Positions 1-64,000 of a stretch of 64,000 nucleotides of DNA are shown here, piece after piece; the stretch's first letter is position 1; each line of letters opens with the position of its first letter. The stretch comes from Sediminitomix flava. GTDB taxonomy: Bacteria; Bacteroidota; Bacteroidia; Cytophagales; Flammeovirgaceae. Location: contig NZ_QGDO01000002.1 of the NCBI RefSeq assembly GCF_003149185.1, positions 620,001-684,000 on the forward strand. The letters run 5' to 3'. A program made the position numbers and the translations under genes. The notes under the pieces are model-generated. The model saw only the letters and a program-made list of their open reading frames with translations. It did no database searches and had not been told where the DNA came from.

Positions 1-2626
1 CCATTTTTTTTCTAATTCGGTATCTACTAGTATCCAAACTTCTTGGCGAAATATGCATAAGATTTGCAATTTCGTACTTATCCAAATTGATGCGAATGAA
101 AGATAGAATACGAATATCATTTGATGTAAGAATTGGGTATTCTTCAGATATTCTAGAAATAAAATCTTGATGAATTTCAGAAAAGAGCTTGTGGAAAAGA
201 AACTCCTTCTTCTCATTTTTCACTTCACTTTCTATGAGGTTAATCCAACGTTGAGCCTCTTTGTTTCGCATCTTCTCTAAGGCTTCTTTAATTTGATTTA
301 GAATACTGTTTTTATGACCAATGATTTCAACATATTGTAATAATTGATCATTTTTCATTTCCAATGTCTTTTTCGTTTGTTGTTTCTGAAAGTAATCTTT
401 CTGTACAGCAAGCTTTCTCTTATTTAGGTAATGCGTAATGTAATAAAAAGCAAAAAGTAAGGTAAACACAGATACAATAACTACTATTACACCCACCCAT
501 GTTTGATACCATAACAAATCGATACTAATCGCAATTTGCTCTTCTTGAACTTCACCTCCATTTGAACGACTCTGCAACTGAAACTCATAATCTCCTCCAG
601 GAATATGAGAATAAATGATTTTATCTGCAGATTTGCCCCATTCAGACCAATCTTGTTCTAAAGGAAATAATCTCCATCTATATTCAATAGCATCATATTT
701 TGAGCTATTCACAATACCACGAATCAAAAAATCTTTAGGTCCAGATGGTAAGCTCACTCCTTTCGTATTAAAAGGATAAAAAACTTTCTGAGGTTGATCA
801 CCTAATACTGTGATTGAACTAATTACAGGGTCTGTTGCTGTTCTAAACTCTGACCTAAAATTGTAATCTAATATGACTAAGCCTCTATCTGTGGCTATTC
901 GAAGGGTATTTTCTTCTAAGGAAAGAAACTCATAACCATTAAGCAATCCATCACTGAGCGAACCTAATAAACTACTGTAAGAGTGCACATTACCATCTGG
1001 TAATCTAACTAACAATCCAATTTCTTGCTCACTGATATATGACAAAGCATTCCCATCGAGACTGATATCCAAGAACTTAAAGTTAGTCCCATTTACCTGT
1101 TCAATTAATCTATTTTCAGATACAAAGAAATGCTCTTTCTGATATTGTAGTATATTTTTCCCATCACTAAAATATAAGCCCTTTTTAGTAGGGAATACGC
1201 GTTTAAGATTATCAAATCGAGTTTTTTCAACGCTGTTATCTTGTTTCAATAATAGTTTATGAACTACTTTATCTCTAGCTTCTGTCCAGATGCAATCGTT
1301 TTTATGGTCATAAGTAAGTTTAGGTAATTCCTGAATGTGTAGATTCTCTAGAGGGTAGAATCTATTATCTTCACGCTTCATTAAAAGTACTCCCTCATAA
1401 GTTGACACGACATAGTAAGGGCTATTTCCAAATTTAGAGACATCAATAAATCCAATGATATTTTGAGGGTAAGTCATTGCTCCATTTTTAAGCGTCATCA
1501 AACCTCGATTATGACTAATAAAGAGTTCATCATTGATTACCTTCAGTCCCCAAACTTGTCCTCCAGTACTCCCAAACAAACTAAAGCCACCTTCTCTATT
1601 AGATTCATATAATCCTTTATTGGTAGCCAAATAGGTTTTCCCCTCAAAATCAACAGCATCATATACTCCAGCACCTTTAAAGACATCTTGGAGCGCACTT
1701 TGATGTTCCATTTCTGCTAAACCATAATCAAGTCCCATCCAAATATCTCCCTGTTTATCTACTTTTACTGCTAAAACGGTATTATCGATTAAGCCCGTAG
1801 ATGCATTTGCACTTTTAATCAGGTTTCCCTTCGTATCGATAACGGCTATACCATTTGTGATTGTACCTATACAAAGCAATTCTTCTCCATAAGAACAAGC
1901 TGTGAAAAAAGCTTTTCCTTTCAACTCTTCAGGTAAAGGTAAAGTCATTAACTTTTCTCGATCATACTGAATGATCTCTCCATGCAACAAGAATAAGATT
2001 AGTTTATCATTATGAACAAGAAGTTTTCGCACTTCCTTTCCTTCTATTTCAGGAAAAAAAGATACACGTTTAAATTTATCATCTTCTAAATACCCTATTT
2101 CTCCATTATTGAACATCAACCATACTTGCTCATCCCAAATAGTGAATGACCAAATACGTTTAGAAGGATTTATTTCTATGATTTCTTTAGTTGATCGATG
2201 GATTTTATAAAACTTTGCTTCAGTCTGAAAATAGACATAGTCTCCTAGTTGTTCAATATTCCAAACCATCCAACCTTCTAAATCCTTAAGAAAATGGTAG
2301 GTAAGAGAATCAGAAGATTTATCGAAATAACCTATTTGTTTTCCTCCTGTCCATATCACATCATCATCGGATAAAACAGCACTAATAAAACCTTTATCTG
2401 GTAATTGAGATAAATTCCATTCTCCTAAAATATTGCACAGTAATCCTTTACTGTTTCCAATATAAACCACCCCATCGTCATCAATATCAATATCCCAATT
2501 CTGATTACCTGCTTGATAAACCTGCTTATCATAGGATTTCACTATAGGTATTACGCTATTAGCTTTAGTGACTAAGATCGTAATTAGTAAAAAAGGTATA
2601 ATTCTTAAACTAAGTGAAAAATTCAT
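1..2626 (-). CDS. Propeller / triple-tyrosine-type membrane regulator with LuxR-like HTH (C-terminus cut by window edge)
   Basis: An open frame runs from an ATG at 2626 to the window start without a stop, at least 875 codons. The N-terminus is a hydrophobic signal peptide, followed by about 650 residues of WD-like beta-propeller repeats (two-component-regulator-propeller type) and a Y_Y_Y-like immunoglobulin domain near residues 620-695. One membrane helix lies near residues 709-725 and a charged linker or coiled coil follows. The last residues form a LuxR-like helix-turn-helix (YEIANLMHISPRSLDTSRYR). By family, this is a one-protein periplasmic sensor whose cytoplasmic HTH regulates transcription directly, often of polysaccharide or nutrient genes. 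The ligand and target are unknown. Only the last few residues should be missing, because the frame ends at the IRKKM segment that normally closes the HTH. Confidence 0.85.
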   Translation of the reverse strand, partial: MNFSLSLRIIPFLLITILVTKANSVIPIVKSYDKQVYQAGNQNWDIDIDDDGVVYIGNSKGLLCNILGEWNLSQLPDKGFISAVLSDDDVIWTGGKQIGYFDKSSDSLTYHFLKDLEGWMVWNIEQLGDYVYFQTEAKFYKIHRSTKEIIEINPSKRIWSFTIWDEQVWLMFNNGEIGYLEDDKFKRVSFFPEIEGKEVRKLLVHNDKLILFLLHGEIIQYDREKLMTLPLPEELKGKAFFTACSYGEELLCIGTITNGIAVIDTKGNLIKSANASTGLIDNTVLAVKVDKQGDIWMGLDYGLAEMEHQSALQDVFKGAGVYDAVDFEGKTYLATNKGLYESNREGGFSLFGSTGGQVWGLKVINDELFISHNRGLMTLKNGAMTYPQNIIGFIDVSKFGNSPYYVVSTYEGVLLMKREDNRFYPLENLHIQELPKLTYDHKNDCIWTEARDKVVHKLLLKQDNSVEKTRFDNLKRVFPTKKGLYFSDGKNILQYQKEHFFVSENRLIEQVNGTNFKFLDISLDGNALSYISEQEIGLLVRLPDGNVHSYSSLLGSLSDGLLNGYEFLSLEENTLRIATDRGLVILDYNFRSEFRTATDPVISSITVLGDQPQKVFYPFNTKGVSLPSGPKDFLIRGIVNSSKYDAIEYRWRLFPLEQDWSEWGKSADKIIYSHIPGGDYEFQLQSRSNGGEVQEEQIAISIDLLWYQTWVGVIVVIVSVFTLLFAFYYITHYLNKRKLAVQKDYFQKQQTKKTLEMKNDQLLQYVEIIGHKNSILNQIKEALEKMRNKEAQRWINLIESEVKNEKKEFLFHKLFSEIHQDFISRISEEYPILTSNDIRILSFIRINLDKYEIANLMHISPRSLDTSRYRIRKKM

Positions 2627-3100
2627 CTTATGTCCTGTGTTTCTTGGTTCCCGTATTCCACCCCTAAAAAAATCTTTAAGCTTTGACTCCAAAGATTAAA
2701 TAACATCTCATGTTTGTACATGAAATAAAGTGCTAATCTCACAAAGATAGTAGTGTGTTTTTTACACAACAAATAAGATTCCACTTTCAAAATACTAACA
2801 TTCTCATTTGAAAAATAAACTATCAAAGTTTTTCCCAAATGATCAAAAAAATGAAAATGTCTTTCTTCTAAATCTTAAAGAGATAATAAATGTTCGAAAT
2901 ACTTTGGAAAAATAGTACGCTTATTTCTCAGAAAAAATGATTTTCAATACTCCGAATTACAGACTTCAGACCAAACCATCATATATAATTGTTGATTTGA
3001 AGGTCAAACTCAAAGAATGTAACTGAATCTAAAAGATTGTTTTCAGAATGTTACAAGGTCATAGATTGAATCTTCATAAAAAATATTCATTCAGAATTGA
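2627..3100. other. Intergenic region with no gene seen
   Basis: AT-rich, about 470 bases. It should hold the promoter of the minus-strand propeller regulator. A short minus-strand open frame here (71 codons) has no recognisable domain and runs into the start of the regulator gene, so I do not call it. No convincing repeat or RNA structure seen. Confidence 0.5.
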
Positions 3101-3127
3101 AAAAGCCCCAGATTAGAAGGGGCTTTT
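3101..3127. terminator. Bidirectional hairpin terminator after the permease gene
   Basis: Perfect 9-bp stem AAAAGCCCC (3101-3109) and GGGGCTTTT (3119-3127) with a 9-base loop. It lies directly past the stop codon of the permease and gives a T-run on either strand. Confidence 0.85.
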
Positions 3128-3130
3128 CAT

Positions 3131-4105
3131 TTAAAATATCAAGTTAAAGAAGAATCCTGAAAGAATCATTCCTAGACCTAAGGTGCTAAAGAATGCTATA
3201 ATCAGTTGTTTTTTCATAACCTTCTTCAATAACAAAGCTTCTGGTAAGGATAACCCGATGGCTCCCATCATAAACGCGATAGCAGTACCCAAAGGAACAC
3301 CCTTTGCCACCAAAGATTCTAAAATTGGAAGTACTCCTACAGCATCTATGTACAATGGAATGGACATCAAAACTGCCAAAGGCACTGCTAATGGATTTGA
3401 TTTTGATATGTATTCCTCAAAAAACGATTCGGGCACATAACCATGAATGAATGAGCCAATTCCGATTCCAATAAATATATAAGGAATCAACTTTCTCAAA
3501 GTCTGAATAGCTTCGTTATGAATTTCGGGTAATCTTTTCAATAGAGTTCGTTCATCTTTCTCGTAGGAAATATGAGCTTCTGCTAAATTCTGTACCCAAT
3601 CAGCTAAGTATTTAGCCATTCCTATTTTCTCTAAGAATATCCCGCCTAACACACCTAAAAGTATTCCTGTAAAAACATAAATCAAGGTTACCTTCCAACC
3701 AAAGCTCACCCAAAATATAGCTATTGCTATTTCATTGATTAGAGGAGAAGTGATCAGAAATGAAAGAGCTATGCCCAATGGTATTCTGGCTTGCATCATT
3801 CCTACAAAAAGAGGAATTGAAGAACAAGAACAGAAAGGTGTTACAGCTCCAAGCATAGAAGCCATCAGATTACCCAAACCAGAAGCTTTGTGTCTTTCCA
3901 AATAGCTTCTGATTTTTTCCATTGGCAAGTAACTGCTCACAATCCCCATTAAATAAGTGACAAGCACAACTAATAGACTGATTTCTGCAAAAGCAATGAT
4001 AAAATAATGGAGAGCTGAGCTAAATAGCTCCCCATTTTGTAAACCGAACAGATCATAAACCAAGAAGTCGGCTACAAGAGTCAAGAGATGTACAAGTGTT
4101 TCCAT
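3131..4105 (-). CDS. ArsP-like permease (DUF318 / UPF0718 family)
   Basis: 324 residues with about eight hydrophobic helices and the family signature FCSCSSIPLF at residues 91-100. This is a polytopic inner-membrane permease of the family that includes ArsP, the exporter of trivalent organoarsenicals; many members have unknown substrates. The paired cysteines of the signature could bind a thiophilic metal or metalloid. The gene for a thioredoxin-fold protein ends 20 bases upstream on the same strand, so the two are probably co-transcribed, and sigZ lies next upstream. Substrate is inference: metal(loid), thiol or another small molecule. The family call is firm, the substrate is not. Confidence 0.85.
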   Translation of the reverse strand: METLVHLLTLVADFLVYDLFGLQNGELFSSALHYFIIAFAEISLLVVLVTYLMGIVSSYLPMEKIRSYLERHKASGLGNLMASMLGAVTPFCSCSSIPLFVGMMQARIPLGIALSFLITSPLINEIAIAIFWVSFGWKVTLIYVFTGILLGVLGGIFLEKIGMAKYLADWVQNLAEAHISYEKDERTLLKRLPEIHNEAIQTLRKLIPYIFIGIGIGSFIHGYVPESFFEEYISKSNPLAVPLAVLMSIPLYIDAVGVLPILESLVAKGVPLGTAIAFMMGAIGLSLPEALLLKKVMKKQLIIAFFSTLGLGMILSGFFFNLIF

Positions 4106-4125
4106 TTTGTTGTTCAGTTTGTAGT

Positions 4126-4362
4126 TTATAAAATAGCAGCAAGTTGGTCATCACTACTCAATTTTTTGTAATCGTAAAGTTTGCCATTGACTACAATAGA
4201 AGGGAAACTCATTGCACCATAAGCCATTGTTTCTTGAATGTCTGAAAGCTCTTGGATATTCACCTCAATGCCCTTTGCTTTCGCTACGGCTTCGATCTGT
4301 GATCTGATAGGTGAATTTTTTGAACAACAAGAAGAATGCAATATTTTGATTTCAGTACTCAT
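4126..4362 (-). CDS. Small thioredoxin-fold protein (TM0996/MTH895-like), lacking CxxC
   Basis: 78 residues. The predicted order is a beta strand, a cysteine loop, a helix, then the cis-Pro segment MSFPSIVVNGK near residues 51-61, which is typical of the 'redox-active disulfide protein 2' family. The active-site loop reads SSCCSKN: two adjacent cysteines (12 and 13) and Asn where the second Cys of CxxC usually stands. It may therefore work as a monothiol, a vicinal-thiol metal binder, or a carrier for the permease encoded 20 bases downstream. The family is known for pairing with such permeases. No signal peptide, so cytoplasmic. Confidence 0.8.
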   Translation of the reverse strand: MSTEIKILHSSCCSKNSPIRSQIEAVAKAKGIEVNIQELSDIQETMAYGAMSFPSIVVNGKLYDYKKLSSDDQLAAIL

Positions 4363-4454
4363 AATGATTTTCTGTTTTAATTAAACTTCACTAGGGAGTC
4401 TGAAACGGAGGGAGAAAAGTCACATCTTTTCGTGAAAAAAATCGAAAAAATAAA

Positions 4455-4479
4455 AAAACAGCCTTTACAGAGCTGTTTT
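4455..4479 (-). terminator. Terminator of sigZ
   Basis: Stem AAAACAGC (4455-4462) with GCTGTTTT (4472-4479) overlaps the sigZ stop codon and is followed on the minus strand by a T-rich tract. It separates sigZ from the thioredoxin/permease pair, so those two probably have their own promoter in the gap 4363-4454. Confidence 0.75.
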
Positions 4480-5071
4480 AGAGGATTTTCTTATTCAAAT
4501 CTTTCTGGATATTTTGAAGATCATCACACTGATCTTTGATTGTACAACTTACAAAACTTCCGTTCTGGTCATATTCAATCTCACAACAGTCTACAAACAA
4601 TTGATACAGTTGTGTTCTAGCTCTTTGGATTCTCATTTTAGTTGCCGACAAACCCAAACCTAGCTGCTCTGCAATCTCCTTCTGAGGTTTTTGTTCAATA
4701 TCACTCATCATCAAGATTTGGGCATTCTTCTCGGGTAAAAGTTGAATCATCGGGATGATGTAATCTTCGGTCAATAACTTTGGTATTTCTGCTGCTCCAT
4801 CCTGTTTTTCCCATTCATCACCAAAGCTTATTTCTAACTTATTCTTCTGATAAAAATCATAGAGCGTATTTCTGCTGACTTGAAATAACCAAGCTTTCAA
4901 ATTCCCGATTTCCTTCTCTCCTTGACAAGATTCAATCAGTTTAATCATGACTTCTTGAACCACATCTTCAGCCAGATTTTCATCGCCTGTTTTCTTAATT
5001 AAATAGGCTTTCAAAAAAGTATAAAACTCTTTAACGATACTGTTTATATCACAATACTTTCCCTCTTTCAT
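4478..5071 (-). CDS. sigZ: RNA polymerase sigma factor SigZ (ECF-type sigma-70)
   Basis: 197 residues. Region 2 is near residues 10-75, with the AEDVVQEVMIKL segment of the core-binding helix. Region 4 is near residues 105-160, with an HTH around QKEIAEQLGLGLSATKMRIQ. A cysteine-bearing C-terminal tail follows (Cys near 162, 163, 176 and 182), which resembles SigZ proteins rather than ordinary ECF factors. It should direct RNA polymerase to a small regulon. No anti-sigma gene adjoins it. The thioredoxin-like and permease genes lie immediately downstream on the same strand, which suggests they are its targets; the tail cysteines could sense thiol or metal status. The regulon is inference. Confidence 0.85.
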   Translation of the reverse strand: MKEGKYCDINSIVKEFYTFLKAYLIKKTGDENLAEDVVQEVMIKLIESCQGEKEIGNLKAWLFQVSRNTLYDFYQKNKLEISFGDEWEKQDGAAEIPKLLTEDYIIPMIQLLPEKNAQILMMSDIEQKPQKEIAEQLGLGLSATKMRIQRARTQLYQLFVDCCEIEYDQNGSFVSCTIKDQCDDLQNIQKDLNKKIL

Positions 5072-5100
5072 CTTCTTGTCTTTTACTACGACTAAGGAGC

Positions 5101-6840
5101 TTATTTATTTTCAATAAGCCGTCCTTTATAAACAACCCCGTAAACCTTTATATCCTTCAATTTTTCTGGAGCAGTTTTAAAAGGATTTTCTTTTAGAATG
5201 GTGAAAGAAGCTTGTTTACCCACTGAAATTGTACCTAACTCATTTTCCATTTCAAAAGTGCGAGCGGCATCGGTGGTCACTCCTTTCAATGCTTCAAATA
5301 CGGAAATTCTTTGTTCTGGGTTCATAACTTTTCCACTAGCAACTATTCTATTAGCGGCTACCCAAGCTAAAGTCAAAGGTTCCGCTGGAGCCATCGAGAA
5401 ATCAGAATGTAATGACAATGGAATATTTCTACTAACCAACTCTTGCATCGCCACCATATTTTGTGCTCTTTCTGGCCCTAAACCTACTTCAGAATATTTA
5501 TCTGCCAATGCCCATAAGTAATAAGGATTTGCAGAAGCTTCCACCCCTAAATTTGCCGCTCTTTCGGCTTGCTCTGCGGAGAAAAGTCCGATATGATGGA
5601 AAGTTGTTCGATGATTCTCTCTAGGATTTCGCTCCATTGCTGCCTCCGTAAACTGTAAATACTTTTCAAAGGCTAAATCGCCTGTAATATGAATATGTAT
5701 TTTATAATCTTGATCCCACCAATAATCGAATAATTCTTTTCCTTCTTTGGGAGGTATAATCCATTCAGCATGACAATGCGGACAACCAAAGAAACCGTCT
5801 TGAAGCTGTAAGGCTAGAGAGTAAATGGCTCCATCAGCAAACGTTTTGTATTGATTAGGTAAAAACTTGATATGCTTCGTATTGTATTGCGGAAGTGATT
5901 CGATTCTTTTTTTATATTCTTCATTTGATTTCCCCATTACAAATTGCTCTGGAAAACCAGCAATCAGATACATTCCATAAGCATTCGCTGAATCTGTTTC
6001 TGCCTTTAGCAGTTCGTATTCTGTTTCAAATTTTGAATTCGGGAAACTCGGCTCTGACATTGCAATAAGTCCATTTTTGAGCATCATTTTCGTCAAACGC
6101 TTCATTCCTCGTTTATAGACTTTTTCATCGCCAAAAAAAGGTTGGAGTGCTCCTCCTTTAATTTCTTGATAAGCTCTTTCCCAAAAATGAAGATTCTCCC
6201 AATCTACCTGTTCTTTCTCTTTTAGGATACCCTTTTTAATCCCATATTTTTTTGCACATGCAGAATTTAAATAGATTTCATGCGTAGATCGTTGCCAAAT
6301 AATGACAGGAATATTTCCTGTTGCAAGGTCAATATCTTTCAATGTTAAATCTCCGTGCCACGATTTATGATACCCCCAAACCAAAACAGTTTCACCTGTT
6401 TCTTCCTTAGCCTCAACAATTTTTTTTAAGGCAGCTAGATAATTTTCCTTTCCGACCACTGCAGGAAAAGTACGGTGTGGCATTCTCCATTCATGAGGTG
6501 CAATAATCTCGCTGGCTAAAATCAGTGCTCCAATAGAAACAGGATGCGCATGTGGTTCTATAAATCCGGGAAACATGGTCATGCCCTTCAGATCAACTTC
6601 AATACTATTGGGGTACATTTTTAGTCCTTCCTCCTTGTTACCGACAAAAACGATTGAATCATCTTCTACGACAACTGCCGAAACATACTCGGGCATATCT
6701 CCTTCCATTGTAACTATTTCACCTCCATAAAAAATAGTTGCAGGTACTTGTTCTTTATCATTTGAAGAACATGCACTCAAAACTAAAGCACATAACACCA
6801 AAATGATCTGATAAGCTAAAGAGTATTTTATTGCTTTCAT
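5101..6840 (-). CDS. Amidohydrolase-family lipoprotein (YtcJ-like, Amidohydro_3)
   Basis: 579 residues. A lipoprotein signal ends in LSAC with the lipidated Cys at position 24. The metal-binding HxH is in GFIEPHAHP (His97, His99); later motifs HIHITGD, HHIGLFS and LHSDFSMAP match the YtcJ-like amidohydrolase fold. It should be a membrane-anchored, metal-dependent C-N hydrolase of unknown substrate. It follows the phytase gene on the same strand after a hairpin terminator, so a shared role in phosphate scavenging is only a guess. It ends 29 bases before the sigZ start. Confidence 0.8.
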   Translation of the reverse strand: MKAIKYSLAYQIILVLCALVLSACSSNDKEQVPATIFYGGEIVTMEGDMPEYVSAVVVEDDSIVFVGNKEEGLKMYPNSIEVDLKGMTMFPGFIEPHAHPVSIGALILASEIIAPHEWRMPHRTFPAVVGKENYLAALKKIVEAKEETGETVLVWGYHKSWHGDLTLKDIDLATGNIPVIIWQRSTHEIYLNSACAKKYGIKKGILKEKEQVDWENLHFWERAYQEIKGGALQPFFGDEKVYKRGMKRLTKMMLKNGLIAMSEPSFPNSKFETEYELLKAETDSANAYGMYLIAGFPEQFVMGKSNEEYKKRIESLPQYNTKHIKFLPNQYKTFADGAIYSLALQLQDGFFGCPHCHAEWIIPPKEGKELFDYWWDQDYKIHIHITGDLAFEKYLQFTEAAMERNPRENHRTTFHHIGLFSAEQAERAANLGVEASANPYYLWALADKYSEVGLGPERAQNMVAMQELVSRNIPLSLHSDFSMAPAEPLTLAWVAANRIVASGKVMNPEQRISVFEALKGVTTDAARTFEMENELGTISVGKQASFTILKENPFKTAPEKLKDIKVYGVVYKGRLIENK

Positions 6841-6884
6841 AAATATTTGAATGAAGGGATTTTTATACCTAATGAATATAAAAA

Positions 6885-6911
6885 CTCCCTTCCTACAATG
6901 CAGAAAGGGAG
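6885..6911 (-). terminator. Terminator after the phytase gene
   Basis: Stem CTCCCTT (6885-6891) and AAGGGAG (6905-6911), with a further CT/AG pair inside after one mismatch. On the minus strand a T-run follows. It lies between the phytase stop and the amidohydrolase start. Confidence 0.7.
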
Positions 6912-6951
6912 CTCCAATTCAATTATTTATCAATATATACTACTTATTTTA

Positions 6952-8142
6952 TTATAATTCTTTCGCTTCTAATAAAGCTTCAATTTTCTCCCAGTTCACA
7001 ACTTTGAAGTTCTGAGCTTGGATTGAATCATTTTCAAAATTGAATCCGTCTTGAACAATCAAAGCCCCTTTTGGAAATTTCTCTCCCAAAGAAACATTGA
7101 TCGTCTCAATTCCATCCGTTTCTTCTACGCCATCTACAACTCCATCTACAATAGCGAAGCTTGTGATATACTCATGTTCTCCTTCCAAGCTAAATACTGC
7201 ATAAGAGAAATTTCCTTGACTTGAAGCAAGTAAATAACCTGTAGTATCCGAAGTTTTGTATAAAGAAATACCTTCAATGTCTGCTGTTAAATACTCATTG
7301 TTAGCAATTGTAGTACTCTCAATCAATTCCAAATCAGGTGAAACTTGAGGATTTGCACTCACCTTCCAAATTCCTTGCGCTTCTTCCCCCACATACAGGA
7401 TTCCATTTACATCGTCTGCTACCATACCTTCTGGTTGTGAAGGTACTTTCATACTACGAACCATGATTGCGTCAACTTTCGTAGAATCAGTAGCTTTTAA
7501 CTCCCATTGTTGGATGACACCATTTTTCCCATTGATAAAAGCATAGGCTTTGCCTTCATTACTTTTGTACAAACAGAATCCGTACGCCTTTTGGATGGAA
7601 GGTGTTACTTTTAAAGGACGAGCAGCAATATCAATCAATTTACCATCCTCAATCTTCATTAAAGTAATGGTATTATCAGTACGATTACTTGCCGCTACGA
7701 TATCCAATGTATCATTCCCTAGTACAACCCCTTGTCTGATATCTACATTATTTACTTTACCTACAGGATAGAACCCTAACTCTTCTCCTTCTAAGTTATA
7801 CACATAAAGTCCTCTCTTCTTATGCGTACCTATGATTAAGCTTTTAGAGGCGTCTTCTGGATTTACCCAAACTGCAGGGTCATCCGCTGCATCTTCATCA
7901 ATCGTAGAAACCTCTACTGCCTTAGTTTCAAAGTCTGCTGTGATACGGTTCTTGATTTTTTCTTGAAGCGCATAAGCTTCTTTCATTCCTTCATCACTTT
8001 CTCTAGGATCCTTGTATTTACGTCCTTTTAATGATGATGTCGTTTCCTCTTTTGATTTTACTTCGTTTGAAGTTGGTTTAGGAGTACAAGCCCAAACAGC
8101 CGTTATTAATAATAGTATTGATAGTATCGTTAAATTCTTCAT
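6952..8142 (-). CDS. Beta-propeller phytase, lipoprotein
   Basis: 396 residues from the ATG at 8142. The signal peptide ends in AVWAC with Cys19 as lipidation site. The phytase signature DDPAVWVNP (residues 87-95) is followed by GTHKKRGLYVYNLEG and repeated propeller strands rich in Asp/Glu, which bind the Ca2+ ions and phosphates in this family. It should remove phosphate from phytate (inositol hexakisphosphate) at the cell surface or in the periplasm. A start at 8184 would add 14 residues before the signal peptide and overlap a hairpin, so I reject it. A TonB receptor gene lies 79 bases upstream on the same strand, the classic partner for phytate capture. Confidence 0.9.
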   Translation of the reverse strand: MKNLTILSILLLITAVWACTPKPTSNEVKSKEETTSSLKGRKYKDPRESDEGMKEAYALQEKIKNRITADFETKAVEVSTIDEDAADDPAVWVNPEDASKSLIIGTHKKRGLYVYNLEGEELGFYPVGKVNNVDIRQGVVLGNDTLDIVAASNRTDNTITLMKIEDGKLIDIAARPLKVTPSIQKAYGFCLYKSNEGKAYAFINGKNGVIQQWELKATDSTKVDAIMVRSMKVPSQPEGMVADDVNGILYVGEEAQGIWKVSANPQVSPDLELIESTTIANNEYLTADIEGISLYKTSDTTGYLLASSQGNFSYAVFSLEGEHEYITSFAIVDGVVDGVEETDGIETINVSLGEKFPKGALIVQDGFNFENDSIQAQNFKVVNWEKIEALLEAKEL

Positions 8143-8174
8143 TGTTATTGTGATTTCTAGCTCTAAATGGAGAA

Positions 8175-8196
8175 ATCCCGACATTTCTGCCGGGAT
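8175..8196 (-). terminator. Intercistronic hairpin between TonB receptor and phytase genes
   Basis: Stem ATCCCG (8175-8180) and CGGGAT (8191-8196), extendable to 9 bp with one mismatch; on the minus strand the loop is short and the 3' side is A/T rich but not a clean T-run. Probably an attenuating or mRNA-processing hairpin that lowers phytase relative to receptor expression (inference). Confidence 0.5.
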
Positions 8197-8221
8197 AAAA
8201 AGGATAGCAAAAAGCTATTTG

Positions 8222-10948
8222 TTACATATCGAATTTCAAACCGAAACTAACACGAGGTGCGTAAAACTCAGTTTGCATTGTGTAGCTACTCGTACCTTGA
8301 TAATATCTCAATGGCTGATTCAACAAGTTGTTAGCTTCTACATAGAAACGGAAGTTATCCGTGATCATGTAGCTCGCATTTGCATCTAGATAAGTTACTT
8401 TATCGTAGTATCTATCTTCAGCAGCCTCTCCACCAAACTCATCGATGAAGTCGCTTGAGTAATTAAATGATACGCCAAGAGAGAATTTCTTAGACTGATA
8501 CATCAATGAAGCGTTGAATGCATTTTCAGCAGTCCCTTGAAGAGGAAGTACTTCGTCTTCTCTGTCTTCCAAATTGAAGTTATCAGTTTCTGATTGCGTG
8601 TAAGTATAGTTTAAGTAAACATTCAGATTATTCAATGGAGCTGGTAAGAAGTTCAATCTTCTTTGAACACCAAATTCTAATCCATAAACCAATGCATCTC
8701 CAGCATTGATTGGTTGAGACTGATCATAACCCGCATATGTTCCAGATTCTAATTCAGTCACTTGATTGATAATGTAGTTTGAAATGCCTTTGTAGAATGC
8801 TCCTGCAGTGACAATACCTACATTTGAGAAGTAGTAATCATAAAGAAGATCAAAGTTCATAGCTGTAGTAGCCTCTAGATTAGGGTTACCAATTTCAATT
8901 TCTTCATCCTCTTGTACAATCAGTTGATAAGGAACCAAATCAAAATAGTTAGGACGAGCCAAAGTGTTTGTCCAAGCTACTCTCACATTTGAATTGCTGC
9001 TCAACTCATACTTCAAATGAATTGCAGGTAGGAAGTTTGTGTAATCTGAAGATGCTCTTTCAGTTGCAGTCAAAGTTCCTTGGTCATCATCATAAACCAA
9101 TCCTTCATACTCTACTGCTGTTTTCTCCATACGAAGACCCACAATTGCTGATAATTTATCACCAAGTTTTTGATCTAACATCAAGTAACCTGCCGTTACT
9201 GTTTCTTGTGCATCAAAGTTTCCTGCAATCTCGTCGTTTACAGACTCTTTCTCATATTGAGTAAGATCAAGATTTCCTAAATACTCTTCTGATACAAAAG
9301 ACCCGATTTGGTAATCGCCTACCAAGTAGTTGCTCTTAGACTTGTTGTCAAATACAACATTGTCCAATCCATCTACATCGTATTCAAAGAACTCATTGTT
9401 TCTTGACTTTGATTGCATTTTCAAAGCACCACCAAACTTCAGTTTATTTGCATAAAGTCCTTCTGAAATTGGTAATGTGAAGTTCAAACGCGCCGTCACA
9501 TTTTCTTCTTCAGTGTATTGATTCTCTTCAGTTACCTCATCCAATTCATATTTATAACCCGAATTGAAGTCAAAGAAATTATTTGGCATTGGTGTTTCAT
9601 TTCCACCAGTAAATTTCACCATATCTTCTGTTGAACCTTCATAAGTAATATATCTTTCTTGTGGTCTTTCTTCAGATGCCTTACTGTAAGAAGTGCTCCA
9701 ATCAGCCACCAATTTACCAAACTGATGATCTCCTGATAGTGCTAAACTATAAACTCTTTGGTCTTCCAAACGACGGAATTTGTCATTTGCTCCACCTTTC
9801 GTTTCTCTTGCTATTTTATCTACAACATAAGAGTCTGTCTCAAAATCATAATCGTCAAGTTCTAGTTTAGTTCTGAAACGGTTTTCCCAATCATTACGAT
9901 GGTTGTACATTCCTTTCAAATAAATTGTATGATTTTCATTCAGTTTATAGTCTAAGCTAGCAGAATATGACTGACGAAGACGCTGTAGGTAATATTGTCT
10001 GATTTGTTGTTCTTTCAATCCAATTTTCTTCACACCAGAATCACTCTCATATTCTGTCCATTCAGCTTCCATGTTGTCAGATCCTAAATGATGATTGAAA
10101 ACTGATGCACTTACAATTACACCTAGTTTATCATTCAAGTAACGATCTCCTAATACAAACGAGCCGTTTACCATAGGTTTTTCAGCAATTAAGTTATAAC
10201 CCGAACCTGCTGTTGCCGAGATTCTAGTGTCGTAAGGAGCTGCTCTTGTTACCAAGTTTACAGCACCACCAATCGCATCAGCATCCATATCAGGAGTAAC
10301 TGCTTTACTTACCTCAATAGTCTGAATCATGTCTGAAGGGATAAGGTCAAGCTGTACACTTCTGTTTTCAGCTTCAGCAGAAGGAATACGCTCGCCGTTG
10401 ATCGTAACGGAGTTCAATTGAGGAGCTGTACCACGAATGTTTGCAAAACGTGCTTCACCCTGGTCGTACTGAACATAAATACCGCTCACACGCTTCAAAG
10501 CATCTCCAATGTTAGAATCTGGGAAACGACCTACTTGGTCAGCAGATATTACATTTACAATGTTCATTGCATTTTTCTGCTGGTTAAGTGCTCTAGCTTG
10601 GCTACCACTTTGTCCGTAAACAATTACCTCATCCAAAGCTTTAGCTGCTTCAAATTGGAAATCGATTACCGTAGTCTCACCGCTTTTGACAGTGACAGTT
10701 TTTGTCAGTTTTTCATACCCTAAGTACGAGATAATTAGTTCTTGGTCACCCGCATCGATGTTTACCAAACGGAATTCACCGTTTACATCAGTTGCAGTTC
10801 CTTTTCCTTGGCTATCAACATATACCAAAGCACCTGGCAAAGGCAAGTTGTTTTCATCAATTACACGGCCACGAAGTGATCCTTGACCAAATGCATTGAG
10901 TGCAAAAAGTGATGCAAAAATTGTTAGTATTATTTGCAGCGATTTCAT
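8222..10948 (-). CDS. TonB-dependent receptor, probable phytate/organophosphate uptake
   Basis: 908 residues. A signal peptide (residues 1-21, ending NAFGQ) is followed by a carboxypeptidase-regulatory-like beta-sandwich (about 24-112), the plug (about 125-235, with NIGDALKRVSGIYVQ and NIRGTAPQLNSVTINGERIP) and a 22-strand barrel to the C-terminal SFGLKFDM. It should sit in the outer membrane and use TonB/ExbBD energy. The immediate downstream phytase gene makes phytate or its products the best-guess substrate; the receptor family alone does not prove it. The gene leads the receptor-phytase-amidohydrolase run. Confidence 0.9.
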   Translation of the reverse strand: MKSLQIILTIFASLFALNAFGQGSLRGRVIDENNLPLPGALVYVDSQGKGTATDVNGEFRLVNIDAGDQELIISYLGYEKLTKTVTVKSGETTVIDFQFEAAKALDEVIVYGQSGSQARALNQQKNAMNIVNVISADQVGRFPDSNIGDALKRVSGIYVQYDQGEARFANIRGTAPQLNSVTINGERIPSAEAENRSVQLDLIPSDMIQTIEVSKAVTPDMDADAIGGAVNLVTRAAPYDTRISATAGSGYNLIAEKPMVNGSFVLGDRYLNDKLGVIVSASVFNHHLGSDNMEAEWTEYESDSGVKKIGLKEQQIRQYYLQRLRQSYSASLDYKLNENHTIYLKGMYNHRNDWENRFRTKLELDDYDFETDSYVVDKIARETKGGANDKFRRLEDQRVYSLALSGDHQFGKLVADWSTSYSKASEERPQERYITYEGSTEDMVKFTGGNETPMPNNFFDFNSGYKYELDEVTEENQYTEEENVTARLNFTLPISEGLYANKLKFGGALKMQSKSRNNEFFEYDVDGLDNVVFDNKSKSNYLVGDYQIGSFVSEEYLGNLDLTQYEKESVNDEIAGNFDAQETVTAGYLMLDQKLGDKLSAIVGLRMEKTAVEYEGLVYDDDQGTLTATERASSDYTNFLPAIHLKYELSSNSNVRVAWTNTLARPNYFDLVPYQLIVQEDEEIEIGNPNLEATTAMNFDLLYDYYFSNVGIVTAGAFYKGISNYIINQVTELESGTYAGYDQSQPINAGDALVYGLEFGVQRRLNFLPAPLNNLNVYLNYTYTQSETDNFNLEDREDEVLPLQGTAENAFNASLMYQSKKFSLGVSFNYSSDFIDEFGGEAAEDRYYDKVTYLDANASYMITDNFRFYVEANNLLNQPLRYYQGTSSYTMQTEFYAPRVSFGLKFDM

Positions 10949-11337
10949 AATTGAAAAAAGATATTTGTTTTGTTTGCCGCAAATATGTGATATACAATTA
11001 CTTCTTGATAAAAATCTATTTTAACAGTAAATGATAATATCTTAAACGATGCACTGTGTTATATTTATTCACCAGCGTACTATTCACAGAATGTAAATAT
11101 TGAATTTACCTTAGAAAAACTTTCATCGATAAACGCTCCATGATCTCCATAAGCGCACCTACTTCGACTATACTCTATAAATACTTCTAAATGTAATATT
11201 GAAATCTTACAGTAACAGTATACACATCACCTTTACAATTCATTAAAAAAGTTTTTCACTGAAAAGGAAAAAAGTCATTCGTTTGTCTCACAAAATCTGA
11301 ATTTCTTACTTTTACACTGCAACTGACTAAAATTCAA
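10949..11337. other. Divergent intergenic region
   Basis: About 390 bases between divergently transcribed genes, so it must carry promoters for both the TonB receptor (minus) and the TIGR02757 gene (plus). I see no clear operator, repeat or structured RNA, apart from the candidate plus-strand promoter noted separately. Confidence 0.5.
11282..11314 (+). promoter_or_regulatory. Candidate Bacteroidota-type promoter for the TIGR02757 gene
   Basis: A TTTG (11282-11285) lies 21 bases before TACTTTTA (11307-11314), a 7-of-8 match to the Bacteroidota -7 box TAnnTTTG. The start codon follows at 11338. Short degenerate motifs occur by chance in AT-rich DNA, so this is weak. Confidence 0.35.
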
Positions 11338-12120
11338 ATGAACTCAAAGGAAATCTATTCTTTACTTGAAAAAAAACATCTACAATTCAATCAAGCAGAC
11401 TTTATTGCAGATGATCCTATTAGTATCCCACATCGTTATAGTAAAAAACAGGATATTGAAATTATGGGTTTTTGGGCTTCTATGCTAGCTTGGGGACAAC
11501 GAAAAACAATTATAAATAAGTGTCTTCAACTGACCGAAATGATGGATGATGCACCTTATGACTTCATCATCAATCATCAAGAAAATGACCTAAAGCCCTT
11601 TCTCAATTTCAAGCACAGAACCTTTAATGATCTTGATACACTTTATTTCCTTTCATTCTTCAAACACCATTATCAGTATCACGATAGCTTAGAAGAAGCA
11701 TTTACAAAAGGGATGAAAGAAGGTTATGACGATGTTGAAAATGCTCTTATTCACTTTCATGAATACTTCTTTTCTTTAGAAGATGCTCCACAGCGCACGA
11801 GAAAGCATATTGCTAGTCCTGCTAGAAAATCAGCTTGTAAAAGACTCAATATGTTTTTGAGATGGATGGTCAGAAAAGATAATCAGGGAGTTGATTTCGG
11901 GATATGGAACAGCATTCATACATCTCAATTAATTTGTCCTTTAGATGTTCATGTGGAACGAGTTGCTCGAAAATTGGGATTATTGGAAAGAAAGCAATCC
12001 GATTGGAAGGCAGCACAAGAGTTAACGACTCGATTAAAAATCTACGACAGCAATGATCCTGTAAAATATGACTTCTCACTTTTCGGTCTTGGCATAGAAA
12101 ATTATAATTTTACATCATGA
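11338..12120 (+). CDS. TIGR02757 family protein (DUF2400)
   Basis: 260 residues, cytoplasmic, no signal peptide. Segments FWASMLAWGQRKTIINK, ASPARKSACKRLNMFLRWMVR and CPLDVHVERVARKLGLL match the conserved TIGR02757 family found across Bacteroidota. The helical fold with a conserved LDVHV-type segment recalls HhH/endonuclease III-like proteins, but no function is established. Its stop codon overlaps the next start (ATGA at 12117), so the two genes are translationally coupled. Confidence 0.85.
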   Translation: MNSKEIYSLLEKKHLQFNQADFIADDPISIPHRYSKKQDIEIMGFWASMLAWGQRKTIINKCLQLTEMMDDAPYDFIINHQENDLKPFLNFKHRTFNDLDTLYFLSFFKHHYQYHDSLEEAFTKGMKEGYDDVENALIHFHEYFFSLEDAPQRTRKHIASPARKSACKRLNMFLRWMVRKDNQGVDFGIWNSIHTSQLICPLDVHVERVARKLGLLERKQSDWKAAQELTTRLKIYDSNDPVKYDFSLFGLGIENYNFTS

Positions 12121-12479
12121 AAGAACAATTGAACCTTAGTGGTGAATGGGCTTATCAAGAAGATTATGGTTCAGGTGTTTCCAAAGGAACATTAAAACTC
12201 ACGCATCAAGGTGATGTAATTAATGGCACCTTTTATTTGGAGGAAAACACTGAAGGAGAAACGCCATTTAAGTTAGAAGAAGAGGTAAGAGGTAAAATAG
12301 AGGATAATAAACTTTACTTGAATGGTATCTCTTATACAATCACTGACAATCCTAGTGAAGAAGAATTTGACTACTTTCTTGATAACTGGGAGGGGCAAAT
12401 CATGAGCAATGACTTGATTGTAGGAGAAGCAGAAGATGAACAAGGTGTTTTAGGTATATTTTCACTTAGAAGAATCTAA
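12117..12479 (+). CDS. Hypothetical small beta-rich protein
   Basis: 120 residues, acidic, no signal peptide or membrane helix. Alternating polar/hydrophobic strands (LSGEWAYQED, GTLKLTHQGDVINGTFYLEE, GIFSLRRI) suggest a small beta-barrel or lipocalin-like fold, but I recognise no named family. It overlaps the TIGR02757 stop by four bases, which supports expression from the same transcript. Function unknown. Confidence 0.7.
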   Translation: MKEQLNLSGEWAYQEDYGSGVSKGTLKLTHQGDVINGTFYLEENTEGETPFKLEEEVRGKIEDNKLYLNGISYTITDNPSEEEFDYFLDNWEGQIMSNDLIVGEAEDEQGVLGIFSLRRI

Positions 12480-12500
12480 CAATCTTATATATAGCATAAA

Positions 12501-13334
12501 ATGGTAATTGAAAATCTACGAGCAAACTGTAAACTGAACAATGGTGTACGTATGCCTTATATGGGATTGGGCGTATACCTGAGTGAAGAAGGTGAGGAAG
12601 TCATCAATGCAGTAAAATGGGCATTGAAAGCAGGATATAGAAGTATAGACACTGCTGCAATATATAAAAATGAAGAAGGCGTTGGGAAAGCAATCCAAGA
12701 GTCTGAAGTTCCTCGTGAAGAAATCTTCTTAACGACTAAAATCTGGAATGCAGATCAAGGCTATCAGAGTACGATAGATGCATTTAACAAAAGCCTTAAA
12801 AAGTTAAATACAGATTATGTAGACCTTTTGCTTATCCATTGGCCTGTTAAAGGTAAATATGTAGATACTTGGAAAGCTTTAGAGAAAATTTATCATGATG
12901 GGAAAGCAAGAGCAATTGGGGTAAGTAACTTCCTTCAGCACCAACTAGAAGATATTTTGAAGGTGGCTGACATCACTCCAATGGTCAATCAAATTGAATT
13001 TCACCCAGAACTTCAACAACCTGCTCTTTTAGAATTCTGCAAAGCAAATAAAATTCAGGTTGAAGCATGGGCTCCTATGATGCAAGGCAAAATATTTGAA
13101 GTTCCAGAAATTAAAGCTTTAGCTGAAAAATATGGAAAATCACCTGCACATATTGTTTTAAGATGGGATGTTCAGATGGGAGTTGTCACTATTCCTAAAT
13201 CGGTGAAAGAGCATAGAATTATTGAAAATGCTAATATTTTCGATTTTGAGCTTTCAGATGAAGATATGCTCATCATCAAAGGATTAGATAAAAATAAAAG
13301 AATAGGCCCTGATCCTGATAACTTCGATTTCTAG
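12501..13334 (+). CDS. Aldo/keto reductase
   Basis: 277 residues, a full-length (beta/alpha)8 NADPH-dependent reductase. The catalytic tetrad is visible: Asp50 and Tyr55 in SIDTAAIYKNEEG, Lys80 in LTTKIWN and His113 in LLIHWP. The C-terminal IPKSVKEHRI is the usual 2'-phosphate-binding stretch for NADPH. Members reduce aldehydes such as methylglyoxal or 2,5-diketo-gluconate; the substrate here cannot be told. It starts 22 bases after the preceding gene and ends before a strong bidirectional terminator. Confidence 0.92.
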   Translation: MVIENLRANCKLNNGVRMPYMGLGVYLSEEGEEVINAVKWALKAGYRSIDTAAIYKNEEGVGKAIQESEVPREEIFLTTKIWNADQGYQSTIDAFNKSLKKLNTDYVDLLLIHWPVKGKYVDTWKALEKIYHDGKARAIGVSNFLQHQLEDILKVADITPMVNQIEFHPELQQPALLEFCKANKIQVEAWAPMMQGKIFEVPEIKALAEKYGKSPAHIVLRWDVQMGVVTIPKSVKEHRIIENANIFDFELSDEDMLIIKGLDKNKRIGPDPDNFDF

Positions 13335-13362
13335 GAGCTAGAACATACTATAAATAAACATT

Positions 13363-13390
13363 GCCAATACTCTCTACATTGAGTATTGGC
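13363..13390. terminator. Bidirectional terminator between aldo/keto reductase and K+ channel genes
   Basis: Perfect 10-bp stem GCCAATACTC (13363-13372) and GAGTATTGGC (13381-13390) with an 8-base loop, followed by a T-rich tract on the plus strand. It lies between two convergent genes. Confidence 0.9.
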
Positions 13391-13394
13391 ATTT

Positions 13395-14090
13395 TTATTT
13401 TCGTTTTCGTCTCCTTTTTCTTCTCCTCCTCAAGCTACTCTGAGACTGATACTTACCAATAACAATTGCGGTAACAAAGACTGTGTAAAAATTTCCTATT
13501 AAACCAAATAATACTACTAGCCTTCTAGAAACATCTGTTGCAGGACTTATATCTCCGTAACCGATAGTGAGCAAGGTGATAAAACTGAAATACAGAAAGT
13601 CGGGGAAAAATTGGTTGTCAATTCCGTCAAAAGCTGTAGCAGCATTGTCAATGCTCATAAAAATAATAGCTCCCAAAACTCCCATCAATATAAACCCACA
13701 AAAGACTGCTGAAATTAAATCTATATCAACCATTCGTAGGCGAAGAATGTCCATATAGATTCTATTACTCACCAAGAAAAAATAAAATAGGTAAGTTAAA
13801 GGAAATACAAATGACATTCGGTGAGCTATAAATAGTTCTTCAAACCGACTTACAAAAGCTAAGAGAATAAGCACGACAACCAATGTACGCTCAAATTTTG
13901 AGCGTTTTATAAATAGAATTGCACTAATTGTAATGTTTTGGAATAGGTAAAGTGCATCGGCAAAACTGTCATAATCATTCGGCGTCAGTAAATCGCCAAA
14001 GAGCATCCACAAGAAACTAAAAAGATAGATGGAATACCTCCATTGATAAATCCATACTATTTTGCGCAGGCTTGAATAATTCATGGTCAA
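13395..14090 (-). CDS. Potassium channel family protein
   Basis: 231 residues with five or six hydrophobic helices and the K+ selectivity filter TIGYGD at residues 175-180, between a pore helix and a last transmembrane helix. The arrangement is that of a small voltage-gated-like (Ion_trans_2) channel without a cytoplasmic RCK domain. The C-terminus ends in an almost pure Arg/Lys run of 11 residues (221-231), which is unusual and may bind anionic lipid head groups. Convergent with the reductase gene. Gating signal unknown. Confidence 0.88.
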   Translation of the reverse strand: MTMNYSSLRKIVWIYQWRYSIYLFSFLWMLFGDLLTPNDYDSFADALYLFQNITISAILFIKRSKFERTLVVVLILLAFVSRFEELFIAHRMSFVFPLTYLFYFFLVSNRIYMDILRLRMVDIDLISAVFCGFILMGVLGAIIFMSIDNAATAFDGIDNQFFPDFLYFSFITLLTIGYGDISPATDVSRRLVVLFGLIGNFYTVFVTAIVIGKYQSQSSLRRRRKRRRKRK

Positions 14091-14173
14091 TTAATCGAAG
14101 TCAACTGATTCTAAAGTATAGAAATTACAAATTGAGACAGGATTAATTGATGTAGGAAAGCGTATAAATAGAA

Positions 14174-14210
14174 AAAACCTTCAAATGTGGAAATCCAATC
14201 TGAAGGTTTT
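14174..14210 (-). terminator. Terminator of the exbB-exbD operon
   Basis: Perfect 10-bp stem AAAACCTTCA (14174-14183) and TGAAGGTTTT (14201-14210), downstream of the last exbD gene on the minus strand and before the channel gene. Confidence 0.85.
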
Positions 14211-14252
14211 TAAATCCTATAACGGATGTGATGTGTATTTTTAAAATAAACC

Positions 14253-14714
14253 TTAAAGAGGTCTACCAGGGTTTGCAGAGTAGTTAACTTTAAGCGCATT
14301 CGCATCTCTTAGTTTACTACGGATATCTGAAATAATACCCATTTTTACTTCTCTGTCCACCTTAAGAGACATCGTAATCTTGTCTCTAACTGCCTCGTCA
14401 AGCTTATCTTTTTCCTGAGCAACAAACAAAGGAATGTTATCAGGACTTGATACCGCCCCATTCAACTGAATAACTGGCTCTTTACCATACTTAGCTTGGT
14501 CAATTGGTGCACCTACATAAATTTCAGTAACCAATGATTTCTTCTCAAGTTTTGTAATCTCAGAAGCCGCAGGTAGTGAGTTCTTAACTAGAAGGTCACC
14601 ACTTTTGAATACTGTAGATACCATGAAGAAGAAAAGAAGCATAAATACGATATCAGGAAGAGCAGCCGTCGAAATTTTAGGCTCATCTTTTGATTTCTTC
14701 GAGAATTTAGACAT
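14253..14714 (-). CDS. exbD: Biopolymer transporter ExbD (second copy)
   Basis: 153 residues: short cytoplasmic N-terminus, one transmembrane helix with the essential Asp21 (STAALPDIVFMLLFFFMVS), and a periplasmic domain. ExbD works with ExbB to couple the proton-motive force to TonB for outer-membrane transport. Last gene of the four-gene operon; it lies 59 bases after the other exbD, a gap that contains a small hairpin. Two dissimilar ExbD proteins per ExbB are common in this phylum and probably form a mixed complex. Confidence 0.9.
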   Translation of the reverse strand: MSKFSKKSKDEPKISTAALPDIVFMLLFFFMVSTVFKSGDLLVKNSLPAASEITKLEKKSLVTEIYVGAPIDQAKYGKEPVIQLNGAVSSPDNIPLFVAQEKDKLDEAVRDKITMSLKVDREVKMGIISDIRSKLRDANALKVNYSANPGRPL

Positions 14715-14734
14715 AGCTATCTATCTTCATAAAA

Positions 14735-14758
14735 GTCCTTCCCCCGTAGAAGAAGGAC
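14735..14758 (-). other. Intercistronic hairpin between the two exbD genes
   Basis: Stem GTCCTTC (14735-14741) and GAAGGAC (14752-14758), followed on the minus strand by TTTT. It could act as a partial terminator or RNA-stability element that sets the ratio of the two ExbD proteins (inference). Confidence 0.5.
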
Positions 14759-14773
14759 CTGTTAGAATTTTTT

Positions 14774-15328
14774 TTATTTTCCAGCTTCTGAAGGCTCGGC
14801 ATCAGAAACGAGGTTTTTATAAGCGTCTTTAGCGTCTTTAATCATCGCTTTATGAGCCGGATTATTCGGATCAAGAGCTTTGTATGACTCTACAGACATT
14901 TTCAAATGTGCTGCTCTAAGCTCAGTATAAGCACGAGACAACTCATTTCTTAACGCAATATAAATCTCGTAGCTAGTACCACGGTCAGTTTTTAGAGAAA
15001 TAATAGCTTTATTTGGCTCCTCAGAAGACTTTGGATCCTTACCATTGTTAGTAATAAAAGCTTTTACTTGCTCTCTGATCTCACCTACTTCTGCTGGATT
15101 ATTCTCGGCAAGGATCATATCCTCAGAGTTCACGAGAATGTTGAAGATGTTTCTTTCTTTAATTTTAACATCTGTTGTTTCCACTTTAGGAGGTAGCATT
15201 ACTGCCAAACCTTTATCTGAAGCGATAGTAGATGTTACAAGAAAGAAGATCAACAAAAGGAAAGCAATATCTGCCATCGACGACGAATCGACATCTGCTG
15301 CAGGTCTTGACTTTTTCTTTTTAATCAT
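14774..15328 (-). CDS. exbD: Biopolymer transporter ExbD (first copy)
   Basis: 184 residues with the ExbD helix SSSMADIAFLLLIFFLV carrying Asp20, a basic N-terminus (MIKKKKSR) and a periplasmic domain longer than usual, with a helical, Ala/Lys-rich extension to the C-terminus. Part of the proton-driven motor that energises TonB receptors such as the two in this window. It follows a small membrane-protein gene by 28 bases. Confidence 0.9.
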   Translation of the reverse strand: MIKKKKSRPAADVDSSSMADIAFLLLIFFLVTSTIASDKGLAVMLPPKVETTDVKIKERNIFNILVNSEDMILAENNPAEVGEIREQVKAFITNNGKDPKSSEEPNKAIISLKTDRGTSYEIYIALRNELSRAYTELRAAHLKMSVESYKALDPNNPAHKAMIKDAKDAYKNLVSDAEPSEAGK

Positions 15329-15356
15329 TTTGATCAGATTTTAAAGGTGAGAAATA

Positions 15357-15719
15357 TTAACCGATTCCCAGCTTTCTAAAGGTGCTTCTTAGAAGCGTAA
15401 TAATAATACCCAAGAATGCAATACCGAACATCAAGTACGTAGTAATCAAACCAGCACCGATAAGTCTTGAAGTAGACTCAGTATACACTTTGTATTTAGG
15501 TAAAATCATGCTACCATCTGCCAATGAATAAGCGATCGCAAAAAGAACGCCAATGAAGACAGCTGAAGCTAGCCCTTTAACCAAGGCTTTAGGATTATTA
15601 ATGGCATTTAAAATCGGTCCGATAATGAAGGCACCCAGTACGGCTAAACCAAATAGGATATAAGTGATTTGTAAACCGTATTCTGCTACATCTCCACCGA
15701 TACTTGAAACTTCTTCCAT
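15357..15719 (-). CDS. Small multi-pass membrane protein of the ExbB/ExbD operon
   Basis: 120 residues with three strong hydrophobic helices (about 15-37, 46-66, 88-110) separated by short loops. No named domain recognised. Its conserved position between exbB and exbD genes, which I recall from many Bacteroidota, suggests an accessory subunit of the motor. Spacing is 33 bases from exbB and 28 to exbD. Confidence 0.75.
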   Translation of the reverse strand: MEEVSSIGGDVAEYGLQITYILFGLAVLGAFIIGPILNAINNPKALVKGLASAVFIGVLFAIAYSLADGSMILPKYKVYTESTSRLIGAGLITTYLMFGIAFLGIIITLLRSTFRKLGIG

Positions 15720-15752
15720 AATGATAAGTTTTTTTGGTGAAAACTAATGCTA

Positions 15753-16592
15753 TTACTTCTTAGAAAGTTCGTACTTGATAAGTACGTCGATCAAAGAGAT
15801 TGAAGCATCTTCCATTTGGTTAACGATAGAATCAATCTTAGATACACAGTAGTTGTAGAATACTTGAAGGATCGCACCTACGATCAAACCACCTACTGTA
15901 GTCAAAAGTGCTACTTTAATACCACCGGCTACTAGGGCTGGAGAGATATCACCTGCTGCTTCAATAGCATCGAATGCACCAATCATACCGATTACTGTAC
16001 CCATGAAACCTAACATTGGAGCAAGAGCGATACATAGAGAGATCCAAACTAGACCTTTTTCCAAACGACCCATTTCTACTGAACCGTAAGCAACTACTGA
16101 TTTTTCAACCATTTCTACGCCTTCAGAAGCTCTCATCAAACCTTGTGTGAAGATTGATGCAACTGGACCTCTTGTTGCTTTAGTTACTTCGATTGCTTGG
16201 TCAACACCACCTTCGTTCAATGCAGTTTCTACATTTTCCAAAAGTTTCTTAGTGTTTGTAGTAGCAAGGTTCAAAGTAATGATACGCTCGATAGCTACAG
16301 CCAAACCGAAGATCAAACATGCCAATACAGCTGACATAAAGTCCCATCCACCTTCAATAAACTTTTGTTTAACCTCTTGGTGGAAAGTTTTTTCTACTAC
16401 AGGAGCTGGAGCTTCCTCTTCAACTACCTCTTCTACAGCTGCAACTTCAGTGCTATCACCTGCTACTGCAGTGCTATCTACTTGCTCAGACGCTACTTCT
16501 TCCACGTCTGCTCCTTCTTGTGCGTAAGTATTTGGAACAAGTCCGAAAGACAAGGCACAAACCAGCATCAATAATGCAAATACTCTTTTCAT
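15753..16592 (-). CDS. exbB: MotA/TolQ/ExbB proton channel family protein
   Basis: 279 residues. A signal-like hydrophobic N-terminus is followed by an acidic, Val/Glu/Ala-rich linker (about 25-68), then three transmembrane helices. The MotA/TolQ/ExbB core lies around WISLCIALAPMLGFMGTVIG and SPALVAGGIKVALLTTVGGL. It forms the proton-conducting stator with ExbD. First gene of the exbB-membrane protein-exbD-exbD operon, so the promoter lies in 16593-16668, next to the tRNA gene. The acidic periplasmic linker is typical of Bacteroidota ExbB. Confidence 0.9.
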   Translation of the reverse strand: MKRVFALLMLVCALSFGLVPNTYAQEGADVEEVASEQVDSTAVAGDSTEVAAVEEVVEEEAPAPVVEKTFHQEVKQKFIEGGWDFMSAVLACLIFGLAVAIERIITLNLATTNTKKLLENVETALNEGGVDQAIEVTKATRGPVASIFTQGLMRASEGVEMVEKSVVAYGSVEMGRLEKGLVWISLCIALAPMLGFMGTVIGMIGAFDAIEAAGDISPALVAGGIKVALLTTVGGLIVGAILQVFYNYCVSKIDSIVNQMEDASISLIDVLIKYELSKK

Positions 16593-16668
16593 AACAAAAT
16601 GTGATTAAGAGAACAATTTTGTGTTTTAGTACAAATTTTTAACTAAAAAAGAATCTCAACAATTATAG

Positions 16669-16753
16669 CAAAGAGGAAGGGATTCGAACCCTTGAGACGT
16701 AAGCGCCAACACGCGTTCAAGACGTGTGCCATAAACCACTCGGCCACCTCTCT
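16669..16753 (-). tRNA. tRNA-Ser(UGA)
   Basis: A class II tRNA of 85 nt. Seven acceptor pairs (AGAGAGG with CCTCTTT, including one G-U), D-arm, anticodon loop CTTGAAC with UGA at the centre after U33, a long variable arm, and the T-arm with GGTTCGAATCC. Discriminator base is G; CCA is not encoded. It reads UCA codons and by wobble others. Confidence 0.93.
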
Positions 16754-16973
16754 CTGATATAATTAGTAAAGGCGATCTAGAAACGTTAAAATCACGATTA
16801 CCTCGTGCAATTTATAGACATTTTGATAGCCTTGTACTATTCATTGATATTTTTTAACTTAAATGAACATACAAATAAATCAATAAAAATTTATCCATGC
16901 AAGCATTAAAATATTTACAAGGGTATTTTTAATACTTTATAAGATTACTAAATGGAACTATTTTAGCACTTAA

Positions 16974-18080
16974 TTATCCAACAAATCTCTCACTATCTGA
17001 CAGTTCCCCTCTCAAAGAAAGCTGCATCCATTTTTTTACTTCTTCTGTACTTTTTGACACCGCAAATAAATACATCAGTTTAGTTATTGCAGCCTCTGTA
17101 GTCATATCGCCTCCTCCTACTACACCGATAGCTTCCAAGTGTGAACCTGCCGCATACAAACCTTGCTGTACCATTCCACCTGTACATTGCGAGATATTGA
17201 CAACTACGATGTCATTATCTACTGCAGCTTTCAGGGCTTCAGTTACCCAAGGCAAGGTAGGCGCATTTCCAGCACCAAACGTTTCCAAAATAACCCCTTT
17301 TAGATTCGGCGTGTTCAACAATGCATCAAAATAAGACTTGGTCATTCCTGGAAATAACTTCAGGATAATGACGTTTTCGTCCATCTGAGTGCATATTTTA
17401 AAGATTCCTTTTTGTTTAAACAGCAAATTTCGCTGATATTCTATATGAATACCCGCTTCAGCTAGGGCTGGGTAGTTGTAAGATTTGAACGCAGTAAAAT
17501 TAAAATTCTGTACTTTTTTTGCTCTATTACCTCTCAAAAGCTTGTTGTCAAAGCAAATACAGACCTCTTGAACTAGTGCATCTCCTTTCTCATCTGTTGT
17601 TGAAGCAATCTCTAAAGCAGAGATCAAATTCTCACGTGCATCGGTACGGGGAGAACCGATTGGTAACTGCCCTCCTGTAAGAATAACAGGTTTAGACAAG
17701 TTTTCTAGCATAAAAGAAAGAGCTGAAGCCGTATAGGCCATGGTGTCTGTTCCATGTAATATTACAAAACCACTATAATCATCATAAAAATCTTCAATCA
17801 GCCTAGAGAGAATAGCCCAATGATTCACCCCTACGTCTGATGAATCTAGGAGTGGGTCAAAAGAAATTACGGTAAGTCCCAAATCAAATCTTTTCAACTC
17901 AGGTACTTTGTCAATAATTTTCTCAAAATCAAAGGGGACAAGACTACCTGTTTCGGCATCGTGATCCATCCCGATTGTTCCTCCGGTATAAATGATCAGA
18001 ATTGAAGTTCCAGAACTGTTTGGTTTGGTTGTGTTGATGTTTACGGTTTTGTAGTATTCTACAGACATGCTCTTTGTCAT
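16974..18080 (-). CDS. ansA: Type I (cytoplasmic) L-asparaginase
   Basis: 368 residues, no signal peptide. The catalytic threonine motif TGGTIG is at residues 32-37, and LHGTDTMAYTASALSF with the second Thr-Asp pair at 111-112; TGGQLPIGSPRTDARENL follows. These are the hallmarks of the asparaginase/glutaminase fold, and the absence of a leader points to the type I housekeeping enzyme that hydrolyses asparagine to aspartate and ammonia. The start at Met1 or Met5 cannot be separated. It lies 40 bases after the TatD gene on the same strand. Confidence 0.92.
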   Translation of the reverse strand: MTKSMSVEYYKTVNINTTKPNSSGTSILIIYTGGTIGMDHDAETGSLVPFDFEKIIDKVPELKRFDLGLTVISFDPLLDSSDVGVNHWAILSRLIEDFYDDYSGFVILHGTDTMAYTASALSFMLENLSKPVILTGGQLPIGSPRTDARENLISALEIASTTDEKGDALVQEVCICFDNKLLRGNRAKKVQNFNFTAFKSYNYPALAEAGIHIEYQRNLLFKQKGIFKICTQMDENVIILKLFPGMTKSYFDALLNTPNLKGVILETFGAGNAPTLPWVTEALKAAVDNDIVVVNISQCTGGMVQQGLYAAGSHLEAIGVVGGGDMTTEAAITKLMYLFAVSKSTEEVKKWMQLSLRGELSDSERFVG

Positions 18081-18120
18081 TTTTCGATAGTAAGAATCAA
18101 GATATCTAATCGTATTACCT

Positions 18121-18888
18121 TTATTGTGCCTTACTAAATAAGGCTAAAGCGTTTTCAGTAGTAATTCGTTCTACTTCTTCTACTGACACTTCTTTGTAAT
18201 CACTCACCTTGTCTGCTATATATTTGATAAAAGATGGTTCATTACGTTTTCCTCTTTTAGGTACAGGTGGCAAGTAAGGACAATCTGTTTCCAAAACGAT
18301 TTCATTCAAATCTATTTCTGGAACGACTGTATTCATACCCCCATTTTTATAAGTGATCACACCGCCCAAGCCTATTTTAAAGTCTAATTCTTTAAGTCTT
18401 TGGGCTTCTTCCGCTGTTCCTGCAAAGCAATGAAGAACACCAAAAAGCTTATCATCTTTCAGTTCTTCCAACAACTCTATAGTTTCTGCCATTGCATCAC
18501 GACTGTGAATCACTAAAGGAATCCCATATTTTTTGGCCCATTCAGCCTGAATTCGGAAAGCTTCTTTTTGCTGTTCTATATAAGTCTTATCCCAATAAAA
18601 GTCTAAGCCCATTTCACCAACAGCAATAAACTCTCGTTTTGAAAGCCAATCTTCAACGATATAAAGTTCTTTTTCAAAATCCTTACCCACCGAACAAGGG
18701 TGAAGCCCCATCATTGAGTAACAGATTCCTTTATATTTTTCTTCCAACTCCATCATCCCATCAATCGACTCATGATCAATGTTTGGCATGAAGATTTTTT
18801 TTACTCCTTCCGAAAAAGCTAACTCAAGCATTTGTTCTCTGTCGTCTTCAAACTTGCTTGAATAAATATGTGCGTGCGTATCTATCAT
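18121..18888 (-). CDS. TatD family metal-dependent hydrolase
   Basis: 255 residues, a TIM-barrel with the metal ligands IDTHAHIY (His5, His7), AVGEMGLDFYWD (Glu), VIHSRDA (His), LHCFAG (His) and ETDCPYLPP (Asp). TatD proteins are 3'-5' exonucleases or DNases linked to DNA quality control. It precedes the asparaginase gene by 40 bases, an arrangement often seen in Bacteroidota. Confidence 0.92.
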   Translation of the reverse strand: MIDTHAHIYSSKFEDDREQMLELAFSEGVKKIFMPNIDHESIDGMMELEEKYKGICYSMMGLHPCSVGKDFEKELYIVEDWLSKREFIAVGEMGLDFYWDKTYIEQQKEAFRIQAEWAKKYGIPLVIHSRDAMAETIELLEELKDDKLFGVLHCFAGTAEEAQRLKELDFKIGLGGVITYKNGGMNTVVPEIDLNEIVLETDCPYLPPVPKRGKRNEPSFIKYIADKVSDYKEVSVEEVERITTENALALFSKAQ

Positions 18889-19157
18889 TGTATTTTTGAC
18901 CTAAACTATTTCGACAAATAAAAGGAATGAATAATTATGAAAAAAATCCTTTTTTTTAATGAAATGAGATTATCCATTATATTGAAATTTGTATAAGAAA
19001 TTTGTAGAAACGTTACAAAAATTTAATATCCATATGAACACTTAATCCATTTTCGAGAAAAGATAAAATTTGTCTTAAATTGTAAAGTAATCTTAAATGG
19101 AAGGATGTGGGCATGCTTTTTTCAACGAGAGGAAGGCACACCATCAAACGATGAATC

Positions 19158-19994
19158 ATGAAAAAATACAGTCTTTTTACTTTTATAGTCTTTATTTCAT
19201 TAGGCTTCAATTTTATAGGATCAGAGGCGGGGAGATATCCAGTAGATGAAACCATAGAATTCAAAAATGGTGAGAAATATAAATATGTGATCAGTTATGC
19301 TTTTTGGGATGCTGGAGAAGCCACAATACAACTCGATAAAGAACTAGCAATGGTCAATGACAGACCTTGTTATAATGTTACTGTTGATGGAATAACGACT
19401 GGGATTTTTGGTATGACTACAATAGTCAAAGATAAATGGCAGACATTTATAGATACAGCCGAAATACATCCGCTTAAGTTTTATAGAGATATTAAGGAAA
19501 ATAGTTATACCCTTAAAGAGACTACAATCTTTGACCACGAGAGGAAGAAAGCTACAGTTGAAGGGAATAAAAAAGGAAAACCATACAGTGGTGAGTACGA
19601 TATTGCTAAAAGCTCTCAAGACCTTATTAGTGGTTATTACTACCTCAGGACTCTTGAATATGAAAACTTCTCAAAAGGCGATACTATTGTGATGGATGCT
19701 TTTTTTGAAGATGAAGCTTACGAATTCAAGATTTTATATTTAGGAAAGGAGAAAGTTTTCTCAAACTTTGGTCGAATAGAATCTCACATTTTCTCTCCTA
19801 TCATGCCAGAGAATGCATTATTTAGAGGAGTTCATCCTATCAAGTTTTGGATGACTGACGATCAATATAAAGTACCAATCAAAGTGAATGCAGCACTAAT
19901 TATAGGTGATGTAGAAATAAACCTAGTAGATTACAAAAAGGTATATCCTGAAAAACTAGGAAAGCATAAGAAGAAGAAAAAGAAGAAATCATAA
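19158..19994 (+). CDS. DUF3108 domain-containing exported protein
   Basis: 278 residues. The signal peptide (about 1-22) precedes a beta-rich domain with YVISYAFWDAGEATIQLDKE and GDTIVMDAFFEDEAYEFKI, typical of DUF3108. Such proteins are periplasmic or outer-membrane associated and have no proven role. The C-terminus ends in a tract of about nine lysines (KKKKKKK near the end), which is odd for an exported protein. Transcription ends at the strong terminator before purE. Confidence 0.85.
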   Translation: MKKYSLFTFIVFISLGFNFIGSEAGRYPVDETIEFKNGEKYKYVISYAFWDAGEATIQLDKELAMVNDRPCYNVTVDGITTGIFGMTTIVKDKWQTFIDTAEIHPLKFYRDIKENSYTLKETTIFDHERKKATVEGNKKGKPYSGEYDIAKSSQDLISGYYYLRTLEYENFSKGDTIVMDAFFEDEAYEFKILYLGKEKVFSNFGRIESHIFSPIMPENALFRGVHPIKFWMTDDQYKVPIKVNAALIIGDVEINLVDYKKVYPEKLGKHKKKKKKKS

Positions 19995-20009
19995 TTCTAA
20001 AACATAAAA

Positions 20010-20040
20010 AAGCCTGACTTACAATCTGTAAGTCAGGCTT
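20010..20040. terminator. Bidirectional terminator between DUF3108 gene and purE
   Basis: Perfect 14-bp stem AAGCCTGACTTACA (20010-20023) and TGTAAGTCAGGCTT (20027-20040) with a 3-base loop, between convergent genes. Confidence 0.93.
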
Positions 20041-20058
20041 TATATTTATCTAAAGACT

Positions 20059-20577
20059 TTATTTCTTGAAACCAATTGTTTTTGGTTTCCAGCCATTTTC
20101 TTCAATATCCTTAGCAGACTCTAAGACTTTTTCTCGCATCTGCTCTTTATAATTAAATAAATTCACCGCAATAGTTTCATCGAAAGCCCCAACAATCTGG
20201 GCAGCCAGAATACCGGCATTTTTGGCGCCATCTAAGGCTACTGTAGCTACAGGAACACCACCTGGCATTTGTAGAATAGATAATACAGAATCCCAACCAT
20301 CAATAGAATTACTAGATTTCACTGGAACTCCAATAACTGGAAGTGTAGTCATAGAAGCGACCATACCTGGCAAGTGAGCTGCTCCGCCTGCTCCTGCAAT
20401 TATTGCTTTAATTCCTCTATCTCTTGCTTGCGTAGCATATTCTACCAAACGTTCTGGTGTACGGTGAGCTGAAACAATTGTCAATTCAAACTCAACGCCT
20501 AATTCTTCTAAAACTGCAGCTGCATCAGACATTACTTTCAAGTCTGATTGACTCCCCATGATGATTCCTACTTGCAT
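20059..20577 (-). CDS. purE: 5-(carboxyamino)imidazole ribonucleotide mutase (PurE)
   Basis: 172 residues. GSQSDLKVM near the N-terminus and VSAHRTPERL near residue 40 are the nucleotide and catalytic His motifs of class I PurE, followed by AIIAGAGGAAHLPGMVAS. It converts N5-CAIR to CAIR in de novo purine synthesis in the cytoplasm. No purK is in the window. Monocistronic, with its terminator shared with the DUF3108 gene. Confidence 0.95.
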   Translation of the reverse strand: MQVGIIMGSQSDLKVMSDAAAVLEELGVEFELTIVSAHRTPERLVEYATQARDRGIKAIIAGAGGAAHLPGMVASMTTLPVIGVPVKSSNSIDGWDSVLSILQMPGGVPVATVALDGAKNAGILAAQIVGAFDETIAVNLFNYKEQMREKVLESAKDIEENGWKPKTIGFKK

Positions 20578-20689
20578 ACCTTTATTAACTATGGTTTAAT
20601 TAATTTTACTGCAAAACTAAAATAAAGTTTGTATTAAGCACTAGCGAATAAGGTCAAGTTCGAAATTAAGGAAAAGAATAAGGCTCAAA

Positions 20690-21178
20690 TCAATTAATTC
20701 TGAAAACGATTGTACAAGAAACTTCGAGCCCTCGTGGAGACATCAGATTTGCAAAATCTTGAGTAATGTCTTGGACTCCCTCTTGGAATACGGCTTCTCC
20801 CCCACTCGTCAGAACACCATACCCCATACTGAGTATCATGAAACGCTTCCCAAAATCAAATTTGTAACCACCACTAAATTGAAAAGTACTTCCTTCCTCA
20901 AGGATATAATAGCCATATTCTTCATTGACATTTACCTCTAAATTATCAAGTCCTGTACTCCAAGACATAGAAGCACCTAAGAAAACAGAATTCGCATTTG
21001 GCGTAAAATAGTATCTTGTACCAATACCTCTTTTTGCTCCGGCCATACTCAATCCTATTCCAGCGTTCAGATCAAGATTAGGACTGACAGATAAATTTAG
21101 TTGTACTCCTGTTCCATAAGGAGCATTCCACCCTGCCCCTAACCCGATACCAAATTTTGAGGGTTCATCATTCTGCAT
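20690..21178 (-). CDS. Outer-membrane beta-barrel-like protein, 5' part frameshifted
   Basis: 162 residues from the ATG at 21178, with alternating strands and Gly-rich turns (FGIGLGAGWNAPYGTGVQLNLS, AGIGLSMAGAKRGIGTRYYF) typical of a small beta-barrel; the chain ends in a hydrophobic strand FRIN. As called it has no signal peptide. Upstream in the same frame, codons continue open through ...TRFSFAQEV with no start codon, and the missing start and hydrophobic core lie one frame away (21179-21249). One extra base in the A7 tract at 21213-21219 (T7 in the gene) would give a complete signal peptide beginning MKSRSAFFIL. So the gene is either frameshifted, phase-variable, or a sequencing error. 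No named family recognised. Confidence 0.65.
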   Translation of the reverse strand: MQNDEPSKFGIGLGAGWNAPYGTGVQLNLSVSPNLDLNAGIGLSMAGAKRGIGTRYYFTPNANSVFLGASMSWSTGLDNLEVNVNEEYGYYILEEGSTFQFSGGYKFDFGKRFMILSMGYGVLTSGGEAVFQEGVQDITQDFANLMSPRGLEVSCTIVFRIN

Positions 21179-21249
21179 GACTTCTTGAGCGAAAGAGAAT
21201 CTAGTTAAAGTGAAAAAAATAAGATGAAAAAAGCTGACCTTGATTTCAT
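21179..21249 (-). other. Out-of-frame signal-peptide segment of the gene at 20690-21178
   Basis: ATG at 21249 reads MKSRSAFFILFFSL and then stops; the matching continuation FTLTRFSFAQEVMQ is in the next frame. The frames cross at the A7 tract 21213-21219, with a second A6 tract at 21227-21232. Upstream of 21262 no further coding signal is seen up to 21502. Confidence 0.6.
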
Positions 21250-21502
21250 TATAATTGACATAAAAAAATGATAATTAGTTATCAGTTAAATTTACAAATC
21301 TGTAAAGATAAAAAAGTATACGCCAAAACTATTACCCTTCTTCAAATCCCATTAAATTCAAATAATTAGTTTGAATCCAAGATAACTTTTTGAAACATTA
21401 GCTTTTGGCTTCTCGGACATTCAAACCTTCGTTAAAATATGATCTTTTTCATTTCAAGTATTTAAATTGTCATGAGAAAACTAAACCAAAGCACACTTAA
21501 GC

Positions 21503-22024
21503 ATGAATAATTGTCAGAATTGTACAGCACAGATAGCTGAAGACCTTCAAATATGTAATACTTGTGGATTCCCTTTAGGAGGGAGTAAACAAGAACAAGC
21601 TGCATTCCGAGCTAAACAAATCATCCAGAAGTCCAAAGTGAAACAGTCGCTCAAAAACCTGATCGCAGCTCGTATTATTCTTATTATTTGGGGAGTTTTC
21701 TACATTCTTGCAGCCTTCATTCCATCTTTTGGAATTCAGTCCAATGCAGAGATCGGCATTAGTGTAGTACTAGGTCTCATTTTTATTGCGTCTTCTTTCC
21801 TTGCTACAAAAAAGCCTAAAATAGCATTGATTATCCCTTTGAGTATTCTGATCATATCATATCTCTTAGTATTATTCATTTCACCAATAGCCTTATTCAA
21901 TGGAATATTATGGAAAGCACTAATACTAATGGTTCTGTTCTATGCCTATTTTAGAGTTAGAAATGCTGAAAAAATACTAGCCGAGAATCCTTATTTAAGG
22001 ACTCAATTAGATACTAACAGATAA
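21503..22024 (+). CDS. Zinc-ribbon membrane protein
   Basis: 173 residues. An N-terminal CxxC...CxxC zinc ribbon (CQNC at about 4-7, CNTC at about 18-21) is followed by an amphipathic linker and four hydrophobic helices between residues 52 and 150. Such zinc-ribbon plus membrane proteins are common and poorly characterised. A small membrane-protein gene starts 15 bases after the stop, so they may form an operon. Confidence 0.75.
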   Translation: MNNCQNCTAQIAEDLQICNTCGFPLGGSKQEQAAFRAKQIIQKSKVKQSLKNLIAARIILIIWGVFYILAAFIPSFGIQSNAEIGISVVLGLIFIASSFLATKKPKIALIIPLSILIISYLLVLFISPIALFNGILWKALILMVLFYAYFRVRNAEKILAENPYLRTQLDTNR

Positions 22025-22038
22025 TTCTCTCCTCTTTG

Positions 22039-22278
22039 ATGAAAACACAACTGAACAAGATCTTTAACTCAGAAAGAATGCTACAATTGATTTTAATAGC
22101 ATACTTTCCACTTATACCATTATTATCCTTCCTCGGATATCAATCAATCTTCTTCATCATTATTCATGTATTTATAGCCATAATTTTCATTATAACTAAA
22201 CACAATCGGAATATTCAAACAAATAGATACTTCATCATTTTTAGTTGTTTTTTCTTTATCCTTTTCTTTTCTCTTTGA
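22039..22278 (+). CDS. Hypothetical small membrane protein
   Basis: 79 residues from the ATG at 22039 (a TTG precedes it at 22036). A basic N-terminus is followed by two or three hydrophobic helices. No homology recognised. Support comes from its close spacing after the zinc-ribbon gene and the terminator that follows. It may be a real operon partner or a chance frame. Confidence 0.5.
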   Translation: MKTQLNKIFNSERMLQLILIAYFPLIPLLSFLGYQSIFFIIIHVFIAIIFIITKHNRNIQTNRYFIIFSCFFFILFFSL

Positions 22279-22312
22279 ATAAAAAACGATCGAAAGCATA
22301 CTAGAATTCTAA

Positions 22313-22349
22313 AAAAGGTTAATCATTCCAATTAAATGATTAACCTTTT
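22313..22349. terminator. Hairpin terminator
   Basis: 15-bp perfect stem AAAAGGTTAATCATT (22313-22327) and AATGATTAACCTTTT (22335-22349) with a 7-base loop, after the small membrane-protein gene. Confidence 0.85.
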
Positions 22350-22479
22350 CACGTTAATGTATCTTTGTTTATTGAAATCTCATGAAAGAATTGTCATAAT
22401 TTAATTAACTTCAAGCTGCTCAAATTTTTCTTGGCTAAAAATTTGATTTAAGGAGAATACAAAAACGATAATCAGCGAT

Positions 22480-23091
22480 ATGAAGAAAACATTTTATTTA
22501 CCCCAGATTCATTTAAAATGGAGCAACTCATTGGCTGTGATTACTATCATTGCAATTTTTGCGAGTTGCGCTTCTCCTCATTACACCTACCAAGCTCAAC
22601 AAGCTCGTAGGGAAGCCAAAAAACAAGGTACAAATCTAACAACTGTATCTGCACCAAAACTTGACAATAGCACTCTGAAAGAGAATACAGTGACTAAAAC
22701 TAAGACAGGAAAAGCTGCTCCTGTTCTTAAAAAAGCTGAATCTTTTTTAGGTACTAAATATAAATATGGAGGGAATACACGCTCAGGAATTGACTGCTCT
22801 GGTTTGATGTGTGTATCATTTAAACAAGGCGGCATTGCACTTCCAAGAGTTTCCTCTGATCAAGCAAGACAAGGGACAGCTGTGGCTATGAATGATCTCA
22901 AAGAAGGTGATTTACTTTTCTTTACCTATCCTGGTGGGTCTAAAATAACCCATGTAGGCGTAGTTGAAGAAGTAAAAGGGCCTAATGAGGTAATTTTTAT
23001 ACATGCGTCTTCAAGCAGAGGAGTTACAAGAGATAATTTATACAGCAGCTATTTCAAAAAAGTATTTGTCAAAGCAAGAAGAGTACTATAA
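22480..23091 (+). CDS. NlpC/P60 (C40) peptidase lipoprotein
   Basis: 203 residues. The signal peptide ends in IFASC with lipidated Cys30, followed by a Lys/Thr-rich linker. The NlpC/P60 domain starts near residue 82 with catalytic Cys106 in IDCSGLMC, His158 in THVGVVEE and polar His175 in FIHASSSRG. It should cut the D-Glu-gamma-meso-DAP bond of murein peptides as a membrane-anchored cell-wall hydrolase. Monocistronic. Confidence 0.92.
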   Translation: MKKTFYLPQIHLKWSNSLAVITIIAIFASCASPHYTYQAQQARREAKKQGTNLTTVSAPKLDNSTLKENTVTKTKTGKAAPVLKKAESFLGTKYKYGGNTRSGIDCSGLMCVSFKQGGIALPRVSSDQARQGTAVAMNDLKEGDLLFFTYPGGSKITHVGVVEEVKGPNEVIFIHASSSRGVTRDNLYSSYFKKVFVKARRVL

Positions 23092-23273
23092 CAACTTTTT
23101 GAAGGTTGCTGAAATTGGATTCTTTTCTTAGTTTTGATACTTGCCTGATGACAATGATTCGCTTTTAAGCTAAAAGGAAAGAAAGTTTCTAAATTCCTTT
23201 AATGAAATCAACTTTTTTTACATCAGCACTCTTTAAATGATTGGCAACCTATTGATGAAGGATAGACTAGGGT

Positions 23274-25133
23274 ATGGCAGAAAATCATAATTATACCGAA
23301 GATAGTATTAAGTCACTGGAACCAAGGGAACATATTCGCTTGCGTCCGGGGATGTATATTGGAAAATTGGGTGATGGTACATCACCAGATGATGGAATTT
23401 ATGTCTTAGTAAAAGAAGTAATCGACAACTCTATTGATGAGCATATGATGGGCTTTGGTAAGCAAATCGATATGCGTATCACAGAAGAGATGGTTGAAAT
23501 ACGCGATTACGGTAGAGGAATTCCATTAGGAAAGGTCATCGACTGTGTATCGAAAATCAACACTGGAGCAAAATATGATTCTTCTGCATTCCAGAAATCA
23601 GTAGGTCTGAATGGTGTCGGTACAAAAGCAGTAAATGCACTTTCCAATCACTTTAAAGTTATTTCTGTTCGTGAAGGGCAAAAGAAAGAAGCCGAATTCG
23701 AGCAAGGTAAACTGACAAAAGATCATAAGATTGTAGATAGTTCTGAGAAAAATGGAACACGAGTTTTATTCAAACCCGATGAGACTATTTTCAAGAACTA
23801 CCGCTACATCCCTGAGTTTTTGGATGACCAAGTTTGGAATTATGCTTTCCTAAATGCTGGATTGACAATTAATTTCAACGGAGTTAAATACCATTCAAAA
23901 AATGGTCTTTATGATCTTCTAATGAGAAAATTGGATGAAGATGCACTTCGCTATCCAATTATTCACCTTAAAGGAGATGATATTGAGGTTGCTTTAACGC
24001 ACACCAACCAATACGGTGAAGACTATTATTCTTTCGTAAACGGACAGTACACTACTCAAGGTGGTACGCACCAAGCAGCACTTCGTGAAGGTGTAGTTCG
24101 TGCCGTAAGAGAATTCTTCAATAAAAACTTTGATGCTACAGATATCAGAGCATCAATAGCTGGTGCCATTGCAATTAGAGTTCAAGAACCTGTTTTTGAG
24201 TCGCAAACAAAAACAAAGTTAGGTTCTACGCACATTGGTCCTGATGCACCGACAGTACGTTCTTTTGTGGTTGATTTCATCAAAAAAGAATTAGATGATT
24301 TCTTACACAAAAATCCTGACACTGCTCAAGCAATGCTTAAACGTATCCTTCAGTCTGAAAGAGAGCGTAAAGAAATTGCAGGTGTAAAGAAAATTGCCAA
24401 TGAAAGAGCGAAAAAGGCTAATCTTCACAATAAAAAATTGAGAGATTGCCGTTCGCACTACAATGATAAAAAAGGGACTGATGAAGAAAAAAACAATACG
24501 ATGATCTTCATTACCGAGGGAGACTCTGCTAGTGGTAGTATTACTAAATCTAGAAATACAAAAACACAAGCGGTATTCTCACTCAGAGGTAAACCTTTGA
24601 ACACATTTAGTCTGACTAAAAAAGTCGTATATGAAAATGAGGAATTTAACCTCCTTCAGCACGCTTTGAATATTGAAGACGGTTTAGAAGGCTTACGTTA
24701 CAACAAAGTGGTAATCGCTACCGATGCCGATGTCGACGGTATGCACATCCGCTTGTTGATGCTAACGTTCTTCCTTCAATTCTTCCCTGACCTTGTTCGA
24801 AACGGACACGTTTACATTTTGGAAACACCATTATTCCGTGTCAGAAACAAGAAACAAACAATTTATTGTTATTCGGAAGAAGAAAAAATGGCTGCGGTCG
24901 GTAAACTTGGAGCAAAGCCAGAAATTACACGATTTAAGGGATTGGGTGAGATTTCTCCAGACGAATTTGGAGACTTTATCGGTGAAAACATCCGTCTTGA
25001 GCCAATCATCTTAAATAAAGATGTTTCTATCAAAAACTTATTGTCTTACTACATGGGTAAAAATACTCAAGACAGACAGAAGTTTATTATAGAAAACCTA
25101 AGAGTTGAAAAAGACGAAGTAGAGGCTGTTTAA
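23274..25133 (+). CDS. parE: DNA topoisomerase IV subunit B (ParE)
   Basis: 619 residues. The GHKL ATPase contains EVIDNSIDE (48-56), DYGRGIP (78-84) and [13 protein letters not shown] (111-123). The Toprim domain has EGDSASGS near 415 and DADVDGMH at 484-491. Length and the opening ...[17 protein letters not shown] match Bacteroidota ParE rather than GyrB. With ParC it decatenates chromosomes. The parC gene that usually follows parE in this phylum is absent; a membrane-protein gene follows 27 bases later. Confidence 0.93.
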
Positions 25134-25160
25134 CAGCTTCTACTTTTTTAAAAAGATACA

Positions 25161-25856
25161 ATGAGCAAAGAACAACAAAAGAAAGAGAACCCATTAATAA
25201 ATATTGCAGTCAATATCATTATACCTACAGTGGTATTGTCAAAACTAAGTGATGAGCAATATTTAGGACCTCAAATGGGACTAATTGCAGCCCTAATTTT
25301 CCCTGTTGGTTATGGTATTTGGGATTTTGCAAAGGAGAAAAAAGTAAATGGCTTTTCTATTTTAGGTTTTGTCAGTATTCTCCTAACGGGAGTTGTCGGA
25401 CTTTTAGAACTTGATCCATTCTGGATTGCAATCAAAGAAGCAGCTGTTCCTCTTGTTTTCGGTATTGCAATTTTAATCTCGATGAAAACATCTTATCCAT
25501 TGGTTAAAAAGTTTATCTACAACGATCAAATCATGGATATTGATAAAGTGGATACTCACCTTCGTGAAAATAACCAAATAGAAAACTTTCAGAAAAAATT
25601 GGACTCAGCTACAGTTATGTTGGCTGGCTCATTCTTTCTTTCAGCAGCCTTAAACTATGGCTTAGCAAGATATTTAGTAAAAAGCCCTGCAGGAACGGTT
25701 GCATTCAACGAGGAACTAGGGCAAATGACAGCGCTTAGTTTCCCTGTAATTGCGGTTCCCTCTACAATAGTAATGGGGATTGCACTTTGGTACTTGATCA
25801 AAAGTATCAAAGAATGTACAGGTCTTCAACTAGAAGAAGTGATGCGCACAAACTAA
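25161..25856 (+). CDS. Multi-pass membrane protein (VC0807-like family)
   Basis: 231 residues with about six transmembrane helices; conserved-looking segments include PTVVLSKLSDEQYLGPQMGL and FPVGYGIWDF. This resembles the VC0807-like family of uncharacterised membrane proteins. It follows parE by 27 bases and is probably co-transcribed with it, ending at the strong terminator at 25873. Function unknown. Confidence 0.7.
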   Translation: MSKEQQKKENPLINIAVNIIIPTVVLSKLSDEQYLGPQMGLIAALIFPVGYGIWDFAKEKKVNGFSILGFVSILLTGVVGLLELDPFWIAIKEAAVPLVFGIAILISMKTSYPLVKKFIYNDQIMDIDKVDTHLRENNQIENFQKKLDSATVMLAGSFFLSAALNYGLARYLVKSPAGTVAFNEELGQMTALSFPVIAVPSTIVMGIALWYLIKSIKECTGLQLEEVMRTN

Positions 25857-25872
25857 GTCTCTTGGGCTTTGC

Positions 25873-25903
25873 AAAAAGACTGTCACCGTTTGACAGTCTT
25901 TTT
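25873..25903 (+). terminator. Terminator after the parE operon
   Basis: Perfect 13-bp stem AAAAAGACTGTCA (25873-25885) and TGACAGTCTTTTT (25891-25903) with a 5-base loop, followed by more T. Confidence 0.93.
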
Positions 25904-25973
25904 GTATTTTAACTCAATTCGACTATCAAACAAAATCCTTATCTTCATGATGTTAAATCTAATGAAGTGTACT

Positions 25974-28163
25974 ATGAATAGAGTCCCATTTCATCTAATT
26001 ATAATTTCTTTCATCGCCATTCTAATGACAGGCTGTAAATTCTATCATGATACAGCTGCACATTACAATGCACATTTTTTGGCTGAGCAACGGATGACAG
26101 CTATTGAAGACTCCATGATGATGAACATCAATGATGATTACATCGAGGTACTTCAAGTCCTACCTTCTATTGATAGTACGATCAACAAATCTTATGCTTC
26201 TGGATTTGATTATATCATTGAAAAAGCTTCACGTCCTATCAAATTTCATGAAACAAGTCAATGGGTAGACGAATGCTACTTGCTGATCGGGAAAGCTCGA
26301 CTTTATGAAGAAGATTATGGAAATGCATTAAATACATTCAAATTCATCAATGCAAAAACCGAAGACCCCAACTCTAGACACGGAGCTTTAATCATGCTTC
26401 TTTGGATGTATGATGAGAAAGATGAAAAGAGGAACTTTGACCTCATCAAACAACATATCAACCAAGTCCCTGAACCATTCAATAGTGAAAACACTAAAAT
26501 GTATCACTTGGTAATGGCTAACCATTACATCAAAAAGAGAAAATACAATTTTGCAGTGGAGCATATGGCTATTGCAACTCCACTTGAAAAAAATAAATTA
26601 AAAAGAACCCGATATAATTACATTCTAGCTCAACTCTATGAAGAGTCTGGAAATAACGAATTAGCTTATAAAACTTACTTTAAAGTCATAAAAGGGAAAG
26701 CAAATTATCTACAGGAGTTCTCGGCTAGAATTAGCCGAATGAAATTAACAACTTCTGCTGACCCTGCACTTGTAGAAAAAGCAGACAAGTATTTTGATCG
26801 CCAGTTGAAAGAAGAAAAGAACTTTGAATTGAGGGATCGAATTTATTTTGAGATGGCTGCCTTCGAGCTAAATCAAGGAGAACTTGAGAAAGCTTTAAAT
26901 CTTTACAATGAGTCTGTTCAGACAAATACAAGCAATCCTAATTTAAAAGGATATGCGTATTTGGAGATGGGTAAATCCTATTATTATACCTTGAGCGACT
27001 ACCCAAAGGCAGCTTTATATTATGATAGTGCGATTAATGTTTTGCCAAAAACATACTATCAGTATCAAGAAGATTCTGTTCTTTCATCAAATCTTACGGA
27101 ATTAGCAAAATATACATCTGAAATTGAGCAACAAGAACGATTGCTAAATTTGTATGCGATGTCTGATGCTCAACGTGAAGTTTATCTAAAGAAAGAAATC
27201 AAACTCGAAAAAGATGATATTCTGAAAAAAATAGAGTATGATATCATCCGTGAGACCAAAAATAAAAAGCCTGAAACGACAAATGAACTTATAGTATCTA
27301 AGGACGAATCTACTGCTTGGTACTTCTATAATTCAAAATCTGTTGTATCAGGTAAAACACAATTCTTACGTACTTGGGGAAATAGAGCTTTAGGAGATAA
27401 CTGGAGAAGATCTAGTGTGATTCAAAGATCAAGTTCACAAAATACAATCGTAAAAACTGAGGAAAAGAAATCAAAAAAAGAACAAAAAGCAGAAGCTGAT
27501 CTTTTTGCTAACGTAAAATCACTTGAAGATAGATTAGCTGAAATTCCTCAGACAGAAGAATCTTTAACTGAAATTGAAGTGAAATTACAAGAGGCTTTCT
27601 TCAATTTAGAGAAAGTTTACCTCTATCGTTTTAAGTCAATTACAGAAGCACAGAGTACGGCTCAAAATATTTTTGACAGATATCCTGAAAGTGAATTTGG
27701 AGCTGAAGCAGCTTACATTCTTTACCTAAGTTGTCAAAAAGAGCTTAGCTGTGACCCTAGTTACTATGAAAGTATTTTAGCGGACCTTTACCCTTCGTCT
27801 TTCTATGCCAAGATAGTTGAAGATCCTGACTATGTGAAGAATAAAAACATAGCTGAAAGAGAGATCATTCAGCGTTATGAAGATGCTTTCAAGACTTATA
27901 AAGCGAAAGATTATAAACTTGCCAATGAAAAGATTGAAGAATTAGTCACAATTGGTCAAGAATCTTCTATCATTGATAAAATTAGACTTCTTCAAGTAGT
28001 TATTGTTGGTAAAACATCTATCTACTTCGAACCATATATGGAAGCATTAAACGGTTTCATTACCGAGTTTCCTGAAAGTGATTTAAAACCATATGCCCAA
28101 GCTCTTCTTGATGATATTTCAGAAGATGATTTGAAAAAGCCTAGAATACCAGGTAGATATTAA
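25974..28163 (+). CDS. TPR lipoprotein, PorW/SprE-like (probable type IX secretion component)
   Basis: 729 residues from the ATG at 25974. A signal peptide ends in LMTGC (Cys near 20), just ahead of FYHDTAAHYNAHFLAEQRM, then ASRPIKFHETSQWVDECYLLIGKARLYEEDYGNAL and a long series of TPR-like helices to the C-terminus. The N-terminal aromatic-Asn segment plus the WVD..YLLIGKA repeat resembles PorW/SprE, the outer-membrane lipoprotein of the type IX secretion system and gliding machinery. A longer start at 25869 would lie inside the upstream terminator. No other T9SS gene is in the window. The family call is probable, not certain. Confidence 0.7.
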   Translation: MNRVPFHLIIISFIAILMTGCKFYHDTAAHYNAHFLAEQRMTAIEDSMMMNINDDYIEVLQVLPSIDSTINKSYASGFDYIIEKASRPIKFHETSQWVDECYLLIGKARLYEEDYGNALNTFKFINAKTEDPNSRHGALIMLLWMYDEKDEKRNFDLIKQHINQVPEPFNSENTKMYHLVMANHYIKKRKYNFAVEHMAIATPLEKNKLKRTRYNYILAQLYEESGNNELAYKTYFKVIKGKANYLQEFSARISRMKLTTSADPALVEKADKYFDRQLKEEKNFELRDRIYFEMAAFELNQGELEKALNLYNESVQTNTSNPNLKGYAYLEMGKSYYYTLSDYPKAALYYDSAINVLPKTYYQYQEDSVLSSNLTELAKYTSEIEQQERLLNLYAMSDAQREVYLKKEIKLEKDDILKKIEYDIIRETKNKKPETTNELIVSKDESTAWYFYNSKSVVSGKTQFLRTWGNRALGDNWRRSSVIQRSSSQNTIVKTEEKKSKKEQKAEADLFANVKSLEDRLAEIPQTEESLTEIEVKLQEAFFNLEKVYLYRFKSITEAQSTAQNIFDRYPESEFGAEAAYILYLSCQKELSCDPSYYESILADLYPSSFYAKIVEDPDYVKNKNIAEREIIQRYEDAFKTYKAKDYKLANEKIEELVTIGQESSIIDKIRLLQVVIVGKTSIYFEPYMEALNGFITEFPESDLKPYAQALLDDISEDDLKKPRIPGRY

Positions 28164-28238
28164 TCAAATCGATCTTAACCTATTTTTTATTAAGCTAAGC
28201 GAAAATTAGCCCTTAGTACTTTTTTATTTACTGATATA

Positions 28239-28282
28239 ATATTCCTTAGATGTTTTTTAAATAGAAAACACCTAAGGAATAT
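28239..28282. terminator. Long imperfect inverted repeat, possible terminator
   Basis: 18-bp stem with one mismatch: 28239-28256 with 28265-28282, 8-base loop. It lies in the 289-base gap between the TPR lipoprotein and DUF4301 genes. No clear T-run follows, so it may be a terminator or another RNA element. Confidence 0.5.
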
Positions 28283-28452
28283 TTATAATCTGTATTATCT
28301 AATTTACTCCTCACAAAAAATTACCACTTCGTTAGCATTGTTAGAAAGTAGCAAATATTCATTTTTTTCTTCGTCAAAGAATTTTCACATTTGCTTAAAG
28401 CTAACATTGCGAATACGCCTGCTTCAATTTTAAAACCCTTACTTGTAGATGT

Positions 28453-29973
28453 ATGCTACTAAACAAAGATTTACAACAATTAACATCAAAAGGATTAAGC
28501 CAAAACCAAATAAGGCAGCAACTACTGCTGTTTGAAAAAGGCTTTCCTCACTTACAACTCCAAAAAGCAGCAACCATTAAAAATGGTATTCTTTCGCTCA
28601 CTGAAGAAGAAGCCGAAGATTTTATTTCAACCTATGAAAATGACTTCTTTGGCAAAGTTGAGAAATTTGTACCAGCTTCAGGTGCTGCAAGCCGGATGTT
28701 TAAACAAGTATTTGCTTGGCTAGATTGTAGAGATCACCAAGACACAATAGACAGAATCATCACTAACTTAAAAAAATTCGCCTTTTACCCTCAATTAAAG
28801 AAAGTACTCGACAACAAAGGATTACAACTTGATGAGCTATTAGAGACTCAAGATTACGCCCCAATTTTCACTACACTTCTTGAAGACATGAATTATGGAA
28901 ACTTACCTAAGGGTTTGTTGAGCTTCCATAATTATGAAGAAGAAGAAACTCGTTTAGCTATTGAAGAACAATTGCTTGAGAGTGTTAGCTATATGCTAGA
29001 TAAAGATGACTACATCAGAATCCATTTTACAATAGCCTCTCAACACATCTTAACCTTTAAGGATGCCATTAAGAAGTTAAGAGCGAAATATGCTGAAGAG
29101 CTTGGAAAAAAATTAGTCTTATCTTATTCTGTTCAACAACCAGGCACTGATACAATAGCCGTAGATGAAGATAATAAACCATTCAGAAATCATATAGGGC
29201 AAATTACCTTTAGGCCTGGAGGTCATGGTGCATTACTGTCCAACCTCAACAAACTGAATGCCGACCTTATTTTCATTAAGAATATTGACAATGTTCAGCA
29301 TCAAGAATGGCGTAAATCGGTATCGAACTCTAAGAAAACATTAGCAGGAGTTCTAGTACACTATCAGAATTTAATTTTTGAGACCCTTCAAAAGATTGAA
29401 CAACATCAGTTGACTGAAGAAAAATTAAAGGACGTAGAGCAAAAAATAAATCAGTTCTATAACCTCCCGACTTCTTATCATTCAACCTCATTTGAAGAAA
29501 AGAAAAAGTATCTTTATAAGATTCTAAACAGACCTATTAGAGTTTGTGGTATGGTTAAAAACGAAGGTCAACCCGGAGGTGGTCCATTTTGGGTTAAACA
29601 TAAAGACGGTTCTAGCTCACTACAAATTGTCGAAATGGCTCAAATTGATGAAAGCAACCCAACTAATAAATCTTTAATCGCAGAAGCTACGCACTTCAAT
29701 CCCGTCGATATTGTCTGCTCCATTAAAGACCATAAAGGTCAAAAATTTAACTTGGAAGAATTCAGAAATCCTGAAACGGGTTTTATTAGTATCAAATCAC
29801 AAAAAGGAAAAACACTAAAAGCATTAGAACATCCCGGACTTTGGAATGGAAGCATGGAAGGATGGAACACCATCTTTGTAGAGGTTCCAAAACAGACTTT
29901 TTCTCCAGTAAAATGTATTTCAGACTTGCTCAATGAAGCACACTTGCCAATAGGCAACCCTATCTTATCCTAA
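28453..29973 (+). CDS. DUF4301 family protein
   Basis: 506 residues, cytoplasmic. The segment KFVPASGAASRMFKQ near residue 72 and the later FRPGGHGALLSNLNKL and GQPGGGPFWVKHKDG are hallmark stretches of DUF4301, which recalls nucleotide-sugar transferase-like P-loops but has no proven role. Full length, with terminators on both sides, so monocistronic. Confidence 0.9.
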   Translation: MLLNKDLQQLTSKGLSQNQIRQQLLLFEKGFPHLQLQKAATIKNGILSLTEEEAEDFISTYENDFFGKVEKFVPASGAASRMFKQVFAWLDCRDHQDTIDRIITNLKKFAFYPQLKKVLDNKGLQLDELLETQDYAPIFTTLLEDMNYGNLPKGLLSFHNYEEEETRLAIEEQLLESVSYMLDKDDYIRIHFTIASQHILTFKDAIKKLRAKYAEELGKKLVLSYSVQQPGTDTIAVDEDNKPFRNHIGQITFRPGGHGALLSNLNKLNADLIFIKNIDNVQHQEWRKSVSNSKKTLAGVLVHYQNLIFETLQKIEQHQLTEEKLKDVEQKINQFYNLPTSYHSTSFEEKKKYLYKILNRPIRVCGMVKNEGQPGGGPFWVKHKDGSSSLQIVEMAQIDESNPTNKSLIAEATHFNPVDIVCSIKDHKGQKFNLEEFRNPETGFISIKSQKGKTLKALEHPGLWNGSMEGWNTIFVEVPKQTFSPVKCISDLLNEAHLPIGNPILS

Positions 29974-29980
29974 TTACCAC

Positions 29981-30012
29981 AAAAGAGGCAATCTACTTAG
30001 ATTGCCTCTTTT
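29981..30012 (+). terminator. Terminator after the DUF4301 gene
   Basis: 13-bp stem AAAAGAGGCAATC (29981-29993) and GATTGCCTCTTTT (30000-30012), directly after the stop codon. Confidence 0.9.
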
Positions 30013-30128
30013 GTAATATCGAAGATTTTTAATTGATAAAATCGATACGTTCGTTGATTAGTTTTTTACAAACTTTCTCTAATAACTAGGTTTGTTTTCA
30101 AATAAAATTGAAAGTAAACTGACAGAGG

Positions 30129-32840
30129 ATGATCGAGCGAAAAGAACAGACAAACACCTACCTCATTACCATCTTTACTTTAGGATTAATATTCCTTTCA
30201 CAAACTGGTTTTACTCAGAAACGAAATAATTTAAGTATTACAGAAACGTATATGGGGTACTCACTTCAACGGATTTTCAATGATCTTGAAGAAAAGTACA
30301 ACTTAGATTTTATCTATGAAAAAGAGAATTTAAGTAAAGAGATGCTATCGCCCAAGTTTTTTAAAAACATGAATCTTGAGCAGGTGATACAGAAACTACT
30401 AGAAAATACTACACTAAACTATCAAGTCTCTGATGGGAATAAAATCTTGATTTATCCAAAAGGAGAAGATATCAATAAAAAAATACAACCATCACGATTC
30501 AATTTTACACTTCGAGGAACCATAAAAGAAGAAGGAACCAACGAATTGCTCCCAAATGCTACTGTAATGATTGAGAGTACTCAAAAAGGAGCTGTCACGA
30601 ATATTGATGGACACTTTTCAGTCATGAATGTCCCTTCAGACACATCTCAAATCATTGTCTATTACCTTGGTTATCTGCCAAAAAGGATTCAACTCCGTCC
30701 ATTTTTATTTAACAAGAAAAATCAGATTGAAATCTACTTAGAACCTGATGAAACAGTTCTCCAAGAAGTAGTGGTAGAAGATGAAGGTATTCAGCAAGCG
30801 ATGAAGCTCGCACAAAATGTTGGTCAAATCTCAGTCTCTCCACAAAAAATGGCGAGCCTACCAAGCTTAGGAGAAAGGGATATTTTCCGTTCAATGCAAC
30901 TCTTACCTGGAGTAAGTGGCAGTAACGAAACCTCAGCAGGATTATATGTTAGAGGAGGAACTCCCGATCAAAACTTAATTCTTTATGATGGGATGAACAT
31001 CTATCATGTCGGTCATTTTTACGGTTTTTTTAGTGCCTTTAATCCCAATACCATTAAAGATGTTCAGCTCTATAAAGGTGGTTTTGGAGCAGAGTATGGA
31101 GGTAGAGTTTCAAGCGTGGTAGACATAACAGGAAAAAATGGTAATACTGAAGACTTTTCACTCACTACCGGGTTAAGCTTACTATCAGCCAATGCAACTA
31201 TGGAAATTCCTTTAGGTAATAAAGCTTCTTTAATTGTTGCAGGAAGAAAGTCATACGCTGAGATTCTACAATCTGGCTTATACCAAGATATCTTTGATCT
31301 GAACACATCTACACCCGATGAAATAACACCACCTCCTGGGGCTCCAAGCGGAGGACCAGATGGCGGTGGTTTCAATAGATCTAGGCAATCCGTAGAGCCT
31401 ACATTTTCATTCTACGACCTAAATACAAAACTATATTTACACCCTACAGAAAAAGATGTGATCACCATGTCTTTTTACCATGGTAAAGATGAATTACAAA
31501 ATAATTTTGATGGAGGAGGATTTTCATTTAGTTCTCAAAATGAAAACAGCCAAGAATGGGGTAATTATGGTGCAAGTATGAAATGGGGGCGTCAATGGAA
31601 TGAAAAATGGTTTAGTAATTCCTCACTTTCTTACTCACAATACTTCAAAGACATTAATAACCTACGCACAATGCGTCGTCCTGATGATGATGAAGAAACC
31701 ACTAGAGGTTTTGTAGAGTATAATGTACTCCAAGATCTGACACTCAGGCAGGACAACGAATACCAGTTAAATGCATCCAACACCTTGAAATTTGGAGCAC
31801 AAGTAACCCTAAATGATGTCAATTATTTATATCAGCTTAATGATTCATTAGATGTGGTCAATGAAGATAAACAAGGAATGACAACTGCTATTTATCTTGA
31901 AGATGATATGAAAATCAATGATAAATGGAATTTAAAGCCAGGAATCAGAACGACTTACTATAATGGTACGGATCAATGGTATATAGAACCACGTTTATCG
32001 AGTACTTACAAAATCACAGACCGTTGGAAAATTAAAGGTTCTTGGGGTATTTACAATCAATACATGAATCAAGTTGTACGTAGTGATGTATTTACCGGTG
32101 ACTCTGAATTCTGGCTTTTAGCTGATGATGAAAATGTATCTGTGACAAAAGCTCAACATTTCATTGGTGGTATCAGCTATGAAACTCCAAAATACCTTTT
32201 TGATATAGAAGGCTATTACAAAAAACTAAATGGGCTTACAGAATATAACCTTTACGTACAAAGAGGTCCTGAAACTAGCTCAGAAGATTACGATGAATTC
32301 TTCTATCAAGGAAATGGCGTGGCTAGAGGTCTTGACTTTTTGATTCAAAAAAAAGAAGGAAATTTCACAGGTTGGTTAACCTATACCCTTGGACAAGTAA
32401 TCTATGATTTTGACGAATTAGCAGACAGAGCGTTCTACGCTTCACATGATCAAACACATGAAGTAAAACTCGTCACAAGTTATAAATGGAGAAAATGGGA
32501 CTTTGGAGCTACTTGGATTTTTGCGACCGGAAAACCTTATACAGCCCCAGAAGGAGCATACGATATAACTCTTCCCGATGGAAATACCAATACTTATTTT
32601 GTAGCTGGGCAGAAAAACATAAACCGCCTACCAAATTATCATAGAATGGATCTTTCAGCAACCTATCATTTCAAACTAGGGAATAAGACCAAAGGGGACA
32701 TTGGAATGTCAATCTTCAATGTCTATGATAATGACAATATTTGGTATAAAGAATTCCAAATCGTTGATGAAGAGATTGTAGAAACTGATGTAAACATGCT
32801 AGGCTTCACTCCAAACGTTTTCCTAACACTCTATTTCTAA
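30129..32840 (+). CDS. TonB-dependent receptor with STN-like and carboxypeptidase-like N-terminal domains
   Basis: 903 residues. A signal peptide (to about 28) precedes an STN/secretin-like domain (about 35-118) and a carboxypeptidase-regulatory-like domain (about 128-215). The plug starts near 230 and includes RDIFRSMQLLPGVSG and GLYVRGGTPDQNLILYDGM; the barrel runs to the C-terminal VFLTLYF. An STN domain can relay signals to an anti-sigma partner, but none is adjacent. A DUF4249 lipoprotein gene follows 12 bases later, the usual pairing in this phylum. Substrate unknown. Confidence 0.92.
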   Translation: MIERKEQTNTYLITIFTLGLIFLSQTGFTQKRNNLSITETYMGYSLQRIFNDLEEKYNLDFIYEKENLSKEMLSPKFFKNMNLEQVIQKLLENTTLNYQVSDGNKILIYPKGEDINKKIQPSRFNFTLRGTIKEEGTNELLPNATVMIESTQKGAVTNIDGHFSVMNVPSDTSQIIVYYLGYLPKRIQLRPFLFNKKNQIEIYLEPDETVLQEVVVEDEGIQQAMKLAQNVGQISVSPQKMASLPSLGERDIFRSMQLLPGVSGSNETSAGLYVRGGTPDQNLILYDGMNIYHVGHFYGFFSAFNPNTIKDVQLYKGGFGAEYGGRVSSVVDITGKNGNTEDFSLTTGLSLLSANATMEIPLGNKASLIVAGRKSYAEILQSGLYQDIFDLNTSTPDEITPPPGAPSGGPDGGGFNRSRQSVEPTFSFYDLNTKLYLHPTEKDVITMSFYHGKDELQNNFDGGGFSFSSQNENSQEWGNYGASMKWGRQWNEKWFSNSSLSYSQYFKDINNLRTMRRPDDDEETTRGFVEYNVLQDLTLRQDNEYQLNASNTLKFGAQVTLNDVNYLYQLNDSLDVVNEDKQGMTTAIYLEDDMKINDKWNLKPGIRTTYYNGTDQWYIEPRLSSTYKITDRWKIKGSWGIYNQYMNQVVRSDVFTGDSEFWLLADDENVSVTKAQHFIGGISYETPKYLFDIEGYYKKLNGLTEYNLYVQRGPETSSEDYDEFFYQGNGVARGLDFLIQKKEGNFTGWLTYTLGQVIYDFDELADRAFYASHDQTHEVKLVTSYKWRKWDFGATWIFATGKPYTAPEGAYDITLPDGNTNTYFVAGQKNINRLPNYHRMDLSATYHFKLGNKTKGDIGMSIFNVYDNDNIWYKEFQIVDEEIVETDVNMLGFTPNVFLTLYF

Positions 32841-32852
32841 ACTGAACAAGCA

Positions 32853-33668
32853 ATGAGATACTTAAACCATATCCTTTTACTCTTACTTTTCGCCTGTAAT
32901 ATTGACGAAGGAGTAGAACCATTACCTCAGATTCCTGTCGTTGAAGCTTTTGTTTATACAGGCTTACCTGTAGAAGATGTCAAAGTCAGTTTACCTTATT
33001 CGTATACTGACTCAACTATCGGTACTCAATATCTCAATGATTTAGATATCTATATCGAACAAAACGAAAATGTATTCTTACTAGAAAAACCGAAAGGAGA
33101 CAAGTATTCTTATTCCAATTCTGCTATTGAAGTTAATGCAGGAGATAAATTAAAACTCTACTTCGAATATGAAGGCAAAATTGTTAGTGCAACTTCAATT
33201 GTACCTAACACACCTAGCACTCCGAATATTTCAACGCAATATATTCAAGGTCCGAAGATTTATGGAACCGATGAGACAAGTTATTGGAATGCACTCGACG
33301 CTATAGAATTGACATGGGAAAATGAAGATGTTATTACGCATTCATATCAAATTTTAAACTTGGAGCCAGATACAACGAAACTCACTCCACTCGTAGATGA
33401 AAGTTCTTCCTTTATCCAAGAAGACTTCCCTACCATACTCACAGACGGCACCTCAATAAATATCCGTCCTGAGGATTTCCCTTATTTTTCAACATATCAA
33501 ATTAGTTTACTTACAGTCACTGATGAGTACATTGATTTTATTCAAAGTCAAAGAGAGAATGAAATGAATCTCACACCAGCAGCTTCAAATATTGAGAATG
33601 GACAAGGAATCTTTGCAACATTTTCAATTTGGTCTTCAGAAGTAGAAGTTAAACAAACAATCGAATAA
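32853..33668 (+). CDS. DUF4249 lipoprotein, partner of TonB-dependent receptor
   Basis: 271 residues. Signal peptide ends in LFAC with Cys15. The protein is beta-rich (PVVEAFVYTG, YTDSTIGTQYLNDLDIYIEQ), typical of DUF4249, whose members are encoded next to TonB receptors and probably cap or assist the receptor at the cell surface. It lies 12 bases after the receptor gene. Function by association only. Confidence 0.85.
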   Translation: MRYLNHILLLLLFACNIDEGVEPLPQIPVVEAFVYTGLPVEDVKVSLPYSYTDSTIGTQYLNDLDIYIEQNENVFLLEKPKGDKYSYSNSAIEVNAGDKLKLYFEYEGKIVSATSIVPNTPSTPNISTQYIQGPKIYGTDETSYWNALDAIELTWENEDVITHSYQILNLEPDTTKLTPLVDESSSFIQEDFPTILTDGTSINIRPEDFPYFSTYQISLLTVTDEYIDFIQSQRENEMNLTPAASNIENGQGIFATFSIWSSEVEVKQTIE

Positions 33669-33843
33669 AATTTAACCTCAAACCTATTAACTAAATAATA
33701 CTATTGATAGTTTATGCATTGTTAGTAGATTTTATTCATCCATTATCAATCAACATTAGATGATAACTATGCATCAATAGACTTTTTTACTAATTTGGAT
33801 TCCAATTCAAAATTAGCATCGACTCATATTTTTTTAGTTAATC

Positions 33844-34605
33844 ATGCAAGAAGTCTACGAAAAGTACCTTAAGGAGCTAAAAAGCGAATCGGGGATCAGT
33901 GAAGAAGAGCTTAAGGATATTTTACAACAATTCCACCCAGCTGCACAAATGGGAATTGTTTCAAATATGCTTTTTTATATTCTCAATTTACAAACTCAAC
34001 AATATGAATTCGTAAGTGAATATGCAGAGTCTGTATCTGGGTTTACAGCAGAGGATTTTTTAGAAAAAGGAACAGCAATATTACAGGAGTTACTTTATGA
34101 AAAATCCTTTAAACTACTAACCGAAGAGCTTTTTCCCAAAATGAATAAAGTGGTGACAGAATTGCCTCCAGAATTGATGAAAGAAGCAATTTTTGAACTA
34201 GGCTATCACTTTAAGAATAAAAAAACAGGAGAACTTGTCCCTATCACAGAATATAGTTCATATGCTAAACTAGACGAACAAGGTCGTCCTATACTTTCTT
34301 CGGGTGTTTGTTTAGAATCTAATACAGAATTTGAAGGAGTTAGCGGAATTGTAAGAATTAAACTAGAGAAAAAACAAGAAGTTATCTTTGACAAAAAAAT
34401 TGGATATAATACTCTACCCCTCACAAAAACTGAGAAAGAGATTATTAAACTTTTAAAAGAAGGACGGTCTAGAAAGGAAATCGCAGAACTTCAGTTTGTA
34501 TCCTCTCACACAGTTGGAACTCACATTAAAAACATTTATCGAAAGCTGGGAGTGAATAAAATAGCCGAGTTATTAAAGTTAATTGAGAATAATCCTATCG
34601 ACTAA
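33844..34605 (+). CDS. LuxR-family transcriptional regulator with PAS-like N-terminus
   Basis: 253 residues. The N-terminal half has a PAS-like profile (LFYILNLQTQQYEFVSEYAE), and the C-terminus from about residue 192 is a LuxR-type HTH (LTKTEKEIIKLLKEGRSRKE, then VSSHTVGTHIKNIYRKLGV). There is no receiver domain, so it is not a two-component response regulator. The effector and targets are unknown. It lies 175 bases after the DUF4249 gene and could regulate it or the receptor. Confidence 0.85.
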   Translation: MQEVYEKYLKELKSESGISEEELKDILQQFHPAAQMGIVSNMLFYILNLQTQQYEFVSEYAESVSGFTAEDFLEKGTAILQELLYEKSFKLLTEELFPKMNKVVTELPPELMKEAIFELGYHFKNKKTGELVPITEYSSYAKLDEQGRPILSSGVCLESNTEFEGVSGIVRIKLEKKQEVIFDKKIGYNTLPLTKTEKEIIKLLKEGRSRKEIAELQFVSSHTVGTHIKNIYRKLGVNKIAELLKLIENNPID

Positions 34606-34610
34606 AATAC

Positions 34611-34649
34611 TACTCCCCAATAGCTTTTTATAAAGTCTATTGGGGAGTA
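34611..34649. terminator. Bidirectional terminator between LuxR-type gene and hydrolase gene
   Basis: Perfect 13-bp stem TACTCCCCAATAG (34611-34623) and CTATTGGGGAGTA (34637-34649), located between convergent genes. Confidence 0.9.
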
Positions 34650-34655
34650 TCTTTC

Positions 34656-35420
34656 TTAAAGGGTGATTACTTCCCCATCTTTTGGAATTAAAACCTCTAC
34701 TCCCTCTTCCTTCGCTTTTTTAGCTAGGCTTTCTCTTGTCACTTGGCAATGATCTAAAGATTCAATGTGCGTTGCAATTACTTTTGCATTCGGTAACTTT
34801 CTAGCCACTTTTACAGTCTCTTCTTCATCCATCAAGATTCTGTCTTTCCCCATGAAAATAGCTCCACCAGAATTTGTAATCACAATATCTGGATTATGCT
34901 TTTCTAACTGCGCTTCGATACCACTATCCCACAAACAATCTCCAACTATATAAATAGACGGTGCACCTGTTGCAGTTAGTACAAAACCAGAAACCTCTCC
35001 CAACATCTCTAAAACATGGCTAGGTCCATGCTTCCCTACTGTTCGTGCGATATCCACACCTTCAAATTCTGCCGAGTCAGTAACAGTTACAATATTTTGG
35101 AAACCTGCATTTGTTACCCCTTCTGTATCAAAGCTCTGAATGTAAATCGGAAGATTTTTATCAAGAAGTTCTATTGCTGTTGGGTCTAGATGATCTGGAT
35201 GAGCATGCGTTAATAAAATTGCATCTACTCCTTCCAAAATGTCTTTAACATCCAGTGTTAGATCAACTGTCGGGTTCAAATTTTGTGAGGGATCGACAAA
35301 AGACATCATGCTATTTTTCGCTCCAAGCATAGGGTCTACCAAAAAGGTTTTTCCAGCGTATGAGATTTTTAGTGAAGCATTTCTAATTAATTGAATATCT
35401 GTTTTTGACATGACTTTCAT
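34656..35420 (-). CDS. Metallo-beta-lactamase-fold hydrolase
   Basis: 254 residues (the ATG for Met4, three codons in, is an equally good start). The metal-binding motif is LLTHAHPDHLD near residue 70, with further His/Asp in KHGPSH, VGDCLWDSG and ATHIESLDHC, a UlaG/RomA-like subgroup. It should be a Zn- or Mn-dependent hydrolase. The substrate is unknown. It follows the AraC-family gene by 107 bases on the same strand and may be its target. Confidence 0.88.
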   Translation of the reverse strand: MKVMSKTDIQLIRNASLKISYAGKTFLVDPMLGAKNSMMSFVDPSQNLNPTVDLTLDVKDILEGVDAILLTHAHPDHLDPTAIELLDKNLPIYIQSFDTEGVTNAGFQNIVTVTDSAEFEGVDIARTVGKHGPSHVLEMLGEVSGFVLTATGAPSIYIVGDCLWDSGIEAQLEKHNPDIVITNSGGAIFMGKDRILMDEEETVKVARKLPNAKVIATHIESLDHCQVTRESLAKKAKEEGVEVLIPKDGEVITL

Positions 35421-35527
35421 GAATTATGTAACACAACTGAATAGCAGCTTATTCACTCAAAAGCTAGCTAATATTCTTGAGTACAAAGGTCAAAAAAGCA
35501 TCAATTCCTCACACTACCATACGCACC

Positions 35528-36427
35528 TCAATTTCTACCATTTTGATAAGCTAAACGAAAAGCAGTAGGGCTTTGCCCTGTCATATTCTTAAAAAATCGG
35601 GAAAGATGATTGGCTTCTGAAAATGAAAAATCCTCTGCTAATTCATCTACTGTTTTACTTGAATACAGTAAATCTTGCTTCAGTTCGAACAAGAGTCTTG
35701 ACTTAATAAAAGCTGTAGGTGTTACATTAAATTGTTCTTTGATCAGTTTATTCAGCGTAATCCGACTAACCTCCATCTGTCGGGCATATTCTTCTACTCG
35801 CTGACTTACTCGAATATGTTTTTCTACTAACTTTCTGAACTGATATGCTGCATTATCATTAGAAATTGTTGTGGTTACAGTATAGGTTTCTGCATATCTT
35901 CGATTAAGAATAATCAGTAAGTAATACAGAATCGAACGGATTAGGTGAGCGCTATCGCTTTTAGGTTTAGGCAATTCAGCTTTTATCTCGTCAAGCTTCA
36001 TCAGATACTCTTCCATTGAGGAATTTGCTACCTTTAAAACCAGTGGAAGCTCAGTTTGATAAAAGTAGAGTAAGCGATAAGTAAAGTAATTATCGGAAAA
36101 GAAATCATTCAAAAAATCTTCTTGAAAGACAATGAAAGAAGCTTCAAATGTTGATAAATCTACATTCCATTGATAACGCTGATTTGCAGAAATAAAAACA
36201 ATAAGATTATCCTCTAAAGATATTTTCTTCCCATTCAAAATCAGTTCGCCATTCCCTTTCTTAACAATAATGATTTGGAAAAAATCAGCAGTTTGTACGG
36301 AGTCAGGTAATTTCAGCTCTGCATTTACATCTAGAATATTCAATAAGAAATCTACTCCACAGATTGTTTTATTGAACTTAACATGTTCCATAACGCTCTC
36401 CTCTTCTTGGTTATTCTTGAAATGCAA
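35528..36427 (-). CDS. AraC-family transcriptional regulator
   Basis: 299 residues; the start may be Met13 (36391). An N-terminal cupin-like sensing domain (to about 170) includes FFQIIIVKKGNGELILNG. The C-terminal tandem HTH contains VEEYARQMEVSRITLNKLIK and the closing NHLSRFFKNMTGQSPTAFR, characteristic of AraC/XylS. It probably senses a small molecule and controls nearby genes, for example the metallo-hydrolase 107 bases downstream. Confidence 0.9.
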   Translation of the reverse strand: MHFKNNQEEESVMEHVKFNKTICGVDFLLNILDVNAELKLPDSVQTADFFQIIIVKKGNGELILNGKKISLEDNLIVFISANQRYQWNVDLSTFEASFIVFQEDFLNDFFSDNYFTYRLLYFYQTELPLVLKVANSSMEEYLMKLDEIKAELPKPKSDSAHLIRSILYYLLIILNRRYAETYTVTTTISNDNAAYQFRKLVEKHIRVSQRVEEYARQMEVSRITLNKLIKEQFNVTPTAFIKSRLLFELKQDLLYSSKTVDELAEDFSFSEANHLSRFFKNMTGQSPTAFRLAYQNGRN

Positions 36428-36487
36428 AGATACAATAGCTTAGCGTACTGATAGATTAACTTTAGAAATCTTCACGACATTAGTCAA

Positions 36488-37054
36488 TTATCGGATATCC
36501 AAATCATACTTACTCAATAAGCCAACAAGCCCTGCCGAGCTAAATTTCGTTTTTTTCAGGTTATTGATATCTGGATCAATGGTAAAATTAGAAGCCGTTC
36601 TAAAATTCGCTTTACTCAAATTGCAGTTTTCAAATAACGTCCCATCAAGTTCTGTTTTTGAAAAATCAGACTCCATCAACTCGCAATCCATAAAAGAGGC
36701 TTGATGAATATGGCAATTTTGGAAATAGGTCTTTTGTAATTTCAAGTGACTGAATACACAGTAATCAAGGTTTGAACTAGTAAAAGAAAGTGATAAGAAT
36801 AGCGAATTACATTCCGAAAATTTCACGCCTACCAATTTACTTTCCAAGAAAGAAACATCATTTAATGTAGCTTCAGAGACATTTAAGTTCGACAAATTGC
36901 ACTGTTCAAAAGTACATTCTACAAACTTAGCAGAAGTAGCAAACTGATCTGAAAAATCACAATTGATAAATGTACAATACTCAAATTCAGCTCCTCTTAA
37001 TTCTTCAGAACTAAACTTTTTCCCCTTAAATGTTTCCTCATCAAAAACCTTCAT
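36488..37054 (-). CDS. Pentapeptide-repeat protein
   Basis: 188 residues built from pentapeptide units of A(D/N)LxX type, e.g. CNLSNLNVSEATLNDVSF, CELMESDFSKTELDGTLFEN and CNLSKANFRTASNFTI. This should form a right-handed quadrilateral beta-helix. Some members bind DNA gyrase, others are structural; which applies here cannot be told. Cytoplasmic, no signal peptide. It sits 36 bases after the MoxR-cluster gene at 37091, on the same strand. Confidence 0.88.
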   Translation of the reverse strand: MKVFDEETFKGKKFSSEELRGAEFEYCTFINCDFSDQFATSAKFVECTFEQCNLSNLNVSEATLNDVSFLESKLVGVKFSECNSLFLSLSFTSSNLDYCVFSHLKLQKTYFQNCHIHQASFMDCELMESDFSKTELDGTLFENCNLSKANFRTASNFTIDPDINNLKKTKFSSAGLVGLLSKYDLDIR

Positions 37055-37090
37055 AATTCCGTTATTAAATTCGACTGCGAATATATCAAT

Positions 37091-38827
37091 TTACAACTTC
37101 TGAATCACCCACAAAATACTTAAACCCACCATCAAAATAGCGACAAACCACCATTGAGAAACCTCCTCTTGAATCTCCTTAATTTTCGGACTTTGCTTCT
37201 CTAGCTGACTTAGATCCAACAACTGTTGATAAAGGGCATACTTCTGATAAGTTTTCCAATTCTCAGAAGAAGAAACATAGATATTTTGTATACCATGACC
37301 ATCATCCACAGCATGCCAACCTTGTTCCTCGAAGACAGGACTGTTGTTAGTATGCTTTGCCAAATCTTCTCTTACATTCAAGTAGTAAGTCTCCTCTTTA
37401 GAAGAAGGCGAAACAATCTTAAAAGACTTCAGACCATCTGCGTTTACTTCTGTCTTCTGATTGTTAAAGACTAGATTTGGAAATTGAAAAGACTTCACCT
37501 TATTCTTTCTTGCGGTCAGCTGAATCAATTCTGACCAATACGTTTCATATTGCTCCTTCTGACTATACAGTTTCCAAACATACGTATTCAACACACGATT
37601 GATTGCTACTTTTCCTTTCTGACGAAAGACAACTTCACTTCCTATTAGATCATCACTTGTTGATACTTCAAACTTCATCTCACTTGTTTTCAACGTCCAA
37701 GGACTAATTGCTAGATCGTAATCCGTTTCATATTCTTTTGAATCTTTTTGAAGTTTAATATTCTTTAAAATAGGACTCACGGAAGCCTTCTCACTACTTC
37801 CTCTTACGATCAATCCGATACCATTCTTCACTAATTTATCCCATTTCTTTTGAGAACTAGATGTAAGCTTTTCAAAATATTCTTGAGTGGTAATAATCAG
37901 GTCGAACTGTTCTAAGTACTTTTGATTTTTAGCCGAAAAACTCCCATTAATTCCTTTCGTCTTTTCTTGGTTATAAATCTCTTTTGAGACCGCGGTATGA
38001 TATGCCCAATCATGTTCTTTTTCTGTCAGCCAATTTTTCAAAAACTTAAATTCAAAATCGGGTGAATTATTGACCAACAAAATCTTTAACGCTTGAGGAG
38101 CGAAAACCTCAATCCCAAAATCTAAAATATTTGCTGTTCCTTCTAAATCTAGCTCATACTTCCATAGCCCAGCTTGTTTAGGATAGATTTCAAATTTAAA
38201 CGTAGACACTTTCCCTTCTTTCAATGCGATTTGTGTAGAATCTAGTATTCCTTCAGCACCTTTAAGGTAAAGCATCTTTTTATCTTCACGATCACCAATT
38301 ATATTTCCCGAAATCGTAGCCTTTTCACCTAGTTCGATCTGATTATCTTGTTCAAAATCAATAATTCCAGAAATCGCATAAGGAAGAGATAATTCAAAAG
38401 GAATTTTAGAAAGGACTTCAACATCTGCATCATTTAGTTCTAACGTTGCGATTCTCAAACTTGACACATTTGGATTTTCAGCGAACAGATAATCTAAACC
38501 TTCTATTGACTTCTCTTCTGCTCTGAGTGTGACTACAGAAGTTTCATCATATCGTTTTTGGAAAACTGCAACACTATCTTTCGGAGTATCTTGTCCTATC
38601 ACCAAAAAAGAATCTGCTGATACTTCCTTTAAAATTGAAGGCTTCAAGCCTAAACCTAACAATCCCGTTCCGATTAACAGATACGCTAAAATACTCGTTG
38701 CAACAAAAGGTTTTCGTTGACGAATATGAAAAATAATCCCCAATGCTAGCAGTAAAAACACGCCTAAAATAAGTGGCAGATGATTCACCCAATGTATATC
38801 AATATGTAGTTTGTTCACGATCTTCAA
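37091..38827 (-). CDS. Large membrane protein of the MoxR cluster (amidotransferase-like/VWA-like periplasmic domain)
   Basis: 578 residues. Two N-terminal helices (about 16-32 and 41-62) and one C-terminal helix (about 558-576) flank a large extracytoplasmic domain. The middle has ALKILLVNNSPDFEFKFLKN and LIITTQEYFEKL, which look like a class I glutamine-amidotransferase-like fold, as seen in membrane proteins that accompany BatA/MoxR genes. No catalytic residues are evident. It follows the His-rich gene by 29 bases in the cluster. Function unknown. Confidence 0.65.
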   Translation of the reverse strand: MKIVNKLHIDIHWVNHLPLILGVFLLLALGIIFHIRQRKPFVATSILAYLLIGTGLLGLGLKPSILKEVSADSFLVIGQDTPKDSVAVFQKRYDETSVVTLRAEEKSIEGLDYLFAENPNVSSLRIATLELNDADVEVLSKIPFELSLPYAISGIIDFEQDNQIELGEKATISGNIIGDREDKKMLYLKGAEGILDSTQIALKEGKVSTFKFEIYPKQAGLWKYELDLEGTANILDFGIEVFAPQALKILLVNNSPDFEFKFLKNWLTEKEHDWAYHTAVSKEIYNQEKTKGINGSFSAKNQKYLEQFDLIITTQEYFEKLTSSSQKKWDKLVKNGIGLIVRGSSEKASVSPILKNIKLQKDSKEYETDYDLAISPWTLKTSEMKFEVSTSDDLIGSEVVFRQKGKVAINRVLNTYVWKLYSQKEQYETYWSELIQLTARKNKVKSFQFPNLVFNNQKTEVNADGLKSFKIVSPSSKEETYYLNVREDLAKHTNNSPVFEEQGWHAVDDGHGIQNIYVSSSENWKTYQKYALYQQLLDLSQLEKQSPKIKEIQEEVSQWWFVAILMVGLSILWVIQKL

Positions 38828-38856
38828 AAAATAGATTTAACATTGATGACTAAGGA

Positions 38857-41196
38857 CTAAAGCTGTTTGTAATAAGCTTCCAAAAGTTTAGATTCCTTCC
38901 CTCTTAGCTTTGTTGGAGCTTTTGTAGCTGATTCCATCGTTTGTATAATAGTCTCTAAGACTTTTTCAGTGTCCAACTTCTGATGCTTTGAAAGTCCGTT
39001 TTCCTCAATCAGACTTAGGAGCGGATCAAGGCTTGTCAATTTTGAAGGACTTTCTGTCAATAGCTTTTCAGATAATTCATTCCCGACTTGTCTTAATAGA
39101 ATGATTTCATCAGCTGAAAAACCGACATTCTTCCAATGCTCACTTTGCAAAAGCAAAACCCCGTCTGCTAAAACAGACTTCGCTTGCTTGGAGACAGCTT
39201 TCTGAGTGCTAGACCTTGATTTCAATTCATATAATTCGCCACTTAATCGCTTTTCTGCAACCTTAAGTGGAGGCGGAGAAAAACCAACTCGTTCCACATA
39301 AATACGGGAGCGTTTCTGAATTTCCTTGATGTATTCGAGTGCTTTTTCTTCAAATGGAATGGCTTTCTTTGGAGTCGCTAATCGAAGTTGAAGCTCAGCA
39401 TCCCACATCTGAGCGAGCGCGGCTTTCAACAAAGACTTCAGTGCATTGTCAAAGAATGTAGAGACATCTGAATGATCATGATTATGAAAATAAGGTTCTA
39501 TTTCTGCCCCAACTTCCCCGAATTCCTTCTCATCTGCACCTATTTCTTCTTCATGACCAGGATGACCAGGATGATCATGACCAGCATGTGCAGCATGTTC
39601 CTCAGGTGTTTCATGCTCATGTCCCTTTTCTGTCACTTTTTCTTTATCATCAGTTGCATGAGCCGAATGATCATGGTATTTACGCCCAAAATGTGCGGCA
39701 TGCTCTTCAGGTGTTTCATGTTCGTGACCTTTTTCTGTTACCTTTCCCTCATGTTTATCATGACCATCTCCCTCATCCATAGGTCCGATTACCGTTACGG
39801 CTTCTTCCCCCAAAAACTTTCCATAACGCAGTCGTAAAATCTTCTGATCTGCCGCAATACTATTGCTACGCTCTTTAAATTCTTGATCAGATAATGAGGC
39901 TTTTTCAGCAATTAGCTTCTTTGTATCAATAATAATCTGACGTTGAGATCTGAAATATTCGGGCATCACATCTACTGCCAATCCACCTTGAAAAGTCAGC
40001 TGTTCTTTGTTCGGGTCTTTGATAGAAATGATATAGACATCCGTTTTTGCCCACTGTCCTTTGGGCTTATTGTCTTTTGCCCAAAATTGCAGATACAATT
40101 CATCCCCTGTTTCAGCCTTTAGAGCATCAAAATTCAAGATGGAAGATAGCTTTTGATCCTTATCCCCTTTTCGGAATCCCTCCAAAGGTAAAGGCACTTC
40201 TCTAAACTTAACAGACTCCCCTTCTCCTCTCGAAAGTGTAAGCATTAATTTTGCTTCTACAATACCGAAGTCATCTGAGGCTTTTGCTTGTAGTTCTAGT
40301 TCAAAGTTTGATTGATAATCGACTTGTGTAAAGGCTTCTAAACCCAGCAAAGTGACTTTAGGCTTTTCATCCGCTTTCACTTGAATCAAAAAGTTACGAG
40401 AAGTCTGAACTATGGAATCATTTTCATATTTCAACTGATAAACTGAAGGAGCATACATTCTCTTTTCTCCTTGAAAAAAATCACCATTCTGCCTAAAAGG
40501 CAATTGTTCTTTCTGGTCAAAAACAAGCTGAACCTTCTGAGGTAAACTTGAAAACTTCGCATTCCAAGTCACTTGACTTCCTTCCAAGATATTCAGATTC
40601 CCATTTGTGTCTTTCGTTGTAGAAAGCTTTGTATAACTAGGCGGAAGAACATTGATTTCTATCCCTTCTAACTGTGGAAAATCTTTAGCTGTCACACTCG
40701 AATTAATCCATGTCTCTTTTTCAAAAGATGGCACTTCAGCTAAAGGCTTTAGGGTAAAAGAAGCCCCCATAACCATTACAAAAAGTCCTAAACTCAGCAT
40801 TGAAATTCTGAATCGGAACGGCAGACGAATGAAAGCCTTATTCTCCATAAAATAAGCTTCAACTTTGTCTTTTTGCAGTCTTTCCAATACCGAATCAGTA
40901 TCAGAAATAAGTAGCTCGGCACTATGTTCAAATGAAGGATATTGCTGATTTAAATAGCGGAAAATTTCTGCATAGCCCTTTCCAAAAAAGTCTTTCTGAA
41001 TGAATCTTCCAATCAATAAAGCCAAAGCACTTATTCCTCCTGCCAGTTGAATCCATAATTGATCAACCCAAAACAATTCATTCAATGTTTGAACGAAAAA
41101 ATACAGCGTTATACTCAATAGGACTGAACGGAATGCTATTCCTAATCGCCAATTTCGCTTTAGCTTATGTAAATGTTGTAATACTATTTCCTCCAT
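38857..41196 (-). CDS. DUF4175-like membrane protein with His-rich repeat insert
   Basis: 779 residues. Two N-terminal helices (about 22-38 and 44-62) and a third near 128-148 precede a large extracytoplasmic beta-rich domain. From residue 473 to about 550 the chain is a His-rich, charged insert in which the 18-residue unit KVTEKGHEHETPEEHAAH occurs twice unchanged (485-502 and 520-537), with HNHDH near 571. The C-terminal part is helical. The general layout resembles DUF4175-type proteins of MoxR/BatA clusters. The His cluster could bind Zn, Ni or Cu. It lies 4 bases after the BatA gene. Confidence 0.65.
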   Translation of the reverse strand: MEEIVLQHLHKLKRNWRLGIAFRSVLLSITLYFFVQTLNELFWVDQLWIQLAGGISALALLIGRFIQKDFFGKGYAEIFRYLNQQYPSFEHSAELLISDTDSVLERLQKDKVEAYFMENKAFIRLPFRFRISMLSLGLFVMVMGASFTLKPLAEVPSFEKETWINSSVTAKDFPQLEGIEINVLPPSYTKLSTTKDTNGNLNILEGSQVTWNAKFSSLPQKVQLVFDQKEQLPFRQNGDFFQGEKRMYAPSVYQLKYENDSIVQTSRNFLIQVKADEKPKVTLLGLEAFTQVDYQSNFELELQAKASDDFGIVEAKLMLTLSRGEGESVKFREVPLPLEGFRKGDKDQKLSSILNFDALKAETGDELYLQFWAKDNKPKGQWAKTDVYIISIKDPNKEQLTFQGGLAVDVMPEYFRSQRQIIIDTKKLIAEKASLSDQEFKERSNSIAADQKILRLRYGKFLGEEAVTVIGPMDEGDGHDKHEGKVTEKGHEHETPEEHAAHFGRKYHDHSAHATDDKEKVTEKGHEHETPEEHAAHAGHDHPGHPGHEEEIGADEKEFGEVGAEIEPYFHNHDHSDVSTFFDNALKSLLKAALAQMWDAELQLRLATPKKAIPFEEKALEYIKEIQKRSRIYVERVGFSPPPLKVAEKRLSGELYELKSRSSTQKAVSKQAKSVLADGVLLLQSEHWKNVGFSADEIILLRQVGNELSEKLLTESPSKLTSLDPLLSLIEENGLSKHQKLDTEKVLETIIQTMESATKAPTKLRGKESKLLEAYYKQL
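39586..39744 (-). repeat. Tandem coding repeat for the His-rich segment
   Basis: Two 54-base units (39744-39691 and 39639-39586, minus strand), 105 bases apart, encode identical 18-residue peptides. Nine of the 18 codons differ, all by synonymous changes. The intervening linker (503-519) also has several His. Confidence 0.9.
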
Positions 41197-41200
41197 CGTT

Positions 41201-42478
41201 CTAGCCTTTTCGAATTGCCAAATAACGTTCTACACCAATTAGGATAAATACAAGCCACCATAACCAAATCTGCATATTCTTATTCACCGATCGCTGCTTT
41301 TCAATTGGAATCAACTGCTCAATCTTTTCTTTTTCCTTCTCAGATAAATGCCTTACATCTGCTTTTGAAATGGCTTCTTCATTTAGGTAATCAGCCATCA
41401 AGAGTTTTAGTAAAATACTCGGAAGCTGTTCCTCAAAATCGATAACGGCTTTTGCTTCTCGTGCATCATAAGACAATGTCCATTCACCTCCTTCTCCTTC
41501 GAATTGTATATGTTTCAATCCGCTTTTATGATGCAAAATGGAAAAGGAGTTTTGATGAGAGTTAGTTGCTTTTCGCCCTAAATAGATATGCCAATCGGCT
41601 ACGCTATCTGTCTGTTGAATCGTTATTAGTTTTTGTGCTTCAATCGCCTTGAGCGCCGCTTCAACTCGCCTTTTTTCAAAAGAATAAGATTTTGCAGCAT
41701 GGACTTTAAGCTTAAGTTTAGGCTTCTGCTCTAAAGCGACTTTATCATCTTTGAACATCAATTGCCAATTTCCTTGAGCATCCAATACTGCCTTTAAGGT
41801 GTCACCTCCTACAGACCATAGATAAGGTTTTTCAAAAGTGAAACCCTCTGAACTAAGATTTTGTACATTTTCATCACCTTCCGACCACCAAACTCTGACT
41901 TGTTCTTTTTCTTGAAATACACCAACTAATGATCTCACAGACTCCTTTTCGCCTATCCAATGCCATTGGGTATGAAAGCTAAGCTTAGGTGTATTCCCTT
42001 CAAAAAATTGCTTACGAGCCCTCACATAAACCGCTACAGTATCAAGCTGTGGATACTCGCGGTCTAGCATTTTTAATGCTTGCCAAATCGTATGCGTCTT
42101 TACTTCCGCTTCCGAGCGTTGGAATATTTCGTCCTTTTGCCAAAGAATGATAGTCTGATTTTCATCAAATTCTTTAGCTAAATCAGCTGAAACTTGAGCT
42201 TCCAAAAGGTTTATTCGATTGCTCGTTTGTTGCCACTGAAAAGGTGGGAATTTGGGTATGGCTATCAGAAAAATAAGACTCATGACAATCGCAGAACGAA
42301 GTAAAAAAAGTCTTCTTTCATTGAATTTGAGTCGACTAATCTTCGCAAACTTATCCTCCATCAGAAGTCGTACACTCCCAAATGGGATCTCCTTCCCTTG
42401 TTTACGGTACCATAAATGGATCAACAAAGGAATAAGAATGAGACTAAGTCCCCAGAGATATGTGTTATGTTGGAACAA
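41201..42478 (-). CDS. BatA-type membrane protein of the MoxR cluster
   Basis: 425 residues with a BatA N-terminal domain: LWGLSLILIPLLIHLWYRK, a linker with KISRLKFNERRLFLLRSAI, and a second helix near 63-85. A large extracytoplasmic domain follows, then a C-terminal helix near 405-420. In Bacteroidota such proteins are encoded beside MoxR ATPases and DUF58 proteins in stress or aerotolerance (Bat) systems. It precedes the His-rich gene by 4 bases. The gap upstream to the DUF58 gene holds a repeat element. Confidence 0.8.
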   Translation of the reverse strand: MFQHNTYLWGLSLILIPLLIHLWYRKQGKEIPFGSVRLLMEDKFAKISRLKFNERRLFLLRSAIVMSLIFLIAIPKFPPFQWQQTSNRINLLEAQVSADLAKEFDENQTIILWQKDEIFQRSEAEVKTHTIWQALKMLDREYPQLDTVAVYVRARKQFFEGNTPKLSFHTQWHWIGEKESVRSLVGVFQEKEQVRVWWSEGDENVQNLSSEGFTFEKPYLWSVGGDTLKAVLDAQGNWQLMFKDDKVALEQKPKLKLKVHAAKSYSFEKRRVEAALKAIEAQKLITIQQTDSVADWHIYLGRKATNSHQNSFSILHHKSGLKHIQFEGEGGEWTLSYDAREAKAVIDFEEQLPSILLKLLMADYLNEEAISKADVRHLSEKEKEKIEQLIPIEKQRSVNKNMQIWLWWLVFILIGVERYLAIRKG

Positions 42479-42807
42479 AATGATGTTTGTGATTTAGTGT
42501 TTTTAATTAAACTTCAAATTGAAGTATTTATCTTTTTATTCTATGCCTTGACACAAAACTGTTTCATGCTTTTCCCATCCCGAAAATCCTTGTACAGACA
42601 TGAATTAAATAAATGGAATACAGGTAATAAGTAATCTATCCTTAGAGTTAACGAAGTGATCTAAGGATTTCTCTATGAAAGCAAGAGTATTTAGACTCCA
42701 AAATCTGCTAAAATGTCGAGTCTGAAGACTCTAATTCCCATTTCTTAATTCGAAGATCGCTTCGCTAACTCTTCGAATAGAATACAGGTAATCATTTGTC
42801 CTAGTAC
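42479..42807. other. Intergenic gap of 330 bases inside the MoxR cluster
   Basis: Holds the first copy of the composite palindromic repeat (42631-42801) and about 150 bases (42479-42630) with no gene seen. The batA promoter or a processing site may lie here. Confidence 0.6.
42631..42801. repeat. Composite palindromic repeat element, copy 1
   Basis: Three successive inverted repeats: ATCCTTAGA/TCTAAGGAT (42638-42646, 42660-42668); a 15-bp one with two mismatches (42684-42698, 42718-42732); and ATTCGAAGA/TCTTCGAAT (42748-42756, 42770-42778). The first and third are themselves inverted copies of each other: 42644-42662 pairs with 42754-42772 at 17 of 19 bases. A 13-base direct repeat GAATACAGGTAAT flanks or ends the unit (42616-42628 and 42780-42792). 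It lies directly after the DUF58 stop codon (minus strand). Confidence 0.85.
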
Positions 42808-43680
42808 TTACATTAATAACTTTCGAAGAACACTCCCTTCATCTGCATCTAGTAATACTTCCATATATGAAATACCCGATTGCAGAAATTGTTCTTGTAA
42901 CTGAGCTTGCCAAGTACGAAAGGCTTTTTGGTATTGCGTTTTATTTTCTTTTCCCCCAATTAATATTTTTTTCCCAGACTCTAGATCAACCAAGGTATTT
43001 CCCGTTTTGAAGTCGAGCGTTTTCTCTTTCTCCCCTAACAAATGCAAGCAAATCACTTGATGTCCCATACTTCTCCAATAGCGAAGAAGTTCATACATAT
43101 TTTCGTCTTCTTGGTAGAAATCCGTAAAAAATAGAATCAGACTTCTTTTCTGTAAAAACTCAAAGGCATGAAGACTTTCCTTGTAGCTTAACCACGATTG
43201 AATTGGGGCTAGCTTGGTCAGAAAATCATAGAGAAAAGGAATATCTCCTCGTTTTTCTACAGTTTGAGATATCACTTGTGAAGTTGGAGAAAAAGCAGAA
43301 AGTTTAAATCCATCACCTTGTTTTGCTACAATATTCCCTGCCAATGCGGCCAGTAATCGTGCTTTATCAAACTTAGAAATTCCTTCTTCTGCATAAAGCA
43401 TTGAACGGCTATTATCCAAAATGACTTGTACAGGAATCCGCGCTTCCAACTCCGACTCTTTGATGAGGTAATTCCCTGTTCGAGCAAGTACTTTCCAATC
43501 CAGATTTCGGGGGTCATCTCCTGCCATATACGTTCTGTATTGGCTAAATTCCATTCCCGTTCCCTTCTGATTATTCCACTGCAAGCCAAACTGCATTCCA
43601 TCTAACAATTGATTGACTAAGAGTTCCAATTGTTCTACCGAAGCCAAATGACGGGCGAGTATTTTTTCGGAAAGCTTCAT
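42808..43680 (-). CDS. DUF58 domain-containing protein
   Basis: 290 residues, cytoplasmic. The N-terminal half contains the DUF58 signature YRTYMAGDDPRNLDWKVLAR near 48-67 and the VWA MIDAS-like start LDNSRSM near 88-94. The partner of MoxR ATPases, it may act as an adaptor for folding or assembly of envelope or metalloproteins. Its ATG overlaps the moxR stop by one base (TAATG at 43678-43682 on the minus strand), so translation is coupled. A repeat element follows its stop. Confidence 0.92.
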   Translation of the reverse strand: MKLSEKILARHLASVEQLELLVNQLLDGMQFGLQWNNQKGTGMEFSQYRTYMAGDDPRNLDWKVLARTGNYLIKESELEARIPVQVILDNSRSMLYAEEGISKFDKARLLAALAGNIVAKQGDGFKLSAFSPTSQVISQTVEKRGDIPFLYDFLTKLAPIQSWLSYKESLHAFEFLQKRSLILFFTDFYQEDENMYELLRYWRSMGHQVICLHLLGEKEKTLDFKTGNTLVDLESGKKILIGGKENKTQYQKAFRTWQAQLQEQFLQSGISYMEVLLDADEGSVLRKLLM

Positions 43681-44672
43681 TAGAGCACTGCAGCTTTAAG
43701 TTCAATTTTGGAGAAAAGGACATCAATCACTTGATCTGCGGTTGTACCATCAGCTATAGCTTGGAAATTGAGGAGTATTCTATGTCGCAATACGGGTTTG
43801 GCTACAGCCTCCAAATCTTCTGGAATAACAGCAAATCTTCCATTCATCAAGGCTCTAGCTTTTGCGGTAAGAATCAATGCTTGCCCTGCTCTTGGTCCAG
43901 CACCCCATCGCAAAGATTGTTTTGCCTCTTCTACACTAGAATCTTGTGGACGAGTAGAGCGGATCAATTGATTTACGAATCTTACTAAATCTTCATTTAT
44001 ACTGACTTCTCGAACCAAGTATTGCAGCTCTTTGATTTCCTCTTTTGAAAGTACAGCATTGACTTCTGCTTTTTTATTGGTCGTTGTCGAAAGTAATACT
44101 TGCAATTCGTCTGCTTCAGAAAGGTAACCCACCTTTACATACAGTAAAAAACGGTCGAGTTGTGCTTCTGGCAATTGGAATGTTCCCGCTTGTTCAATCG
44201 GGTTTTGCGTAGCGACAATGAAGAATGGCTCATCTAGTTTGTAGTCTTTTCCTGCATAAGTCACCTTTTTCTCTTGCATTGCTTCCAAAAGTGCTGCTTG
44301 TGTTTTGGGTGGAGTACGGTTTATCTCATCGGCAAGCAAAACGTTCGTAAAGATTGGACCTTGTACAAATTCAAAATGGCTTTGTTTACCACCTTCACCT
44401 TGTCTGAGTATTTCAGTTCCAAGAATATCCGTAGGCATCAAATCTGGTGTAAACTGAATTCTATTGAAGCCTAAGTCAACACCTTTGGCTAGGGTATTTA
44501 CCATAAGCGTTTTTGCTACTCCCGGAACACCTTCCAGAAGTGCATGCCCATTTGCTAATAAAGCAATCAGCATTTGCTCAACAGCTTCTTCCTGACCGAT
44601 GATAACCTTAGCCACTTCAGCTTTGAGCTCTTGTAATTTTGATGTTAGTTGTTGTATATGTTTTGTATCCAT
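43680..44672 (-). CDS. MoxR family AAA+ ATPase
   Basis: 330 residues. Walker A GVPGVAKT is at 48-55 and Walker B VLLADEINR at about 111-119, followed by PPKTQAALLEAMQEKKVTYA with sensor residues and FIVATQNPIEQAGTFQLPEAQLDRF, all typical of the MoxR/RavA branch. It should remodel the DUF58/BatA partners or their clients. It is separated from DUF4159 upstream by the second repeat element and overlaps the DUF58 gene by one base. Confidence 0.95.
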   Translation of the reverse strand: MDTKHIQQLTSKLQELKAEVAKVIIGQEEAVEQMLIALLANGHALLEGVPGVAKTLMVNTLAKGVDLGFNRIQFTPDLMPTDILGTEILRQGEGGKQSHFEFVQGPIFTNVLLADEINRTPPKTQAALLEAMQEKKVTYAGKDYKLDEPFFIVATQNPIEQAGTFQLPEAQLDRFLLYVKVGYLSEADELQVLLSTTTNKKAEVNAVLSKEEIKELQYLVREVSINEDLVRFVNQLIRSTRPQDSSVEEAKQSLRWGAGPRAGQALILTAKARALMNGRFAVIPEDLEAVAKPVLRHRILLNFQAIADGTTADQVIDVLFSKIELKAAVL

Positions 44673-44708
44673 TGTCAGTTAGAGTAATAGAAGATTAATT
44701 GAGATCAC

Positions 44709-44890
44709 GTAAATCTATCCTTAGAGTTTGCGAAGCTATCTAAGGATTTTTAGATGAGGGTAAGAGTCTTCAGACTCGAAAATTCTACAAATATGTCGAG
44801 TCTGAAGAACTGTGTCCGCCTCTCTCATTCATTTTTAAGTTCTTAGAGTAACTCTAAGAACAGTAGTTTTTATACCGATAATATTTGTCC
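44709..44890. repeat. Composite palindromic repeat element, copy 2
   Basis: Same order and strand as copy 1 (42631-42801), about 2.1 kb away. Inverted repeat 1: ATCCTTAGA (44717-44725) with TCTAAGGAT (44739-44747). Inverted repeat 2: perfect 13 bp, TCTTCAGACTCGA (44767-44779) with TCGAGTCTGAAGA (44796-44808). Inverted repeat 3: 10 bp, 44839-44848 with 44852-44861, with a shorter loop than in copy 1. The right edge (ATTTGTCC) matches copy 1. It lies just after the DUF4159 stop codon. Confidence 0.85.
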
Positions 44891-44914
44891 AAGTATTCAA
44901 TAATGTATCATGGC

Positions 44915-45532
44915 TTAACTATTAAGCGCATACATAATGATATTCACACCAAATCGAGTATTATCTACTGCTAGCCACCTCTTATTTCTGAAATCATAAT
45001 CCCATTCGCAGCCATAATCTTTATTGCTGTAAAGCACGCCAATTCGCCCATTAATGATAATCGCTTTTAGGTATTCGTGGACTAAATCATCTCCCCATCC
45101 ATTTAATTCTTGAGAAGTAGTTGGAGGACCATCTTCAAATTCAAAAAAGGATGTATAAATAGGATGTGTATTCGGGATTTTTACGAGTGCATCAGCACCA
45201 AAAATATCCGCCATCTGATTTTCAAAAGATTTAGCAAATAAGCCATCTATATCATGATTGCAATCGTCTGCGAATACAAAGCCTCCATTTTCTACATATT
45301 GCTTGAAGTTCTGTTTCTCTTGTGCATCAAACTGCACCAGTTTATGTCCGCTGATATAGCAAAAAGGAGAACTAAAGATTTTGGGACTTGATAAAGGGAC
45401 TACACGTTCTTGTTCCTCAATTGGAATATTGGTGTATTCTACCAAAGAGTTTAAAAGATTGGAAGGCATACGCTGGTCTGTGTTCCAATCTCCAGAATTG
45501 TATTGTAATCGTGTAAAAAAGAATTTGCTCAA
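44915..45532 (-). CDS. DUF4159 domain-containing protein
   Basis: 206 residues if translation starts at the TTG at 45532, giving MSKFFFTRLQYNSGDW, which fits the family N-terminus. A GTG at 45556 is possible but lies inside a terminator hairpin. Segments GDWNTDQRMPSNLLNSLVEYT, GGFVFADDCNHDIDGLFAKS and NSKDYGCEWDYDFRNKRW-like are characteristic of DUF4159, a flavodoxin/amidotransferase-like fold. No signal peptide. It belongs to the MoxR cluster. The lack of an ATG start and the hairpin upstream suggest weak or attenuated expression. Confidence 0.8.
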   Translation of the reverse strand: MSKFFFTRLQYNSGDWNTDQRMPSNLLNSLVEYTNIPIEEQERVVPLSSPKIFSSPFCYISGHKLVQFDAQEKQNFKQYVENGGFVFADDCNHDIDGLFAKSFENQMADIFGADALVKIPNTHPIYTSFFEFEDGPPTTSQELNGWGDDLVHEYLKAIIINGRIGVLYSNKDYGCEWDYDFRNKRWLAVDNTRFGVNIIMYALNS

Positions 45533-45548
45533 TGGTTTAGCTATTTTG

Positions 45549-45596
45549 AAACCCACTCTTAATCCCCTTTCGAAAAAGAGATTAACGAGTGGGTTT
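45549..45596 (-). terminator. Terminator/attenuator between pmbA and DUF4159 genes
   Basis: Stem AAACCCACTC (45549-45558) and GAGTGGGTTT (45587-45596), extended inside by TTAATC/GATTAA with one bulge. It ends the pmbA message and overlaps the first codons of the longest DUF4159 frame. Confidence 0.75.
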
Positions 45597-45609
45597 TATC
45601 ATACACTAA

Positions 45610-46926
45610 TTAGATAGCATCTGAAAGACTTGTAAATGTAAAGTCTCTGATCTTCATTGGAGGAATCATTTTCCCATCAAAACGAACAGGTTTACCCAAG
45701 TCTTCAATGTTATTCAACATGATTACTGGACTTTCATTGAAACGCATATTCTTAATAGGGAATTTGATCTTTCCATTCTCAATGTAGAAAGTTCCGTCAC
45801 GAGTTAGCCCTGTATAAAGTAACGTCTGAGGGTCTACCGAACGGATATACCACAAGCGAGTGACTAAGATACCTTTCTCAGTACTTTCGATCAGTTCTTG
45901 TGTAGACTTATCGCCACCTACCATAATCATGTTTGAAGGTCTTGGCATAGCGACTTCTCCATTTTTATCAGCCCAATAACGGCTTCTGAATAAGTTTTTC
46001 ACTACTCCATTCTCAACCCACATTGTTTTTTCACGAGGAAGACCATCGCCACTGATTGCTGAAGCAGGAACTTCTGGATGCCAAGGGTCAGAGTAAATCG
46101 TTACTCTTTCGTCGAACATCTTCTCTCCGATTTTAGTACCTCCACCTCTTTTAGACATAAAACTACGTCCTTCATCGGCAGAACGAGCACTCATATTGAA
46201 GCCCATATTTCTGATCAAATCAGCTGAAGCTGCTGGTTCAAGAATTACAGTGTATTTCCCTGGCTCAATCGCTTTTGCATTACGAGAATCTGTTGCTTTT
46301 TGTACCGCAATTGATGTAGCTTTTTCAATGTCAAACTTAGATACATCATTGAAATCACGACGAACCCAACCCGAACCTGTACCGTCTTTCGAACGGACAG
46401 TTAGTGTAAAGTCCATACTTGTAGATTCTTCGTAAGCGAAAAGTCCTTTAGAATTTGCTGATGCTTCAAAAGAAGCTTCATCTTCTAAGAAACCTGCTGC
46501 TACTAAATCATTTTTCTCCGCCATTGTGATACTTGTTTCAGCTACTTTTGCTCGGAATTCTGGGTTGATTTCCGCTGTAGCCTTTGTATACATTGGCGTT
46601 GGTTTATATTCATGAGGTCCTTCTAGAGGCATGTACTCAGGATTCTCTGGAGCAAGTTTTGCCAACTCCTCGGAACGCTCTACAACTCTTTTCAAGGATT
46701 CTTTATCCAATTCATTTGTTGTAGCTACTCCTGATTTCTTTCCATAAGTAGATCTTACAGCAAGTTCTAAATCTGATTTCATACCTGCAGTAGAAACCGT
46801 ATTTCTAGCATAACGGATATTTCCACTGTTGCTACCACCTAGTGTCACTTCACACTCATCGGCAGTAGAGAAGCTCAATACCTTGTCTAAGATGATTTTT
46901 GCTTCCTCTTTGGTTAATAATGCCAT
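45610..46926 (-). CDS. pmbA: TldD/PmbA family protein, PmbA-like subunit
   Basis: 438 residues, cytoplasmic by lack of a signal peptide. It contains the TldD/PmbA core (e.g. SKRGGGTKIGEKMFDERVTI, TGLTRDGTFYIENGKIKFP) but no HExxxH, which fits the regulatory PmbA half of the TldD/PmbA metalloprotease. In E. coli the complex processes microcin B17. The active subunit tldD lies 31 bases upstream. Its last bases precede the terminator-like hairpin before DUF4159. Confidence 0.88.
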   Translation of the reverse strand: MALLTKEEAKIILDKVLSFSTADECEVTLGGSNSGNIRYARNTVSTAGMKSDLELAVRSTYGKKSGVATTNELDKESLKRVVERSEELAKLAPENPEYMPLEGPHEYKPTPMYTKATAEINPEFRAKVAETSITMAEKNDLVAAGFLEDEASFEASANSKGLFAYEESTSMDFTLTVRSKDGTGSGWVRRDFNDVSKFDIEKATSIAVQKATDSRNAKAIEPGKYTVILEPAASADLIRNMGFNMSARSADEGRSFMSKRGGGTKIGEKMFDERVTIYSDPWHPEVPASAISGDGLPREKTMWVENGVVKNLFRSRYWADKNGEVAMPRPSNMIMVGGDKSTQELIESTEKGILVTRLWYIRSVDPQTLLYTGLTRDGTFYIENGKIKFPIKNMRFNESPVIMLNNIEDLGKPVRFDGKMIPPMKIRDFTFTSLSDAI

Positions 46927-46957
46927 GTTACTTTGTTCTTTAAGAGTGATCGATCAA

Positions 46958-48595
46958 TTAGATTTTACGGCCAGTGTTAATCACATTGATACCGTTGAAA
47001 CGTGTAGTAGAACTACCGTGAGAAACCGCAGAAACTTGCGAAGGCTGTCCTTTTCCGTCAAAGAATGAGCCAAATAAACGGTAATCATCAGCGTCACAAA
47101 TCTTCGCACATGAGTTCCAGAACTCTTGCGTATTTGATTGGTAAGCTACATCCTTCAACATTCCTGTGATTTCACCATTCTTAATTTCCATAAACACTGT
47201 TCCTCCAAACTGGAAGTTGTAGCGTTGTTGGTCAATTGAGAATGATCCTCTACCTGCAATGTAGATTCCTTTTTCTACATCTTTGATCATGTCTTGAACA
47301 GAGTACTTTTCTTTACCTGGCTGTAAAGAAACGTTTGGCATACGTTGGAACTGAACTGTGTCCCAACCATCGGCATAACAACAGCCATGAGAAGCTTCTT
47401 CTCCTAGCATATGTGCTTGGTCACGGATAGCTTGGTAATTCACCAATGTTCCGTCTTTCACCAAGTGCCACTCTTTTGTTTTTACACCTTCGTCATCATA
47501 ACCGACTGCTCCCAAAGATCCTTTTTGAGTTTTATCAGCTACAAGATTTACGATGTCTGATCCGTATTTGAAGTTCTTTGATTCCCACTTATCAAGTGTC
47601 GCGAAACTTGTCCCCGCATAGTTGGCTTCATAGCCTAATACACGGTCAAGCTCTAGTGGGTGACCAACTGATTCGTGAATAGTCAGTCCTAAGTGATTTG
47701 GCTCTAGCACCAAATCGTACTTTCCTGGTTCTACTGATTTTGCAGATAGCATTTCTTTTACTTGCTTTCCTGCAATGGCAGCATCTTCCACCATATCATA
47801 CGAATTTCTGTAAAGACGAAGACCTGCTGGACCATCTACCTTTTCAGAATCTAGTCCATCCAAATACTCAAATCCCATTCCCATCGGTGCAGAAAGTGCT
47901 TGACGAGATTTGAATTTACCTGTATTTTGATCTACACCTGTTGCTGTGAATGTTGGCCAAACACGGTGTACATCTTGATCGATGTAAGAACCTTCTGTAG
48001 AAGCAAAGTACTTTTGCTCATTTACAAAAAATAAAGCAGAAGAAACAAACTTAGCCCCATTGTCCATGGCTGCAGAGTTTGCATTCAGTAATAAATCTAC
48101 TTTGTCTTTGATTGGAGTTTCGAAAGCATTCTTTTCGATTGGTGCTTTCCAAGCTACTTGTCCGTAGCCTTCTTGTGGAACAAGATTTACAGGTTCTTTT
48201 TGGATACGAGAGTTTGCTTTTGCTATTGCTACGGCTTGTCTTGTAGCCTCTCTGATACCTCTTTCAGTTACATCATTAGTAGAAGCAAATCCCCAAGTAC
48301 CATTGGCAATTACACGAACACCAATACCAAAAGATTCTGTGTTAACGATGTTCTGAACTTTCTTTTCGCGAGTAAATAGAAATTGGTTTAGGTAACGTCC
48401 TATACGTACATCGGCATAGGAAGCGCCATTACTAGTTGCAGTGTCAAGGGCAACATCTGATAAATGTTTTTTCACTGAATCTGCAACGGGGTCTTTGATC
48501 ACATCAGTTGGGACAGCATTACCAATAATCGGCACCGATAGCGCTGTTCCACCTAATCCAAGACCCGCTAATTGAATAAAGTTTCGTCTTTTCAA
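46958..48595 (-). CDS. tldD: TldD-type metalloprotease with Tat signal
   Basis: 545 residues. The N-terminus MKRRNFIQLAGLGLGG with a twin-Arg and following hydrophobic stretch is a Tat-type export signal. The zinc motif HESVGH is at 307-312 in LGLTIHESVGHPLELDR. TldD acts with PmbA as an endopeptidase on small or partly unfolded peptides. Export of TldD while its PmbA partner lacks a signal would keep them apart, unless the pair hitchhikes; see findings. First gene of the tldD-pmbA-DUF4159-moxR run. Confidence 0.9.
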   Translation of the reverse strand: MKRRNFIQLAGLGLGGTALSVPIIGNAVPTDVIKDPVADSVKKHLSDVALDTATSNGASYADVRIGRYLNQFLFTREKKVQNIVNTESFGIGVRVIANGTWGFASTNDVTERGIREATRQAVAIAKANSRIQKEPVNLVPQEGYGQVAWKAPIEKNAFETPIKDKVDLLLNANSAAMDNGAKFVSSALFFVNEQKYFASTEGSYIDQDVHRVWPTFTATGVDQNTGKFKSRQALSAPMGMGFEYLDGLDSEKVDGPAGLRLYRNSYDMVEDAAIAGKQVKEMLSAKSVEPGKYDLVLEPNHLGLTIHESVGHPLELDRVLGYEANYAGTSFATLDKWESKNFKYGSDIVNLVADKTQKGSLGAVGYDDEGVKTKEWHLVKDGTLVNYQAIRDQAHMLGEEASHGCCYADGWDTVQFQRMPNVSLQPGKEKYSVQDMIKDVEKGIYIAGRGSFSIDQQRYNFQFGGTVFMEIKNGEITGMLKDVAYQSNTQEFWNSCAKICDADDYRLFGSFFDGKGQPSQVSAVSHGSSTTRFNGINVINTGRKI

Positions 48596-48714
48596 AATTG
48601 AATTGGTTATAGTTCAAAAACGAGTATCAACAGTATTTTATAGGGTCACTGAATAATAGCACAGTAATATTTAACGGGTATGTTGACACTTGTAAAATAT
48701 AAATAAGATACGAT

Positions 48715-48751
48715 AAAATAGAAAAAACAAGGTAAAACCTTGTTCTATTTT
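48715..48751 (-). terminator. Terminator after the YceI-like gene
   Basis: Outer stem AAAATAG (48715-48721) and CTATTTT (48745-48751), inner stem AACAAGG (48726-48732) and CCTTGTT (48738-48744), with four unpaired A on one side. Downstream of the 48808-49443 gene. Confidence 0.65.
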
Positions 48752-48807
48752 AAAGTACTTAACTTTTCCTTAACTCTTTTGAAGACGATTCTATTATCCC
48801 TTTTCAG

Positions 48808-49443
48808 CTAGTCATTTAGCTCTAATTTCCCTTTCAAATCTATCATAATATCAACCTCATCTTGCACGACAACCATTCCCATCATTTTTTTAGGAGGGAT
48901 TAATCCAAAATCTCGGATATTGATTTGTTGTGTAGAAGTAAAATGAAAACTTCTATTCTGAACTTCTGCCGGTTCTATATCAAAAGTATATTCTTTTTTA
49001 ACTCCAGCTATGTCTAAGCTAATTTTCAGTTTAATGATCTCCGCTTTTTGATCCTCATTTCTATGCCAACCAATTTGCTTAAAGTCTACAGAAATCTGAG
49101 GGTAATCTTTATACTTCAACATTTTGTAGAAGTCTTTATCCATGATAAAGTTTCCACTCTTGAAGTGATTTACTTTTAATTGAAGCGATGAGTTTGTTAG
49201 ATCTAGTATTTCATGTTGTAAGCGCCCTTTCGTCTCGATTTTTTCAGCGTGGTCGCCCTTGTATTCAAATAAGAATGGAATTTTCTTATCTCCTCCAGCT
49301 ACGGTAGAATATCCTGTGACTTCAAAATTACTTTCTAAAATTAAAGTACACTCTCTTACATTTTTTTCTTTATCCGCTTGCGCGAACAGATATGATGAAT
49401 AGCTTAATAATAAGGTTATAAGAATAAGATGATACTTTTTCAT
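48808..49443 (-). CDS. YceI-like exported protein
   Basis: 211 residues. A signal peptide (to about 21, ending LFAQ) is followed by a lipocalin-like YceI beta-barrel: LQLKVNHFKSGNFIMDKDFYKMLKYKDYPQIS and HFTSTQQINIRDFGLIPPKK. YceI proteins bind amphipathic or isoprenoid molecules in the periplasm. A second YceI gene lies beyond the porin gene upstream, so the three genes form a set. Ligand unknown. Confidence 0.85.
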   Translation of the reverse strand: MKKYHLILITLLLSYSSYLFAQADKEKNVRECTLILESNFEVTGYSTVAGGDKKIPFLFEYKGDHAEKIETKGRLQHEILDLTNSSLQLKVNHFKSGNFIMDKDFYKMLKYKDYPQISVDFKQIGWHRNEDQKAEIIKLKISLDIAGVKKEYTFDIEPAEVQNRSFHFTSTQQINIRDFGLIPPKKMMGMVVVQDEVDIMIDLKGKLELND

Positions 49444-49480
49444 ATATTCCTTTTTTAATGATCTGACAAGCTATAAAAGG

Positions 49481-49516
49481 AAAAGGCTAGAAGAAGAGTT
49501 TCTTCCCTAGCCTTTT
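49481..49516. terminator. Terminator between YceI-like and porin-like genes
   Basis: Stem AAAAGGCTAG (49481-49490) and CTAGCCTTTT (49507-49516) with an inner AAGAA/TTCTT pair and a CC bulge. It lies downstream of the porin gene on the minus strand. Confidence 0.85.
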
Positions 49517-49556
49517 TCTATATATTATTCACTTTATTTAAGTGATTTGTGATTCC

Positions 49557-50954
49557 TTAGAATGCGATAACTGCCTCTACGTTTACGCCGTTGAACTTCG
49601 CAGCATTGAATTGCTCACCCAAAGCTTTGTAAGTCTCATCTTTGTACTGTTGGTTAACATATTCAGCTTTCACCAAAATATTTTTAGTCATGAACCAACC
49701 ACCACCAACGTTCACTCTTTGGATATTGATGTCAGCAGAATCTTCGTTCAAGTTACCAGTCACAGTGTTGTAACGAGCACCTACATAGAACTTCTCATTT
49801 TGTCCGAAACGGTAAAGTAAATCAGCTCCGAATTGGCTTAGTGCACCACCGTTTTCAACTTGACGTCCACCTAATAATTTACCTTCAGTTTCTCTAGACC
49901 ATTGTCTGTCGTAAGTACCGAAGAACTCAAGACCTTTATATTTAACGAATGGGTTAATTGTAACAGCTGTCAATTCATAGAAAGAGTGGTTCATACGACC
50001 TGACCAGTCTCCACCGCCTTGAACTCCACCATCTTCATTGTAATAAGACATTACACTGTAGTAACGACCACCTGCTCTATCACCTGAATAAAGGTAAGCT
50101 CTTGCATCACCAAATGAGTGATAAACAGATCCTGTTAAACGAACTCTCAAGTCTTCATTGATTTGCTTGTCGAAACCAGCTTTACCATACAATGAAGGCG
50201 CAGCACCTTCCAACTCCATAGTTGTTTGATTCAATTTACCATTTGAAACACCAATCATTGCTAATGCACCTGTTTCGTGTCTATAAAGGATCTCCATACC
50301 TAGCTCAGTAGTGAAGGCATCCATCAAATAGTTACCAACGAATGGGTTGTAAATTGCATTACCACCATCTGATCTTCTGAAGTGAGAATCACCATAGTTG
50401 ATTTCCATCAAACCTGCTTTAATTGTAACATTTTTCATAATGTTATCAAGCATTGGCGAGTTCAAGAATGGAAGTGCATCTAATTGTAAGTAACCACCTT
50501 TTACGTTTGCCTCAACATGGTGACGAGTAGAAAGGTAAGTTTCCAATTTCATTGTCACACCAGGAGCGAAAGCTACATCAATATTGAAATTAGCTTGAGG
50601 TAAGTTAAAGTCTTGTCCAAGAGGAGTTAAAGAATACTGAGCTGGTGCTCCAGTTTCTGTTTGTACTCCATTATAGTAGTTTTCTTGAGTCATTCCTTGG
50701 AACATCATGTTGAAGTTACCTCCTACACGAACTTTAATTCCATCAAACTCAGAAAGGTCTGACTTTGGTGCTTCAAAAACGTTGATTCCGTTTTGATTGT
50801 TTTCTCTCAAGCCAGAGAAAGCTTTTCTATTTTCTTCTTTTCTTTCCTCTTTAATTTCTTTTTTGATTTGCTCTTTTTCTTCTTCTGAAATATTTTGAGC
50901 AAATGCTGATAATGATAAGCCCGCTGCCAAGGCAGTGATAAATAATTTTTTCAT
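49557..50954 (-). CDS. Porin-like outer-membrane protein
   Basis: 465 residues. Signal peptide (to about 19, SLSAFAQ) is followed by a Lys/Glu-rich coiled region (about 23-48) and then a beta-barrel with many aromatic-ended strands (e.g. MTKNILVKAEYVNQQYKDE, ending NGVNVEAVIAF, terminal Phe). The coiled segment before the barrel recalls trimeric porins. It is flanked by two YceI genes. Substrate unknown; family not named. Confidence 0.75.
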   Translation of the reverse strand: MKKLFITALAAGLSLSAFAQNISEEEKEQIKKEIKEERKEENRKAFSGLRENNQNGINVFEAPKSDLSEFDGIKVRVGGNFNMMFQGMTQENYYNGVQTETGAPAQYSLTPLGQDFNLPQANFNIDVAFAPGVTMKLETYLSTRHHVEANVKGGYLQLDALPFLNSPMLDNIMKNVTIKAGLMEINYGDSHFRRSDGGNAIYNPFVGNYLMDAFTTELGMEILYRHETGALAMIGVSNGKLNQTTMELEGAAPSLYGKAGFDKQINEDLRVRLTGSVYHSFGDARAYLYSGDRAGGRYYSVMSYYNEDGGVQGGGDWSGRMNHSFYELTAVTINPFVKYKGLEFFGTYDRQWSRETEGKLLGGRQVENGGALSQFGADLLYRFGQNEKFYVGARYNTVTGNLNEDSADINIQRVNVGGGWFMTKNILVKAEYVNQQYKDETYKALGEQFNAAKFNGVNVEAVIAF

Positions 50955-50998
50955 GTTATTTGTTTGTTTGTAGTGGTAGTGTAAATGCTTAATTGGTA

Positions 50999-51556
50999 TT
51001 ATTTAGCTGTGAATTCGTAAACAATTGTTACTTCCTCTCCTGTTGTGATTGCACCGAACATCGCTGTAGGCGGCTCCACTTCATATTGAGTCATATTCAG
51101 AGTGTATTCACCTTTAAAAGTCACTTCCTCACCCGATACGTCAGCAGTGGCTTTCAAGACAACATCCTTAGTAGCTCCTGCAATAGTCAACTGACCATTT
51201 ACAGTCACTTCATTTCCTTGAATTCCTTCAAGAGATGTCATATGGAATACGATTTCTTTGTTTTTCTTAGTTTTAAGAGCAGAGTAAACATTCTTGTCCA
51301 TTGAACCCTTACCGCTTTTTAAGCTTTCCGCTTCTACGTTGAAAGAAAGAGCTGTAAGGTTTTGAAGAGCGTTATCTGCAACTTCTACTTCTGCAGAGAA
51401 GTTTGCTTTCTCAGATACACACTCCCAGTCATGAACTGAAGATGTTCCTTTTACTACTACTTTTGTATTTTCATTGGAAATTTGAACAGTTGCTTGAGCC
51501 ATTGCTAAGCTCGCTGTTAATATCATGAGTGAAATTACGTGGATAATCTTATTCAT
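50999..51556 (-). CDS. YceI family protein
   Basis: 185 residues. Signal peptide (to about 20, SLAMAQ) then a full YceI domain: VKGTSSVHDWECVSEKANFS, VEAESLKSGKGSMDKNVYSA and GQLTIAGATKDVVLKATADV. It should bind a lipid or isoprenoid in the periplasm. First gene of the YceI-porin-YceI set; 44 bases separate it from the porin gene. Confidence 0.9.
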   Translation of the reverse strand: MNKIIHVISLMILTASLAMAQATVQISNENTKVVVKGTSSVHDWECVSEKANFSAEVEVADNALQNLTALSFNVEAESLKSGKGSMDKNVYSALKTKKNKEIVFHMTSLEGIQGNEVTVNGQLTIAGATKDVVLKATADVSGEEVTFKGEYTLNMTQYEVEPPTAMFGAITTGEEVTIVYEFTAK

Positions 51557-51725
51557 AATTGTAATAAAAGTTTGTTTGTGATATTGTTCGTTGTTTGTTT
51601 GTATAGCAAATATCTTTCATGACACACTTTCTAACAGTGACCTTTATAGAGCAAAAAGGTGACGAACATCACGATTATCAGCAAAACCGTCCAGAATACA
51701 CTTAGAAGGACTATTGAGCAAAAAA

Positions 51726-51761
51726 AAAGCGATGAATCTTCTTCAAAAGATTCATCGCTTT
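51726..51761. terminator. Terminator after rimM
   Basis: Perfect 15-bp stem AAAGCGATGAATCTT (51726-51740) and AAGATTCATCGCTTT (51747-51761), 6-base loop, preceded by an A-tract that is the T-run on the minus strand. Confidence 0.92.
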
Positions 51762-51792
51762 AGTGTTTATTAACAAACTACTATTATAAATT

Positions 51793-52320
51793 CTATGCGT
51801 CTTTATACAAATCAATCAAACCTTCAGGTAAACTGACATAGATTTCATTCTTTTCACGCTCAATTCCTTTTACCAAGTCATCATGGATAGGTACAAGAAC
51901 CTCTACTCCATTATGATCTATTGCCAAAATATCTTGTGGTCCGCCTGTGTAAACTGCTTTTACAGTTCCTATTTCGCCTTCTTTTTCATCTATACAAGTG
52001 AAACCTGTGATTTCGTGATAATAGAACTGACCTTCTTCTAACTCTGGCAATACATCCAAAGGAAGGTAAAGCTTACAGCCTCTCAATTTTTCTGCATCTT
52101 CAATCGTTTCTACATCTTCAAATTTGATGATAAAACGATTTCGGTGAAATGTCAGTGTTTCTACAAAATAAGGAACAAGTTGTCTGTTCACCTCCAAAAA
52201 TACAGAATCTAACTCTGCATAATCTTCTGGGCTATCAACATCAAGCATTACTGCCACTTCGCCAGCTAGGGCGTGTGGTCTTGTGATATATCCTAATTCG
52301 TAACAGTCTTCTTTTCTCAT
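51793..52320 (-). CDS. rimM: Ribosome maturation factor RimM
   Basis: 175 residues from the ATG at 52320 (MRKEDCYELGYITRPHALAGEVAVML). RimM N-domain (to about 90) plus PRC-barrel (about 95-170, with YTGGPQDILAIDHNGVEVLV). It assists 30S assembly, at helices 31 and 33 of 16S rRNA near S19. A longer frame from 52368 would begin within the terminator of the upstream gene. The usual upstream partner rpsP is not here. Confidence 0.93.
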   Translation of the reverse strand: MRKEDCYELGYITRPHALAGEVAVMLDVDSPEDYAELDSVFLEVNRQLVPYFVETLTFHRNRFIIKFEDVETIEDAEKLRGCKLYLPLDVLPELEEGQFYYHEITGFTCIDEKEGEIGTVKAVYTGGPQDILAIDHNGVEVLVPIHDDLVKGIEREKNEIYVSLPEGLIDLYKDA

Positions 52321-52359
52321 ATTCTCAAGTTCTGGAGGCTCAAACACCTCAAAGAAAAA

Positions 52360-52405
52360 CCCTTTCAAAGATAATTCTGAACTACAAAGTTCTTCTCTGA
52401 AAGGG
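52360..52405 (-). terminator. Terminator of the heme-lyase gene
   Basis: Stem CCCTTTCA (52360-52367) and TGAAAGGG (52398-52405) with further partial pairing inside; on the minus strand the stem is followed by TTTTTCTTTG. It lies between the CcmF-like gene and rimM. Confidence 0.75.
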
Positions 52406-52462
52406 GATTTTCAAAATTTAGGTTCTTTCTATTTATTTATAATAAGAAATTAGAAAGATCTT

Positions 52463-55036
52463 TTATGCTAGAATTTCTTCTTTTTCTTCAGCTTTATCTT
52501 CTACTTCTTTCTTGTCATTCGCATAGTCTTTGAAGCGTCTTGACATAGAAATACAAGTACCAATACAAAGTACAATTGTACCAATCCATAGAAGGTTAAT
52601 CAACGGTTTTTCTACAGCTTTCAAGATAATCCAATCACGCTGCGTTGTCTGCATTGTAAACTTGAACTTCTCGTCTTTAGGATTGATTTCATCTAACTGA
52701 ACTTTCAAGCCTAAATCTCTTTTTGTATCGGGTACCAAACCTACTTGTCCTCCTTTGATTACAAAGAATGGACGAATATCATGGTCTTGTCTGTTCCCCA
52801 ATACACGAAGATTAGCTCTTAACGCTACATCTCCTTCACCAAGTTCTACACCTGGCATCACACTTTCTCTTACCACACCATCAAATACCATGAAGAAGTC
52901 ATGTACAATGATTGTATCACCAACAGCAACTTCTTTTTGCATTGGCTCACTCCATTCTACCTCTTCGTCATCTACAGCCATTTGAGTAATGTGCGTATAA
53001 ATATCTCTATCTGGATAGTTTACAATACCAGGAGAAGGAACTACTCCCATTTGTTCATTATGTTGAACTCTTGGATAAAGTGAGAATACTTCTTCTTTTC
53101 CATCCTTACTAGATTTTCTTCTGTATTCTACTTCGTAGTAAATATTTTCGTTGTAAATCTGAATGGTATCGCCTTTGTGTCCGTAAGTTTCTCCTTTCTG
53201 AACAATATCTTCTTTCAAGATTGCTTTATAAGGGTCTTCAAAGAACATTAAACTCTCTCTTTCAATGTAACCCGGAATATCTTCAGATTCCATACGAGGA
53301 CCTTTATAAGTCAGCATATAGTCACGCATCTGCTTTGATTCATTTCTGAAAAGAAGCAGGTTCTCCTTATTCATCTCCTCCGAGAATTGAGAACTATACT
53401 GACGTCCCGACATATTCAAAGAAATCGTATTTGAATATCCTGAAGAAAACATAATACCGATCAGCATCAGTGCAATACCAATGTGTGAAATAGCTCCTCC
53501 CGAAAGGTTTGCATTTTTAGTAGAAAACAATTTGATCAATACAAATGCATTTGAGATCACACTGTACATTGAAGCTGTAAGTAAAATGATATATGATAAA
53601 TCATCTACTTTCCCTGCCAACAATACCGCTGTTGTAGCAACCATTGTTACGATTACAGGAATCATCATCTTATCCCAAACCTTCGCTCTCGAGTCAAGCT
53701 TTTGCCAGTAGAAATACTGCCCTGTACCCGAAAGAATAGCGATAATTACCGCAAACCACTTTTGATATGTTGTGTAGAACGTAACTGCATCTGCTGGTGG
53801 TGCCCAATTTGAGTTTACCCCAAAGAAGCCTAAGAATGAGTTGAACGCTGGAATTGACGTTGGCAAGAATACTTGGAATGAAGCAATACAAAGAATAGTT
53901 GCTCCCATGAAAATCCAGAATTCTCTTGAATACGCTGTGACCTCATTGTCTTTTTTAGGAAGTTCTTTCCAACGATAAGCTAACAAACCAATTGCAATAA
54001 CTACGAAGAACAATAAGTAAACCACCAACTGACCAGAAAGACCTAAGTCAGTAAATGAGTGTACCGAAGCTTCTCCCAATACACCACTTCTTGTAAGGAA
54101 TGTAGCATAAAGAACAAGTAGGAAAGATGCCATTGTTAAGATCATTGCTGAAACCAATGCTGTTCCGTTTTTACGATACACTAGCATAAGGTGCAATGCT
54201 CCTACCATTACTAACCAAGGGATATACACTGCATTTTCTACAGGGTCCCAGTTCCAATAACCACCAAAGTTCAATGTTTCATAGGCCCAATAAGCCCCCA
54301 TCATAATCCCTAAACCAAGGATAAACACACCAAATACAGTCCATCCTAAAGCAGGTTTAATCCAGCCTGTATAATCTCTTTTAACCAAACCAGCCATTAA
54401 GAATGCAAATGGAACAAGTGTTGCTGCAAAGCCTAAGAAAAGGGTTGGAGGGTGAATAACCATCCAATAGTTTTGAAGAAGTGGGTTCAATCCGTTTCCA
54501 TCTGTAGGAATATAATTCGGGTTCATCTCAAAAATTGGTGCTGCTACCGCATCTCTCAACAAGATAAAAGGAGAGCTACCCAATTTCATTCCCCAAAGGT
54601 CAATACCCAAAATCATTGAAACCAAAAAGGCTTGAACGAGTGAAAAAATCAACATTGCACTGTTTTCCCACTTTTTAGCTGTTCTGATGACAAAAAATCC
54701 GAGGATTACATGCCAGAATATCCAAAGTAGAAAACTTCCTTCTTGACCTTCCCAAAAACAGGAAATCATAAAGTGTACAGGCAGATTGTTAGAAGAATGA
54801 CTCCAAGCATAATAATACTCGTACTTATGTTGATAAATTATGCTAAAAAGAATCGCGACTACACCTATTACAGATAAACCATGTACATAAAATGCTAGTC
54901 GTCCATATTTTTTACCAATCCCTTTATCCAAAACGCCTAATTCAACCAATCCGTAGTAGACTGCAGAAGCGATGGCAAAGACAAAAGCTACGATCATTAA
55001 AAAATGACCTAAATTACCACTCAGTGTATCAATCAT
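52463..55036 (-). CDS. ccsA: Cytochrome c biogenesis heme lyase, CcmF/CcsA-like
   Basis: 857 residues, about 15 transmembrane helices. The heme-binding WWD-type motif lies in GGYWNWDPVENAVYIPWLVM near residue 257, preceded by the conserved SCFWEGQEGSFLLWIFWH region near 90. Length and arrangement match the CcmF/NrfE-like heme lyase of Bacteroidota, which attaches heme to apocytochrome c at the periplasmic face. The ccmB/ccmC/ccmE genes that normally accompany it are not in the window. Confidence 0.88.
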   Translation of the reverse strand: MIDTLSGNLGHFLMIVAFVFAIASAVYYGLVELGVLDKGIGKKYGRLAFYVHGLSVIGVVAILFSIIYQHKYEYYYAWSHSSNNLPVHFMISCFWEGQEGSFLLWIFWHVILGFFVIRTAKKWENSAMLIFSLVQAFLVSMILGIDLWGMKLGSSPFILLRDAVAAPIFEMNPNYIPTDGNGLNPLLQNYWMVIHPPTLFLGFAATLVPFAFLMAGLVKRDYTGWIKPALGWTVFGVFILGLGIMMGAYWAYETLNFGGYWNWDPVENAVYIPWLVMVGALHLMLVYRKNGTALVSAMILTMASFLLVLYATFLTRSGVLGEASVHSFTDLGLSGQLVVYLLFFVVIAIGLLAYRWKELPKKDNEVTAYSREFWIFMGATILCIASFQVFLPTSIPAFNSFLGFFGVNSNWAPPADAVTFYTTYQKWFAVIIAILSGTGQYFYWQKLDSRAKVWDKMMIPVIVTMVATTAVLLAGKVDDLSYIILLTASMYSVISNAFVLIKLFSTKNANLSGGAISHIGIALMLIGIMFSSGYSNTISLNMSGRQYSSQFSEEMNKENLLLFRNESKQMRDYMLTYKGPRMESEDIPGYIERESLMFFEDPYKAILKEDIVQKGETYGHKGDTIQIYNENIYYEVEYRRKSSKDGKEEVFSLYPRVQHNEQMGVVPSPGIVNYPDRDIYTHITQMAVDDEEVEWSEPMQKEVAVGDTIIVHDFFMVFDGVVRESVMPGVELGEGDVALRANLRVLGNRQDHDIRPFFVIKGGQVGLVPDTKRDLGLKVQLDEINPKDEKFKFTMQTTQRDWIILKAVEKPLINLLWIGTIVLCIGTCISMSRRFKDYANDKKEVEDKAEEKEEILA

Positions 55037-55214
55037 CTCGTTCCTATATATTAAAGCTAGTTCTAATTGCGTGAAATTTTAGAGGTAAAACTCTTTAAAG
55101 TGCCATAAAGTTACGAAAAGATGATCTTTAGATTTATAAAAATTGATAAAGAACTGAAGCTGTTAACTAAAAATATTATTAGATCATTACACATAAAGCT
55201 CAGAAAATAAAAAA

Positions 55215-55237
55215 GGATATACATAAACTGTATATCC
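55215..55237 (-). terminator. Terminator of the Ppx/GppA gene
   Basis: 9-bp stem GGATATACA (55215-55223) and TGTATATCC (55229-55237); T-rich on the minus strand after it. Confidence 0.75.
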
Positions 55238-55260
55238 TCCTTTCTAAATGTTATTTATTG

Positions 55261-56202
55261 CTACTCTGAATCAGCAAACTTTTGAGCATTTTCCATGTCC
55301 TCCAACATTTCTAAAATAATTCCATCTTTCAGACCTACACTTGGAACAATGATCTCTTCTGCCCCACTCAACTCCATAACCGTTGTGTAGATTCTTGAGG
55401 CAGGAATAATGACATCTGCACGATCTTTATTCAATCTAAGGGTATTAATTCGTTCTACCATCGAGAACTCACGAATGTAGTTTCTGAGTCTAATCAGTTC
55501 ATCAAGACTTGTGACCTTGTCTTCTCTTTCACAGTCTTTTGACAATTTGAAGAGCTTATTGATATTTCCTCCAGTACCTACAGCTTTAATCGGTGTATTT
55601 TTAGGCAAGTACTCCTTAATCCATTCATCCATTTTTTCATAAACCTTCGTCTCGGCAGCTTTGTCCAAACGACGAACACCACCCATACGATAAGATTTAC
55701 TAGCCAATTTTTTCTTCCCACGATAAAGATTCAACTCAGTACTCCCCCCTCCAACATCAATATGGATAAAGTTGTCTTCATCGTTTAAGTAAGGATCAAT
55801 AGATAAGTTGATGATCTCAGCTTCCTTTTTCCCATCTATGATATTGATCATTAAACCTAATTGGTAATAAACTCTTTGGACAATGTCTTCTCCATTTTCA
55901 GCTTCTCGCATTGCTGATGTGGCATAAGCTCTGTAATCAGTTACCTCATACAAGTCCATCAAGTTTTGAAATGTATGCATCAATTTCACAAATTTCTCTT
56001 CAGTAGGTCTTGTTATCCTTCCTCTACTAAATACATCATTACCTAGTCGTAGCGGAAATCGAAGAAATTCAACTTTTTTGATACTTGAATCTTTTCCCTC
56101 TCCTAATACTTTGATGACTTGAAGACGAATGGCATTTGAACCGATATCAATAGAAGCTAGTCTCAATTTATTTTTATTTAGTTTTTCACCTCTGTACACC
56201 AT
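55261..56202 (-). CDS. Ppx/GppA-family phosphatase
   Basis: 313 residues from the ATG at 56202 (MVYRGEKLNKNKLRLASIDIG). The ASKHA-type ATPase core has LASIDIGSNAIRLQVIKV, YATSAMREAENG and HIDVGGGSTELNLYRGKK. Members hydrolyse polyphosphate or pppGpp. An upstream start would add 46 residues with no match to the family, so I reject it. No ppk in the window. Exact substrate uncertain. Confidence 0.9.
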   Translation of the reverse strand: MVYRGEKLNKNKLRLASIDIGSNAIRLQVIKVLGEGKDSSIKKVEFLRFPLRLGNDVFSRGRITRPTEEKFVKLMHTFQNLMDLYEVTDYRAYATSAMREAENGEDIVQRVYYQLGLMINIIDGKKEAEIINLSIDPYLNDEDNFIHIDVGGGSTELNLYRGKKKLASKSYRMGGVRRLDKAAETKVYEKMDEWIKEYLPKNTPIKAVGTGGNINKLFKLSKDCEREDKVTSLDELIRLRNYIREFSMVERINTLRLNKDRADVIIPASRIYTTVMELSGAEEIIVPSVGLKDGIILEMLEDMENAQKFADSE

Positions 56203-56416
56203 ACCTATACACCTCTTAATTAACCCATTTCTTCGGTGAGAGTTCTTCAACGAAAGATTTTGCCTAAAAAATGCGTAAAAAATACTTCTGCACACTCTCA
56301 ACGGTTCTAGAAAAATATATATTTTGTACTTTTGAAGCAAGCCTTATTTCTGAAAATAATGCAGAGAATTGAGGAAATAATCTAAGTTTCCTCCCTTATA
56401 TAACTTTGATCAGAAG

Positions 56417-56641
56417 ATGGAAAGTAAAGATATTTATAAAGCCTTATTAGCAATGAAGGGGAGTTCGGAAGACTTTTCAGAATTCAACAAATTGACTGAT
56501 TATCAAAAAAAACGATTACCAAATGTCAATTTCTGGAAGTATAAAAATGAGGAAACCCCAATCAATATTCCTGAAGACTTTGAAGAGTATTGGAGTGCTA
56601 TTGAATCTAATATTTCTGAAGATCACGGAGAAGATGGTTAA
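56417..56641 (+). CDS. Small hypothetical acidic protein
   Basis: 74 residues, no signal peptide or membrane helix; starts MESKDIYKALLAMKGSSEDF and is acidic at the C-terminus. It occupies the gap between Ppx/GppA and lepA on the opposite strand and ends just before a strong terminator, which supports it being a real gene. No homology recognised. Confidence 0.6.
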   Translation: MESKDIYKALLAMKGSSEDFSEFNKLTDYQKKRLPNVNFWKYKNEETPINIPEDFEEYWSAIESNISEDHGEDG

Positions 56642-56691
56642 TCCATAAAATAGTTCTGTAAATCTTCAAAATGGATACTTAACTATAAAAA

Positions 56692-56725
56692 ACAACCCCA
56701 AATTCTATTTAGAACTTGGGGTTGT
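56692..56725. terminator. Bidirectional terminator between the small gene and lepA
   Basis: 10-bp stem ACAACCCCAA (56692-56701) and TTGGGGTTGT (56716-56725), with TTCTA/TAGAA pairing inside the loop. Between convergent genes. Confidence 0.88.
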
Positions 56726-56745
56726 ATAGTGTTATATCAGCTGTA

Positions 56746-58545
56746 TTAGTCAACTTGCAGTACAGACATGAAAGCTTCTTGCGTTACTTCCACTTTACCT
56801 ACTTGACGCATACGTTTCTTACCTTTTTTCTGTTTTTCAAGAAGTTTACGTTTACGAGAAATATCACCACCGTAACATTTCGCGATTACGTTTTTACGAA
56901 GCGCTTTGATTGTTTCTCTAGCAATAATTTTTGTACCAATTGCAGCTTGAATTGGAATTTCAAATTGCTGTCTTGAAATAACGGCTCTCAACTTCTCACA
57001 AACTTTCTTACCTCTATCGTAAGCTTTATCTCTGTGAACAACTGCTGAGAATGCATCCACAGCTTCGTTATTCAATAGAATATCAAGTTTCACCAATTTA
57101 GATGCTCTGAAACCAATCAATTCATAATCCAAAGAAGCATATCCTTTAGAGATTGTTTTCAGCTTATCAAAGAAGTCAAATACGATTTCAGAAAGAGGAA
57201 TTTCGAAGATCAATTCTACACGATCAGTAGTCAGATAAACTTGGTTCATCAACTCACCGCGCTTCTCCATACATAGTCCAATCACTGGTCCTACGTAATC
57301 TGCCTTCGTAATGATATTTGCTTTGATATATGGCTCTTCAATTCTATCCAAGAAGTTTGGATCTGGAAGGTCTGATGGCGCATTTACAATTACTTTCTCT
57401 TCATCCTTTTTCAAGTATGCATGATACTCTACCGAAGGTGCTGTAGTAATTACTGTCATATCAAACTCACGCTCCAAGCGCTCTTGTACAATTTCCAAGT
57501 GAAGCATTCCTAAGAATCCACAACGGAAACCAAAACCAAGTGCGGCAGAAGTCTCAGGCTCCCAAACCAATGAAGCATCGTTCAACTGAAGCTTTTCCAT
57601 TGAAGCTCTCAACTCTTCAAATTCGGTTGTGTCTACAGGATAAATACCCGCGAATACCATTGGTTTCACATCTTCAAAACCTTGAATAATATCTTTACAA
57701 GGATTGTCTTTATGTGTAATGGTATCACCAACCTTAACTTCTTTTGCTTCTTTAATACCAGAAATCAGATAGCCCACATTACCTGCTGAAATAGATTTTC
57801 GAGGTTCTTGGGTTAATCTCAGCACCCCAATCTCATCGGCATTATAGGTTTTACCTGTATTGACAAACTGTACAAGATCGCCTTTTTTGATCTCTCCATT
57901 AATTACACGGAAGTATACTTCTACCCCACGGAATGGATTATATACAGAGTCAAAAATCAAAGCTTGAAGCGGTTTTTCAGGATCACCTTCTGGAGAAGGA
58001 ATACGCTCAACAATTGCCTCAAGAATATTTTCAATACCAATACCTGCTTTGGCACTTGCTTCAATAATATCTTCTCTATCACAGCCAATCATATCCATGA
58101 TTTCATCGGCTACCTCTTCAGGTCTTGCATGCGGAAGGTCAATCTTGTTCATCACAGGGATGATCTCAAGATCTTGCTCCATAGCCAAGTATAAGTTTGA
58201 GATTGTCTGTGCCTCAATACCTTGAGAAGCATCTACCACTAATAATGCTCCTTCGCAAGCTGCAATAGAACGAGAAACTTCATAAGAAAAGTCAACGTGA
58301 CCCGGAGTGTCAATCAGGTTCAACGTAAATTCTTCATTATTATATTTATAGTTCATTTGGATAGCATGAGACTTAATCGTAATCCCACGCTCTCTTTCCA
58401 AATCCATATTATCCAACAGCTGCGACTGCATCTCTCTTTGGGTAACCGTTTGTGTTTTTTCTAGAAGACGGTCAGCCAAAGTACTCTTTCCATGATCAAT
58501 GTGAGCAATGATGCAGAAATTTCTGATGTTCTTCATTTTATCCAT
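56746..58545 (-). CDS. lepA: Elongation factor 4 (LepA)
   Basis: 599 residues. GTPase motifs: G1 AHIDHGKST (14-22), G3 DTPGH (79-83), G4 NKID (133-136). The C-terminal LepA-specific domain includes [20 protein letters not shown] near 555-574. It catalyses back-translocation or assists ribosome biogenesis and translation under stress. Translation may start at Met4 (58536). Terminator shared with the small gene. Confidence 0.96.
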
Positions 58546-58630
58546 GCCACAAAAATACTATTTTTTTTCAAGACACTGCTTCTTTATTTTGAGCTAGCAC
58601 TTGAAAAAATTTGTTTATTTTATTTCTTGC

Positions 58631-59935
58631 TTAACTTTCTTGTTCGTCCCAAAATCTAATAGCGGTTTCTAATAGACTTTGAACAAACATTCTTTTATTT
58701 CCTTCCAAGTTATAAAGATGCTCCAAAGGGTTTTCTTCTGAAAAAATATGTTCCAGTGAAATAAGCTCTTCTTTATTGAAAACAAGTTTTTCAAGTTCTA
58801 AAACTAATTCGCTTGGAGAATTTTCAGTATAAATCGCTTTTAGCAACTCGAATTGACTATTATTAAAGAGAAGGTCTCCATCTTGTTCACCTTTAGCCTG
58901 CATTTCATCTCTCTCAAACTGATCCATGATAAAGAGAATCTCTAGATCTCGTTCTATTTGAGATTCATCGAATGGTTCATAAAGGTATTCATCAAATATA
59001 TCGAGAATATGAACCACCATTTCTTCTTGTTCTTCATCAAAGTTCAAGGAAGTTCCTGCAGGATCCCAAGCTTCTTTCTGTTTGAAAACTCTTTCTAAAT
59101 AATTTATTTGAGCCGGCGTGAAAGTGCTTTTATTTATTTGAATACCATCTTGCCCTTCTTTTTTATTAAACACGACACTTAATAAAAGAGACTCTTGTTC
59201 TGAGAAAACATTAGATAGGCCTTCTTCATCAAGACTGCTTTCAAATAATTGTTCTAAGGTTTTTAACTCTGCTTGTTCCTCGTCTGATAGAGCAGAAGCT
59301 TTATCCAAAATTTGAATAATAAATGCTTTCTTCTCATCTCCTAATTCTACAAATGAAAGTAGGTCTGCTTCAGAAAATACAGAACGGATATAATCTAACT
59401 CTTCAAAATTAAAGGTAAAGTCACCTAATTCTAAGCCTTCTTCCGAGTACTTTTCATCAAAAACTGCTGATAAAAACTTAAATTCTTCCTCAGTTAGTAC
59501 ATGATGTTCTACCTGATCTTTTTCACCTTCAAAATCTCTATCAATCTCATTTAGCATAAAAAGTACACCTACAGAATTGATTGCAGGGTGAAACTCCCAA
59601 TTGTTCTCATCTTCATATTCCCAAACTTCTTCCGCCGCATTCAATTTTTCAAAAAGTAGTTCAACCAACTTTTTTTGTTCTTCAGACAAAAAGCTTGGTA
59701 CATCTACAGTTTCTCCAAGTGCGATCGTTTCAAAAGTATCTTTGAGCTTTGTAAGTGTCTCATCGTCATAATAAACTCCAGAAATTTTTATATTCTCATT
59801 GGAGTGGGCTTCATATACCGCTTCTAACAAAGAAAATTCTTCATCACTAAAGATTAATTCCTCTGTAGATTCATGTGTGGCATTTAAATATTCCCTTTCT
59901 AACTTCTCAATTTCAAAGAGTTCTTCAAGTTTCAT
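58631..59935 (-). CDS. Acidic protein with four tandem ~100-residue repeats
   Basis: 434 residues, very acidic (Glu/Asp-rich), no signal peptide or membrane helix. Four repeats can be aligned by eye with starts near residues 1, 118, 222 and 326. Each has a first core such as LIFSDEEFSLLEAVYE (28-43), HVLTEEEFKFLSAVFDE (145-161), NVFSEQESLLLSVVFNK (242-258) or LLFNNSQFELLKAIYTE (355-371). A second core about 27 residues on has the same form, e.g. FTFNFEELDYIRSVFSE and TFTPAQINYLERVFKQ. So the unit may itself be a double. I recognise no named domain. It lies 85 bases upstream of lepA on the same strand. Confidence 0.75.
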   Translation of the reverse strand: MKLEELFEIEKLEREYLNATHESTEELIFSDEEFSLLEAVYEAHSNENIKISGVYYDDETLTKLKDTFETIALGETVDVPSFLSEEQKKLVELLFEKLNAAEEVWEYEDENNWEFHPAINSVGVLFMLNEIDRDFEGEKDQVEHHVLTEEEFKFLSAVFDEKYSEEGLELGDFTFNFEELDYIRSVFSEADLLSFVELGDEKKAFIIQILDKASALSDEEQAELKTLEQLFESSLDEEGLSNVFSEQESLLLSVVFNKKEGQDGIQINKSTFTPAQINYLERVFKQKEAWDPAGTSLNFDEEQEEMVVHILDIFDEYLYEPFDESQIERDLEILFIMDQFERDEMQAKGEQDGDLLFNNSQFELLKAIYTENSPSELVLELEKLVFNKEELISLEHIFSEENPLEHLYNLEGNKRMFVQSLLETAIRFWDEQES

Positions 59936-60197
59936 AGAAATCTGTTTGATCCGAAAACAATTCCGCTAAAGTAGTTTACAAGCGAATATCGCAAAAAGTT
60001 TCTTTACTTATCTGTCATCTTTTGATAAAAAAACTTGATGGAATCATATTCGACTGATACTTAAATACCTTGCACTCTGTATTGGTATAATTGAAAGAAA
60101 CTTTAGTACCTTCATAACTTTTAAGTGAATACACTATATAATATCACTTTGTACTTTGATATATTGCTCACTATCTGACTAAATACCAACTACCAGC

Positions 60198-63131
60198 ATG
60201 AAAGCTTATTTCTTACTCATTCTTTTTTATCTTCTGTCATATTTTTCGTTTGCCCAAAACGGACATTATTACCTTACTCATTATGCGCCATCTTTCATAG
60301 ATTTTGAGGAACAGCGTGTACAAACAGTACAAGATAATGAGGGGGTTATGTACTTCTCAAACCGAAAAGGAGTATTAAAATACAATGGTAAAGACTGGAA
60401 TTTACTTGAAACACCTTCCTCTGTATTTAGCCTTGCATATGCTGAAAAACAGAACTATTTATTAGTAGGGGGACGGAATAGTTTGGGCTATATTCAAAAA
60501 GATATTTATGGGGATGATCAATACTTTTCGTTAAGTGAAGATCATATTATAGGACTAGTCAGTAAAATATCAATCGTAAAAAATAAAGCCTATATTTTAG
60601 CTGATGGTGAGGTTTTCATCATAGACCTAAATGCAAAGAAAATCATTGGTGAATATTATGAACATATAGCTCAACACCTATTCACAGCAATGAATGAGCC
60701 TTATTTCATTGATGAAGAACAGAATATTTACCTCCTTAAAGAACAAGAAGCTGAGGTTGCAGATATAAAATTACCCGACTCTACTTCAATACAATTTGTA
60801 GCGGATTATAATAATAAAGTAGTAATTGGAGATAGCAGTGGTACTTGGTTTCAGTTTGATGGTTTGGCGCTAGACACATTAAAAAACCAAAATAAAAAAT
60901 GGTTAAAAGAAAGTGCTCCTCATCAAATTATTTCTCTTAATGACTCATTAAATATCATCGCTACTGAAAAAGGTGGAGCGGTTATCTATAATTTATTTAG
61001 CGGTGATATTGATTTCTACCTAAATTATACAACAGGTCTTCCCGACAGTGAAATTAAAGGGATTGGAAAAGATAAATATGGGGGAATTTGGTTTGCTCAC
61101 GAATATGGTTTCAGTCGTACAAATCACCTAACGCCTTTAAGGAACTATGCACTTTACGAGGGATTGGAAGGAAACATACTTTCTGCCATTGAATTTGATG
61201 GGAGACTATTCACAGGAACTAGTGAAGGACTGTATGAACTTGCGAAAATTGACAAATTCAAAGAGGTAGATAAAGTTGTAAAACTAAGAAAGCGACGTAA
61301 AAGCAAAGACTTTATCGCTTATCAGGCAAAAGAGAAAGAATTAGCAAAACTTAGTGAGAAAGAACTAAAAAAACAGATCAAAGAAGTTGAAGAGGAAGAA
61401 GAAGATGCGATTAAAGACTTTGAAAAAGATGAAAAGAAGCTAAGAAGAAAATGGCGTAAGGAGCAACGAAAAAAGCTAAAAGAAGCTAAAAAAGAGAATA
61501 AAGATTTAGATGTTGATAAGTGGAAAAAAGAACAAGAGGAGTTGTTTGAAAAGGAAGCATTAGCTCGAAAAGAGAAAATGAATTCTACCACTATTGCTAC
61601 CATCAAGAAAAAAACTGCTGTAGTCAAAAAGCCTGTTAGGAAGTATGAATATTATTACGAAGTAAAAAAAGACAAAGAACTCATTCTTCAGTCTACTAAA
61701 TATAAATATAAAGTTATACCAGAGATTGAAGCCAAATGTAGAATCCTTCAGAAAATAGATACTTTTTTAGTAGTCGGCTCCAACAAAGGAACGGCTTTGA
61801 TCAGCCCTAATGGTGATCTGCAATGGCTAAATCAATTCAATGTTCAAACTTTACATGTTTCAGAAAAAACCAATGAACTTATTGTCGCAGATGAAAATGG
61901 TGATATCTGGGCAAAAAGGCTAACAAAAGGTGGTATCTGGGTAAACATAGATGGTGTACATAATGCGCAACTAAGCAGTATAAATACAATTTACATTGAT
62001 CAACAAGATTTACTATGGTTAGTCAATCACGAAATGATTCATTGTTTCTCTACACATACGGACAACAAACGTGACTTGGTTAGTAGCGTCAATGTAAACA
62101 ATCCATTTGGTGATGATATTGGTATTTGGGATAAAGACTCTTCAGAGACTCACTTCATTTTACACAACGGAATTTATACATTCAACAAAGATTTAGGAAC
62201 TCTTGAAAATGTATCACTAAAGCAAAAACTGAAAAGCTCTGATCAATTCAGAGTTTTACAAGGGCATGATGGGATTGTATGGAGCTACCTTAAAACAGGT
62301 TGGACACCACTTTTGAATGGACGCCATTTGAGTGATGAGCCAACTTTCTATCACTTAAATCAAATACCTCAAATCAGAGCTATTTTACCTTCTGAAGACC
62401 CCGAAAAACTATGGGTGATTACTAAGGGGAATCAACTTTTCTGTTACGAATACACGGAGAGTCAAATAGACAACAAGCACTATGACCTAAATCTTGCAAC
62501 ATTGAAAGATATGAAAGGTCAAAAAATCCCGATCAATGATCTTGACTTCTCTTACCGAAATAATAATTTTCTCTTTTCCTTCAGTCAACCTCAGTATGAA
62601 ATTGATAAAGAAATCTTATATCGATTTAAACTGAATGACAACCCTTGGTCTTCATGGACAAAAGAAAGTCATATTCCATTTCACTTGTTGAATAGTGGTA
62701 AATATGCATTAAAAGTAGAATCTGGAAATGGAAATGGCTCTATTTATTCTTCATATTCACTTGATTTCAATATTGCACTTCCATACTGGAAAAAAACTTG
62801 GTTCTATGCTTTAGAACTTCTGTTCTTTAGTTTCCTTCTTGTTTTCTCATTTAAATTAAATCAATCAAAAAGGGTAAATATATGGATCAGTAAAGTACTA
62901 ACTTACCTTACCCTAATCATGGTTTTTGCCTTCTTAGAAACGGTAGCTCAATATTATATTAACTTAGAACCTGATCCGTTACTCGATTTCGGAATAGAAG
63001 CTAGTTTAGCAATCCTGCTTCTTCCTTTTGAGAATGTATTTAAAAAGTTAATTGCCTTCACTAGAAACACTGATTCAGACACTCAACGCCATTCAAATGA
63101 ATTGAATAATATAAAGGAAACCAATAGCTAA
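60198..63131 (+). CDS. Propeller protein with charged coiled-coil insert and C-terminal membrane helices
   Basis: 977 residues. The signal peptide (to about 22, SYFSFAQN) is followed by WD-like propeller strands (VQTVQDNEGVMYFSNRKGVLKY onwards). From about residue 350 to 495 a Lys/Glu-rich coiled coil interrupts the propeller, which then resumes (e.g. LVVGSNKGTALISPNGDLQW). A Y_Y_Y-like module near 805-860 leads to three hydrophobic helices (about 867-960) and a polar tail. The usual output (kinase, phosphatase, cyclase or HTH) of this family is missing. Two-component-regulator-propeller type; ligand unknown. It ends in a strong terminator. Confidence 0.8.
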   Translation: MKAYFLLILFYLLSYFSFAQNGHYYLTHYAPSFIDFEEQRVQTVQDNEGVMYFSNRKGVLKYNGKDWNLLETPSSVFSLAYAEKQNYLLVGGRNSLGYIQKDIYGDDQYFSLSEDHIIGLVSKISIVKNKAYILADGEVFIIDLNAKKIIGEYYEHIAQHLFTAMNEPYFIDEEQNIYLLKEQEAEVADIKLPDSTSIQFVADYNNKVVIGDSSGTWFQFDGLALDTLKNQNKKWLKESAPHQIISLNDSLNIIATEKGGAVIYNLFSGDIDFYLNYTTGLPDSEIKGIGKDKYGGIWFAHEYGFSRTNHLTPLRNYALYEGLEGNILSAIEFDGRLFTGTSEGLYELAKIDKFKEVDKVVKLRKRRKSKDFIAYQAKEKELAKLSEKELKKQIKEVEEEEEDAIKDFEKDEKKLRRKWRKEQRKKLKEAKKENKDLDVDKWKKEQEELFEKEALARKEKMNSTTIATIKKKTAVVKKPVRKYEYYYEVKKDKELILQSTKYKYKVIPEIEAKCRILQKIDTFLVVGSNKGTALISPNGDLQWLNQFNVQTLHVSEKTNELIVADENGDIWAKRLTKGGIWVNIDGVHNAQLSSINTIYIDQQDLLWLVNHEMIHCFSTHTDNKRDLVSSVNVNNPFGDDIGIWDKDSSETHFILHNGIYTFNKDLGTLENVSLKQKLKSSDQFRVLQGHDGIVWSYLKTGWTPLLNGRHLSDEPTFYHLNQIPQIRAILPSEDPEKLWVITKGNQLFCYEYTESQIDNKHYDLNLATLKDMKGQKIPINDLDFSYRNNNFLFSFSQPQYEIDKEILYRFKLNDNPWSSWTKESHIPFHLLNSGKYALKVESGNGNGSIYSSYSLDFNIALPYWKKTWFYALELLFFSFLLVFSFKLNQSKRVNIWISKVLTYLTLIMVFAFLETVAQYYINLEPDPLLDFGIEASLAILLLPFENVFKKLIAFTRNTDSDTQRHSNELNNIKETNS

Positions 63132-63167
63132 AGTTTAGATAACATCACATTTTAAAATATAACATTC

Positions 63168-63204
63168 ACCAATTCAAACATGACTTAAGTCTTTTTGAAT
63201 TGGT
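63168..63204 (+). terminator. Terminator after the propeller gene
   Basis: 11-bp stem ACCAATTCAAA (63168-63178) and TTTGAATTGGT (63194-63204) followed by TTTTT. Confidence 0.9.
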
Positions 63205-63334
63205 TTTTTGTTATAAAAACAACATTTGGTTAGATTAATGTTAGATACAACATATTATTTTTCTTCCACTTTTATAAAGCGTTCATTTGCACTCCATTCA
63301 AAAAATTGAACGTTTCAAAGAAAATACACCTTTA

Positions 63335-64000
63335 ATGAAAGCTCTTTTAAAGATTAGCCCCATTTTAGTTTTAGCGGGATTTATCTTATCTGGATTTGAT
63401 ATTTTAATTGCTGCACCTCTTGCTACAATTTATGCAGCATTTGTAGCTGCTTTTACTGAAAAGCTGAACACACAAACTATTATAAATGCAGCTGTTGATA
63501 ATGTCAAAGAAATGCAGATTGTGTTTTTCATTTTAATGTGTGCTTATGTAATGGCAGAAGCTTTTATGGCAACTGGCGTTGGCGCTTCTATCATAAATAT
63601 CTCTCTAGACCTCGGAATCACAGGAAGATCCGTTGCGGTAGTCGGGTTAGTCGTGACCTCTCTTCTTTCAATAGCGACAGGAACTAGTTGGGGAACATTC
63701 GCTGCTTGTGCCCCTGTCTTCTTGTGGCTAAGTCATATTCTTGGCGGCGATGTGATACTCACTATTGCGGCAATTGCAGGTGGTTCATGCTTTGGTGATA
63801 ACATTGGACTAATTTCAGACACAACCGTTGTTAGCTCTGGTATTCAAAAAGTAGAAGTAATAGATAGAATCAGACACCAAGGTGTATGGTCTGCACTTGT
63901 ATTATTATTTGGTGTTATTGCATTTTATATCGCAGGTTTCACAATGGATCTACCATCACAGCCTGGTGATGCTCACAGTGCAATAAGCTCAATACCTGAT
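63335..64000 (+). CDS. Na+/H+ antiporter NhaC-type (5' part, truncated by window end)
   Basis: 222 codons from the ATG at 63335 run off the window, in frame at its last base. Multiple helices with family motifs FMATGVGASIINISLDLG and SIATGTSWGTFAACAPVFLW, plus GGSCFGDNIGLISDTTVVSS. NhaC-family proteins exchange Na+ for H+, and some transport other substrates such as malate/lactate. Operon context is unknown because the window ends here. Confidence 0.88.
   Translation, partial: MKALLKISPILVLAGFILSGFDILIAAPLATIYAAFVAAFTEKLNTQTIINAAVDNVKEMQIVFFILMCAYVMAEAFMATGVGASIINISLDLGITGRSVAVVGLVVTSLLSIATGTSWGTFAACAPVFLWLSHILGGDVILTIAAIAGGSCFGDNIGLISDTTVVSSGIQKVEVIDRIRHQGVWSALVLLFGVIAFYIAGFTMDLPSQPGDAHSAISSIPD

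Follow-up and report, generated by a model that had tools for sequence, protein, structure and literature searches.

Why would a protein carry the same histidine-rich stretch of 18 residues twice, each time spelled with different codons? The question is raised by a DUF4175-like gene in the 64,000 nucleotides of Sediminitomix flava DNA analysed here (contig NZ_QGDO01000002.1; hereafter, the window), whose features are collected in Table 1. Both units read KVTEKGHEHETPEEHAAH, letter for letter, and differ at 9 of 18 codons by nine bases in total, every one of them synonymous. Of the protein's 25 histidines, 17 fall within residues 479-548. An earlier note on this DNA had reported the identical peptide, the purely synonymous codon differences and the 17 histidines, and its numbers are exact.

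Table 1. Features of the DUF4175-like gene and its neighbours (window coordinates)
Feature	Position	Strand	Basis or match
578-aa membrane protein, downstream	37091..38827	-	no Pfam or NCBIfam match
DUF4175-like gene, 779 aa	38857..41196	-	ORF
Post-loop motif H571-N-H573-D574	39475..39486	-	134-orthologue alignment
His/Asp/Glu-rich variable loop, residues 466-570, 17 His	39487..39801	-	predicted unstructured
18-residue unit 2, residues 520-537	39586..39639	-	
18-residue unit 1, residues 485-502	39691..39744	-	
Pre-loop conserved segment LRLRYGKFLGEE, residues 454-465	39802..39837	-	alignment
BatA-like protein, N-terminal double membrane anchor	41201..42478	-	PF07584, TIGR02226
DUF58 protein, DNSRS (MIDAS-like) motif	42808..43680	-	PF01882
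MoxR-type AAA+ ATPase	43680..44672	-	PF07726 (E 8e-62), lid PF17863 (E 2e-19)
DUF4159 protein	44915..45556	-	PF13709
Two PmbA/TldD metallopeptidase-family genes	45610-46926, 46958-48595	-	

Age of the duplication and selection on the peptide

The units start 105 bases apart, within a gapless repeat of 96 nt whose DNA identity is 74%. Given the codon usage of the 38 window ORFs (16,310 codons), two independent encodings of the peptide are expected to differ at 9.2 +/- 2.0 codons, and nine differences are seen; that is, synonymous positions between the units look saturated. Under a simple neutral model (kappa 1 to 8), the probability that nine out of nine changes are synonymous is 7e-7 to 1.8e-5. 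In an ungapped comparison, the 17 codons that follow each unit differ by about 21 nonsynonymous and 4 synonymous changes, against no nonsynonymous change in the block itself (Fisher p = 1.4e-5); the figure of 21 is an upper one, since a gapped alignment assigns part of the divergence after the block to insertion/deletion. These p-values (about 1e-6 to 2e-5) are also optimistic because the block was picked for its identity and the changes are taken as independent. As judged from the substitutions, selection is focused on the 18-mer, even allowing for the indels after the block.

Synonymous saturation, together with the divergence of the residues after the block, argues for a duplication that is old and has been maintained by selection for the peptide. 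The earlier note had claimed such selection and had spoken against a recent DNA duplication. Both claims are borne out by codons that look synonymously saturated without a single amino-acid change, and the codon differences between the units are incompatible with a recent duplication.

The opposite strand also carries an ORF here. This plus-strand antisense frame of 121 codons (39472-39837) covers the His-rich loop. Read in it, the two units disagree at 9 of 18 residues, which makes the ORF look like a side effect of composition. A second antisense frame gives the same reading in both units but meets a stop in unit 1. Antisense coding was therefore rejected as the cause of the conservation.

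Within the genome, histidine density per 70 residues was ranked over 337 ORFs of at least 100 aa, picked by a mechanical rule from twenty 20-kb stretches of the genome and from the window, and the repeat stretch comes second. The most His-dense ORF of the 337 encodes an FtsX/MacB-like ABC permease (L093:11813-13246, contig C4) with 27 histidines in 70 residues, adjoined by an ABC ATPase (L093:11164-11826). The five tandem His repeats of this permease show 0-2 amino-acid differences per pair over 12 residues, with 1-5 of 12 codons changed synonymously. It is a milder case of the same peptide in different codons, so the idea that this pattern is unique to the window gene was rejected. The 74-residue repeat region itself finds no second match in its own genome, and matches itself alone across 291 genomes of the order.

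Orthologues and the reach of the repeat

Searches for orthologues covered four partly overlapping sets (58 relatives, 395 genomes from the phylum, 390 from the order and 201 from a single family), and three contig loci were added. Named relatives with matches include Tenacibaculum, Hymenobacter and a Chitinophagales bin. Frames of 400 aa or less, near-duplicates and matches weaker than 1e-20 (phmmer) or 1e-60 (hmmsearch) were dropped, as were two loci in which the window gene appears again (L001 and L098) and the sampled stretches of its own genome. Fetching and filtering left 134 distinct orthologues, the window protein included. This number leaves unfetched matches uncounted (the order search alone gave a match in 186 of 390 genomes) and describes a non-random set, made of best-scoring and hand-picked genomes, with one family (f23) deliberately enriched for a group lacking loop histidines. 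The relative that ranks first by search score has 38% identity, and identity to the window protein is 26-33% for the other members of a 60-protein alignment. The gene is present in 2 of 18 genomes of its own family, the source genome being one of the 18.

The 18-mer is found in none of the 133 other orthologues, where the best match covers 9 of 18 residues. Matches at this level, NETEIGGDHDDHDEHAAH and similar segments, occur in four proteins of family f23 (L139, L141, L150 and L154). The 18-mer is the longest exact repeat among the 134 loops; an exactly repeated peptide of at least 6 residues occurs in just two other loops, both times 6 residues long. The duplicated piece is thus real and old, and it is seen in this genome alone. 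A family-wide 18-mer was rejected on its absence from all 133, and orthologues lacking the repeat are what the earlier note had itself named as counter-evidence.

A loop with paired histidines, by contrast, is present in most of the relatives examined. Its bounds, set from alignments of 86 and 134 orthologues, lie between two conserved segments. Upstream, R455, Y458, G463 and E465 are invariant in the 86 orthologues (also in the 60 aligned), and the family form of the segment is LRLRYGxFLGEE. Downstream, His 573 is present in 134 of 134 orthologues, Asp 574 in 126 and His 571 in 111. The loop varies from 28 to 143 residues over the 134. Its histidine content is 10.5%, compared with 1.3% elsewhere in the same 86 proteins, and is the higher of the two in 83 of them; Asp+Glu make up 24% and Lys+Arg 6%. 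Over all 134 proteins, with the group lacking loop histidines included, loop histidine is still 9.7%. The highest count belongs to an orthologue in a Chitinophagales bin (L025:2920-5388), with 37 histidines in a loop of 143 residues.

Spacing is as distinctive as composition. H-x-H occurs 263 times in the 134 loops, against 76 +/- 7 in shuffled loops, whereas HH is rarer than shuffling predicts (42 against 78 +/- 7). With one loop per genus (58 genera) the count is 168 against 48 +/- 6, and 51 of the 58 representatives have H-x-H within the loop. For histidines spaced three to five residues apart the excess is smaller (1.4- to 1.7-fold), and for acidic residues paired at the H-x-H spacing it is about 1.2-fold. 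The middle residue is Asp in 122 of the 263 cases, and the excess is partly one of His-Asp alternation; H-x-H whose middle residue is none of these three (Asp, Glu, His) still exceeds expectation (109 against 47). In 38 of 86 orthologues (for example L007, L028 and L034) the loop contains an additional [YF]-x-H-x-H-[DE], as if the post-loop motif had been duplicated; all shuffled loops together would give 0.7, in a count that ignores kinship.

Could such a loop respond to pH rather than to metal? A polyampholyte whose histidines are protonated near Asp and Glu would change shape without any metal, and a loop on the probable periplasmic side, with its histidines set amid 24% Asp+Glu and little Lys or Arg, has the right make-up. 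A pH sensor needs that composition and no fixed spacing, yet H-x-H is over-represented and HH under-represented in the loops, and all 134 proteins have H573. We consider pH sensing quite improbable, and less likely than metal binding.

Close relatives were compared in 38 pairs of 55-95% identity, drawn from 218 pairs above 55% with at most two pairs per protein and those above 97% dropped. Loop histidines are kept in 438 of 524 comparisons (84%); for the other loop residues the share averages 69% of 4951. Among these, Tyr (0.92) and Phe (0.86) match or exceed His (0.84) in retention, and Leu is about equal to it. Over 15 close pairs, pooled pN/pS is 0.125 in the loop and 0.154 outside it; 11 of the pairs have the lower value in the loop, where single pairs range from 0.04 to 0.32. 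These 15 pairs were hand-picked (the ten closest of the 38 and five of family f23, one of them lacking loop histidines), and gap columns were uncounted. The range of lengths, the histidine retention and the pN/pS of close pairs indicate that loop length is free and substitutions are constrained.

A loop of free length might be a neutral spacer, made by slippage from drifting low-complexity DNA, with the codon differences as noise. The 28-143 residue range and the strong sequence differences among orthologues are what such a spacer would give. A neutral spacer would not be expected to preserve an 18-mer without amino-acid change at synonymous saturation, nor to have a loop pN/pS as low as the rest of the protein in the 15 pairs, so that on the substitution evidence this very improbable reading is already contradicted. 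As far as the alignments tell, the family keeps three things: the composition of the loop, the H-x-H spacing within it and the adjoining H-x-H-D motif. From the same comparisons, the repeat is a local, old and selected duplication, and the loop around it the real conserved feature.

Orthologues without loop histidines

Twenty of the 134 orthologues have no histidine in the loop, and all 20 have Asp at position 571. Three more with Asp 571 hold one loop histidine each, while all 111 orthologues with His 571 have histidines in the loop. The 23 Asp-571 proteins belong to two genera (g59 and g292) of a single family, f23, and have short loops; L038, L043, L045, L153, L157, L158 and L161 are among them. 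A further measure of variation is that 9 of 134 orthologues have just one or two loop histidines. Together with the 20 that have none, these imply that loop histidines are dispensable in some relatives.

The pattern suggests that the loop and H571 act together. A quick tree (LG+G4), built without the loop and motif columns, counts two changes in the motif and five in the presence of loop histidines. In this tree 40 of 131 inner branches have low support and several long branches are flagged, the window's row among them. The branch that separates the two genera, and places one of them with a His-bearing row, has 88% support. The joint loss of loop histidines and H571 thus amounts to one or two events, which makes it weak evidence, and a test on independent pairs had one pair on supported branches and no power. 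The Asp-571 sister group is a natural variant, or control, for functional comparison.

Gene neighbourhood

Where present, the neighbouring genes keep one order: MoxR, DUF58, BatA and the DUF4175-like gene. Among 23 neighbourhoods, several of which are truncated at contig ends or by short flanks, 19 have MoxR, 21 have DUF58 and 22 have BatA, and a relative of the 578-aa protein adjoins the gene in 20. A DUF4159 relative occurs in 16 (on the opposite strand in two) and one or both of the TldD/PmbA genes in 13. Two exceptions stand out: in L118 BatA alone lies beside the gene, with about 6 kb read on each side, and in L025 MoxR, DUF58 and BatA are all absent from 3-kb flanks. In the window, the DxSxS motif of the DUF58 protein (DNSRS) is at residue 89 and the BatA-like protein has none; at E 0.001 neither protein returned a VWA family of Pfam.

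Conserved neighbours are also possible partners. The loop might serve as a surface that binds the cell wall or a partner protein, with the 18-residue unit as a short linear motif in two copies. This would fit the exactness of all 18 residues (non-His residues included), the rank of the repeat as the longest exact one among the 134 loops and the retention of Tyr and Phe on a par with His. Other orthologues lack the 18-mer though most of the 23 loci share these neighbours, and histidine is retained beyond the average loop residue. On balance, a partner surface seems unlikely.

Membrane topology and predicted structure

The protein has three hydrophobic segments near its N-terminus (about 18-36, 48-66 and 129-147), and simple hydropathy with Lys+Arg counts makes it probable that the residues after about 150 are periplasmic. 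The earlier note had described a His-rich loop in an envelope protein linked to a MoxR/DUF58/BatA system, and so it is found, with the periplasmic side as the probable one.

Two structure models, both of low confidence, have a mean pLDDT of 52 (first model, pTM 0.28) and 57 (fragment model, pTM 0.29). In both, helices flank an unstructured loop (437-458 and 584-605 in the first model). In that model, mean pLDDT over residues 461-580 is 24-31; the models were made from four sequences, and low pLDDT from such input is poor proof of disorder. Foldseek with the first model returned Ig/FnIII-like and VPS26 beta-sandwich folds at a query TM of at most 0.14 among the 50 matches listed, and these were left unused. 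A sequence search for solved relatives gave one match at chance level (E 0.91).

A proposed metal-binding loop

Arrangements of this kind, with H-x-H pairs among acidic residues and an H-x-H-D motif beside them, are known to bind Zn2+, Ni2+ or Cu2+. Our preferred reading, which we hold with moderate confidence, is that the disordered His/Asp-rich loop binds a divalent metal in the periplasm and that H571-x-H573-D574, just before the next helix, would be its fixed metal site. Zn2+ is the most likely ion, with Ni2+, Cu2+ or Co2+ possible. The best-supported step of this reading is selection for H-x-H pairs among acidic residues beside H-x-H-D. The two 18-residue units would then be an old tandem duplication of one binding segment, each copy intact since. 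A strict binding site, on the other hand, would not lead one to expect a loop that varies from 28 to 143 residues, nor an 18-mer confined to a single genome.

The loop may gather or buffer metal beside the MoxR-DUF58-BatA complex, and the complex could draw on this metal in maturing or regulating a protein of the envelope. The idea of a MoxR-driven use of metal comes from the gene order and from the precedent of NorQD, as described in the part of that paper available to us (PMC13036017). We infer all of these elements: membrane topology, disorder, metal binding and the gathering of metal for the MoxR complex.

The argument could be carried one step further. The MoxR-DUF58-BatA-DUF4175 locus of many Bacteroidota might be an envelope metal-delivery machine, in which the loop would collect periplasmic metal, H-x-H-D would pass it on and the MoxR ATPase would drive its insertion into a target. 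We regard this extension as doubtful. Were it true, the group without loop histidines and H571 would no longer handle that metal.

Comparison with known systems

DUF4175 is barely studied; in the partial literature we could draw on, the name appears in one paper, for AdvA of Acinetobacter baumannii. The window protein matches PF13779 at 40.6 bits, above the gathering cut-off of 27.3 (E 1.1e-10), but the match (residues 126-347 of 779, profile positions 142-350 of 825 only) ends before the loop, which lies outside it. PF13779 is matched by 18 of 60 orthologues at E 0.001. A longer DUF4175-like relative (L024, a frame of 1094 residues), the single one examined, is without H-x-H.

MoxR, DUF58 and BatA-like genes in one order define Bat (Bacteroides aerotolerance) loci, and the locus described here has these genes in that order. 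Unlike Bat loci, it joins them to the DUF4175-like gene and often to DUF4159 and TldD/PmbA genes. In Leptospira biflexa, according to the portion of the study at hand, deletion of bat genes gave no growth or oxidative-stress phenotype (PMC3557215). Term searches of the same partial literature found, among the papers that came nearest, none that joins histidine-rich with MoxR; no work that joins all of histidine-rich, tandem repeat, synonymous and metal-binding; and none that joins three of DUF58, MoxR, Bacteroidetes and TldD.

With a His-rich loop that recurs and an H-x-H-D site that stays fixed, metal is what should be tested first, and known systems offer a comparison. PA4063 has His-rich stretches that are disordered without zinc, a few of whose residues help to bind it (PMC8561739, as far as the text was accessible). 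The likeness to PA4063 and ZnuA, on what we could see of these sources, is a His-rich stretch, predicted to be unstructured, on the probable periplasmic side. The difference is that PA4063 and ZnuA are periplasmic and linked to zinc uptake, whereas the window protein has membrane segments and sits in a MoxR locus. PA4064/PA4065 are the ABC pair of the same zinc-linked operon (PMC8561739, in the same portion), and the His-rich permease and its ATPase elsewhere in the S. flava genome resemble them by general description alone. In NorQD, metal is inserted with the help of a MoxR ATPase and its VWA partner; the term 'histidine-rich' is not mentioned in the part of the paper available to us (PMC13036017). 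The likeness to NorQ/NorD lies in the locus itself, where the MoxR ATPase adjoins a DUF58 protein with a DxSxS motif.
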